Source of the DNA: Flavobacteriaceae bacterium CG_4_10_14_3_um_filter_33_47
Lineage (GTDB): Bacteria > Bacteroidota > Bacteroidia > Flavobacteriales > Flavobacteriaceae
Length of the DNA: 46,058 nt
NCBI GenBank assembly: GCA_002784145.1
Contig: PFKE01000117.1
Location: forward strand, 1 to 46,058
Direction of reading: 5' to 3'
The notes under the pieces were generated by a model. It worked only from the letters and a program-made list of their open reading frames with translations, made no database searches and was not told the DNA's origin. Positions within the stretch are counted from its first letter, which is position 1. Each line of letters begins with the position of its first letter. Both the position numbers and the translations under genes were made by a program. Below, one piece after another: positions 1 to 46,058 of the stretch.

Positions 1-1552
1 TTTCATTTAAATCTATAATTTTATTTTCAAAAGAGGCAACATCCATAATGGTATGGATGTATAGGTTAGAACTCAATTGTAATCTGTATTCAGAATTTAA
101 TAAGGCGTAGGATGTTGCTGCAATACTATTTTCATCGAATCCTCTTATGGAGTTAATCCCTCCAAATCTTGAAAGTTCATTTTCAAAATAATCGTCAGAA
201 ATTAAACTAAACCCACTTAATCTTAAATAAAGACTGTTTGTTTGGTTAAAATTTAAAATTTTAAAAACATTAATGTTGAGTTGGGTTTGTTTCTGGGTTG
301 AACTTGCATTTTTTCTTTTTCCCAAACCTGTTTCTATATACAGGCTGGAATTAATTGGAAAAAGTAACTGGTTATATTGAGGGTTTGTGTATAGGTAAGC
401 AAAGGTTAAGTAATTCGATTTATAATCTGAAATAGAACTATTGGACGTTGTGGTTTGTAAATTATTAGATTCAACCGTTTTAATGCCCGTATAAATTTTG
501 TGCTTTGAGTTTATTTGATAATTAGCTTTTAAAGATTGGTTTACGGTGCTAAAGGACGAATCTTGTTTAAAAATGTAAAGTTGCAAATCAATACCAATAG
601 GGGTGTTTAAAAAATAGGGCATACCCAAGTCTGCCTGAAAAAGTTTTTGGCTATTTTGGGTGCTTTTATATTGCAGGCTAAATGATTCGCCATAATTAAG
701 GTTGTTAACAAGATTTAAATTTAAATACCCATTAAAATCCAAGGCATTGGTTTTTTCATCGGTTCCAAATCCCAAAAAACCATCAAAGGTGTTGCTTTTG
801 GTTTTTTCAATGTAAATATAAAGGGATGTAGAATCTTTTGTAAATAAAACTTCAGGAGATTTAATTTGCTTCGCAAACCTTAAACTATTTAATGGTTCGG
901 TTTTTCGTTTAACAAGATTTAAGTCGAATATTTGGCCGGGTTTAATGTGCAAATAATGTTTTAAGAAAGATTTAGGGAATTTATCATATCCTTTTATGGT
1001 AACATTGTTAATTTTTCTGATTTGGTTTTCTAGGTTTAAAATCAGAGTTGCTTTAAGAACGCCTTCATTAGCGATCTCAATGTTTGATAATTTTAGTTTT
1101 GAAAACGGATAGCCTTTATTGGATATTTTGGAATTTATAAACCTAAGAGACTCCTCAACCTGGTCAATAGGTAATATAAAATAATCTGAAAACACCTGGC
1201 TGGAAATTAAATTGAGAAGCTTCAAATCCAGGATGTTTTTGTTGTAGTATATATATATTGTGTTATATTTCTTTTTTAAATGGATTTTAACCAAAAAAGT
1301 AGAGTCGTTTTCTCTCTCTATTTTTGAAGCCTCATTTTCAAGAAACCCAATGTTAACAAGGTTCTTTTGAATGGTGTCTATTTGAGACGACAACAAAGAA
1401 AAATTCTTATGTGTCTTAACATATCCTAAGGAGTCTATCATTTGGGTTTCCATAATATCATGGCCAATAACGCTAAGGGTAAGGTTTTGACACACACCAT
1501 TTGTAGGAATCACGGAGCATAACAAAAAAAATAAAAACAATGTTTTTTTCAC
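1..1552 (-). CDS. Omp85/TamA-like outer-membrane protein, C-terminus missing
   Basis: The reading frame is open from a GTG at 1552 to the left edge, about 517 codons, so the end of the barrel lies outside. An in-frame TGA four codons upstream leaves GTG as the only usual start. The N-terminus (VKKTLFLFFLLCSVIPTNG) looks like a signal peptide. Around residues 180-210, VTIKGYDKFPKSF followed by LHIKPGQIF reads like a POTRA repeat. A long stretch of alternating polar and aromatic residues suggests beta strands, and GGINSIRGFDENS near residue 470 matches the (I/L)RGF signature of Omp85 barrels. Omp85 proteins insert or translocate proteins at the outer membrane. Cargo and partners cannot be told here, and BamA itself is less likely because the N-terminal part seems short for five POTRA domains. 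It is transcribed away from rpsL. Confidence 0.8.
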   Translation of the reverse strand, partial: MKKTLFLFFLLCSVIPTNGVCQNLTLSVIGHDIMETQMIDSLGYVKTHKNFSLLSSQIDTIQKNLVNIGFLENEASKIERENDSTFLVKIHLKKKYNTIYIYYNKNILDLKLLNLISSQVFSDYFILPIDQVEESLRFINSKISNKGYPFSKLKLSNIEIANEGVLKATLILNLENQIRKINNVTIKGYDKFPKSFLKHYLHIKPGQIFDLNLVKRKTEPLNSLRFAKQIKSPEVLFTKDSTSLYIYIEKTKSNTFDGFLGFGTDEKTNALDFNGYLNLNLVNNLNYGESFSLQYKSTQNSQKLFQADLGMPYFLNTPIGIDLQLYIFKQDSSFSTVNQSLKANYQINSKHKIYTGIKTVESNNLQTTTSNSSISDYKSNYLTFAYLYTNPQYNQLLFPINSSLYIETGLGKRKNASSTQKQTQLNINVFKILNFNQTNSLYLRLSGFSLISDDYFENELSRFGGINSIRGFDENSIAATSYALLNSEYRLQLSSNLYIHTIMDVASFENKIIDLNE

Positions 1553-1860
1553 AGTTAAAATTCAAGAGTATGGTAATGTAAAACTAACGGAAAAACAAAA
1601 CTTATAATGCAATGAAATAGGTAAATTTTAAATTCTATTGAAATCGCTATAAATTCCACCTTTGAAATATTCGTTAAAATTTTAATAAAATAAGGAATAA
1701 GTCGCTTAAACACAGGTGTTAATTTAAGGATTACACAACACCTCTAAAAAAATATTGCCTATGTTGTGAAAATTAATCTCTTAGGGTTTGAAAAATACTT
1801 TTTTATTTCTACATTTGCAGCCCTCTAAGAAGAGGTATTTAAAATAAACATATAAATTAT
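1553..1860. other. Divergent intergenic region before the ribosomal array
   Basis: This 308-base AT-rich gap separates the Omp85-like gene from rpsL and I see no gene in it. It holds a perfect 7-bp inverted repeat, AGGTGTT at 1714-1720 and AACACCT at 1737-1743, lying 43 bases upstream of the rpsL -33 element, which could be an operator. The rpsL promoter is at 1787-1817. No convincing TAnnTTTG was found for the minus-strand gene. Confidence 0.6.
1787..1817 (+). promoter_or_regulatory. Bacteroidota-type promoter of the str-S10-spc-alpha array
   Basis: TTTG at 1787-1790 is followed by exactly 19 bases and then TACATTTG at 1810-1817. This matches the Bacteroidota primary-sigma consensus TTTG-N19-TAnnTTTG. 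It lies 43 bases upstream of the rpsL ATG, so the leader would be short, about 35-40 nt. It is the best promoter match in the window and probably drives rpsL and the genes behind it. Confidence 0.85.
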
Positions 1861-2235
1861 ATGCCAACAATTTCACAATTAGTACGAATAGGAAGAGCCA
1901 AAATAACCAAGAAGAGTAAATCGGCTGCTTTAGATTCGTGTCCGCAAAGGCGTGGAGTATGTACTCGTGTTTATACTACAACACCAAAGAAACCAAACTC
2001 AGCAATGCGTAAAGTTGCAAGGGTAAGGTTAACCAATGGTAATGAAGTAAACGCATACATCCCAGGTGAAGGACACAATCTACAAGAGCACTCGATAGTA
2101 TTGGTTAGAGGTGGAAGGGTAAAAGATTTGCCAGGAGTTAGATACCATATCGTTCGTGGAGCCTTAGACACAGCAGGTGTTGCAGGTAGAACACAACGTA
2201 GATCTAAGTATGGTGCAAAACGCCCTAAGAAGTAA
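1861..2235 (+). CDS. rpsL: 30S ribosomal protein S12
   Basis: S12 sits at the decoding centre and monitors codon-anticodon fit. The 124-residue protein has the usual length and carries the family signatures [16 protein letters not shown] and [11 protein letters not shown]. These loops hold the lysines and proline where streptomycin-resistance changes occur in other bacteria, and here they look wild type. It is the first gene of the array, directly downstream of a strong promoter. The upstream bases are AT-rich with no Shine-Dalgarno sequence, as is usual in Bacteroidota. Confidence 0.98.
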
Positions 2236-2257
2236 TTTAAACTTTTAAGAAGAAGAC

Positions 2258-2734
2258 ATGAGAAAAAGAGCAGCAAAAAAGAGACCGCTTTTACCAGATC
2301 CACGATTTAACGACCAGTTAGTAACTCGTTTTGTTAACATGATGATGTGGGATGGTAAAAAGTCCGTAGCTTTTAAAGTATTTTATGATGCCATTGACAT
2401 TGTAGAAGCTAAGAAAACTGACGAAGAAAAATTAGCTTTAGATGTATGGAAAGATGCGTTATCAAACGTTATGCCTCACGTAGAAGTACGTAGTCGTAGA
2501 GTTGGTGGTGCCACATTCCAAATTCCAATGCAAATTCGTCCAGACCGTAAAGTATCAACAGCTATGAAATGGCTTATTGGATACTCACGAAAAAGAAATG
2601 AAAAATCAATGTCACAACGTTTAGCCTCCGAAATTTTAGCAGCAGCTAAAGAAGAAGGAGCCGCTGTTAAAAAGAGAGTAGATACTCATAAAATGGCAGA
2701 AGCAAATAAAGCATTCTCTCACTTTAGATTTTAA
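2258..2734 (+). CDS. rpsG: 30S ribosomal protein S7
   Basis: S7 nucleates assembly of the 30S head and contacts E-site tRNA. The 158-residue product has the expected length and the conserved segments DPRFNDQLVTRFVNMMMWDGKK near the start (basic, rRNA-binding) and VGGATFQIPMQIRPDRK in the middle. The gap to rpsL is 22 bases and to fusA 6 bases. The start lies in an AAGACATG context that recurs at several starts in this array. Confidence 0.98.
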   Translation: MRKRAAKKRPLLPDPRFNDQLVTRFVNMMMWDGKKSVAFKVFYDAIDIVEAKKTDEEKLALDVWKDALSNVMPHVEVRSRRVGGATFQIPMQIRPDRKVSTAMKWLIGYSRKRNEKSMSQRLASEILAAAKEEGAAVKKRVDTHKMAEANKAFSHFRF

Positions 2735-2740
2735 TAGGAC

Positions 2741-4867
2741 ATGGCAAGAGATTTAAAATATACAAGAAATATAGGTATTGCAGCGCATATTGATGCTGGT
2801 AAAACAACCACAACAGAGCGTGTTCTTTATTATACAGGAGTTTCCCATAAAATAGGTGAAGTACATGATGGTGCTGCAACTATGGACTGGATGGAGCAAG
2901 AGCAAGAGCGTGGTATTACCATTACTTCTGCAGCTACAACCTGCGAATGGATATTCCCAAGAGAAAATGGTGTACCAACGGATGATTCACATAGTTACCA
3001 TTTTAATATTATTGACACACCTGGTCACGTTGATTTTACGGTTGAAGTAAACCGTTCTTTACGTGTATTGGATGGCTTAGTATTCCTGTTTAGTGCTGTT
3101 GATGGTGTTGAGCCACAATCTGAAACTAACTGGAGATTAGCCGATAATTATAAAGTACCAAGAATTGGTTTCGTGAATAAAATGGATCGTCAAGGATCTG
3201 ATTTTATGATGGTTAACAGACAGGTAAAAGAAATGTTAGGGTCTAATGCAGTGCCTATCGTTTTGCCTATTGGTGACGAAATTGATTTTAAAGGTGTTGT
3301 AGATTTAGTGAAGAACAGAGCCATTATTTGGCATGATGAAACACAAGGATCTACGTTTGACATCATTGAAATACCTGAAGAATTAAAAGCAGAAGCTAAA
3401 CAATACAGAGCCTTACTTATTGAAGAAGTTGCTGGATATGATGAAAATCTTCTAGAAAAATTCATGGAAGATGAAGATTCAATTACAGAAGATGAAATAC
3501 ATGCAGCTCTTAGAGCTGCCGTTATGGACATGTCTATCATCCCTATGATTTGTGGTTCTTCATTCAAAAATAAAGGGGTTCAATTTTTATTAGACGCTGT
3601 TTGTCGCTATTTACCTTCTCCAATGGATAAAGAAGGTATTATTGGTACAAATCCAGATACTGAAAAAGAAGAAATACGTAAACCAAGTGTTAATGAGCCA
3701 TTTGCAGCTTTAGCATTCAAAATTGCTACCGATCCTTTTGTGGGTCGTCTAGCGTTTTTTAGAGCTTATTCTGGTCGTTTAGATGCAGGTTCTTATGTGT
3801 TGAACAATCGTTCAGGTAATAAAGAACGTATCTCACGTATTTATCAAATGCATGCCAATAAACAAAACGCTATAGATTACATCGAAGCTGGAGACATTGG
3901 AGCAGCAGTTGGTTTCAAGGATATTAAAACAGGAGATACGTTATCTGCTGAAAAACATCCAATAGTTTTAGAAAGTATGAACTTCCCTGAGCCAGTAATT
4001 GGTATTGCGGTAGAGCCTAAAACCAAAGCGGATGTGGATAAATTAGGAATGTCATTAGCTAAATTGGCTGAAGAAGATCCAACGTTCCAAGTTCGTACAG
4101 ATGAGGCTAGTGGTCAAACCATTATCTCTGGTATGGGCGAGCTTCACTTAGACATTATTGTAGATCGTTTAAAAAGAGAGTTTAAGGTTGAAGTAAATCA
4201 AGGAAAACCACAAGTTGAATATAAAGAAGCCATTACAAAACTTGCCAATCATAGAGAAGTTTATAAAAAACAATCTGGTGGCCGTGGTAAATTTGCCGAT
4301 ATTGTATTTAAGCTAGAGCCAGCCTCTGAAGGAAAAATAGGTTTAGAATTCGTTAATGAAGTAAAAGGTGGTAACGTTCCAAAAGAATATGTGCCGTCTA
4401 TTGAAAAAGGATTCAGACAAGCCATGGTTAATGGACCTTTAGCAGGATTTGAGGTTGATAGTATGAAAGTAACCCTTTTAGATGGATCTTTTCACGCAGT
4501 GGATTCTGATGCATTATCCTTTGAGTTGGCTGCCAAATTAGGTTTTAAAGCTGTTGCAAAACAAGCCGGAGCCATTATTCTGGAACCCATTATGAAACTT
4601 GAAGTGATTACACCTGAAGAAAATATGGGTGATATTGTAGGCGACTTAAACCGTCGTAGGGGTCAAGTGAATGATATGGGCGATAGAGCAGGTGCAAAAA
4701 CTATTAAAGCTGAAGTGCCTCTTTCTGAAATGTTTGGTTATGTAACAACCTTAAGAACATTATCATCAGGTCGTGCAACATCCACTATGGAATTTTCACA
4801 TTATGCTGAGACACCTTCAAATATATCTGAAGAAGTAATTAAAGAAGCAAAAGGTTTACAATCTTAA
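2741..4867 (+). CDS. fusA: Translation elongation factor G
   Basis: EF-G is the GTPase that drives translocation and helps recycle ribosomes. The 708-residue protein is full length. All G motifs are visible: the P-loop AHIDAGKT at 15-22, RGIT at 57-60, DTPGH at 92-96 and NKMD at 146-149. Domains II to V follow, including [14 protein letters not shown] in domain III and the domain V part ending [15 protein letters not shown]. It lies 6 bases after rpsG, the str-operon order. The tuf gene that follows fusA in many bacteria is absent and rpsJ comes next. This looks like the main housekeeping EF-G, not a paralogue. Confidence 0.98.
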
Positions 4868-4879
4868 AAAATTAAGAAA

Positions 4880-5185
4880 ATGAGTCAAAAAATCAGAATA
4901 AAATTAAAGTCTTATGATCATAATTTAGTTGACAAGTCAGCTGATAAGATTGTAAAAACTGTAAAAAGTACAGGTGCTGTTGTAACAGGTCCAATTCCGT
5001 TACCAACACACAAGAAAATTTTCACTGTACTGCGTTCTCCACACGTTAACAAAAAGTCTAGAGAACAATTTCAGTTAAGTTCTTACAAAAGATTACTTGA
5101 TATTTACAGTTCATCATCAAAAACTATTGATGCTTTGATGAAACTAGAATTGCCAAGTGGTGTTGAAGTAGAGATAAAAGTCTAA
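4880..5185 (+). CDS. rpsJ: 30S ribosomal protein S10
   Basis: S10 is a 30S head protein and, as NusE, takes part in transcription antitermination in other bacteria. The 101-residue sequence is the usual length and contains [28 protein letters not shown], the conserved loop region, and ends [11 protein letters not shown]. It follows fusA by 12 bases, joining the str genes directly to the S10 genes. It is followed by an unusual 147-base gap with strong secondary structure before rplC. Confidence 0.98.
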
Positions 5186-5189
5186 TTCA

Positions 5190-5211
5190 TGAATTCAGAA
5201 TTCTGAATTCA
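5190..5211. repeat. Perfect 22-bp palindrome of heptad GAATTCA/T units
   Basis: Just after the rpsJ stop, GAATTCA, GAATTCT, GAATTCA and the weaker GAATTTG follow each other with a 7-base period. The first three copies with their flanks form a perfect palindrome of 22 bp. It could form a cruciform or hairpin, or be a simple repeat expansion. Similar GAATTC-rich spacers occur in flavobacterial genomes as I recall them, but I cannot check this here. Confidence 0.7.
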
Positions 5212-5227
5212 GAATTTGCAAAACATG

Positions 5228-5248
5228 TCCTGAGCTGCGAGCGAAGGA
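5228..5248. repeat. Hairpin-forming repeat with tandem G-A mismatches (REP-like)
   Basis: The sequence TCCTGAGCT, loop GCG, AGCGAAGGA folds into a 9-step stem in which the GA steps face each other as tandem G-A pairs. It resembles the short dispersed element CCTGAGC...GAAGG that I recall from many Bacteroidota intergenic regions. Only one copy is in this window, so repeat status is inferred. Confidence 0.45.
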
Positions 5249-5264
5249 AAAACGGTAAAAATAC

Positions 5265-5300
5265 ATTCAGGGTTGAACGTATTTCGACCCTGAATTTTTT
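5265..5300 (+). terminator. Terminator-like hairpin between rpsJ and rplC
   Basis: ATTCAGGGTTGAA (5265-5277) pairs with TTCGACCCTGAAT (5283-5295) through 13 base pairs, one of them G-T, around a 5-base loop. Five further T bases follow. The shape is that of an intrinsic terminator or attenuator. Its place inside the S10 operon is unexpected. It could set partial termination between rpsJ and rplC, or act as an mRNA processing or stability element. Confidence 0.65.
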
Positions 5301-5332
5301 AAATAAGTAAGTAATAAATTAAATAAATAATT

Positions 5333-5950
5333 ATGTCTGGGTTAATTGGAAAAAAAATCGGTATGACCAGCATCTTTGATAGTAACGGGAAAAACATTCC
5401 TTGTACAGTAATCGAAGCTGGACCATGTATCGTTACCCAAGTCAGAACTGAAGAGGTTGACGGTTATAAAGCTGTTCAATTAGGTTTCGATGACGCGACA
5501 GAAAAAAGTGCTACTAAAGCTGACTTAGGTCACGCTAAAAAAGCAGGAACTTCTGTAAAACGCAAAATCGTTGAATTTAAAGGTTTTGATAAGGAGTACA
5601 AGTTAGGTGATGCTATCACTGTTGAGCACTTTGTAGAAGGTGAGTTTGTTGATGTACAAGGTATATCAAAAGGAAAAGGATTTCAGGGCGTTGTAAAACG
5701 TCATGGTTTTGGTGGTGTAGGTCAAGCTACTCACGGTCAACATAACCGTTTAAGAGCGCCAGGTTCTGTAGGAGCTTCTTCTTACCCTTCAAGAGTATTC
5801 AAAGGAATGCGTATGGCTGGAAGAATGGGTGGAGATAAAGTAAAAGTTGAAAATTTAAGAGTTTTAAAGGTAGTTGCTGAAAAGAACTTACTGGTTGTTA
5901 AAGGTTGTGTGCCTGGACATAAAAACGCTTATGTAATTATTAGAAAATAA
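5333..5950 (+). CDS. rplC: 50S ribosomal protein L3
   Basis: L3 is a primary assembly protein reaching into the peptidyl-transferase centre. The 205 residues begin [15 protein letters not shown], typical of L3, and contain the central loop [21 protein letters not shown] with the basic MRMAGRMGG tip downstream. Its stop overlaps the rplD start by one base (TAATG), suggesting translational coupling. It is the first gene after the structured gap at 5186-5332. Confidence 0.98.
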
Positions 5951-6579
5951 TGAAAGTAGCTGTTTTAGATATAAACGGAAAAGACACAGGAAGAAAAGCT
6001 GAGCTTTCTCAAGATGTGTTCGCTATTGAACCTAATAATCATGCAGTATATTTGGATGTTAAACAATATTTAGCAAATCAAAGACAAGGAACTCATAAAG
6101 CTAAAGAAAGAAATGAGATTTCCGGAAGTACACGTAAGATTAAAAAACAAAAAGGAACAGGAACTGCAAGAGCAGGTAGTATTAAGTCTGGAGTTTTCAA
6201 AGGTGGTGGTCGTATGTTCGGTCCAAGACCTAGAAGTTATAGCTTTAAACTTAATAAAAGCCTAAAGCGTTTAGCACGTAAATCTGCCTTAAGTATCAAA
6301 GCTGGAGAGCAATCCATAGTGGTCTTAGAAGACTTCAATTTTGATGCTCCAAAAACCAAAAATTTTACAGCGGTTTTAAAGGCTTTAAACTTAGAAAACA
6401 AAAAATCTCTCTTTGTGTTGGGAGCGTCAAATAATAATGTATATTTGTCGTCACGCAATTTAAAAGGGTCTGAAGTTATAACTAATTCAGAATTAAGCAC
6501 TTATAAGATTTTAAATGCAAATCAAATAGTGCTTCTAGAGAGCTCTTTAGAAGGAATTGAATCGAATTTAAGTAAATAA
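5950..6579 (+). CDS. rplD: 50S ribosomal protein L4
   Basis: L4 lines the peptide exit tunnel and in E. coli also represses its own S10 operon. The 209-residue protein has the long basic tunnel loop around residues 58-98, including [16 protein letters not shown] and [13 protein letters not shown], the region altered in macrolide-resistant strains elsewhere. The start overlaps the rplC stop by one base. Whether L4 regulates here is unknown. The hairpins before rplC are possible targets, but this is inference. Confidence 0.97.
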
Positions 6580-6586
6580 GGAACAG

Positions 6587-6877
6587 ATGAGTATCTTAAT
6601 TAAACCTATAATCACAGAAAAAGCATCGGCTAATAGCGAAGTAAATAACTGCTATACCTTTGCTGTGAATACTAAGGCGAACAAGGTGGAAATTAAAAAA
6701 GCAGTAGAAGCTGCTTATGGTGTTTCTGTTGAAAAAGTTCGTACTATAAATGTCCGTCCAGATAGAAAAACGCGTTACACAAAAACGGGTATTCAACATG
6801 GTAAAACAAATGCTGTTAAAAAGGCAATTGTACAACTGGCGGAAGGTGAAATGATTGATTTATACAGTAATATGTAA
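6587..6877 (+). CDS. rplW: 50S ribosomal protein L23
   Basis: L23 sits at the tunnel exit and is the docking site for trigger factor and SRP. The 96-residue protein begins MSILIKPIITEKA and has the conserved TFAVNTKANKVEIKKAVEAA. It lies 7 bases after rplD. Its start is preceded by AAGGAACAG, one of the few Shine-Dalgarno-like sequences in this window, and the same bases precede rpmJ. Confidence 0.97.
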   Translation: MSILIKPIITEKASANSEVNNCYTFAVNTKANKVEIKKAVEAAYGVSVEKVRTINVRPDRKTRYTKTGIQHGKTNAVKKAIVQLAEGEMIDLYSNM

Positions 6878-6887
6878 TTAGACAACA

Positions 6888-7712
6888 ATGTCAGTAAGAA
6901 AATTAAAACCAATCACACCAGGACAGCGATTTAGAGTAGTAAATGGATTTGACGCCATCACTACTGATAAGCCGGAGAAAAGTTTATTAGCTCCGAATAA
7001 AAGGTCTGGTGGTAGAAACAGTCAAGGAAAAATGACCATGCGCTACATAGGTGGAGGTCATAAAAGAAAGTATCGTATTATAGATTTTAAAAGAAACAAA
7101 GCTGGAATTCCTGCTGAAGTTAAGTCTATAGAATATGATCCTAACAGAACCGCTTTTATCGCATTATTGAATTATCAAGATGGCGAAAAAAGATACATCA
7201 TTGCACCAAACGGTTTACAAGTAGGTCAAACCGTAGTTTCAGGAGACAATGTGGCTCCAGAAATTGGAAATGCAATGCCGCTAAGTCAAATTCCATTAGG
7301 AACTATTATTTCTTGTGTTGAGTTACGTCCTGGTCAAGGAGCTATTATGGCTCGTAGTGCTGGTGCTTTTGCTCAATTAATGGCAAGAGATGGTAAGTTT
7401 GCAACCATTAAATTGCCATCTGGTGAAACAAGATTAATTCTTGCAAATTGTTTAGCGACTATTGGAGTTGTATCAAATTCAGACCATCAATTGTTAGTGT
7501 CTGGTAAAGCAGGTAGAACAAGATGGTTAGGTAGAAGACCAAGAACTAGACCAGTAGTTATGAATCCAGTCGATCACCCAATGGGTGGTGGTGAAGGTAA
7601 ATCTTCAGGAGGACATCCACGTTCTAGAAACGGTATTCCAGCTAAAGGATATAGAACTCGTTCTAAAAAGAATGCAAGTAATAAATATATTGTAGAACGT
7701 AGAAAGAAATAA
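6888..7712 (+). CDS. rplB: 50S ribosomal protein L2
   Basis: L2 is a universally conserved 23S rRNA-binding protein needed for subunit association and peptidyl transfer. The 274 residues include [19 protein letters not shown] near the N-terminus and [14 protein letters not shown] near residue 225, keeping the Asp-His pair associated with peptidyl-transferase activity. The position after HP is Met where E. coli has His. The length is as expected, and the gene lies 10 bases after rplW. Confidence 0.98.
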
Positions 7713-7715
7713 GAC

Positions 7716-7994
7716 ATGGCAAGATCATTAAAAAAAGGACCTTACGTTCATTATAAATTAGAGAAAAAAGTAGCTGTTAATGTTGAAGCTAACAAAAAAA
7801 CGGTTATCAAAACCTGGTCAAGAGCTAGTATGATTACTCCAGATTTTGTGGGTCAAACAATAGCTGTTCACAATGGCCGTCAATTTGTACCAGTGTATGT
7901 AACTGAGAACATGGTTGGTCATAAACTAGGAGAATTTTCACCAACTAGATCCTTTAGAGGTCATGCAGGTGCAAAAAATAAAGGTAAAAAATAA
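7716..7994 (+). CDS. rpsS: 30S ribosomal protein S19
   Basis: S19 binds the 30S head with S13 near the A site. The 92-residue sequence begins [15 protein letters not shown] and has the signature [22 protein letters not shown] followed by [14 protein letters not shown]. It lies 3 bases after rplB and 6 bases before rplV, in the normal S10-operon order. Confidence 0.98.
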
Positions 7995-8000
7995 TAAGCA

Positions 8001-8408
8001 ATGGGAAGTCGTAAAAAACAAATGGCAGACACTATTAAGGAAGTAAAAAAGCAAATTGCTTTTGCTAAACTTAACAATTGTCCTACATCACCAAGAAAAA
8101 TGCGTTTAGTAGCCGATTTAGTAAGAGGTGAACGCGTAGAAAAAGCGCTTAGTATTTTGAAATTCAATCAAAAAGAATCTTCAGGCAAATTGGAAAAATT
8201 GTTATTGTCTGCCATTGCAAACTGGCAGTCTAAAAATGAAGAAGCCAATATTGAAGAAGCTGGATTAGTAGTAAAAGAGATTAGAGTTGATGGTGGCGCC
8301 ATGTTAAAAAGACTGCGCCCTGCACCTCAAGGCCGCGCACACAGAATTAGAAAACGTTCTAACCACGTAACCATCGTAGTTGGAGCTAACAATAACACAC
8401 AAAGCTAG
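8001..8408 (+). CDS. rplV: 50S ribosomal protein L22
   Basis: L22 lines the exit tunnel with L4. The 135-residue product has the core [17 protein letters not shown] and a C-terminal hairpin ending [21 protein letters not shown], the tunnel tip and rRNA contact. The N-terminus is about 25 residues longer than in E. coli, as I recall for Flavobacteriaceae. An internal Met at residue 8 is a possible alternative start. Confidence 0.96.
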
Positions 8409-8417
8409 GATAGAAGT

Positions 8418-9152
8418 ATGGGACAAAAAACAAATCCAATCGGAAATCGCTTAGGAATTATCAGAGGATGGGAATCTAACTGGTATGGAGGTAATGATTA
8501 TGGAGATAAGCTTGCCGAAGACGATAAAATTAGAAAATACGTACACGTACGTTTATCTAAAGCTAGTGTAAGTAGAGTAATTATTGAAAGAACTTTAAAA
8601 CTTGTAACCGTTACTATCACAACGGCTCGTCCAGGTATCATTATTGGTAAAGGCGGTCAAGAGGTAGACAAGTTAAAAGAAGAACTTAAAAAAATTACTG
8701 GTAAAGAAGTTCAGATTAACATCTTTGAAATTAAGAGACCTGAACTAGACGCATTTTTAGTAGCATCAAGTATTGCTCGTCAAATAGAAAACAGAATTTC
8801 TTACAGACGTGCTATAAAAATGGCCATTGCTGCTACTATGCGCATGAATGCAGAAGGAATTAAAGTTCAAATAAGTGGTCGTTTAAATGGTGCTGAAATG
8901 GCACGTAGTGAACACTACAAAGAAGGACGTATTCCATTATCAACCTTTAGAGCCGATATTGACTATGCTTTAGTTGAAGCACATACTACTTATGGTAGAT
9001 TAGGTGTAAAAGTATGGATCATGAAAGGTGAAGTATACGGTAAAAGAGAACTTTCTCCACTTGTTGGAATGGCCAAGAAGCAAGGAAAAAGTGGTGGAGC
9101 AAGTACTGGTCGTTCTAGTAATGGTCCAGCAAAACCTCGTCGTAGAAAGTAA
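8418..9152 (+). CDS. rpsC: 30S ribosomal protein S3
   Basis: S3 forms part of the mRNA entry channel and its helicase. The 244 residues begin [23 protein letters not shown]-type RNA-binding motif lies near residues 75-82 (IIIGKGGQ), followed by the C-terminal domain with [20 protein letters not shown]. The last 25 residues are a basic, Gly-Ser-rich tail. It lies 9 bases after rplV. Confidence 0.98.
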
Positions 9153-9174
9153 TTTTTTATAAAGTAAAAGAAAA

Positions 9175-9594
9175 ATGTTACAGCCTAAAAGAACAAAATT
9201 TCGTAAAATGCAAACGGGTCGTATGAAGGGCATCTCTCAAAGAGGGCATGAACTTTCAAACGGTACCTTTGGTATAAAATCGATGGATTCAAGTTTTTTA
9301 ACATCGCGTCAAATTGAAGCTGCACGTATTGCCGCTACACGTTACATGAAAAGAGAAGGGCAACTTTGGATTAAAATATTTCCAGATAAGCCAATTACAA
9401 AAAAACCTCTTGAAGTACGTATGGGTAAAGGTAAAGGTGCCGTTGAATATTGGGTAGCCATTGTTAAACCAGGAAGAATATTATTTGAAGTTGGAGGCGT
9501 GCCTTTAGATATCGCAAAAGAAGCGTTACGTTTGGCTGCACAGAAACTTCCTGTTAAAACTAAGTTTTTAATCGCTAGAGATTACGAAGCATAA
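9175..9594 (+). CDS. rplP: 50S ribosomal protein L16
   Basis: L16 organises the A-tRNA site of the 50S subunit. The 139-residue protein starts [19 protein letters not shown] and carries [18 protein letters not shown] and [14 protein letters not shown], all diagnostic. It lies 22 bases after rpsC and 13 before rpmC. Confidence 0.98.
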
Positions 9595-9607
9595 TTTATT
9601 TGATATT

Positions 9608-9799
9608 ATGAAACAATCAGAAATTAAAGAATTATCTGTAGCTGAGTTACAAGAGAAACTTAGTGAAACAAAAAAGAGTTATTCAGACCTAAAATTAGCT
9701 CATGCAATATCTCCTTTAGAAAATCCAATTCAGTTGCGTAACGTAAGACGTACTGTAGCTAGAATTGTGACCGAATTAACTAAAAGAGAATTACAATAA
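9608..9799 (+). CDS. rpmC: 50S ribosomal protein L29
   Basis: L29 is a small two-helix protein at the tunnel exit next to L23. The 63 residues MKQSEIKELSVAELQEKL through RNVRRTVARIVTELTKREL match the family in length and in the ending helix. It lies between rplP and rpsQ with 12-13-base gaps. Confidence 0.96.
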   Translation: MKQSEIKELSVAELQEKLSETKKSYSDLKLAHAISPLENPIQLRNVRRTVARIVTELTKRELQ

Positions 9800-9811
9800 T
9801 TCTGCTGAAAG

Positions 9812-10069
9812 ATGGAAACAAGAAATTTAAGAAAAGAACGTATAGGAGTTGTTACTAGTAACAAAATGCAAAAGTCTATTGTAGTTGCAGAGGTTAAAAA
9901 GGTAAAGCACCCTATGTATGGTAAGTTCGTGTTAAAAACAAAGAAATATGTGGCACACGACGAAACAAACGATTGTAACATTGGAGATACCGTAAGGATT
10001 ATGGAAACAAGACCTTTAAGTAAATCTAAATGTTGGAGATTAGTTGAAATAATTGAAAGAGCTAAATAA
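9812..10069 (+). CDS. rpsQ: 30S ribosomal protein S17
   Basis: S17 is a primary 16S rRNA-binding protein with an OB fold. The 85 residues include [39 protein letters not shown] and [20 protein letters not shown], the standard S17 blocks. It lies 2 bases before rplN. Confidence 0.97.
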
Positions 10070-10071
10070 TT

Positions 10072-10440
10072 ATGTTACAGCAAGAATCAAGATTAAAAGT
10101 AGCAGATAACACTGGAGCTAAGGAAGTTTTAACTATCCGTGTTCTAGGTGGTACTAAAAGAAGATATGCTTCTGTAGGAGACAAAATTGTTGTTTCAGTT
10201 AAAGATGCAACACCTAATGGAAACATTAAAAAAGGTGCTGTTTCAACTGCAGTTGTTGTACGTACAACAAAAGAGGTAAGAAGACCAGACGGATCATATA
10301 TTAGATTCGATGATAATGCCTGTGTCCTTTTAAATCCGCAAGGAGAGATGAGAGGTACACGTGTTTTTGGCCCAGTTGCCAGAGAACTTCGTGATAAACA
10401 ATTCATGAAAATTGTATCATTGGCACCTGAAGTGCTTTAA
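10072..10440 (+). CDS. rplN: 50S ribosomal protein L14
   Basis: L14 contacts the 30S subunit and helps form intersubunit bridges. The 122-residue sequence starts [19 protein letters not shown] and contains [22 protein letters not shown] and PVARELRDK, all typical. Its stop overlaps the rplX start by one base (TAATG), implying coupled translation. Confidence 0.98.
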
Positions 10441-10763
10441 TGAAATTTAAGATGACAAAGTTTAAAATAAAATCAGGAGATACTGTAAAAGTCATTGCTG
10501 GAGATCACAAAGGATCTGAAGGTAAAGTACAAAAGGTATTATTGGATAAGAACAAAGCCATTGTTGAAGGTGTTAATGTTGTAAAAAAACATACTAAGCC
10601 AAGTGCTCAGAACCCACAAGGAGGCATTGTTGAAAAAGAAGCTCCTATTCATATTTCTAATTTATCGTTGTTAACTGCCAAAGGCGAAACAACAAGAGTT
10701 GGATTTAAAATAGAAGGCGATAAGAAAGTAAGATTTTCTAAAAAATCTAATGAAGTAATTTAG
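10440..10763 (+). CDS. rplX: 50S ribosomal protein L24
   Basis: L24 starts 50S assembly. The KOW motif is at the N-terminus ([20 protein letters not shown]), followed by [23 protein letters not shown] give the ATG that overlaps the rplN stop. A second in-frame ATG four codons on, at 10452, would give a start closer to most homologues (MTKFKIKSG), so the true start is uncertain. The length is 107 or 103 residues. Confidence 0.95.
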
Positions 10764-10765
10764 TT

Positions 10766-11317
10766 ATGGCATATACACCTAGACTTAAAGAAGAGTATAA
10801 AAGCAAAGTAATTGCTGCTCTTACAGACGAATTTGGATATAAAAACGTCATGCAGGTTCCTAAACTTAAGAAGATAGTAATATCTAAAGGAGTTGGAGCG
10901 GCCGTTGCAGACAAAAAGTTAATAGACTACGCTGTAGAAGAATTAACGATGATAACTGGCCAAAAAGCTGTATCCACCATTTCTAAAAAAGACGTTGCGT
11001 CTTTCAAATTACGTAAAGGCATGCCAATTGGGGCAAAAGTAACCTTACGTGGTGAAAGAATGTATGAGTTTTTAGATCGATTAGTGACTTCTGCACTTCC
11101 ACGTGTAAGGGACTTTAACGGTATTAAAGCTACAGGTTTTGACGGTCGGGGTAACTACAATTTAGGAGTTACCGAACAAATTATATTCCCAGAGATAAAT
11201 ATTGATAAAGTTAATAAAATCTCAGGTATGGATATTACATTTGTAACTTCTGCTGAAACAGATAAAGAAGCAAAATCATTATTAACCGAATTAGGATTAC
11301 CTTTTCAAAAGAACTAA
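10766..11317 (+). CDS. rplE: 50S ribosomal protein L5
   Basis: L5 binds 5S rRNA and touches the P-site tRNA elbow. The 183 residues carry [18 protein letters not shown], the loop [26 protein letters not shown] and [18 protein letters not shown], the L5 signatures. It lies 2 bases after rplX and 3 before rpsN. Confidence 0.98.
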
Positions 11318-11320
11318 GAT

Positions 11321-11590
11321 ATGGCTAAAGAATCAATGAAAGCCCGTGAGGTAAAAAGAGCTAAAACAGTAGCAAAGTATGCTGAAAAACGTAAAGCTTT
11401 AAAAGAAGCTGGAGATTATGATGCATTACAAAAGTTACCTAAAAATGCTTCTCCTGTTCGTATGCATAATAGATGTAAATTAACCGGAAGACCAAAAGGT
11501 TATATTAGAGATTTTGGAATTTCACGTGTAACCTTCAGAGAAATGGCTAATCAAGGTCTAATTCCTGGAGTTAGAAAAGCAAGTTGGTAA
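11321..11590 (+). CDS. rpsN: 30S ribosomal protein S14, zinc-free form
   Basis: S14 completes the 30S head. This is the long 89-residue form without the CxxC-CxxC zinc site: the only Cys is in the segment [20 protein letters not shown]. It ends [11 protein letters not shown], as long-form S14 does. It lies 3 bases after rplE and is followed by a 68-base gap before rpsH with a small hairpin. Confidence 0.97.
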
Positions 11591-11616
11591 TATTATTTTA
11601 ATAATCAGATTTAAGG

Positions 11617-11632
11617 TTCAACATAGGTTGAA
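11617..11632 (+). promoter_or_regulatory. Small hairpin in the rpsN-rpsH gap
   Basis: TTCAAC at 11617-11622 and GTTGAA at 11627-11632 pair around ATAG, flanked by GG and a nearby CC. The 68-base spacer is longer than its neighbours. It could be an S8 autoregulation site, since S8 binds spc mRNA in E. coli, but no such similarity was established. Confidence 0.3.
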
Positions 11633-11658
11633 AACCAAAATCACAAAATCAATTCATT

Positions 11659-12057
11659 ATGTACACAGATCCAATCGCGGATTATTTAACAAGAATTAGA
11701 AACGCTGTGCGTGCTAACCACAGAGTGGTTGAGATACCTGCTTCTAATTTAAAAAAAGACATCACTAAAATATTATTCGAACAAGGATATATTTTAAGTT
11801 ACAAGTTTGATGATTCTACAGTACAAGGTACTATTAAAATTGCCCTTAAGTACAATAAAGAAACCAAAGAGCCTGTAATTAAGAAAATTGAAAGAATAAG
11901 TAAACCAGGTTTACGTAAGTACGCTAGTTCTAAAGAACTCCCCAGAATCCTTAATGGTCTTGGTATTGCCATTGTTTCAACATCTCATGGAGTCATGACA
12001 GGCAAGCAAGCCAAAAGAGATAATGTAGGTGGTGAAGTATTGTGTTACGTTTACTAA
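11659..12057 (+). CDS. rpsH: 30S ribosomal protein S8
   Basis: S8 binds the 16S central domain. The 132 residues start MYTDPIADYLTRIRNA and end with ISTSHGVMTGKQAKRDNVGGEVLCYVY-type sequence (here IVSTSHGVMTGKQAK then GGEVLCYVY), the S8 C-terminal signature. It lies 11 bases before rplF. Confidence 0.98.
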   Translation: MYTDPIADYLTRIRNAVRANHRVVEIPASNLKKDITKILFEQGYILSYKFDDSTVQGTIKIALKYNKETKEPVIKKIERISKPGLRKYASSKELPRILNGLGIAIVSTSHGVMTGKQAKRDNVGGEVLCYVY

Positions 12058-12068
12058 AAAGATAAGAC

Positions 12069-12611
12069 ATGTCAAGAATAGGTAATAACCCAGTTGTAAT
12101 TCCACAAGGCGTTACAGTTGATATAAAAGACGGAGTAGTTACAGTAAAAGGGAAAATGGGTGAATTAACTCAAAATTTCGATTCTGTAGATATCAAAGTT
12201 GAAGATGGAAATGTTTTAGTAACACGTTCTTCTGATTCTAAAGATCAAAAAGCAAAACATGGTTTATATAGATCATTAATGCTTAATATGATCGAAGGTG
12301 TTTCAAAAGGATGGACAAAACAACTAGAATTAGTAGGTGTAGGTTATAGAGCCAGTAACCAAGGTCAAAACCTTGAGTTGGCTTTAGGATTTTCTCACAA
12401 TATTGTTATGAGTTTAGCTCCAGAGGTAAATGTTGAAACAATTAGTGAAAAAGGAAAAAACCCTATTATAAAATTAACGTCACATGACAAACAACTTGTA
12501 GGGCAAGTAGCAGCAAAAATCCGTGGTTTTAGAAGACCAGAACCTTACAAAGGAAAAGGAATTAGATTTGTTGGTGAGGTAGTAAGAAGAAAAGCAGGTA
12601 AATCAGCTTAA
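12069..12611 (+). CDS. rplF: 50S ribosomal protein L6
   Basis: L6 stabilises the factor-binding region near the sarcin-ricin loop. The 180 residues begin MSRIGNNPVVIPQGV and contain two repeated folds. The C-terminal signature RRPEPYKGKGIRFVGEVVRR is intact. The start lies in a TAAGACATG context. Confidence 0.98.
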   Translation: MSRIGNNPVVIPQGVTVDIKDGVVTVKGKMGELTQNFDSVDIKVEDGNVLVTRSSDSKDQKAKHGLYRSLMLNMIEGVSKGWTKQLELVGVGYRASNQGQNLELALGFSHNIVMSLAPEVNVETISEKGKNPIIKLTSHDKQLVGQVAAKIRGFRRPEPYKGKGIRFVGEVVRRKAGKSA

Positions 12612-12621
12612 AAAGTAAGTT

Positions 12622-12978
12622 ATGGCATTGACAAAATACGAAAGAAGAAACAGAATTAAAAGCAGAATTCGTAAAATAGTTTCTGGAACAGAAGCTAGAC
12701 CAAGATTAACTGTTTTTAGAAGTAATAAAGAAATTTATGCTCAAATAGTAGATGATGTTACTGGTAAAACCATCAGTGCAGCATCTTCAAGAGATAAAGA
12801 TATTAGTTCTGCTAAAGCAAATAAGACAGAAGTAGCTACGTTGGTAGGGAAAGCTGTGGCTGAAAAAGCTTTAAAAGCGGGTGTAGAAACCATCGCTTTT
12901 GATAGAGGTGGATATCTATATCATGGTAGAGTAAAATCATTAGCTGAAGGAGCTAGAGAAGCAGGACTTAAATTCTAA
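12622..12978 (+). CDS. rplR: 50S ribosomal protein L18
   Basis: L18 binds 5S rRNA with L5. The 118 residues show [20 protein letters not shown] and the C-terminal [23 protein letters not shown], both characteristic. It lies 10 bases after rplF and 6 before rpsE. Confidence 0.98.
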
Positions 12979-12984
12979 GAAATT

Positions 12985-13509
12985 ATGTATCGAAAATACA
13001 AAAGCGCAGAGTTAGTAAAACCAGGTGGATTAGATCTTAAAGATCGTTTAGTTGGTGTTCAAAGAGTTACAAAAGTAACTAAAGGTGGTAGAGCATTTGG
13101 GTTCTCAGCAATCGTCGTGGTTGGTGATGAAGCAGGTGTTGTAGGACAAGGATTAGGGAAATCTAAAGACGTAGCCAGTGCCATTGCAAAGGCTATTGAA
13201 GATGCCAAAAAGAACCTTGTAAGAATTCCAATTTTGAAAGGAACCTTACCACATGAGCAAAAAGGAAAATATGGAGGAGCAAGAGTTAATATTATTCCTG
13301 CCGCCGCTGGTACTGGAGTTATTGCCGGTGGAGCTGTAAGAACAGTTCTTGAAGCCGTAGGAGTTCATGATGTATTATCAAAATCTCAAGGATCTTCAAA
13401 TCCTCACAACGTTGTAAAAGCTACATTTGATGCTTTATTACAACTTAGAGATGCAAGAAGAATAGCTTCAGATAGAGGTGTTTCACTAGAAAAAGTTTTT
13501 AACGCATAA
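12985..13509 (+). CDS. rpsE: 30S ribosomal protein S5
   Basis: S5 shapes the mRNA entry site and affects fidelity. The 174 residues have the N-terminal double-stranded RNA-binding fold with [19 protein letters not shown], then [23 protein letters not shown] and the end [19 protein letters not shown]. It has the expected length, 6 bases after rplR. Confidence 0.98.
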
Positions 13510-13521
13510 TTACTAAGAGAC

Positions 13522-13704
13522 ATGACAAAAATTAAAGTAACAAAAGTTAAAAGCGCCATCAATAGAACTTTAAGACAAAAGAGAATTTTAGAATCTTTAG
13601 GTCTTAGAAAAATTGGTCAAGTTGTAGAGCACGAAGCTACACCAAGTGTACTTGGTATGGTTAATAAAGTAAATCACTTAGTTTCTGTTGAAGAAATTAA
13701 ATAA
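13522..13704 (+). CDS. rpmD: 50S ribosomal protein L30
   Basis: L30 is a small 50S protein. The 60-residue sequence has the family core INRTLRQKRILESLGLRKIG and VVEHEATPSVLGMVNKV. It is the bacterial short form, between rpsE and rplO with 12-base gaps. Confidence 0.97.
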   Translation: MTKIKVTKVKSAINRTLRQKRILESLGLRKIGQVVEHEATPSVLGMVNKVNHLVSVEEIK

Positions 13705-13716
13705 AATAATACTGAA

Positions 13717-14169
13717 ATGGATTTAAGTAATTTAAAACCTGCAGAAGGTTCAGTTAAAAATCAAGGTAAAAGATTAGGTAGAGGTCAAGGATCTGGTAAA
13801 GGTGGTACAGCAGCACGTGGTCACAAAGGAGCTAAATCTCGTTCTGGTTATTCTAAGAAAATAGGTTTTGAAGGTGGTCAAATGCCATTACAAAGACGTG
13901 TTCCTAAGTTTGGTTTTACCAATATAAACCGTAAAGAATATCAAGGTATTAACTTAGATACGCTGCAACTATTGGTTGATGATAAAAAAATAAAGGAGAC
14001 AGTAGATTTAGATACTTTATTCATAAATGGTTTAACTGGAAAAAATGAGCTGGTTAAAATCATGGGAAGAGGTGAATTAAAAGCTAAATTAAAAGTATCT
14101 GCTCATAAGTTTACTGCTTCAGCAAAAGCTGCTATTGAAGCTGTGGGTGGAGAAGCTGTAACTTTATAA
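13717..14169 (+). CDS. rplO: 50S ribosomal protein L15
   Basis: L15 is a late-assembly 50S protein. The 150 residues have the Gly/Lys-rich N-terminal extension GKRLGRGQGSGKGGTAARGH and KIGFEGGQMPLQRRVPKFGF, then the globular part ending SAKAAIEAVGGEAVTL. It lies 14 bases before secY, the conserved spc-operon order. Confidence 0.98.
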   Translation: MDLSNLKPAEGSVKNQGKRLGRGQGSGKGGTAARGHKGAKSRSGYSKKIGFEGGQMPLQRRVPKFGFTNINRKEYQGINLDTLQLLVDDKKIKETVDLDTLFINGLTGKNELVKIMGRGELKAKLKVSAHKFTASAKAAIEAVGGEAVTL

Positions 14170-14183
14170 GATTTTAGTAGTAT

Positions 14184-15530
14184 ATGAAATTCATAGAATC
14201 AATAAAAAATGTTTGGAAAATAGAGGAGCTAAGAAACCGAATAGCTGTCACTCTTGGGTTATTATTGGTGTACCGTTTTGGTGCGCAAGTTGTATTGCCT
14301 GGTGTTGATGCCTCTCAATTAGGAGGTTTAAGTGATAGTACTGATTCTGGTTTGTTAGGACTTTTAAACGCCTTTACTGGTGGAGCTTTTGCAAATGCAT
14401 CTGTTTTTGCCTTAGGAATTATGCCTTACATTTCTGCTTCTATTGTAGTTCAGTTAATGGGAATAGCCATTCCATATTTACAGAAATTACAAAAGGAAGG
14501 AGCCAGTGGACAAAAGAAAATCAATCAGATAACACGTTGGTTAACCATCGCCATCTGTTTGTTGCAAGCGCCAGCATATTTAGCTAGCTTACCAGCATTA
14601 GGAATACCTCAAAGTGCCTTTTTATTAGGGTTTGGCCCATTGTTCTATTTCTCGTCGGTTACTATTTTAGTAACAGGCTGTATCTTTGCCATGTGGTTGG
14701 GAGAAAAAATCACCGATAAAGGTATTGGAAATGGTATTTCTCTTTTAATCATGGTTGGTATTATTGCAAGAATGCCAGCAGCGTTTATTCAAAATGCAGC
14801 GAACAGATTAGAAGGTAATAACGTTATGTTAATTTTGTTCGAACTGGTAATTTGGTTTGTAATTATATTAGCAGCAATACTATTAGTCATGGCTGTTAGA
14901 AAAATTGCAGTACAATATGCTAGACGTACAGCATCTGGAAGCTATGAGAAAAATGTTATGGCTGGTTCAAGACAGTATATACCATTAAAATTAAATGCAT
15001 CTGGAGTTATGCCAATTATATTTGCTCAGGCAATTATGTTTGTTCCAGGTTTAATTGGGAAGTCTTCTTTTTTAAAGGATACGGCCACAGGCGCATGGTT
15101 ACAGACTCAATTTTCTGATATTTTTGGTTTTTGGTATAACGTTGTATTTGCTTTATTAATAATTGTGTTTACATATTTTTATACTGCAATTACTGTACCT
15201 ACCAATAAAATGGCAGATGATTTAAAACGTAGTGGAGGTTTTATTCCTGGTATTAGACCTGGCTCTGAAACTTCTGAATATTTAGATAAAATAATGTCGC
15301 AGATAACCTTACCGGGATCTATATTTTTGGCTTTAATTGCTGTGTTCCCAGCATTTATTGTTAAACTTATGAATGTACAACAAGGTTGGGCGCTATTCTT
15401 TGGAGGAACTTCACTAATCATTTTAGTGGGTGTTGCCATAGATACTATGCAACAAGTTAATTCATACTTGTTAAATAGACATTATGATGGCTTGATGAAA
15501 ACTGGTAAAAATAGAAAAGCAATAGCTTAA
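14184..15530 (+). CDS. secY: Protein translocase subunit SecY
   Basis: SecY is the pore of the Sec translocon in the inner membrane. The 448 residues show about ten hydrophobic segments. The plug-region block [37 protein letters not shown] and the cytoplasmic loop [20 protein letters not shown] are clear SecY signatures. It ends in a basic tail, [13 protein letters not shown]. Ribosomal-protein co-expression is the usual arrangement. There is no adk or map gene after it, and infA follows in 10 bases. YidC, its partner in membrane insertion, is encoded at 28453-30351. Confidence 0.98.
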
Positions 15531-15540
15531 TTATATTACC

Positions 15541-15756
15541 ATGGCAAAGCAAGCAGCAATAGAACAAGATGGAACAATCATTGAAGCATTATCAAATGCT
15601 ATGTTCCGTGTTGAATTAGAAAATGGTCATATTGTGACTGCGCATATCTCTGGTAAGATGCGTATGCATTACATTAAATTATTGCCAGGAGACAAAGTAA
15701 AATTAGAAATGAGTCCTTATGATTTATCTAAGGCTAGAATAACTTATAGATACTAA
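15541..15756 (+). CDS. infA: Translation initiation factor IF-1
   Basis: IF-1 blocks the A site during initiation. The 71 residues form one S1/OB domain with [37 protein letters not shown] and a [12 protein letters not shown] end, matching the family in length. It lies between secY and rpmJ. Confidence 0.97.
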
Positions 15757-15814
15757 TACGGTGAAATCGTTAGATTCCATCTGACAGTTTAAAAAAACAA
15801 ATAATAAGGAACAG

Positions 15815-15931
15815 ATGAAAGTAAGAGCATCAGTTAAAAAAAGAAGTGCAGATTGTAAAATCGTACGTAGAAAAGGTAGACTTTACGTAATTAACAAAAA
15901 GAATCCTAGATTCAAACAAAGACAAGGGTAG
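15815..15931 (+). CDS. rpmJ: 50S ribosomal protein L36, zinc-site-lacking form
   Basis: This 38-codon gene is easily missed. It reads [19 protein letters not shown] at the start and ends NPRFKQRQG, unmistakably L36. The classical zinc ligands are mostly lost: the position of Cys11 is Ser, Cys14 is kept, Cys27 is Asn and His32 is Arg. Metal binding is therefore not expected. The start is preceded by AATAAGGAACAG, identical to the bases before rplW. The gap to rpsM is 2 bases. L36 stabilises 23S rRNA near the L7/L12 stalk base. Confidence 0.95.
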
Positions 15932-15933
15932 TT

Positions 15934-16308
15934 ATGGCAAGAATTGCAGGTGTAGACATACCAAAAAACAAGAGAGGTGTAATCTCTTTGACTTATATCT
16001 ATGGAATAGGTAGAAGTAGAGCAAAAGAAATTTTAGCTGAAGCTAAAGTTGACGAAAGTATTAAAGTTCAAGATTGGACAGACGACCAAATTGGACATAT
16101 TCGTGAAGCTGTATCAGCTTTTACAATTGAAGGTGAATTACGTTCAGAAACTCAATTAAACATTAAGCGATTAATGGATATTGGTTGTTACAGAGGTATT
16201 CGTCACAGAGCTGGTCTTCCATTACGAGGACAACGTACTAAAAACAACTCTAGAACCAGAAAAGGTAGAAGAAAAACAGTTGCAAACAAGAAAAAAGCAA
16301 CTAAATAA
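15934..16308 (+). CDS. rpsM: 30S ribosomal protein S13
   Basis: S13 sits at the top of the 30S head and contacts P-site tRNA and the 50S subunit. The 124 residues begin [21 protein letters not shown] and end with [18 protein letters not shown] plus a lysine-rich tail. A 99-base spacer with direct and inverted AGTTAG-type repeats separates it from rpsK. Confidence 0.98.
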
Positions 16309-16314
16309 TTAAAA

Positions 16315-16404
16315 GTCATTAGTATTTAGTAGTTAGATGAATCTGCTTGAAATGTAAAAGTTTAGGATTCTATAAACTAACAACTAACAACTAGAAACTA
16401 GAAA
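16315..16404. repeat. Low-complexity inverted TAG/CTA repeats in the rpsM-rpsK gap
   Basis: The spacer begins with CATTAGTATTTAGTAGTTAG and ends with CTAACAACTAACAACTAG followed by AAACTAG. The two arms are imperfect inverted repeats, about 14 of 18 matching, each made of short direct repeats. They can pair into a long weak stem. Origin as replication slippage or as a dispersed repeat cannot be decided here. Confidence 0.5.
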
Positions 16405-16407
16405 AAT

Positions 16408-16791
16408 ATGGCAAAGACAAGTACTAAAAAACGTAAAGTTATTGTAGAATCTGTTGGTGAAGCTCATGTTACAGCTTCTTTCAATAACATCATTATCTCA
16501 CTTACCAACAAAAAGGGAGATGTTATAGCATGGTCCTCAGCTGGTAAAATGGGGTTCAGAGGTTCTAAGAAAAATACACCTTATGCAGCACAATTGGCCG
16601 CAGAAGACGCATCAAAAGTTGCTCATGAAGCAGGCTTAAAGAAAGTGAAAGTGTATGTTAAAGGACCAGGAAATGGTAGAGAATCTGCTATTCGTTCTAT
16701 ACACAATGCTGGAATTGAAGTGACTGAAATAATTGATGTTACTCCACTTCCACACAATGGATGTAGACCTCCAAAGCGTAGAAGAGTTTAA
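16408..16791 (+). CDS. rpsK: 30S ribosomal protein S11
   Basis: S11 forms the 30S platform with S6/S18 and contacts mRNA near the E site. The 127 residues include [37 protein letters not shown] and the end [15 protein letters not shown], all diagnostic. Confidence 0.98.
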
Positions 16792-16899
16792 GCAATCAAA
16801 AAAATAATTAATTAACAAGTATCAACGAGAGATCAACGTTTATCGAAGGATAAGATTAAGACCTTAATTCATAAGCACTCTCAAAACTAAATTTAAAAA

Positions 16900-17505
16900 A
16901 TGGCAAGATATACTGGTCCTAAAACTAAAATAGCACGTAAATTCGGAGAAGCTATTTTCGGAGAAGATAAATCTTTTGAAAAGAGAAATTATCCTCCTGG
17001 TCAACATGGTGCAAACAAGCGTCGTGGAAAAAAATCTGAATATGCAATCCAATTAATGGAAAAGCAAAAAGCTAAATTTACCTATGGTGTATTGGAGCGT
17101 CAATTCAGAAACATGTTTAAAAAGGCAAGAGCTGCTCAAGGTATTACCGGTGAAGTTTTATTACAATTATGTGAGTCTAGATTAGATAACGTTGTATTTA
17201 GAATGGGCATAGCACCTTCTCGTAGCGGCGCAAGACAATTAGTGTCTCACAGACACATTACCGTAAATGGAGAAGTGGTAAATATTCCATCGTACTCTGT
17301 AAACGCTGGTGATGTTATTGCTGTTAGAGAAAAATCAAAATCACTTGAAGCTATTGATAGATCTCTATCAAATTCAAGCCACGTGTACGAATGGATTACT
17401 TGGAACAATGAAACTAAACAAGGAACTTATGTAACAATTCCTTCAAGACTTCAAATTCCTGAAAACATAAACGAACAGTACATCGTCGAATTATATTCTA
17501 AATAA
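16900..17505 (+). CDS. rpsD: 30S ribosomal protein S4, zinc-free form
   Basis: S4 nucleates 30S assembly and in E. coli represses the alpha operon. The 201 residues begin [20 protein letters not shown] without the N-terminal zinc cysteines. They contain [30 protein letters not shown] and an S4 RNA-binding domain (residues about 97-160). A 108-base spacer precedes it, long enough for an S4 target, though I could not recognise one. Confidence 0.98.
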
Positions 17506-17535
17506 TAAATTAACAATATTGGTGTTTAGCCAAAG

Positions 17536-17567
17536 GGTTTATTTGTACTTCTTCAAACTTATAAACC
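17536..17567 (+). promoter_or_regulatory. Hairpin in the rpsD-rpoA spacer
   Basis: GGTTTAT at 17536-17542 pairs with ATAAACC at 17561-17567, and TTTG/CAAA inside it can extend the stem. It is not followed by a T run, so it is not a simple terminator. It may modulate expression or mRNA processing before rpoA. Confidence 0.35.
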
Positions 17568-17603
17568 GCGCAACTAAATAACAATTAAAACGAAGAAAAA
17601 AGT

Positions 17604-18596
17604 ATGGCAGTATTTAATTTCCAAAAGCCCGACAAAGTAATCATGATTGATTCCACAGATTTTGAAGGCAAATTCGAATTTCGCCCTTTAGAACCTGGAT
17701 ATGGGTTAACAGTAGGTAACGCATTAAGAAGAGTTTTACTTTCTTCTTTAGAAGGATTCGCCATTACATCAGTTAGAATTGAAGGTGTAGACCATGAATT
17801 TTCAGCAATTTCAGGTGTGGTTGAAGATGTTACAGAAATTATTCTAAACTTAAAACAAGTACGTTTTAAAAGACAAATTGAAGATATTGATAATGAGTCA
17901 ATCTCAATCTCTATTTCTGGACAAGAACAAATAACAGCAGGTGACTTCCAAAAATTCATTTCAGGATTTCAAGTATTAAATTCAGAATTAGTAATCTGTA
18001 ATTTAGACCCTAAAGTGAGTTTAAATATGGAAATTACTATTGAAAAAGGTAGAGGATATGTTCCTGCAGAAGAAAATGCTAAAACCTCTGCACCCGTTGG
18101 AACTATTTTTACAGATTCCATTTATACACCAATAAAAAATGTTAAGTATAGTATTGAAAACTATCGTGTTGAACAAAAAACCGATTATGAAAAACTGGTT
18201 TTTGAAATTATTACCGATGGTTCTATTACGCCTCAAGATGCTTTAACTGAAGCAGCTAAAACATTAATTCACCACTTCATGTTATTCTCAGATGAGAGAA
18301 TTACTCTAGAAGCTGATGAAATTGCACAAACTGAAACTTATGATGAAGAATCACTTCACATGAGACAATTGCTTAAAACCAAGTTAATTGATATGGATTT
18401 ATCGGTTCGTGCGTTAAATTGTTTAAAAGCAGCTGAAGTTGACACCTTAGGAGACTTAGTGTCTTTCAATAAAAACGACTTAATGAAGTTCCGTAATTTT
18501 GGAAAGAAATCTTTAACAGAGCTTGAAGAGCTTGTTATTGTTAAAGGACTAAATTTTGGAATGGATTTAAGTAAATATAAATTAGATAAAGATTAA
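17604..18596 (+). CDS. rpoA: RNA polymerase subunit alpha
   Basis: Alpha assembles RNA polymerase and its C-terminal domain binds upstream DNA and regulators. The 330 residues have the N-terminal domain with [20 protein letters not shown] and [20 protein letters not shown]. After a linker near residues 235-250 comes the alpha-CTD with [20 protein letters not shown] and [17 protein letters not shown]. It has normal length and sits between rpsD and rplQ as in most bacteria. Confidence 0.98.
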
Positions 18597-18608
18597 TTAT
18601 TTCATAAT

Positions 18609-18634
18609 TTGCTCCTCAATATTGGGTTGAGCAA
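18609..18634 (+). promoter_or_regulatory. Hairpin in the rpoA-rplQ spacer
   Basis: TTGCTC at 18609-18614 pairs with GAGCAA at 18629-18634. The inner CTCAA and TTGAG offer an alternative, partly competing stem. No T run follows. It lies 23 bases upstream of the rplQ start and could affect its translation. Confidence 0.3.
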
Positions 18635-18657
18635 GATGAATATAAAAAACAGAGGTC

Positions 18658-19143
18658 ATGAGACACGGAAAAAAAATTAACCATTTAGGTAGAAAAACAG
18701 CTCACAGAAAATCAATGTTGGCTAACATGGCTTGTTCATTAATTGAGCACAAGCGTATTAATACTACGGTAGCCAAAGCAAAAGCTTTAAAGCAATTTGT
18801 AGAGCCAATGATTACTAAATCAAAAGAAGACACTACTCAAAACAGACGTTTGGTCTTTAGTCGTTTAAGACAAAAAGATGCAGTAGCTGAATTATTTAGA
18901 GATGTAGCTGCAAAAATTGGAGATAGACCTGGAGGTTATACAAGAATTATAAAATTGGGGAATCGTTTAGGAGATAATGCAGATATGGCTATGATTGAAT
19001 TGGTAGATTATAATGAAATCTACAACGCAGACAAAGCTAAAAAGAAAACAACCCGTAGAAGTAGAAGAGGTGGTGGTAAACCTGAAAAGCCAGCTACTGA
19101 AACTCCTGTAGTTGAAACACCAGCTTCTAACGAAGAAGAATAA
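18658..19143 (+). CDS. rplQ: 50S ribosomal protein L17 with long C-terminal tail
   Basis: L17 lies near the tunnel exit. The core, residues 1 to about 125, has [20 protein letters not shown] and [26 protein letters not shown]. At 161 residues it is longer than the E. coli protein. The extra part is low-complexity: first basic ([17 protein letters not shown]), then acidic and Thr/Pro-rich, ending SNEEE. Tails of this kind are known in Bacteroidota L17. It ends the array and a hairpin terminator follows. Confidence 0.97.
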
Positions 19144-19168
19144 AAAGGTAATAAAACAATGTAAAATG

Positions 19169-19205
19169 AGGGTGACTTAAATTTAAGAGAAACCCTTTTT
19201 TATTT
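19169..19205 (+). terminator. Terminator of the ribosomal array
   Basis: AGGGT at 19169-19173 pairs with ACCCT at 19192-19196. Inside it, the self-complementary CTTAAATTTAAG extends the hairpin. A run of T bases follows. It lies 25 bases after the rplQ stop. Confidence 0.75.
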
Positions 19206-19332
19206 TTTATAGCTATTGAAGTATTTTTAAAATATCTAAATCTTAAGATTGTATTAAGAAATTTTATAACATTTTTTTGAAGTGTAAATGGTATCTTTAC
19301 TTTAAACGCCTAAATTGAAATCTATTTACAAT

Positions 19333-19986
19333 ATGAAACTTAAATTTATATGGTTGATTGTTCTAACAACTGTTTCCTTAAAAGCACAGACTTACATGAA
19401 CTACAGTTCTTTGTCGTCTGCTGGAGGAAACATTGGAACAATAGATTTTTCAATAAACAAGGATAATGACGTTGAAGGCAGTTCTTATTTATTTAAAGAT
19501 TGGGATAATTCTGCCAGGATTTATTCTAATAATCAACAAATCATAGATTTAGGTAATATTAATCTGGATCTTAAGATTGCTAAGTTTGCTTCTAAAATTT
19601 CTGAAGATTCAATTTTTGTCTTTGATGATATTTATAAAGTTAAGATAAATGAAAGAATCTTCTCAAATATAAAAAACAACTTTTATGAGGTTCTTTATAC
19701 AGATAAAGACAATTTTATTTTTTTAAAAAAATACATACTTAAAGTAGAGCCAGAACGGCATAAAATAACTAATACTGTAATTGGACCAGGCAGATATGAA
19801 ATTGAAAGTAAATATTATATTTATAAAAACAATGAATTGAATAAACTGGTTTTAAATAAAAAGTACATATTAGAAATGCTTGCTTCTAAGAATAGTTTAA
19901 TTTCAAAATATCAAAAAGATTATAAACTATCTTATTCTAAAGAAGAAGACGTTATTAAAATTTTTCAATATTACAATTCTTTATAG
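19333..19986 (+). CDS. Exported protein of unknown function
   Basis: I do not recognise this family. I choose the ATG at 19333, because MKLKFIWLIVLTTVSLKAQ is then a clean signal peptide. An in-frame start six codons upstream only adds MKSIYN. The mature part, about 198 residues, has no Cys, no obvious transmembrane segment and no T9SS domain. It is rich in Asn, Lys, Ile, Tyr and Asp, with alternating patterns suggesting beta strands. It is probably periplasmic or outer-membrane associated. It is a single-gene unit: the array terminator precedes it and a strong hairpin terminator follows. Confidence 0.7.
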   Translation: MKLKFIWLIVLTTVSLKAQTYMNYSSLSSAGGNIGTIDFSINKDNDVEGSSYLFKDWDNSARIYSNNQQIIDLGNINLDLKIAKFASKISEDSIFVFDDIYKVKINERIFSNIKNNFYEVLYTDKDNFIFLKKYILKVEPERHKITNTVIGPGRYEIESKYYIYKNNELNKLVLNKKYILEMLASKNSLISKYQKDYKLSYSKEEDVIKIFQYYNSL

Positions 19987-20060
19987 AGATTTTTTTTAAA
20001 AATAAAAACCATAGAAATCCTGTAATATTTACTTATATATAGATAGGCTTTTTAAAATAT

Positions 20061-20096
20061 AAAAGATAAACTATTTTTAGTTTATCTTTTTTTTTT
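20061..20096 (+). terminator. Strong hairpin terminator before carA
   Basis: AAAAGATAAACTA (20061-20073) and TAGTTTATCTTTT (20078-20090) form a perfect 13-bp stem with a TTTT loop, followed by six more T. It ends the transcript of the exported-protein gene 27 bases before the carA start. Confidence 0.85.
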
Positions 20097-20122
20097 GCAA
20101 TTTTGCCAAACCTTTCTAAAAA

Positions 20123-21226
20123 ATGAAATACCAAAAAAGACAAATAGCCATTATTTTATTAGCAGACGGAACCATTTTTTATGGAAAATCTGTAGGAAAC
20201 AAACAAGGAACTGCTTTTGGAGAAGTATGTTTTAATACCGGTATGACTGGATATCAGGAAATTTTTACCGATCCATCCTATTTTGGACAGCTCATGGTAA
20301 CTACCAATGCCCATATTGGAAATTATGGGACCAATGTTGATGAAGTTGAATCGGACTCTATTAAAATTGCTGGTTTAATATGTAAAAATTTTAGTTACGA
20401 ATATTCACGAGTTTTGGCGGATAGTTCGTTAGAAGACTTTTTAAATACTAATGATTTATTCGCTATATCAGATGTTGATACCAGAGCATTAGTTAGCTAT
20501 ATAAGAGACCATGGCGCTATGAATGCTGTCATTACAACCGATGTTGATAATTTGGAAGTGTTAAAAAAGCAACTGTCAGATTTTCCTAGCATGAATGGTT
20601 TAGAATTGGCTTCAAAAGTGTCCACCAAAGAACCCTATTATTATGGTAATGAAAATGCTACCTATAAAGTTTCTGCACTAGATATTGGTATAAAAAAGAA
20701 CATACTTCGCAACATAGCAAAACGAGATGTTTTTATAAAAGTATTTCCTTATAACGCAACTTTTTCAGATTTAGAATCCTTTAAGCCAGATGGGTATTTT
20801 TTGTCAAATGGACCTGGAGATCCAGAACCTTTAGTGGATGCTCAAAATTTGGCCAAAGAAATTATAAAAAGAAATTTACCCCTTTTTGGTATTTGTTTAG
20901 GGCATCAAGTCATTGCTTTGGCTAATGGAGTTTCAACCTATAAGATGCACAATGGACACAGGGGGATAAACCATCCTGTAAAAAATTTAAAAACTGGTAA
21001 AGGAGAAATAACTTCCCAAAACCATGGTTTTGCCGTTAGTAAAGATGAAGCAGAATCCCATCAAGATTTGGAAGTAACCCATATTCATTTAAATGACAAT
21101 ACCGTTGCTGGGTTAGCCATGAAATCTAAAAACTGTTTTTCAGTACAATATCATCCAGAAGCCAGTCCTGGCCCACACGACTCGTCTTATTTGTTTGATC
21201 AATTTATTGAAAACTTAAAAAAATAA
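20123..21226 (+). CDS. carA: Carbamoyl-phosphate synthase small (glutaminase) subunit
   Basis: CarA hydrolyses glutamine and passes ammonia to CarB, which makes carbamoyl phosphate for arginine and pyrimidine synthesis. The 367 residues have the CarA N-terminal domain (FGEVCFNTGMTGYQEIFTDP) and a class I glutaminase domain. The nucleophile is Cys258 in FGICLGHQ, with His344 and Glu346 in QYHPEASPGP. carB is not adjacent, so the subunits are made from separate loci. A perfect terminator precedes it and another follows, making it a single-gene unit. No good promoter motif was found in the 27-base gap after the terminator, so the promoter may overlap the hairpin. Confidence 0.97.
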   Translation: MKYQKRQIAIILLADGTIFYGKSVGNKQGTAFGEVCFNTGMTGYQEIFTDPSYFGQLMVTTNAHIGNYGTNVDEVESDSIKIAGLICKNFSYEYSRVLADSSLEDFLNTNDLFAISDVDTRALVSYIRDHGAMNAVITTDVDNLEVLKKQLSDFPSMNGLELASKVSTKEPYYYGNENATYKVSALDIGIKKNILRNIAKRDVFIKVFPYNATFSDLESFKPDGYFLSNGPGDPEPLVDAQNLAKEIIKRNLPLFGICLGHQVIALANGVSTYKMHNGHRGINHPVKNLKTGKGEITSQNHGFAVSKDEAESHQDLEVTHIHLNDNTVAGLAMKSKNCFSVQYHPEASPGPHDSSYLFDQFIENLKK

Positions 21227-21230
21227 ATAA

Positions 21231-21268
21231 TAAAAGCCTCAAAATCATTTTAAATTTTGAGGCTTTTA
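21231..21268. terminator. Hairpin terminator after carA
   Basis: AAAAGCCTCAAAAT (21232-21245) pairs with ATTTTGAGGCTTTT (21254-21267), a perfect 14-bp stem. The A and T flanks make it work in either direction. Confidence 0.85.
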
Positions 21269-21289
21269 TGTTACTAAAACGTTATAGAT

Positions 21290-21308
21290 AAGAATTTGTG
21301 TAATTCTT
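21290..21308. promoter_or_regulatory. Dyad upstream of eno
   Basis: AAGAATT and AATTCTT form a perfect 7-bp dyad around TGTGT. Its centre is about 47 bases upstream of the presumed -7 element, a position suitable for a regulator. No known operator was recognised. Confidence 0.3.
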
Positions 21309-21341
21309 TAAAAACATGCAAATTAAAACAAGATTAAACCG

Positions 21342-21349
21342 TAAATTTG
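21342..21349 (+). promoter_or_regulatory. -7 element upstream of eno
   Basis: TAAATTTG matches the TAnnTTTG consensus, 28 bases before the eno ATG. No TTTG lies at the expected -33 distance, so the promoter is weaker in consensus terms. Confidence 0.5.
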
Positions 21350-21364
21350 AATAATAAAAGTTAA

Positions 21365-22669
<1,305 letters not shown>

Positions 22670-22688
22670 ATCTTTAAACATTTAATCT

Positions 22689-22722
22689 AAAAAAGCCAAA
22701 TTCATTTGAATTTGGCTTTTTT
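22689..22722. terminator. Hairpin terminator after eno
   Basis: AAAAAAGCCAAATTCA (22689-22704) pairs with TGAATTTGGCTTTTTT (22707-22722) in a near-perfect 16-bp stem. It starts 20 bases after the eno stop. Confidence 0.85.
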
Positions 22723-22749
22723 TATGGTTCTTCAACAGTTTTTTTATGT

Positions 22750-22793
22750 TGTGTAACATAGGTTACACATCTCGTATTTAGTGACATAAGTCA
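22750..22793. promoter_or_regulatory. Two CRP/FNR-like dyads upstream of the eukaryotic-type citrate synthase
   Basis: TGTGTAAC-ATAG-GTTACACA (22750-22769) is a perfect 8-bp dyad. About 28 bases on, TGAC-ATAA-GTCA (22782-22793) is a shorter dyad of related sequence (GTAACATAGGTTAC and GTGACATAAGTCAT agree at about 10 of 14 positions). Dyads of this geometry are typical of CRP/FNR-family regulators. A weak -7-like TAAATTTA is at 22817-22824. The regulator is unknown. Confidence 0.45.
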
Positions 22794-22854
22794 TGTTTTA
22801 AAAATTAAATAATCGATAAATTTATGAAAACGAACTTTTCTAACTAAACATGAT

Positions 22855-24183
22855 ATGAATAACTTAAAAGACAAACTATACGATAAAATTAAAGAGCATC
22901 GACCAAGAACTGCAAAGCTATTAAAAGAACATGGAGACAAAATTATAGACCAAGTTTCTGTATCACAGGTTATTGGTGGAATGAGAGGTATTAAAAGTTT
23001 AATTACTGATATTTCTTATCTAGATCCTTTGGAAGGAATTTGCTATAGAGGTTATACGTTGCCTGAAGTTTTAGAGAAATTGCCAAAACCTGCAGGTGCA
23101 GAAATGCCTTATGTTGAAGGGCTTTATTATTTATTGCTAACAGGTGAAATTCCTACAGAAGAAGAAGTAATGTCTTTAGTCGTAGATTTTAAAAATCGAC
23201 GTGTTGTCCCCAGATATGTTTGGGATGTAATTGATGCTTTTCCTAGTAATAGTCATCCCATGGCCATTTTTTCTGCAGCGGTGATGAGTTTAGAAAGAGA
23301 ATCTCATTTTAGTAGTAATTACAAAAAGGGAATGAACAAGATGGATTATTGGAGTTGTACTTATGAAGATGCGACTAATCTACTTGCTAAAATGCCTTTA
23401 ATAGGGGCCTATATTTATAACAAATTGTATCATCCAGAACATGGTCATCGTTTTCCAAATCCTTCTTTAGATTTAGGCGCAAACTTTGCTTACATGATGG
23501 GTAAAGACAAACCGTACGACGATGTTTCAAGAATGTATTTTATTATTCATGCAGATCATGAAAGCGGAAATGTGAGCGCGCATACAGGTCATTTAGTTGC
23601 CAGTACTCTTTCTGATATTTATTACGCTACTTCAGCCATGATAAATGGATTGGCTGGCCCACTTCATGGATTGGCAAATCAAGAAGTTTTAAGATGGTTG
23701 CAAGGATTAAGAGAACAACTGAATGGAGAAATACCTTCTAAGGAAGATTTGAAAACGTATGTTTGGGAAACCTTGAACAGTGGTCAGGTAATACCAGGAT
23801 ATGGCCATGCTGTGCTTCGTAAAACAGATCCTAGATACACAGTTCAAAGAGAGTTTTGTTTAAAACATATGCCCGAGGATGAGCTTTTTAAATATGTAGA
23901 TGCTTTGTATAAAGTGGTTCCAGATATTTTAAGAGAACAAGGTAAAGCTAAAAATCCTTGGCCCAATGTTGATGCTCATTCTGGTGTAGTTCAATGGCAC
24001 TATGGTGTAACTCAATATGATTTTTATACCGTTTTATTTGCTATTGGAAGGTCTTTTGGGGTGTTATCCAACATTATTTGGGATAGAGCTTTAGGGTATT
24101 CTTTAGAAAGACCAAAATCAATAACAACTGAGATGTTAGAAATGATGGTTGAACCTAAAAATGAAATGTTAACATCGATTTAA
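22855..24183 (+). CDS. Citrate synthase, eukaryotic (mitochondrial) type
   Basis: Citrate synthase condenses oxaloacetate and acetyl-CoA. This 442-residue protein resembles mitochondrial citrate synthase much more than the bacterial GltA next door. GPLHGLANQEVL, VIPGYGHAVLRKTDPRYT, GKAKNPWPNVDAHSG and RALGYSLERPKS are close to the animal enzyme as I recall it. The catalytic triad is His271, His318 and Asp373, against 274, 320 and 375 in the pig enzyme. It lacks the N-terminal beta domain of NADH-sensitive hexameric GltA, so a dimer is expected. It has its own regulatory-looking upstream region and a terminator, so it is expressed apart from the second gene. Whether it is the main TCA enzyme or a conditional isozyme cannot be told here. 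Confidence 0.93.
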   Translation: MNNLKDKLYDKIKEHRPRTAKLLKEHGDKIIDQVSVSQVIGGMRGIKSLITDISYLDPLEGICYRGYTLPEVLEKLPKPAGAEMPYVEGLYYLLLTGEIPTEEEVMSLVVDFKNRRVVPRYVWDVIDAFPSNSHPMAIFSAAVMSLERESHFSSNYKKGMNKMDYWSCTYEDATNLLAKMPLIGAYIYNKLYHPEHGHRFPNPSLDLGANFAYMMGKDKPYDDVSRMYFIIHADHESGNVSAHTGHLVASTLSDIYYATSAMINGLAGPLHGLANQEVLRWLQGLREQLNGEIPSKEDLKTYVWETLNSGQVIPGYGHAVLRKTDPRYTVQREFCLKHMPEDELFKYVDALYKVVPDILREQGKAKNPWPNVDAHSGVVQWHYGVTQYDFYTVLFAIGRSFGVLSNIIWDRALGYSLERPKSITTEMLEMMVEPKNEMLTSI

Positions 24184-24223
24184 ATACTTAAAAAGTATAA
24201 AATAATTTTCAATCATTTAAATA

Positions 24224-24255
24224 GAAGCGTTTGATTTTGATTAACGCTTTTTTTT
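24224..24255 (+). terminator. Hairpin terminator between the two citrate synthase genes
   Basis: AAGCGTT (24225-24231) pairs with AACGCTT (24243-24249) around an 11-base loop, followed by a run of T. It separates the transcription of the two citrate synthases. Confidence 0.75.
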
Positions 24256-24349
24256 AGTAAAATTTTAACCAATAATTGTAATTTATCGATTAAATTATAG
24301 TTCTATTTTTCGTATTTTAGCAACTCGCAGAAAAATAAATATATTAAAT

Positions 24350-25636
24350 ATGTCAGAGAAAGCCACCTTAGAAGTAAACGGTAAAAAATATGATTTTCCA
24401 TTAAAAACAGGAACTGAAAATGAAGTTGCTATGGATATATCTTCCCTTAGAAGTGCAACAGAAGGAATTATTACACTAGATTCTGGTTATAAAAATACAG
24501 GCTCTTGCGAAAGTGCCATTACATTTTTAGATGGAGAAAAAGGAATCCTTAGGTACAGAGGATATTCTATTGAAGAATTGGCTGAAAAAGCCGATTTTCT
24601 AGAAGTGGCATTTTTATTGATTTTTGGAGAACTACCAACCAAAGCGCAACGAGACAAATTTCATACAGATATTAAAGCACAATCCGTCGTAGATGAGGAT
24701 GTCAAAAAAATTTTGGAGGCATTTCCAAAATCAGCACATCCTATGGGAGTTTTATCTTCTCTAACAAGTGCTCTTACGGCGTTTAATCCATCTTCTGTAA
24801 ACGTGAATTCAGAAGAAGATATGTATAAAGCCATTGTTAAAATAATGGGTAAATTCCCTGTTTTAGTAGCATGGGCTCATAGAAAAAAACAAGGGTTGCC
24901 TTTAGACTATGGCGATAAGAGCTTAGGTTATGTTGAAAACATCCTTAAAATGATGTTCAGACAGCCTAATGAAGAGTATGTTCAAAATAAAATTTTGGTT
25001 GATGCACTGGATAAACTTTTAATTTTACATGCAGACCACGAACAAAACTGTTCAACTTCCACAGTAAGAATTGTTGGTTCCTCACATGCAGGTTTATTTG
25101 CATCCATATCCGCTGGTATTTCAGCGCTTTGGGGTCCACTTCATGGTGGTGCAAATCAGGCCGTATTAGAAATGCTAGAGGCCATTAAGAATGATGGCGG
25201 CGACACCAAAAAGTTCATGGCAAAAGCTAAAGATAAAGAGGATCCATTTCGTTTAATGGGATTTGGTCACAGAGTCTATAAAAATTTCGACCCAAGGGCT
25301 AGAATAATAAAAAAAGCTGCCGATGAAGTTCTAGAAGATTTAGGAATAGATGACCCTATTTTAGATATAGCAAAAGGGTTAGAGCAAGAAGCCTTAAAAG
25401 ATTCTTATTTTGTAGATAGAATGTTGTACCCTAATGTTGATTTTTATTCAGGAATTATTTACAGAGGCATGGGCATTCCTACAGATATGTTTACGGTTAT
25501 GTTTGCTTTGGGAAGATTACCAGGTTGGATTGCGCAATGGAGAGAAATGAGATTGAATAAAGAGCCTATAGGAAGACCAAGACAGCTTTATATTGGTTCA
25601 ACTCACAGGCCATTTGTAGAAATTGATAAAAGATAA
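24350..25636 (+). CDS. gltA: Citrate synthase, bacterial GltA type
   Basis: The 428-residue protein has the bacterial layout: a small N-terminal beta domain (residues 1 to about 45, KATLEVNGKKYDFPLKTGTE), then the catalytic core with DSGYKNTGSCESAITFLDGE, GILRYRGYSIEELAEKADF and WGPLHGGANQAV. Catalytic residues are His265, His307 (GFGHRVYKNFDPRA) and Asp364 (NVDFYSGI), matching E. coli 264, 305 and 362. The family includes hexamers inhibited by NADH, but inhibition cannot be judged here. It is cytoplasmic and adjacent to, but transcriptionally separated from, the eukaryotic-type enzyme. Confidence 0.97.
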   Translation: MSEKATLEVNGKKYDFPLKTGTENEVAMDISSLRSATEGIITLDSGYKNTGSCESAITFLDGEKGILRYRGYSIEELAEKADFLEVAFLLIFGELPTKAQRDKFHTDIKAQSVVDEDVKKILEAFPKSAHPMGVLSSLTSALTAFNPSSVNVNSEEDMYKAIVKIMGKFPVLVAWAHRKKQGLPLDYGDKSLGYVENILKMMFRQPNEEYVQNKILVDALDKLLILHADHEQNCSTSTVRIVGSSHAGLFASISAGISALWGPLHGGANQAVLEMLEAIKNDGGDTKKFMAKAKDKEDPFRLMGFGHRVYKNFDPRARIIKKAADEVLEDLGIDDPILDIAKGLEQEALKDSYFVDRMLYPNVDFYSGIIYRGMGIPTDMFTVMFALGRLPGWIAQWREMRLNKEPIGRPRQLYIGSTHRPFVEIDKR

Positions 25637-25656
25637 AATTATTAAATTCATGATAC

Positions 25657-25688
25657 AAAGCTTCATAATTTCTATGAAGCTTTTTTTT
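25657..25688. terminator. Hairpin terminator after gltA
   Basis: AAAGCTTCATA (25657-25667) and TATGAAGCTTT (25673-25683) form an 11-bp perfect stem with a T run. It ends 11 bases before the next start codon. Confidence 0.85.
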
Positions 25689-25699
25689 ATATTAGCCAC

Positions 25700-26614
25700 A
25701 TGTTACAATTGCATATAAACAATGAAACAGCTAGGTTACGTGCTGTTATTTTAGGAACTGCCAAAAGCAATGGGCCAATTCCTAAAGTGGAAGATTGCTA
25801 CGATCCAAAAAGTATTGAACATGTAAAGGCTGGCACATATCCAAAGGAAGAAGACATGATTCTAGAAATGGAATCTGTTGCTGCAATATTTGAGAAGTAT
25901 AATGTAAAAGTTTATAGACCAGAAGTCATTGAAAACTGTAATCAAATTTTTTCAAGAGATATTGCCTTTGTCATTGAAGATAAAATCATTAGAGCCAATA
26001 TCCTTCCAAACAGAGAAAAAGAAATAGAGGCAATTCGATATGTTTGGGAACAAATTGACCCTAAAAAACGTATTATTTTACCAGAAGAATGTCATGCAGA
26101 AGGTGGAGATGTTATGCCCTGGAATGATTATATTTTTATAGGTACTTATTCTAGAAATGATTATGCTAATTATATTACGGCCAGAACAAATATGGATGCC
26201 GTTATTGCTTTGCAAGAACTGTTTCCACATAAAACAGTAAAGAGTTTTGAGCTTAGAAAGTCTAATACAAACCCAAGAGAAAATGCCTTGCATTTAGATT
26301 GCTGTTTTCAGCCATTAGGCACCAATAAAGCCATTTTGCATAAAAACGGATTTCTTATAGAACGAGAATATCAATGGTTGGTCAATTATTTTGGAAAGGA
26401 CAATATTTTTGAAATAACCCAAGAAGAAATGTACCATATGAATAGTAATGTGTTTTCAATCTCAGAAAAAGTTATTGTTTCTGAAAAAAAATTCACAAGG
26501 TTAAATACCTGGTTACGTAAAGAAGGGTTTATTGTCGAAGAAGTTCCTTATGCAGAAATAGCCAAACAAGAAGGATTGTTACGTTGTTCCACCATGCCAT
26601 TGATACGAGATTAG
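25700..26614 (+). CDS. Arginine deiminase / DDAH-family guanidino hydrolase
   Basis: The 304 residues show the pentein fold of guanidino-modifying enzymes. The expected active-site elements are present: the Glu-Asp segment EGGDVMPWND (about residues 134-143), the His in ALHLDCCFQPLG and a Cys near the C-terminus in LLRCSTMPLIRD. Substrate could be arginine, methylarginine or a related compound. Deiminase, dimethylaminohydrolase and amidinotransferase activities are all found in this superfamily and cannot be separated by sight. The protein is cytoplasmic with no signal peptide. It starts 11 bases after the gltA terminator, so a promoter must overlap that hairpin or be absent. Nearby carA and pyrG concern nitrogen and pyrimidines, but a functional link is only inference. 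Confidence 0.85.
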   Translation: MLQLHINNETARLRAVILGTAKSNGPIPKVEDCYDPKSIEHVKAGTYPKEEDMILEMESVAAIFEKYNVKVYRPEVIENCNQIFSRDIAFVIEDKIIRANILPNREKEIEAIRYVWEQIDPKKRIILPEECHAEGGDVMPWNDYIFIGTYSRNDYANYITARTNMDAVIALQELFPHKTVKSFELRKSNTNPRENALHLDCCFQPLGTNKAILHKNGFLIEREYQWLVNYFGKDNIFEITQEEMYHMNSNVFSISEKVIVSEKKFTRLNTWLRKEGFIVEEVPYAEIAKQEGLLRCSTMPLIRD

Positions 26615-26716
26615 TTTTAAATCAACCATTCTACTTTTCTGTAAATTTGAATAAAAAAGGATGTTTATTACACACAATTTTAAATAAGCAAAACAATGCT
26701 TCAATTACTAGTTTAA

Positions 26717-28384
<1,668 letters not shown>

Positions 28385-28452
28385 CCGTTAAAATGGATTA
28401 TTTTTTGATTAACACAGTTGCCCTTAGTTAGAGAAGGCAAAATTTATAACAA

Positions 28453-30351
28453 ATGGAAGAGAAAAAATTAGACATAAATTCAATAATAGGCTTTGTTCTA
28501 ATATTTGGAATATTAATGTACATGCTTTGGCAAAATCAACCAACGCCAGAAGAACTTGAAGCTCAGGCTAAAGCCAAACAAGAGCAAATTTCTACTGAAG
28601 CCAAGACAAGTACAAATCAAGATGTTTTAGAAACGACTTCTGAAGATTTTTCAGCTGGAGCAGTTTTAGACTCAACGCAGTTAGTTGGTTTAAAAAATAA
28701 ATTAGGGGCTTTTGCATATGCTTCAACGTTACCATCAGCATCAGCTCAGGAAACCCTTGTTGAAAATGATGTTTTATCATTAAAATTCAGCAATAAAGGA
28801 GGTTATCTTACTGAAGTTAAATTAAAAAACTTTGTGAATTACGACTCCATTCCTATTTATTTAATAAAAGATAATAACGCATCATTTAATATAAATTTTG
28901 GAACTACAGATAGTCGTATATTAAATACTAAAGACTTGTATTTTGAGCCTACAATAACCAAAAATGCTGAAAACACGATAGTTTCCATGAAACTTAAAGT
29001 CTCAGAAAGTAAGTTTTTAGAATACAGATACGAGATTAAGAAAGACGACTATATGTTAGATTTTGATATTCGTTCTCAAGGCTTAAGCGATGTTATTAAT
29101 AGCTCTCAAGCCATTAATTTAGATTGGAAAGTAAAAACCTATCGGCATGCAAAAAGTGTTTCATATGAGAATCGATATACAGAACTTGTTTTTGAATATG
29201 AAGATGGAAAAGATGATTATTTAGGTCAAAGCGAACTTTCAGACGATACCGCCAGTGAAGTTACTTATGTAGCATATAAACAACATTTTTTCACATCAAT
29301 TTTATTAGCTAACTCACCGTTTAAAACAGCCCAGTTAAAATCAGAAAATTTAGTTAAAGACGAAGAGATTGATACTGTTTTCACAAAAGCTTTTACTGCT
29401 AAATTACCGTTAGAATTAACTTCTGGAGAGATTAATAAAAGCATGAATTGGTATTTTGGTCCATCAGATTATAAAATATTAAATGCTTACAATAGAAATT
29501 TAGATGAAGTGGTGCCTTTGGGTTGGGGCATATTTGGCTGGATTAATAGGTATGTTTTTATTCCAACGTTTGGATTCTTAAGCGGATTTTTACCTTATGG
29601 TTTTGCCATTATCGTTATGACTATTTTAGTAAGAATCGTCATGTCTCCAGTGACTTATAAATCCTATGTTTCTCAAGCAAAAATGAAGGTTTTAAAACCG
29701 GAAATAACTGAGATTAGTGAAAAATACAAGGATAATGCCATGAAAAAGCAGCAAGAAACCATGGCGTTATACAGTAAGGCTGGTGCAAGTCCAATGGCTG
29801 GATGTTTACCAGCACTATTACAGTTGCCCGTATTTTATGCCTTGTTTCAATTTTTTCCTTCAGCTTTTGATTTACGTCAAAAGAGCTTCCTTTGGGCCGA
29901 AGATTTATCGTCTTATGATACCATAGCAAAATTGCCATTTCACATCCCTTTTTATGGAGACCACGTAAGTTTGTTTCCTATCCTAGCATCCGTCGCTATT
30001 TTCTTTTATATGCAAATGACAACCGGACAGCAAATGGCTTCACAACCAACTCAAGAAGGGATGCCAGATATGAGTAAAATGATGAAATATATGATGTATT
30101 TTTCACCCATCATGATGTTGTTTTTCTTTAATAATTATGCCTCAGGATTGAGTTTATATTATTTTGTTTCAAACTTAATTACCATTGGAATTATGCTGGT
30201 CATTAAGAATTTTATTATTGATGAAGATAAAATTCATGCAAGAATCCAAGAAAACAAAAAGAAACCTAAAAAGGAAAATCGTTTCCAAAAGAAAATGAAA
30301 GAAATGATGGAGCAAGCAGAAAAACAAAAGCAAACTCAAAAACGAAAATAA
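28453..30351 (+). CDS. yidC: Membrane protein insertase YidC
   Basis: YidC inserts membrane proteins alone or with SecYEG. The 632 residues show an N-terminal transmembrane segment (about 13-29), a large periplasmic domain (about 70-345) and the conserved 60KD_IMP part with membrane segments near GFLSGFLPYGFAIIVMTILV, AGCLPALLQLPVFYALFQFF, LFPILASVAIFFYMQM and YYFVSNLITIGIMLVI. The hydrophilic groove would include the conserved Arg in the segment LVRIVMSPVTYKS. The C-terminus is long and very Lys-rich (residues about 590-632), a likely ribosome contact. It follows pyrG. Confidence 0.97.
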   Translation: MEEKKLDINSIIGFVLIFGILMYMLWQNQPTPEELEAQAKAKQEQISTEAKTSTNQDVLETTSEDFSAGAVLDSTQLVGLKNKLGAFAYASTLPSASAQETLVENDVLSLKFSNKGGYLTEVKLKNFVNYDSIPIYLIKDNNASFNINFGTTDSRILNTKDLYFEPTITKNAENTIVSMKLKVSESKFLEYRYEIKKDDYMLDFDIRSQGLSDVINSSQAINLDWKVKTYRHAKSVSYENRYTELVFEYEDGKDDYLGQSELSDDTASEVTYVAYKQHFFTSILLANSPFKTAQLKSENLVKDEEIDTVFTKAFTAKLPLELTSGEINKSMNWYFGPSDYKILNAYNRNLDEVVPLGWGIFGWINRYVFIPTFGFLSGFLPYGFAIIVMTILVRIVMSPVTYKSYVSQAKMKVLKPEITEISEKYKDNAMKKQQETMALYSKAGASPMAGCLPALLQLPVFYALFQFFPSAFDLRQKSFLWAEDLSSYDTIAKLPFHIPFYGDHVSLFPILASVAIFFYMQMTTGQQMASQPTQEGMPDMSKMMKYMMYFSPIMMLFFFNNYASGLSLYYFVSNLITIGIMLVIKNFIIDEDKIHARIQENKKKPKKENRFQKKMKEMMEQAEKQKQTQKRK

Positions 30352-30355
30352 ATTG

Positions 30356-30380
30356 AAAGCTGCCTTTTGGCAGCTTTTTT
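30356..30380 (+). terminator. Hairpin terminator after yidC
   Basis: AAAGCTGCC (30356-30364) pairs with GGCAGCTTT (30369-30377) around TTTT, followed by T. It begins 5 bases after the yidC stop. Confidence 0.9.
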
Positions 30381-30390
30381 GTTATATACA

Positions 30391-30404
30391 ATTTGAATTC
30401 AAAT
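30391..30404. repeat. 14-bp perfect palindrome upstream of the MORN gene
   Basis: ATTTGAATTCAAAT is a perfect palindrome, 18 bases before the next start codon. The site may be an operator. TTTG within it could also serve as a -33 element, but no matching -7 motif was found. Confidence 0.35.
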
Positions 30405-30421
30405 GCATCGTTATTTAGTAT

Positions 30422-31117
30422 ATGAAAAAAGGGTTAATAATAATTTTTCTTTGTTTTGTTAAGCTGGCTGTAGGTCAAGCTATTAATCAATTTGATGAGC
30501 AAGGTAAAAGACATGGCGTTTGGAAGAAGGTTTTTGATGGCACAACCGTTTTAAGATATGAAGGCGAGTTTAATCATGGCAAAGAAACAGGTCTGTTTAA
30601 ATATTATAAATATATAGATAAGCAAGCATCACTCACAGCTACAAAGCAATTTCATGAAGATGATAATAAGGCCTATGTAACGTTCTATACGTCAAAAGGA
30701 AAAGTTATCAGTGAAGGCATGATGCATGGTAAAATTTACATAGGTGAGTGGAAATATTATCAAAAAAATTCTAATCAATTATTAATTTTAGAACACTATA
30801 ATGCTCAAGGGCTTCTTGAAGGTGATAGATTTGTTTATTATGAAAATGGGCAAATAGCTGAAAAACAATTTTACAGTAAAGGGGTATTAGAAGGATTAAC
30901 AGTGTTGTATTCTGAAAAAAATGTGGTCTTAAAAGTGTTTAATTATGTAAATGGAGAATTGCACGGACTTTCAAAATTTTATAATCCTAAAGGAGACTTA
31001 ATTCTTGAAGGTTATTATAAAAGTGGTGCAAAACATGGTGTTTGGAAATATTATGAGAATGGTAAACTGATTGAGGAAAAGAATTTTGCGAATAAACCAA
31101 AGCAAAAAAGTAATTAG
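30422..31117 (+). CDS. Exported MORN-repeat (YwqK-like) protein
   Basis: The 231 residues begin with a signal peptide (MKKGLIIIFLCFVKLAVGQ). The rest consists of repeats of about 20-25 residues with the pattern G-x-W-x-Y-Y-x-N-G, for example KRHGVWKKVFDG, YIGEWKYYQKNS, LEGDRFVYYENGQIAEKQFY and KHGVWKYYENGKLIEEKNF. They are of the MORN_2 type. Databases often label such proteins as YwqK-family antitoxins, but nothing here supports a toxin-antitoxin role and no partner gene is present. It is probably a periplasmic or surface scaffold. The gene is monocistronic, followed by a bidirectional terminator. Confidence 0.85.
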   Translation: MKKGLIIIFLCFVKLAVGQAINQFDEQGKRHGVWKKVFDGTTVLRYEGEFNHGKETGLFKYYKYIDKQASLTATKQFHEDDNKAYVTFYTSKGKVISEGMMHGKIYIGEWKYYQKNSNQLLILEHYNAQGLLEGDRFVYYENGQIAEKQFYSKGVLEGLTVLYSEKNVVLKVFNYVNGELHGLSKFYNPKGDLILEGYYKSGAKHGVWKYYENGKLIEEKNFANKPKQKSN

Positions 31118-31120
31118 ATT

Positions 31121-31152
31121 AAAAAAGGCTCTTTATCATTTAAAGAGCCTTT
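31121..31152. terminator. Bidirectional terminator between convergent genes
   Basis: AAAGGCTCTTTA (31124-31135) and TAAAGAGCCTTT (31141-31152) pair perfectly over 12 bp. Upstream A bases serve as the T run for the minus-strand lipoprotein gene, and the plus-strand gene also ends here. Confidence 0.85.
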
Positions 31153-31204
31153 ACATCTAGACTATTTTGTCTAAATCAAACAAACCAAACTAAACTAACA
31201 ATTT

Positions 31205-32590
31205 TTATAAGGTCGGTATGGCAACCTTGTTTATAACATGTATGACACCATTTCCTGCTTGAACGTCAACAAAAATAATTCCAATATCCGTATTTCCAGA
31301 ACCGTCTGTTAAATCAGCTATATTATTTCCTGTACCTGGTAAAGTAATAGTTAAATCGTCACCTTCTAAACTAGCCGCTGTTGTAACGCCGTTGGGGGTT
31401 AAATCACCCGAAGTTACGTTTGCACTTCCAATAACATGATGCAATAATACTTGTGTTAAAACAGTTTCTTCAGGAATTGAAGCTAAAGCACTGAAGGCTG
31501 TATCGGTAGGAGCAAAAACGGTAAAAAGAGACTCCGTATCAGATAAAATTGAAACAAAATCAGTAGCTGGAGTTAAGGTTGTTAAAGCGCTTACCAGCGT
31601 TGAAAAGTCAGGATCAGCAACTGCAAAAGTCACTACTGTTGGAATTGGAATAACAGCATCAATGGCATGTATAATTCCATTGGTTGTTACCACATCGGCT
31701 GCAGCTACAGATGAAACTCCATTAAATCTTACACCATCGGATGTGTTAAAGTATAAACTTAAATTATGGTCGGCTGGACCTGTTGCCAATGTATTGGTAT
31801 ATCCTGCACCAAGATCAACTAAATCTGTTGAGGTAACAACAGTTCCCAAAACATGATTTAACAATACATTTGCAAGAGCATCAGTAGGAATATCACCCAA
31901 AGCAGCTCCGTTAAGGAAAGCTGAAAAAGCGTCGTTGGTTGGTGCCAATACCGTAAAAGTTCCTGTTCCGTCCAAAACATTCACTAAATTTCCGTCAGCT
32001 GCACTAAGTGCAGCCACTAAACTTGAAAAAACTGGATTTGCCAAAGCTTGGTCTACAACCGTTGGTAAACCAATTACAGCATCTACTAAGTGAATGACAC
32101 CATTAGTAGCTTCAATGTTTGCTGCTGTAACATTTGAAACTCCGTTTAGTTTAACACCATTAGTGGTATCAACAAACATGCTTAGATTTAAATCAGTTGC
32201 ATTTTGTGTTGCCAACGTGCTAACATAACCAGTACTTAAACTAGTTGAAGGCAATTCTTGTGCAATAACGTGATTTAGCAATACTTGAGTTAGTAAATTG
32301 ACTGGTACATCATTTAGAGATGCAAAATTGTTGGCACTTAAAAAGGCAGTAAAAGCATCGTTGGTTGGTGCAAATACGGTGTAAGTTCCTGCTTGATCTA
32401 AAGTTGCTGCAAGGTTAGCGCGCTCTAAAGCATCTACTAAAACACTTAATTGTGGTGTTGCAACCGCTAACTCAGTTATGGTTTCTGGTAGGATAATGGT
32501 TGTATTGTCATCATCATTATCACAGGATACTGTAAATAAGGATATCAATGCCATCGTAGCAATGATTTTAAGTTTCGATAGAGATTTCAT
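31205..32590 (-). CDS. Surface lipoprotein with three FAS1 (fasciclin) domains
   Basis: The 461 residues begin with a lipoprotein signal (MKSLSKLKIIATMALISLFTVSC). The mature protein starts CDNDDDN, and Cys followed by acidic residues fits the Bacteroidota surface-lipoprotein export signal. Three tandem FAS1 domains follow, about residues 38-175, 176-312 and 313-461. Each has the TVFAPTNDAF-type H1 motif (TYTVFAPTNDAF, TFTVLAPTNDAF, LFTVFAPTDTAF) and an H2-like end NGVIH(L/A/V)(V/I)(D/N). FAS1 domains mediate adhesion or matrix contact, so a cell-surface role is likely. The gene is single, divergent from mnmA, with an AT-rich dyad next to its promoter. Confidence 0.93.
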   Translation of the reverse strand: MKSLSKLKIIATMALISLFTVSCDNDDDNTTIILPETITELAVATPQLSVLVDALERANLAATLDQAGTYTVFAPTNDAFTAFLSANNFASLNDVPVNLLTQVLLNHVIAQELPSTSLSTGYVSTLATQNATDLNLSMFVDTTNGVKLNGVSNVTAANIEATNGVIHLVDAVIGLPTVVDQALANPVFSSLVAALSAADGNLVNVLDGTGTFTVLAPTNDAFSAFLNGAALGDIPTDALANVLLNHVLGTVVTSTDLVDLGAGYTNTLATGPADHNLSLYFNTSDGVRFNGVSSVAAADVVTTNGIIHAIDAVIPIPTVVTFAVADPDFSTLVSALTTLTPATDFVSILSDTESLFTVFAPTDTAFSALASIPEETVLTQVLLHHVIGSANVTSGDLTPNGVTTAASLEGDDLTITLPGTGNNIADLTDGSGNTDIGIIFVDVQAGNGVIHVINKVAIPTL

Positions 32591-32619
32591 ATTGTTTACG
32601 GTTTTAATTAATTGTTTAA

Positions 32620-32627
32620 CAAAAATA
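32620..32627 (-). promoter_or_regulatory. -7 element of the FAS1 lipoprotein gene
   Basis: Read on the minus strand, TATTTTTG fits TAnnTTTG and lies about 30 bases before the start codon. The expected -33 region falls in a perfect inverted repeat. No TTTG is at exactly 19 bases. Confidence 0.45.
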
Positions 32628-32667
32628 TAATTTTATTAAACAAAATAATTTATGTTTAATAAAATTA
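32628..32667. repeat. Perfect 15-bp inverted repeat abutting the FAS1 gene promoter
   Basis: TAATTTTATTAAACA (32628-32642) and TGTTTAATAAAATTA (32653-32667) are exact inverted copies around a 10-base spacer. Further TTAAACA/TGTTTAA copies occur at about 32613, 32675 and 32726. The dyad touches the presumed -7 element of the lipoprotein gene, so it could be an operator. All bases are AT-rich, which raises the chance of coincidence. Confidence 0.6.
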
Positions 32668-32736
32668 ACAAAACTTTAAACAAATTGAAATAATGTTTCT
32701 TCAAAACACTAAGCCTTAAAATATTTGTTTAATATG

Positions 32737-32744
32737 TATCTTTG
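32737..32744 (+). promoter_or_regulatory. -7 element upstream of mnmA
   Basis: TATCTTTG matches TAnnTTTG. It is 93 bases before the mnmA ATG, implying an untranslated leader of roughly 85 nt. No gene or known RNA motif is visible in that leader. Confidence 0.5.
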
Positions 32745-32837
32745 CCATAAGTTTTAAATCGTTGTATGATTTAATTTAAACTTCAAGTAAGAGATTATTT
32801 ATTTTTTCGTCTAATAAAAAATTAACCAGATATATAC

Positions 32838-34025
32838 ATGAAACGTGTTATTGTTGGGCTTTCAGGTGGTGTTGATTCCAGTGTTGCGGCTTATTTGTTA
32901 AAACAGCAAGGCTATGATGTTATAGGTCTGTTTATGAAAAATTGGCATGACGATTCTGTGACTATTTCAAATGAATGTCCTTGGTTAGATGATAGTAATG
33001 ACGCAATGCTAGTAGCAGAAAAATTAGGAATTCCTTTTCAGACTATTGATTTGAGTGAGCAATATAAAGAAAGGATTGTTGATTATATGTTTAAGGAATA
33101 TGAAAAAGGGCGAACACCCAATCCGGACGTACTTTGTAATAGAGAAATCAAGTTTGATGTCTTTATGAAAATTGCTATGGAATTAGGAGCCGATTTTGTA
33201 GCTACCGGACATTATTGTAAAAAAGGAATCATTGATGTTAAAGGAAAAGACGTTTACCAATTGCTAGCAGGAGAAGATTCAAACAAAGATCAATCTTACT
33301 TTTTATGCCAATTATCACAACAACAATTGGCAAAAGCATTATTTCCAATAGGAGAATTAACAAAACCTGAAGTTAGAAAATTAGCCACAGAACTAGATTT
33401 AGTTACAGCTGAAAAAAAAGATTCGCAAGGACTTTGTTTCATTGGTAAAGTTAAATTGCCAGATTTTTTGCAGCAACAATTAAAACCAAAAGAAGGGCTT
33501 ATTGTTGAGATTCCAAAAGACCATCGAATGTATGCTATTGAGGTGCCTGAATTTGTAAATGAAGAAGAACGACTACAGTTTTTGTCAAAAAAACATGTTT
33601 ATCATATCGAAGATGGAAAAATTGTTGGCAAGCATCAAGGCGCACATTATTTTACTAAAGGACAACGCAAAGGATTAGCAGTTGGCGGAAATGTAGAGCC
33701 TTTATTTGTGATTGAAACCGATGTTGAAACGAATGTTATTTATACCGGACAAGGAAAACAACATCCTGGATTGTATAAAAAAGCTTTGTTTGTAAAAGAT
33801 GATGAATTACATTGGATACGTGAAGATTTAGAGCTAAAAAATAAGGATACTATGCAAGTTATGTCAAGAATTCGCTACAGGCAACCATTACAAAAAGCAA
33901 CACTTTATAAAGTAGATTCAGGACTATATGTAGAGTTTGAAAATCCACAATCGGCCATAACAGAAGGGCAATTTGTGGCTTGGTATATTAATGATGAATT
34001 AGTTGGTTCGGGAGTAATTTCTTAA
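32838..34025 (+). CDS. mnmA: tRNA-specific 2-thiouridylase MnmA
   Basis: MnmA makes 2-thiouridine at wobble U34 of tRNA for Lys, Glu and Gln. The 395 residues start with the PP-loop ATP site ([15 protein letters not shown]). The two catalytic cysteines are visible as Cys100 in [12 protein letters not shown] and Cys200 in [10 protein letters not shown], matching E. coli 102 and 199. Another conserved motif is [10 protein letters not shown]. It is cytoplasmic. The length is somewhat above the E. coli enzyme because of an insertion around residues 225-260 ([15 protein letters not shown]). It lies just before the T9SS subtilase, with a 51-base gap. Confidence 0.97.
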
Positions 34026-34076
34026 TTAGTTGGTTTGATGCTAATTTCATAAATTGCAATGTAAATTTCAATTACT

Positions 34077-35696
34077 ATGAAAAGAAACCTACTTGTTTTA
34101 ATTGGATATATAATTTCTATTGTCAGTTTTGCGCAACAGGAAGATGCATGGGTTTATTTAACAGATAAACAAAATGCTACTTATTCAACCAATAACCCTA
34201 TTGACTTTTTAACCCAAAAAGCCATTGATAGAAAAAATGCTCATGGCGTAGTTATTGATGAAAGAGATTTTCCTGTCAATGAAAATTATATTTCACAATT
34301 AAAATTACAGCCAGGCATTACGGTTTTGGCAAAATCAAAATGGTTTAATGCGGTTCATGTTAGAGGAATGGAAATAGCCATTAATGCACTTTCAATGTTG
34401 AGTTTTGTTGCTTCAATCGATTTTGCTAATAAAAGTTTAAATACCTTAAAAAGAGATTTTGTAAAAAAACAATCCAAGATAGAAGAAGTTTCTGTTAGCT
34501 TTAATTATGGTGATGCGTTTAATCAAATTGAAATGATAAAAGGAGAACAATTACACCTTTCTGATTATACAGGGAATGGTGTAACAATTGCTGTGCTCGA
34601 TGGTGGCTTTACAAACGTTAATACCATGTTGTCTTTTAAAAGATTGCGTGATGCAGGACATTTATTAGGTGAACATGATTTTGTAGATAATGATGAAGAT
34701 GTTTATTCTAATACTACCACAGACCACGGTACATGGGTGTTAAGTACTATGGCTGGATACTTAGAGAATCAATACGTTGGAACAGCGCCAGATGCATCCT
34801 ATTATTTATTTATTACAGAAGATGGCAATTCTGAAAACCCTGTTGAAGAAAGCTATTGGGTTGAAGCAGCAGAACTAGCCGATAGTTTAGGGGTTGATAT
34901 CATTAATACCTCATTGGGTTATACAACTTTTGATAATCCAAACTACAATTACTCAACTTCAGATATGAACGGCAATACTGCTTTTATATCAAAAGGAGCT
35001 AATATTGCTTTTGAAAAAGGAATATTATTAGTAAATTCTGCTGGGAATTCTGGGAACGATAGTTGGCAAATTGTTGGTGCGCCAGCAGATGCACCGGGCG
35101 TATTATCAGTTGGAGCTGTAACTTCAACAGGCTCTTATGCTTCCTTCAGTTCTATTGGTGGTTTTTTTCAGCCCACCCAAAAACCAGATGTTGTTGCTCA
35201 AGGGCAAGCTAGTTATATAATTGACAGAAATGATGCCATCGCAACAAGTAATGGCACCTCATTTAGTTCTCCAATTTTAGCTGGAGGAATAGCATGTTTA
35301 TGGCAAGCACTTCCTAATAAAACCAATGCAGAAATCATGCAATTGGTTAGGGAATCGGCTTCTCAATACAATACACCCGATAATTTTTTAGGATTTGGCA
35401 TCCCTAATTTGCAATTGGCCTTAAATAATGCATTGTCAATGGATACTTCTGATAAGTTTACAACAGAACTCAAGATTTTTCCTAATCCCACCAATGATAA
35501 ATTATACTTTAATTTGCCTTCAAATGAAACAGATTGTTCGGTTCAAATTTATGATATTTTAGGCAAACGAGCCCTTTATTCTAGATTGAATGTTGGTATA
35601 AATGAGTTGGATATGTCATTCATATCTAAAGGCGTTTACATTGCAAACGTTCAATTAAGAAATCGTTCTAAATCATATAAAATCATAAAAAATTAA
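34077..35696 (+). CDS. Secreted subtilisin-like (S8) protease with T9SS sorting domain
   Basis: The 539 residues start with a signal peptide (MKRNLLVLIGYIISIVSFAQ), then an N-terminal propeptide-like part (about 21-150). The S8 catalytic domain follows, with Asp175 (IAVLDGGF), His217 (DHGTWVLSTMAG), oxyanion Asn324 (SAGNSGND) and Ser395 (SNGTSFSSPILAGG). All are intact. The last 80 residues hold a type A T9SS sorting domain: KIFPNPTNDKLYFNLPS, VQIYDILGKR and a GVYIANVQL end with a basic tail. It should be secreted or attached to the surface through the type IX machinery. It is immediately followed by the flavoprotein gene: TAA then ATG without a gap. Confidence 0.93.
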   Translation: MKRNLLVLIGYIISIVSFAQQEDAWVYLTDKQNATYSTNNPIDFLTQKAIDRKNAHGVVIDERDFPVNENYISQLKLQPGITVLAKSKWFNAVHVRGMEIAINALSMLSFVASIDFANKSLNTLKRDFVKKQSKIEEVSVSFNYGDAFNQIEMIKGEQLHLSDYTGNGVTIAVLDGGFTNVNTMLSFKRLRDAGHLLGEHDFVDNDEDVYSNTTTDHGTWVLSTMAGYLENQYVGTAPDASYYLFITEDGNSENPVEESYWVEAAELADSLGVDIINTSLGYTTFDNPNYNYSTSDMNGNTAFISKGANIAFEKGILLVNSAGNSGNDSWQIVGAPADAPGVLSVGAVTSTGSYASFSSIGGFFQPTQKPDVVAQGQASYIIDRNDAIATSNGTSFSSPILAGGIACLWQALPNKTNAEIMQLVRESASQYNTPDNFLGFGIPNLQLALNNALSMDTSDKFTTELKIFPNPTNDKLYFNLPSNETDCSVQIYDILGKRALYSRLNVGINELDMSFISKGVYIANVQLRNRSKSYKIIKN

Positions 35697-36638
35697 ATGA
35701 ATAATAGAGTTTGCCAATTATTCAATATTAAATACCCCATTATTCAAGCGGGCATGGTTTGGAATAGTGGTTGGAAATTGGCTTCAGCTTCTAGTAATTC
35801 TGGTATTTTAGGATTGATTGGCGCAGGTTCCATGTATCCCGAAGTTCTTAAAGAGCATATTCAAAAATGTAAAATGGCTACCAATTATCCTTTTGGGGTT
35901 AATGTGCCAATGTTATATCCCAATATCCAAGAAATCATGGATATTATTGTTAGCGAAGGTGTTAAGATTGTCTTTACCTCTGCGGGAAACCCTAAAACAT
36001 GGACTAGTTGGTTAAAGAAACATGGCATTATAGTGGTTCATGTGGTTAGTAGCGTCAAGTTTGCGTTAAAAGCCCAAGAAGCTGGAGTGGACGCTGTTGT
36101 TGCTGAAGGATTTGAAGCTGGTGGACATAATGGTAGAGATGAAACGACTACGTTTACATTAATACCCATGGTTAAAGAACAAGTACAAATACCAATAATT
36201 GCTGCTGGTGGCATTGCATCAGGTAACGCTATGTTGGCAGCTATGGTATTAGGGGCCGATGGTGTTCAAGTAGGAAGTCGTTTTGTTGCTAGTGAAGAAT
36301 CGTCTGCGCATGTTTTTTTTAAAAATGCGGTTGTTCAGGCTCAAGAGGGAGACACACAGCTTACTTTAAAAGAGTTAGCGCCTGTAAGATTAATTAAAAA
36401 CAAATTTTACAACGACCTTCAAGAATTATATAAAACATCACCAAGTATGGACGATTTGAAAAACTTATTAGGAAGAGCTAGAGCAAAAAAAGGAATGTTT
36501 GAAGGCGATTTAGAAGAAGGTGAACTTGAAATAGGGCAAGTGGCAGGATTAATTCATGATGTAAAACCAGTAGCTCAAATTGTTAGTGACATGATGCTTG
36601 AGTTTGAAAAAGCTAAAAAACAAGTCCTTAAATTTTAA
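35697..36638 (+). CDS. Nitronate monooxygenase-like / 2-nitropropane dioxygenase-family flavoprotein
   Basis: The 313 residues form a TIM-barrel FMN enzyme of the NMO/FabK family. Seen are YPIIQAGMVWNSGWKLASA (N-terminal), EGFEAGGHNGRDETTT with the conserved His and Gly, IPIIAAGGIASGNAMLAAM and LGADGVQVGSRF for FMN phosphate binding. The natural substrate may be a nitronate or another enoyl/nitro compound, and FabK enoyl reductases share this fold, so I leave the symbol empty. No signal peptide, so cytoplasmic. The ATG follows the subtilase stop directly, implying a shared mRNA, though the two functions are not obviously linked. Confidence 0.9.
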   Translation: MNNRVCQLFNIKYPIIQAGMVWNSGWKLASASSNSGILGLIGAGSMYPEVLKEHIQKCKMATNYPFGVNVPMLYPNIQEIMDIIVSEGVKIVFTSAGNPKTWTSWLKKHGIIVVHVVSSVKFALKAQEAGVDAVVAEGFEAGGHNGRDETTTFTLIPMVKEQVQIPIIAAGGIASGNAMLAAMVLGADGVQVGSRFVASEESSAHVFFKNAVVQAQEGDTQLTLKELAPVRLIKNKFYNDLQELYKTSPSMDDLKNLLGRARAKKGMFEGDLEEGELEIGQVAGLIHDVKPVAQIVSDMMLEFEKAKKQVLKF

Positions 36639-36690
36639 ATGAAGTGTTTAAATTATTAGTGTATTTTTTTTTGATAAGGTGTATTTTTTC

Positions 36691-36722
36691 TTGCAAATTA
36701 AGGGATAGATTATTTATATTTG
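36691..36722 (+). promoter_or_regulatory. Promoter of tRNA-Gly
   Basis: TATATTTG at 36715-36722 fits TAnnTTTG and lies 10 bases before the tRNA. TTG at 36691-36693 is an acceptable -33 element, 21 bases upstream. Confidence 0.65.
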
Positions 36723-36732
36723 TAATAGTATT

Positions 36733-36805
36733 GCGGGAGTAGCTCAGTTGGTAGAGCGTCAGCCTTCCAAGCTGAATGTCGCGAGTTCGAACCTCGTCTC
36801 CCGCT
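36733..36805 (+). tRNA. tRNA-Gly, anticodon TCC
   Basis: The cloverleaf is complete: acceptor GCGGGAG/CTCCCGC, D arm GCTC-AGTTGGTA-GAGC, anticodon stem TCAGC/GCTGA with loop CTTCCAA and anticodon TCC at 36766-36768, variable loop, T arm with GTTCGAAC, discriminator T. CCA is not encoded. It reads GGA and GGN codons through wobble. Confidence 0.97.
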
Positions 36806-36806
36806 C

Positions 36807-36835
36807 AAAAAACCTTTTCATTGGATGGGTTTTTT
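36807..36835. terminator. Terminator shared by tRNA-Gly and the convergent peptidase E gene
   Basis: AAAAAACC (36807-36814) pairs with GGTTTTTT (36828-36835). The stem ends on top of the stop codon of the minus-strand gene (36834-36836). It serves both directions by its A/T flanks. Confidence 0.7.
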
Positions 36836-37541
36836 ATTTTAATGTGTTGAGTTCCGTTTCTGGAGACACTTCATAAGGCGTTTTATTAGGCTCAAAAACT
36901 CTAGCCAATAAAGACCCTTTTAATACTATTGAATTTCCTTTTACTAAAAGCCAGCTTCCTTCTCTTAATCCTATAACAGGTTGATTGTTAAATACATGGA
37001 ATTCTTTTATTCGTGTTTCTCTGGTTTCTCCCATGTGCTTGATAGTCGTGTCTGGATCTAAGTAATGTGGATTTAAATTAAAAGAAACCAACCCAAGAGC
37101 ATTAAAATTTGGTGGATATACAATGGGCATGTCATTGGTGTTTTTAATGGTTAAACCACAAATGTTACTGCCAGCACTTGTTCCTAAGTATGGTGTTCCA
37201 CGGCTTACAACATTTTTTAGAACCGATAAGAGATTAAGTTTATAAAGCTGATTCAATAAAACAAACGTGTTTCCACCACCAACAAAAATAGCCTGAGCAT
37301 TTTCAATGGCAGATATAGGATTTTCAAAGGTATGAATACCAACCACCTTTTTATTGATTTTTGAAAAAGCTTCTTTAACCTTATTTGTATAAGTATCATG
37401 AGAAATCCCACTGGGTCTTGCGTAAGGAATAAAGAGAATTGTGCTAATATCTTTAAAGAAAACATTCAGTTCTTCAAGAATATATTCTAAATAACCACTA
37501 CCATGAACGGTAGAAGTACTGGCAACAAAAATATTTTTCAT
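36834..37541 (-). CDS. pepE: Peptidase E (alpha-aspartyl dipeptidase), S51 family
   Basis: PepE is a cytoplasmic serine dipeptidase that cleaves Asp-X dipeptides. The 235 residues show GGGNTFVLLNQL and the nucleophile elbow LGTSAGSN with Ser122. A conserved His159 lies in NLNPHYLD and Glu in IGLREGSW. These correspond to Ser120 and His157 of the Salmonella enzyme. The length matches the family. The gene is convergent with tRNA-Gly and divergent from the envelope cluster at 37649. Confidence 0.93.
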   Translation of the reverse strand: MKNIFVASTSTVHGSGYLEYILEELNVFFKDISTILFIPYARPSGISHDTYTNKVKEAFSKINKKVVGIHTFENPISAIENAQAIFVGGGNTFVLLNQLYKLNLLSVLKNVVSRGTPYLGTSAGSNICGLTIKNTNDMPIVYPPNFNALGLVSFNLNPHYLDPDTTIKHMGETRETRIKEFHVFNNQPVIGLREGSWLLVKGNSIVLKGSLLARVFEPNKTPYEVSPETELNTLK

Positions 37542-37648
37542 GAGTATTTACTTTCTGTAAAAGTAATTATTTGTAATGTTTAACAAAATTTTAAACACTT
37601 TTTTGATTTATTTTAAGAATTCATATCCGTTCTTTATACCTTTAAGAT

Positions 37649-38470
37649 ATGTGTGTGAAGAAACTATTACTTTTTTTATTTTTTACAAGTTCTTTGACTT
37701 TTTTATGGAGCCAAAACCTTCAGCGCATAGAAGTTAAAGGTGTTATTCTTTCTGAAAATCAAGATGTTGAAGGCGTTACGGTTTTTAATACCTCTTCTAA
37801 TAAAGGCACCATAACCAATAGTAACGGTGAATTTGTCATTGATGTGGCTTTGAATGATCGTATTGAAGTATCTGCCTTACAATTCAATCCTATTACCATG
37901 ACTGTAAATGAAGACGTTGTAGAATCGAAACAAATGAAAGTTTATTTAATTGAACAGGTCAATCAGTTGGATGCTGTATTAATTTCTTCTGGTTTAATCG
38001 GTAATATAGCGGTAGATATTGATAACGTAAAAGTACTACCCAATTTAGAATTAAACATGGGAAATATGAATATGGCTTTTGAATACAATGATGATAAAGC
38101 CTTTGATAATCAGGTTGTTTCAGATCATTTGAATGCGGTTATGGATAAAGGAAGATTTTATAATGGTATTGATTTTGTTCAAATTGCCGGTGGAATTTTT
38201 GGATTGTTTGTAACCCCAAAATCTAGAAAACTTAGAAAGAATACCACTCCATTAAACCATACACCAAAAGATATAACAAATGTTTTTTCTCATTTATATA
38301 TTGCTGAAACCTTTAAAATTTCTGAAGAAAAAGTGCCTGCTTTTATGGGGTTTTTAGAATCTAAAGAAATCAATCCAGAGTTATTTAAAGAAGAAAATAA
38401 ATTACAACTTATAGACTATTTAATGAAACAAAGTAGCTTGTTTTTAGAATTGAATGATAACAAAAATTAA
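37649..38470 (+). CDS. Exported carboxypeptidase-regulatory-like protein (first paralogue)
   Basis: The 273 residues begin with a signal peptide (MCVKKLLLFLFFTSSLTFLWSQ). Residues about 27-105 form a CarboxypepD_reg-like beta-sandwich: IEVKGVILSENQDVEGVTVFN, then TNSNGEFVIDVALNDRIEVSALQF, the fold also found at the N-terminus of TonB-dependent receptors, but there is no plug or barrel here. The C-terminal 150 residues are unrecognised. Its last 17 bases overlap the start of a paralogue, so the pair is co-translated. It is probably periplasmic or outer-membrane associated. Confidence 0.8.
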   Translation: MCVKKLLLFLFFTSSLTFLWSQNLQRIEVKGVILSENQDVEGVTVFNTSSNKGTITNSNGEFVIDVALNDRIEVSALQFNPITMTVNEDVVESKQMKVYLIEQVNQLDAVLISSGLIGNIAVDIDNVKVLPNLELNMGNMNMAFEYNDDKAFDNQVVSDHLNAVMDKGRFYNGIDFVQIAGGIFGLFVTPKSRKLRKNTTPLNHTPKDITNVFSHLYIAETFKISEEKVPAFMGFLESKEINPELFKEENKLQLIDYLMKQSSLFLELNDNKN

Positions 38471-39266
38471 TACTTTCGTTTCCATAGCATTCATTGGTAC
38501 TACCAATTGGTTGGTCTCTCAAACTATTGAAATTGAAGGGCATATTCAAAGCAAAGCAGATATTGAAAATATTCATATTATTAATAAAACAGCCAAACTG
38601 TTTACTGTAACAGATAAGTTTGGAGGTTTTAAAATGAATGTAAAGTTAAAAGACACATTAGTATTTACCTCTGTTCAGCATCAAACTAAAGTTGTTGAGA
38701 TTGATGAAAACATTCTCATCACTAAGCGAATTAATGTTTTTTTAGAAGAACAAATTAATGAATTGGATGAAGTCGTGGTAGGCAAAGTTTTAACAGGTAA
38801 TCTGCTTTCAGATATTAATAATACCAACGGAGAACCACCTATAAATTTTTATGATGTGGGCATTCCTGGCTATACTGGAAAAATTGCAACGCAAAGTGAA
38901 CGTAAATTAAACGAGGCGAGTACTGGCCCTAATGGTCAGAAGTTAAAATGGTACTCTCCATTAACAGGCTATATACCTTTAAACCCAATTTTAAACGGAA
39001 TTTCTGGAAGAACCAAAATGTTAAAAGAGCGGGTTGCCATTGAAAATAAAACAGAACTTATGTTAAGTATAAAAGCGCGCTTGTCTAAAGATTTTTTGGT
39101 TTCAAATGCCTTGCCAGAAGATTTAGTTATGGATTTTTTTTATTTCTGCGCAGATGATCAAAATTTTATAAAGCATTGTAAAAATCAAACAGATTTTAAA
39201 ATATTGATTTTTTTAAGAATGAAGTACATCCAATATATGGAAAATTTAAAGGCGGTTAAAGATTAA
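38454..39266 (+). CDS. Exported carboxypeptidase-regulatory-like protein (second paralogue)
   Basis: The 270 residues start MITKINTFVSIAFIGTTNW, a possible signal peptide. The order of parts is the same as in the previous gene: IEIEGHIQSKADIENIHIIN, a central TDKFGGFKMNVKLKDTLVFTS, and EQINELDEVVVGKVLTGNL, which parallels EQVNQLDAVLISSGLIGNI of the first paralogue. It overlaps the first gene by 17 bases. The C-terminal part differs. Function is unknown. A divergent duplication that stayed linked is the simplest reading. Confidence 0.78.
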   Translation: MITKINTFVSIAFIGTTNWLVSQTIEIEGHIQSKADIENIHIINKTAKLFTVTDKFGGFKMNVKLKDTLVFTSVQHQTKVVEIDENILITKRINVFLEEQINELDEVVVGKVLTGNLLSDINNTNGEPPINFYDVGIPGYTGKIATQSERKLNEASTGPNGQKLKWYSPLTGYIPLNPILNGISGRTKMLKERVAIENKTELMLSIKARLSKDFLVSNALPEDLVMDFFYFCADDQNFIKHCKNQTDFKILIFLRMKYIQYMENLKAVKD

Positions 39267-39337
39267 TTTTTTTGGAACGCTTTTTGAATCATTTAAAAAA
39301 ATTACTTTTAACGTCCAAATTAGTCACACCATTAAAA

Positions 39338-39841
39338 ATGAACTCAAATAAATTAATCCTGTTATTAGCCATCATCCCTTTCTTTGCTTTTTCGGCGTTT
39401 CATAAATATTACATAAGCGTTACCCAAGTAGATTACATTCAAGAAAAGCAATCGGTTCAAATTACTTCTCGCATATTTATAGATGATTTTGAAAAAGTGC
39501 TGCGTGAACGATATGATGAGACTATTGTTTTAGCAGACAAAAATGAATCAAAAGAAGTGAATGCATACATTGAACAATATTTAAAAAGCAAGATAAAAAT
39601 CAAAATTAATGATAAAGACATGAATCTTATTTTTATTGGAAAAGAATATGATATGGATTTAATGCAATGTTACATTGAAATTGAGCATGTTAACAATATA
39701 AATTCTATTGAAATATCCAACCAAGTGTTATTTGATGTTTTTGATGAACAACAAAATATGATTAAGACCAAAATTAACAACAAACAGAAAAGCTTTTTAT
39801 TAAATCAAAATAATAAAAAAACAGTGTTAAATTTTAATTAA
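39338..39841 (+). CDS. Exported protein of the DUF6702 type
   Basis: I choose the ATG at 39338, because MNSNKLILLLAIIPFFAFSAF is then a good signal peptide. An upstream in-frame TTG at 39272 would bury it. The mature 145 residues begin HKYYISVTQVDYIQEKQSVQ and continue with ITSRIFIDDFEKVLRERYDE, as in the flavobacterial family that I recall as DUF6702. The predicted role is unknown, in the periplasm. It sits between the paralogue pair and the M1 peptidase, an arrangement I recall in other Flavobacteriaceae. Confidence 0.75.
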   Translation: MNSNKLILLLAIIPFFAFSAFHKYYISVTQVDYIQEKQSVQITSRIFIDDFEKVLRERYDETIVLADKNESKEVNAYIEQYLKSKIKIKINDKDMNLIFIGKEYDMDLMQCYIEIEHVNNINSIEISNQVLFDVFDEQQNMIKTKINNKQKSFLLNQNNKKTVLNFN

Positions 39842-39908
39842 AAAACCAAATAAAACATATTAATTACTTATTTTCGAACGCATTTTTGTACAAATGATTA
39901 AAAAATTG

Positions 39909-39937
39909 TTTGCAAAAAGGTAAAATAGCTACATTTA
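39909..39937 (+). promoter_or_regulatory. Possible promoter of the M1 peptidase gene
   Basis: TTTG at 39909-39912, 17 bases, then TACATTTA at 39930-39937, one base off TAnnTTTG. The start codon follows 14 bases later. Confidence 0.4.
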
Positions 39938-39951
39938 ATATAAAGTTTACA

Positions 39952-42252
39952 ATGAAAAAAATCTCCTTTTGTTTAGTATCATTTTTTTTGATTTCTGCTG
40001 GAATTTTTGCTCAAGAACAAGAGCAAGAGCCAATTAAAGCAAAAACTGGTCACACCAATACCAACAAATTTAAGCAGTTATATGATGAATTTGCAACACC
40101 AAACATGTTCAGAACAGCTTCTGGTGCTCCAGGTCCAGCCTATTATCAACAGCAGGCCGATTATAAAATGGATATTGAAATAGATGATGTAAATGCCAAA
40201 TTATCTGGTAGCGAAACTATTACATATTACAACAATTCTCCAGATGAGCTAAAGTATCTTTGGGTTCAGTTAGATCAAAATATGAGAGCTAAAGACTCAA
40301 AAACACCACTTATTGAAGGTAGTGGATACAGACCTGCAACCACTGCTTCCCGATTTGTAAACGCCTACATGAAAGAACCTTTTGATGGCGGATTTAACAT
40401 TCTTGAAGTTAATGATACCAAAGGAAATGACCTTCAGTACATGATAAACAGAACCATGATGCGAGTGGAATTGCCAGCACCATTAAAATCGGGTGAGCAA
40501 TTTTCGTTTTTTATTAAATGGTGGTACAATATCAACGATCATGTTAAGGATGGCGGTCGATCAGGCTACGAATATTTTCCTGATACGGATAACAGAATTT
40601 ATGTGATGGCTCAATTCTATCCAAGAATGGCTGTTTACAGTGACGTTGAGGGTTGGCAAAATTCTCAATTTTGGGGACGCGATGAATTCGCACTAACTTT
40701 CGGGAACTTTGATGTTAATATTACAGTCCCAGCTGATCATATTTTGGATGGTACAGGTAAGCTTGTTAACAGAAAAGAAGTGTTTTCAAATGATATGATG
40801 GAACGCTTTGAGAAAGCAAAAAAATCATACAATGAACCAGTAAAAATTGTGACCCAAGCTGAGGCAGAAGCTGCTGAAGTTCAAAAAAGCACCAAGAAAA
40901 AAACATGGAAGTTATCCGCTCAAAATGTTCGAGATTTTGGCTTTGCAACTTCACGAAAGTTTATTTGGGACATGATGGCGGTTAAAGTGGGAGGAAAAGA
41001 TGTCATGGCCGTATCGTTATATCCTAAAGAGGGAAATCCTTTGTGGGAAGACTGGTCAACAAAAACAGTGGCAAGTACTTTAATTTCTTATTCCAGAATG
41101 ACTTTTGATTATCCTTACCATAAAGCCATTTCTGTGCATGCACCTATGGGTATGGAATATCCAATGATATGTTACAATTTTGGAAGACCTGAAAAAGACG
41201 GTACCTATAGCGATCGTGTTAAATATGGCATGATGGGCGTTATTATCCATGAGGTTGGTCATAACTTTTTCCCAATGATTGTTAATAGCGATGAACGTCA
41301 ATGGACATGGATGGATGAAGGCTTAAACACTTTTGTACAGTACATTGCAGAGCAAGATTTTGGCAAAATGTACCCAGCTGCATTATCGCCACAACATAAA
41401 GATTTTCCATCCGATAGAGGTCCAGCGCGTATGATTATTCCTTATATGGGAGGAAATCAAGATTTCATAGCACCCATTATGACCAAAGGATTAAATACTT
41501 ATCAATTTGGTAATAACGCGTATGGTAAACCCGCAACAGCTCTTAATATATTAAGAGAAACCGTTATGGGACCAGAATTGTTTGATTATTCATTTAAAGA
41601 ATATGCCCGACGTTGGATGTTTAAACATCCTACACCTGAAGATTTCTTCAGAACTATGGAAGACGCATCTGCTTTTGATTTGGATTGGTATTGGAGAGGT
41701 TGGTTTTACACCACAGATTGGGTAGATATTGGGGTTAAAGAAGTAAAAAAATACTATGTATCTTCTAAACCAAACGAATATGGCAAAAGAATATCACAAA
41801 GGTTTAATATAAAGCCTGAAAGCTTGGTGTATTTGATTGAAGAAGGCAGTGAAGAGTTTGAAGAAAATATGCGTGAATCTAATCCTATGCAAGCTTCGGC
41901 AAGTTTAAAGGAATATTTAATGGATAACTTTACCGAAGAACAAAGAAAGTCCATTAAAAATCCTAAATATTTTTATAGCATTACTTTTGAAAAACCAGGT
42001 GGATTGGTCATGCCAATTATTGTTGAATATACCTATGCTGATGGCACCAAAAAAAGAGAAACATATCCAGCGCAAATTTGGAGATTAAATGATAATGAAG
42101 TGAGTAAAGCCATCGCTTCTGAAAAAGAAATTGTTAGTATAGCTGTTGATCCAGATTTAGAAACAGCGGATATTGATACTTCAAATAACTCATGGCCAAA
42201 AGAAATTAAGCAGAGTGAATTTGATAAGTTTAAAGACAAAATCAAAAATTAA
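39952..42252 (+). CDS. M1-family (gluzincin) metallopeptidase, exported
   Basis: I take the ATG at 39952, giving 766 residues with the signal peptide MKKISFCLVSFFLISAGIFA. An in-frame TTG at 39910 is less likely. The N-terminal part (about 60-280) is the M1 beta-saddle domain. The zinc site is HEVGHN, His433, Glu434 and His437, with the third ligand Glu456 in WMDEGLNTF, 18 residues later. Upstream, PMGMEYPMI stands where aminopeptidases have GxMEN, with Tyr at the Asn place. The C-terminal region ends without a T9SS domain, so it should stay in the periplasm. Its likely role is cleavage of imported peptides. Confidence 0.92.
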   Translation: MKKISFCLVSFFLISAGIFAQEQEQEPIKAKTGHTNTNKFKQLYDEFATPNMFRTASGAPGPAYYQQQADYKMDIEIDDVNAKLSGSETITYYNNSPDELKYLWVQLDQNMRAKDSKTPLIEGSGYRPATTASRFVNAYMKEPFDGGFNILEVNDTKGNDLQYMINRTMMRVELPAPLKSGEQFSFFIKWWYNINDHVKDGGRSGYEYFPDTDNRIYVMAQFYPRMAVYSDVEGWQNSQFWGRDEFALTFGNFDVNITVPADHILDGTGKLVNRKEVFSNDMMERFEKAKKSYNEPVKIVTQAEAEAAEVQKSTKKKTWKLSAQNVRDFGFATSRKFIWDMMAVKVGGKDVMAVSLYPKEGNPLWEDWSTKTVASTLISYSRMTFDYPYHKAISVHAPMGMEYPMICYNFGRPEKDGTYSDRVKYGMMGVIIHEVGHNFFPMIVNSDERQWTWMDEGLNTFVQYIAEQDFGKMYPAALSPQHKDFPSDRGPARMIIPYMGGNQDFIAPIMTKGLNTYQFGNNAYGKPATALNILRETVMGPELFDYSFKEYARRWMFKHPTPEDFFRTMEDASAFDLDWYWRGWFYTTDWVDIGVKEVKKYYVSSKPNEYGKRISQRFNIKPESLVYLIEEGSEEFEENMRESNPMQASASLKEYLMDNFTEEQRKSIKNPKYFYSITFEKPGGLVMPIIVEYTYADGTKKRETYPAQIWRLNDNEVSKAIASEKEIVSIAVDPDLETADIDTSNNSWPKEIKQSEFDKFKDKIKN

Positions 42253-42265
42253 TAATAATTTATCC

Positions 42266-42299
42266 AAAAAGGCCGATTTTTTATAGTCGGCTTTTTTTT
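42266..42299 (+). terminator. Hairpin terminator after the M1 peptidase gene
   Basis: AAAAAGGCCGA (42266-42276) pairs with TCGGCTTTTTT from 42287 on, with one bulged G, followed by T. It starts 13 bases after the stop. Confidence 0.8.
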
Positions 42300-42319
42300 A
42301 TTCTAACCAAAACACTTAC

Positions 42320-42327
42320 TATATTTG
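42320..42327 (+). promoter_or_regulatory. -7 element directly before tatA
   Basis: TATATTTG matches TAnnTTTG and ends only 4 bases before the GTG start. If used, the transcript would begin at or very close to the start codon. Confidence 0.55.
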
Positions 42328-42331
42328 TACT

Positions 42332-42619
42332 GTGATACATCAAGCTACATTTTTATTTATTAGTGGTGCTGAAATAGCCTTTATACTCTTTATTGTAGTG
42401 ATGGTTTTTGGTGCAGATAAGATTCCAGAGATTGCTCGCGGACTTGGGAAAGGCATGCGAACGCTTAAAGATGCTACCAATGATATAAAAAATGAAATCA
42501 CAAAAAGTGCCGATAAAAATGGTATAGATACCAGCATTGTAACCGATGTTAAAAAAGAAATTGACAGAGTAAAGGATGATATTGGTGATTTTACTGGCTC
42601 TGTAAAGCGTAAATTATAG
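42332..42619 (+). CDS. tatA: Twin-arginine translocase subunit TatA/E family
   Basis: TatA polymerises to form the pore for folded proteins. The 95 residues have one transmembrane helix (about 7-27), then the hinge and amphipathic helix FGADKIPEIARGLGKGMRTL and a charged tail. The start is GTG: no ATG lies in frame before the essential helix, and VIHQATFLFISGAEI aligns with the usual TatA N-terminus. tatC is not adjacent. It stops 2 bases before the stop of the convergent methyltransferase gene. Confidence 0.9.
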   Translation: MIHQATFLFISGAEIAFILFIVVMVFGADKIPEIARGLGKGMRTLKDATNDIKNEITKSADKNGIDTSIVTDVKKEIDRVKDDIGDFTGSVKRKL

Positions 42620-42621
42620 GA

Positions 42622-43263
42622 TTACTTTTTACGGCTTATGCTTAAGCCGTCTCTTATTGGTAATAAGATCGTTTCTAATCTATCATCTTCCTTTAGTAGT
42701 TTATTGTATTCTAAAAGCGCTTTCGTTGAAACGTCATCAGGCTTTACGGGTTCAACAACTTTTCCACTCCAAAGCACATTATCTGATAATAGGATGCCTC
42801 CAGAATTTAATTTGTCAATAATACTATTAAAGTACAAAGGGTAATTATCTTTGTCGGCATCAATAAAAATAAGGTCAAATGTTTTATCCAAGGTCGGAAT
42901 AATCTCTAATGCATTTCCTAAATGTTGAATCATTTGATGTCCAAATGCTGATTTGTCAAAATACTTTCTTTGGAAATCTACCAATTCTTCATTGATATCA
43001 ATGGTATGTAATTCACCATCATTTTGCATGCCTTCTGCTAAACACAAAGCGGAATATCCTGTATAAGTTCCAATTTCTAATATATGTTTAGGGTTTACTA
43101 ACTTTGAAATCATGCTTAAAAGCCTTCCTTGATAATGACCGCTAAGCATACGTGGTTGTAAAATTTTTTGAAACGTCTCTCTGGTTAGCTTTTGAAGTAG
43201 TTCTGGTTCGTCTTCAGAATGATTAACTACATAATTATCAAGGTCTTCAGGGATAAAATGCAT
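42622..43263 (-). CDS. SAM-dependent O-methyltransferase
   Basis: The 213 residues form a class I SAM methyltransferase of the catechol/caffeoyl-CoA type. Motif I is ILEIGTYTGYSALCLAEG, followed by LHTIDINEE, LIFIDADKDNYPLYF for metal binding and LSDNVLWSGKV. The family includes enzymes methylating catechols and a tRNA wobble hydroxyuridine (TrmR), so the substrate is open. Its ATG overlaps the stop of the upstream decarboxylase gene by one base (TGATG), so translation is probably coupled. Confidence 0.88.
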   Translation of the reverse strand: MHFIPEDLDNYVVNHSEDEPELLQKLTRETFQKILQPRMLSGHYQGRLLSMISKLVNPKHILEIGTYTGYSALCLAEGMQNDGELHTIDINEELVDFQRKYFDKSAFGHQMIQHLGNALEIIPTLDKTFDLIFIDADKDNYPLYFNSIIDKLNSGGILLSDNVLWSGKVVEPVKPDDVSTKALLEYNKLLKEDDRLETILLPIRDGLSISRKK

Positions 43264-44345
43264 CAGGACTGTATTCTATGTATTAGTTTTTGTTTTCCTT
43301 CTTCATCATCGCCACAAAGCCATTGAATAACATTGTCTTGCCAGATTGCGTCACGTTCTGTTTCGCTAATAATGTGTCGTTCCATGGCAAGATCTAATAA
43401 TTTTCCAGGATAGGACGATTGCTTGATACTTTCCATTTCACCTAATGGATATGGATCATCTAAGCCCATTAGTACTTGTTTTGATCCTTGATTTTTAATT
43501 AATAACTCTAACGAACCCGTATCATGAACCAAGGTATCAAAGAATATATTTTTATGTCCTACTGCTTTTCTTGGGTGATGTTTTCCTTCAAACAAATCGG
43601 GTCTTCCATCAAATCCTTGAATCCGTCTTCCTAAATTAATTTGCGCTAATTGACCTCCATGCGCAAAACAAGATCTCATGTTTGGGTATTTTTCCTGATA
43701 GCCATTTAAGGTCAAAAAATGATAAGCATCAGCGCATTGGGCCAACATCCAAATTAGGTGAAATCTCCAAGACGTATTTTCCAGTTTTATAAACTTTTCA
43801 CCATCATATGGGTGAATTTCTAAGGCTAAATTATATTGATTGGCCAGTTCAAAAATAGGCTCATTTTCTTCATCAAAAATGCAACGCCATGTGCCAATGG
43901 TATCCATATAGTGGGTAGGTAAACATAAAAGCTGCATGCCATGGGTTTCTACACATCGCTCAATTTCCCAACAGGCACTTCTGACAAATCCGGGGTGAAC
44001 CACAAAACCACAGGTGAATTTACTGGGATTTTCATGTTGGATACGTGCATTAAAATCGTTTTGAAAACGAAGTGCTTGTTTCATTTCTTCAACACGTAAC
44101 CCATTACCATACAATTGAGATAAATTTAAGACAACGGCATGATCAATGTTAAAGCGCTCCATCCATTCCAATTTTTCATGCAAAAAGAAACTAGAATCAG
44201 TTACAGGCCTGCTCCAATCTTTTTGAAGCATGAATTTTCTATCCTTATCTACCCAAAAAATACCTTTTTCACGCATGAAATCAGGGATTTCTTCCGGATA
44301 AGGCAATAAATGGGAGTGGCCGTTTATTCTAAGTTTAGGTGTCAT
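43263..44345 (-). CDS. Aminocarboxymuconate-semialdehyde decarboxylase-like amidohydrolase
   Basis: ACMSD removes CO2 from 2-amino-3-carboxymuconate 6-semialdehyde, the product of the dioxygenase encoded just upstream. The 360 residues have the metal site His10 and His12 (NGHSHLLP), His178 in EIHPYDG, His229 in CFAHGG and the Asp pair 296-297 in GLDDPYP. These fall close to the positions known for ACMSD (9, 11, 177, 228, 294). The gene lies 6 bases after the 3-hydroxyanthranilate dioxygenase gene, which strongly supports this function. It diverts the pathway away from quinolinate and NAD. Confidence 0.88.
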   Translation of the reverse strand: MTPKLRINGHSHLLPYPEEIPDFMREKGIFWVDKDRKFMLQKDWSRPVTDSSFFLHEKLEWMERFNIDHAVVLNLSQLYGNGLRVEEMKQALRFQNDFNARIQHENPSKFTCGFVVHPGFVRSACWEIERCVETHGMQLLCLPTHYMDTIGTWRCIFDEENEPIFELANQYNLALEIHPYDGEKFIKLENTSWRFHLIWMLAQCADAYHFLTLNGYQEKYPNMRSCFAHGGQLAQINLGRRIQGFDGRPDLFEGKHHPRKAVGHKNIFFDTLVHDTGSLELLIKNQGSKQVLMGLDDPYPLGEMESIKQSSYPGKLLDLAMERHIISETERDAIWQDNVIQWLCGDDEEGKQKLIHRIQS

Positions 44346-44351
44346 AAAAAT

Positions 44352-44885
44352 TTAGTCAATTTTCACTTTTTTTGGAGGCTCCATGGTTTTTCCACAATTA
44401 GGACAAGTACGTTTCTCTAAATCGCCATAATACTTGTCGAAAATTTTAGGCATGTCGGTTTCAATGTTTTTTACAGTAAAATCTTCTTCATAGAGTTTGG
44501 TAACACAATGTTCACAAAACCAGAGTAGGGCATCACGCATGCCTTCGGGACGTTTGTATTCAATAACCAAACCAACGGTGTTTGCGCCACGTTGTGGTGA
44601 GTGTGGCACTTTTGGCGGCAATAGATAAATATCACCTTCTTTAATATGCACATCTTTTGGTGTGCCTTTGTCAATTATTTTTAAAACGATATCGCCTTCT
44701 ATTTGATAGAAAAATTCAGGCGTTTCATTGTAATGATAATCTTTTCTGTTATTGGGTCCGCCAACGACCATGACAATAAAATCGCCATCTTTCCAAACCA
44801 CTTTATTGCCAACTGGTGGTTTAAGTAAATGTCGGTTTTCTTCAATCCAAGCTTTAAAATTTAATGGCGAAACTAGTTTACTCAT
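44352..44885 (-). CDS. 3-hydroxyanthranilate 3,4-dioxygenase
   Basis: This cupin enzyme opens the ring of 3-hydroxyanthranilate in the kynurenine branch of tryptophan catabolism. The 177 residues carry the iron ligands His51 and Glu57 (KDYHYNETPEFFY) and His95 (PKVPHSPQRG), with Arg47 and Arg99 as likely substrate contacts. A second, rubredoxin-like iron site is present in the C-terminal tail: Cys124 and Cys127 (FCEHC) with Cys161 and Cys164 (CPNC). That is the bacterial homodimer type. The symbol nbaC/kynC is used for such genes elsewhere. It leads the operon. Confidence 0.95.
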   Translation of the reverse strand: MSKLVSPLNFKAWIEENRHLLKPPVGNKVVWKDGDFIVMVVGGPNNRKDYHYNETPEFFYQIEGDIVLKIIDKGTPKDVHIKEGDIYLLPPKVPHSPQRGANTVGLVIEYKRPEGMRDALLWFCEHCVTKLYEEDFTVKNIETDMPKIFDKYYGDLEKRTCPNCGKTMEPPKKVKID

Positions 44886-44901
44886 GTGTATTTTATTTTT
44901 G

Positions 44902-44964
44902 TGCGTGTCCCCTTTGGGTCTGAATTTAGGTGCTACAAAGTAGCTCGCTTTTATCCCTCACGCA
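44902..44964 (-). ncRNA. Structured element upstream of the 3-hydroxyanthranilate dioxygenase gene
   Basis: On the minus strand, TGCGTG (44964-44959) and CACGCA (44907-44902) form an outer 6-bp stem. They enclose hairpin GCTAC-TTT-GTAGC (44944-44932) and hairpin CCC-AAA-GGG (44918-44910, approximate). A three-way junction results. The 3' end lies 17 bases before the start codon. It resembles dispersed elements with GCGTGAGGGAT...GGGACACGC that I recall in flavobacteria. Whether it is a repeat, an RNA or a regulator is open. Confidence 0.4.
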
Positions 44965-45014
44965 GAATTAGTATAAAGTTACAAACTTTTTGTTTGGTTC
45001 CATCAAACTAAAGA

Positions 45015-46058
45015 TTATTCAGAAATAACAAACGTTTTTCTTTCTGGTCCAATGCCTTTTAAGGTTAATGATTTCCATGTCTTGGGTAAAATTGGATTTT
45101 TTTGAATGATACCATCATCACTTATATCAAGACCACCAAAACCAAATAAAACGACTTGTAACATCCCGCCAGCACCAGTTGCAAAATAAGGGTTGTTGCT
45201 GGTTGCAGCTTCTGCTAAGGCTCCAAAAGGTGGTCGTTTATTCGGTTCATAGCTTCTTTTGAATAATCTATAGGCCTCTTCGGCGTTTCCAAGTCTTGCA
45301 TATAACACGGCAAAAACGGATTGTCCCATGGCTGGCCCTTCTTCAGCTAGTTTAGGTTCGTAATATTTTAGATCTTTTTTAATGGTTTCTTCATCAGAAA
45401 TAACGTGTAAGGGATACGACAAAAGGTTAACATCGGCTTGTTTTATGATAGCACCATCATAGTTGCTATGTTCCATGGTAGTGCCATCAGGAAATTGATG
45501 TATTTTAATATGGGAGGCTACCTTAGCCCAATCTGGATTCGGAAACTCACCAACGTTGTTGGCCGCTTCTGTGGCAAATTCTAAAGCCGTTATTGCAGAG
45601 CCATTGGTAAAGGCATTATCATCTACGTTTGGAGCAAACTCGTTGGCACCAACCACATTTTTTATACTATAACTCCCATCATTATTTAAAACCGATCTGC
45701 TAACCCAATAATCTGCAATCTCTTTCATCATGGGATAACCGCGTTTTTTTAACCATTCTTTATTTTGGGTAACACGGTAGTAATTCCAAAAAGCTATTGC
45801 CACATCTGCAGTAATATGATGTTCAAAGGTACCGGTAAGTGCCCAAGCTGGGGTTGCTTCTTCTCCTGTATCATCACTTTCCCAAGGAAACATGGCTCCT
45901 TTATAGCCAAAATTGATGGCTTTTTCTTTAGCTTTATTAATTCTGTCTGATCTGTAATTGACTAATGAACGTGCAATGTCCTGATTTAACATTAATAGTG
46001 GAGGAAACATCCAGAGTTCTGTATCCCAAAAAATATGACCATTGTAGTTTTGAGATGA
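45015..46058 (-). CDS. GH65-type glycoside hydrolase/phosphorylase, N-terminus missing
   Basis: The frame is open from the right edge. The visible 347 codons are the catalytic and C-terminal part of an (alpha/alpha)6 barrel protein. It begins with NYNGHIFWDTELWMFPPLL, the conserved GH65 segment. GANEFAPNVDDNAFTN holds the likely catalytic Glu. The end, VLFGFGGLDISDDGI, fits the C-terminal beta-sheet domain. GH65 members act on trehalose, maltose, kojibiose or glucosyl-galactose, so the substrate is not decidable. The N-terminal beta-sandwich domain lies outside the window. It precedes the kynurenine genes on the same strand. Confidence 0.85.
   Translation of the reverse strand, partial: SSQNYNGHIFWDTELWMFPPLLMLNQDIARSLVNYRSDRINKAKEKAINFGYKGAMFPWESDDTGEEATPAWALTGTFEHHITADVAIAFWNYYRVTQNKEWLKKRGYPMMKEIADYWVSRSVLNNDGSYSIKNVVGANEFAPNVDDNAFTNGSAITALEFATEAANNVGEFPNPDWAKVASHIKIHQFPDGTTMEHSNYDGAIIKQADVNLLSYPLHVISDEETIKKDLKYYEPKLAEEGPAMGQSVFAVLYARLGNAEEAYRLFKRSYEPNKRPPFGALAEAATSNNPYFATGAGGMLQVVLFGFGGLDISDDGIIQKNPILPKTWKSLTLKGIGPERKTFVISE

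Follow-up and report, generated by a model that had tools for sequence, protein, structure and literature searches.

We found that the 5' leader of haaO, the 3-hydroxyanthranilate dioxygenase gene in this flavobacterial contig, consists almost entirely of a degenerate type-A copy of the dispersed Flavo-1 repeat. In our reading, to which we give a probability of roughly 0.6, the copy is a REP-like repeat that acts as a constitutive, permissive leader and not as a switch. The window, by which we mean the whole stretch of 46,058 nucleotides analysed, carries haaO and its leader near its right end on the minus strand (Table 1). Elsewhere it holds an S4-Flavobacteria ribosomal leader (positions 16838-16876, plus strand, 42 bits) and a tRNA (36733-36805, plus strand).

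Table 1. Features of the haaO region in the window, all on the minus strand; RNA strands are written 5' to 3'.
Feature	Position	Strand	Basis or remark
Amidohydrolase gene, next downstream of haaO	43263..44345	-	
haaO, 3-hydroxyanthranilate 3,4-dioxygenase, 177 aa	44352..44885	-	ATG at 44885
17-nt tail from element core to ATG	44886..44902	-	A at -15 to -11 (44900-44896)
Outer stem P1, 3' strand CACGCA	44902..44907	-	folding
Flavo-1-like element, type A hairpin (GCGT...ACGC), degenerate copy	44903..44963	-	R1 model, match 44898-44967
Hairpin 2 (P3), CCC-AAAG-GGG	44909..44918	-	folding
Inner stem P2, 3' strand, UCA instead of expected CCC	44921..44923	-	1 pair broken, 1 G-U
Hairpin 1, GCUAC-UUU-GUAGC	44932..44944	-	folding
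Inner stem P2, 5' strand GGG, intact	44955..44957	-	R1 alignment; cf. L044, L045, L047
Outer stem P1, 5' strand UGCGUG	44959..44964	-	folding
Predicted -7 promoter box TAACTTTA	44974..44981	-	predicted transcription start 44969
Family 65 glycosyl hydrolase gene, upstream of haaO, codirectional, runs off the window	45015..46058	-	

The gene is identified by NCBIfam NF009763 (269 bits) and TIGR03037 (250 bits), each over its cut-off, and by Pfam 3-HAO, as the initial annotation had proposed. That annotation had also described two hairpins within a 6-bp outer stem, together spanning 63 bases and ending 17 bases before the start codon. RNAfold returns this architecture on the window leader: P1 (T-GCGTG with CACGC-A in the minus-strand DNA) has 6 bp and spans 63 bases, both hairpins form, and P1 ends 16-17 nt before the ATG. 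When the coding sequence is included, the minimum-free-energy fold differs from the junction and the centroid retains it. The folding energy is about what chance gives for this composition (z of -1.02, -1.30 and -1.09), and the idea that energy by itself marks the fold as special was rejected. The fold is real nonetheless, as comparison with relatives settles. In an alignment of 29 haaO copies (A1), 98.9% of pair cells are paired and 7 of the 15 pairs have changed on both sides. None of 500 shuffles reached the covariation score, so the stems of this leader covary, as a regulatory RNA had been expected to show; the count of further pair types was reached by 15 of the 500. A separate RNAalifold run returned the identical 15 pairs. 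Conserved unpaired bases in A1 are GAA, AAAG and GAC. Two larger alignments, both made to the model and therefore biased towards it, agree: in 97 dispersed copies (A3), pairing holds in 98.2% of cells and both-side change is seen at 13 of 15 pairs, against 97.6% and 9 of 15 in 71 haaO copies (A4: 55 of the 56 sources from the leader set described below plus 16 named loci, 69 distinct rows). P1 is paired in 99.7% of cells over the 69 distinct haaO-leader copies, and its fifth pair is G-C in 34 rows and U-A in 33. The hairpin inside P2 is variable, with three types or more. Among 51 haaO copies that match a clean-copy regular expression, 15 carry an AGCUACC-type hairpin (type A), 21 carry GCAUCCUUUU...AAAAGAUAUAGC (type B) and five carry UUGGAGCUC...GAGCGACU (type C), the other ten falling under no regular-expression type; the types vary even among sister species.

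The dispersed flavobacterial element of which the sequence was said to be reminiscent proved to be the Flavo-1 family (RF01705). The window copy falls short of the RF01705 gathering score of 42 bits, and it gave no RF01705 match in a 401-base search at E≤10, nor in the genome search or in locus L042. Since the copy is Flavo-1-like but unlisted under RF01705, we based a model, R1, exclusively on haaO-leader copies from other species (29 in all), with the window copy excluded. R1 scores the window copy at 44.1 bits, with an E-value of 1.8e-8 when the window is searched and of 1.2e-6 when the genome is. In the own genome it gives at least 26 matches at E≤1 and at least 19 at E≤1e-5, the window copy among them; these copy numbers are lower bounds, the best 150 of 1059 candidates having been scored. 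The same genome has nine RF01705 matches over the cut-off, eight of which are also R1 matches. Further copies came from an own-genome search for GTGAGGGATNNAAGCG-like sites, and four of the other copies were checked in Rfam, with two over the RF01705 cut-off and two below. Among haaO-leader loci with a copy, five of 17 pass that cut-off, all of type B, and 12 lie under it. An exact DNA repeat was rejected as a candidate: apart from itself, the window copy finds only weak partial matches in its own genome.

The window copy is eroded. Compared with the type-A copy of locus L044 from the same genus, GCGUAAAGCCCGAC has become ACCUAAAUUCAGAC, a change at 5 of 14 positions, and in the R1 alignment standard pairing fails at three of the model's seven inner pairs. 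P1 and both hairpins are whole despite the damaged P2, for which RNAfold offers an alternative, shifted GGAU/AUUC pairing. The RF01705 core helix, RGG/CCY with GAUUGAAGC and GCGNAAAGCC, is damaged in the window, where its 5' strand is kept and its 3' strand changed; it is intact in L044 and L045. These two loci have intact copies and share with the window the end of a family 65 glycosyl hydrolase gene upstream. Eroded copies (L042, L056, L098, L105 and L136) keep P1 whole, with L080 as the exception; this could mean that P1 itself has a role in haaO, a point against the reading preferred here. Judged by its sequence, the window element is a worn, degenerate relative of Flavo-1 and no formal RF01705 member.

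Copies of the element are scattered through flavobacterial genomes. At E≤1e-5, R1 copies were found in 24 of 40 genomes (the own genome included), with at least 30 in the richest; the best 113 candidates per genome were scored, so the counts are lower bounds. We sorted 81 non-haaO copies, 21 from the own genome and 60 among the best matches listed from five others (G003, G004, G006, G020 and G023), by their neighbours, as codirectional (++ 23, -- 35), convergent (+- 10) and divergent (-+ 7), with 6 unclassified. Probable orthologues recur in this set, which makes tests on it non-independent, and gene edges come from simple open reading frame calls. Several copies within the genus share neighbour size and spacing and therefore look orthologous and old. 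A third of the set (27/81) ends, in antisense, no more than 8 nt from a stop codon, for example TAA directly abutting TTTGGGCGTTACC (L227-L286 and own loci). Gene edges within 10 nt lie on the 3' side of the element in 31 cases and on the 5' side in 8 (p 0.0003, counted by hand over the 75 classified copies, probable orthologues included). The 3' end of the element thus tends to face a reading frame, as far as these gene calls indicate. In locus L012 of the same genome, a Flavo-1 copy (1490-1571) stands about 60 nt upstream of a tmRNA gene (1634-2026).

REP elements are short structured extragenic repeats built on a single palindrome, and the Y1_Tnp transposase (RAYT) is their classical partner, although REP elements occur with or without it. 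We found Y1_Tnp in 6 of 16 genomes with five or more copies and in 8 of 24 with fewer. Y1_Tnp (PF01797) is absent from the five same-genus genomes G002-G006, which hold 8-25 copies; both occur together in the own genome (19 copies, five Y1_Tnp) and in G012 (20 copies, 14 Y1_Tnp). Over all 40 genomes the two counts show no association (Spearman 0.15, p 0.34), and mobilisation by RAYT was accordingly rejected. The small repeat suggested by the initial annotation is supported as regards dispersal: the own-genome matches are scattered among unrelated genes in both orientations. Movement itself was not seen directly, as neither a target-site duplication nor an enzyme was found.

We then compared the leaders of haaO across species. 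With a threshold of E≤1e-40, 104 of 149 genomes gave a match to haaO; with E≤1e-80, 141 of 397 did. The 131 leaders considered (L042-L172) are those of fetched loci whose haaO is about 73% or more identical to the query, more distant and a few other matches being left out. Of these, 55 carry an R1 copy at E≤0.01, every one of them in sense, and 52 still do at E≤1e-4; 29 of the 131 leaders had gone into building R1. The remaining 76 gave zero R1 matches on either strand at E≤0.01. The regular expression for clean copies found 51, and five more were added by eye (L077, L080, L132, L136 and L141); R1 supports 55 of these 56, all except L105. Weak matches among the 55 are L056, L098 and L080 (E 0.0005 to 0.005), that of L080 being doubtful because it overlaps the gene start. 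Clean elements are 57 to 155 nt long. Of the 51 clean copies, 33 leave a gap of 15 nt between ACGC and the ATG, seven one of 16, five one of 17, five one of 18 and one a gap of 14. A clean copy is also present in 28 of 80 public-contig loci, a set partly overlapping the 131, including those of Yeosuana marina, Gelidibacter sediminis, Winogradskyella species such as W. wichelsiae, and Psychroserpens species. Mapped on a haaO DNA tree with 50 rows, the presence of a copy requires 12 or more changes, compared with 16.3 +/- 1.9 (minimum 11) in 200 shuffles; a protein tree gives 13 changes. Each tree holds 50 of the 51 full-gene loci (the DNA tree is without L061), and both are poorly resolved, with 9 of 47 branches starred in the DNA tree. 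L043, the best-supported sister of the window (100/93), carries a type C copy. Such a weak tree points to labile presence, and not to an exact number of gains.

The haaO leader gap of other species is occupied by different sequences. Eight loci (L088, L092, L096, L097, L140, L150, L151 and L156) have a different structured leader in the last 70 nt before the haaO ATG, consisting of a CTCAAAnACCCGATTTGAG-like hairpin, a CTCC..GGAG hairpin and a G-run 6-9 nt before the ATG; the G-run could pair with the CCC of the first loop in a pseudoknot-like manner. L093 and L168 are related to this leader, and a second form occurs in L074, L142 and L147. It has no convincing Rfam match, and its strict pattern, the only form searched for, matched five times in 15 genomes, three of these in haaO leaders. 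By eye, we recognized a CTGTCATTACGAGG...CAATGACA-like inverted-repeat family in the gap of L046, L062, L075 and L123, and a GTCATTCC...GGAATGACA-like family in that of L068, L085, L108, L148 and L170. Automatic repeat-class labels were loose, with several plain leaders under 'CTGTCATT', and we used the loci seen by eye and dropped the counts.

The alternative that survives best is that the element is a purely selfish or passenger repeat, tolerated in a short AT-rich gap and without effect on haaO. This is consistent with the other repeats that fill the same gap in other species, with the labile presence on the haaO tree and with the erosion of the window copy. It fits less well with the single orientation of the haaO copies (55 of 55 sense, whereas orientation is mixed genome-wide), with a spacing held at 14-18 nt and with the near-complete retention of P1. 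Occupancy also argues against it. In the sole comparator, a TPR gene represented by 30 fetched loci from 48 matched genomes, R1 matches occur in five loci, all in sense and one of them weak (E 0.003), so that haaO is occupied more often (56/131 versus 5/30, p 0.011; by the model, 55 and 5). This TPR gene was chosen because in the own genome it too carries a copy in sense, with 15 nt spacing. On balance, we regard a mere passenger as unlikely.

We then investigated the promoter and the translation start. In 62 of the 131 leaders, haaO is preceded by a motif, TTGTAACTTTA, often over the stop codon of an upstream gene that we take to be a short-chain dehydrogenase (SDR) from its DGGRTKSL-like end. 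The SDR gene end is found in 110 of the 131 leaders and is absent in the window (44964-45015), L044 and L045, where the glycosyl hydrolase end replaces it and TTGTAACTTTA is still there. Of the 21 leaders with no detected SDR gene end, 11 have the motif, the window among them, and this retention suggests a promoter. According to the accessible text of PMC9723704, and also of PMC6847099, the -7 box reads TAnnTTTG at positions -12 to -5, which TAACTTTA resembles. The conserved box would place the start of transcription upstream of the element and thus the element within the mRNA. Counted from the TA of the box, GCGT follows after 18-21 nt in 14 of 17 leaders. Where no clean copy is present, 30 of 45 leaders have 27-39 nt between box and ATG and the other 15 have more, some of them through other repeats. 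The flanks of filled leaders (18-21 plus 15 nt) add up to this common empty-leader length, with no duplication resolvable, and the copy therefore sits inside a short leader. It appears to have been added mid-leader, about 6-9 nt after the predicted start.

In the accessible text of PMC6847099, Flavobacterium is described as initiating without a Shine-Dalgarno sequence, with adenines at -12 and -13 able to stimulate initiation and with low pairing from -20 to +20. The A-run of the window tail is in register with this A-12/A-13 determinant. Adenine occupies positions -13 to -10 in 90-98% of leaders with the element, compared with 61-80% of leaders with no copy, and both -13 and -12 are A in 47 of 51 leaders with a clean copy against 48 of 75 without (p 0.0003). 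These adenines are supplied by the CCCAAA tail of the element, which many other genomic copies share. The A-rich motif is also seen, if less strongly, in leaders with no copy, which counts against the reading preferred here. Averaged over -15 to +15, predicted pairing is 0.368 in 51 leaders with the element and 0.371 when the element is left out; it is 0.384 in the 80 leaders that have no clean copy, an eroded copy being present in five of them. As predicted pairing is the same with and without it, the element is not predicted to hide the start, and sequestering of the start codon was rejected.

The stems contain few G-U pairs. Their share is 0.7% in 70 dispersed copies of at most 100 nt and 0.9% in A1, whereas TPP riboswitches drawn from the same family and order and processed identically have 6.2% in 30 sequences and 4.2% in the best 21. 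In pair cells, this is 7 of 1043 for the dispersed copies versus 26 of 419 for TPP (p 2e-9), or 14 of 332 when TPP is limited to its 21 best rows. Complementarity may thus matter on both strands or as DNA; this is a hint and not proof, because the cells count inherited copies and not events. The scarcity of G-U also speaks against a classical RNA switch. Among the dispersed copies of A3 there are 13 G-U and 4 A-C among 1435 cells (p 0.05), an excess that is at most a weak sign of RNA-level constraint; among the haaO copies of A4, there are 13 G-U and 9 A-C among 1046 cells (p 0.52).

A cis-regulatory RNA specific to haaO, in which the junction would sense a ligand or protein, for example a kynurenine-pathway metabolite, and control translation, would account for the recurrent leader position, the single orientation, the fixed spacing and the covariation. 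However, the same element is scattered over, and lies antisense to, unrelated genes, more than half of the haaO leaders have no match, and G-U pairs are rare and, in haaO copies, not clearly above A-C. Pairing of the start region is unchanged and P2 is damaged in the very copy under study. A unique haaO riboswitch was rejected because of the dispersal of the element, which is restricted to neither this gene nor its pathway, and we consider regulation of this kind improbable. The covariation in leaders of one gene by which the initial annotation would have recognized a regulatory RNA is present in haaO leaders, with all copies in sense, but the family is not specific to haaO, and the idea of translational control finds no support in the pairing, the damaged P2 or the G-U content. 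Very improbable is a structure that matters only as DNA, in the form of a cruciform or of a hairpin in single-stranded DNA that some unknown recombinase would recognize, for which the nearly Watson-Crick-only compensation and the presence of both orientations relative to genes would speak, but against which stand the RNA-like appearance of the conserved unpaired GAA, AAAG and GAC, the G-U over A-C count in dispersed copies, the lack of association with Y1_Tnp as the classical candidate enzyme, and the confounding of the G-U contrast by inheritance, cells being copies and not events.

A tolerated or co-opted repeat that works as a permissive leader is therefore the most likely explanation, and a switch is unlikely. 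The Flavo-1-like element may have arisen as a REP-like repeat and spread as a folded unit, its copies being retained at gene edges, more often with the 3' end towards a reading frame. In haaO, a copy that came to lie between the promoter-like box and the ribosome landing zone would be the first structured part of the mRNA. With its CCCAAA tail on the A-rich initiation motif at -13 to -10, a sense copy at 15 nt would preserve translation, and other orientations or spacings in this leader were probably purged. The element would then be a constitutive permissive leader, perhaps a stabiliser of the 5' end. Alternatively, a single ancestral insertion followed by exchange of hairpin types through gene conversion would equally give one orientation, with no spacing filter. 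As a more tentative and rather doubtful extension of the permissive-leader reading, Flavo-1-like elements might be portable gene-edge modules: their tail would serve as an A-rich initiation motif, sense copies at 15 nt could be adopted as leaders, the haaO copy would have been re-swapped lineage by lineage, and the G-U-poor stems would reflect a folded form that is copied or recognized as DNA.

We compared the element with three known systems. Like the TPP riboswitch (RF00059), it forms a structured leader immediately before a metabolic gene. It differs from TPP in showing no restriction to a gene class, in having no visible expression platform and in its G-U content (0.7-1.2% in the element, 4.2-6.2% in TPP). 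Its copies resemble REP elements in being short, structured and extragenic, in occurring in both orientations and often at gene ends, but the element is a three-way junction where a REP is a single palindrome. A literature search gave no lead from the letters of the element, from three-way-junction repeats in Bacteroidetes or from REP in Flavobacteriaceae. For Flavo-1, the accessible text of a 2021 Flavobacterium psychrophilum transcriptome study (PMC9723704) reports sense and antisense copies and no real clue to function. The closest likeness is to Flavo-1 itself (RF01705), which, as far as the accessible text of Weinberg et al. 2010 (PMC2864571) describes it, has the same core, RGGAUUGAAGC...GCGNAAAGCCY, and the same dispersal in Flavobacteriaceae. 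The RF01705 model leaves both flanks unpaired, whereas the R1 family adds a covarying outer stem, P1, and the hairpin P3. The Flavo-1 question thus gains a structure extended by two helices, a test of strandedness by G-U content and a gene-edge polarity, and haaO provides one gene with natural variation in the presence, absence, type and spacing of the element across many species.
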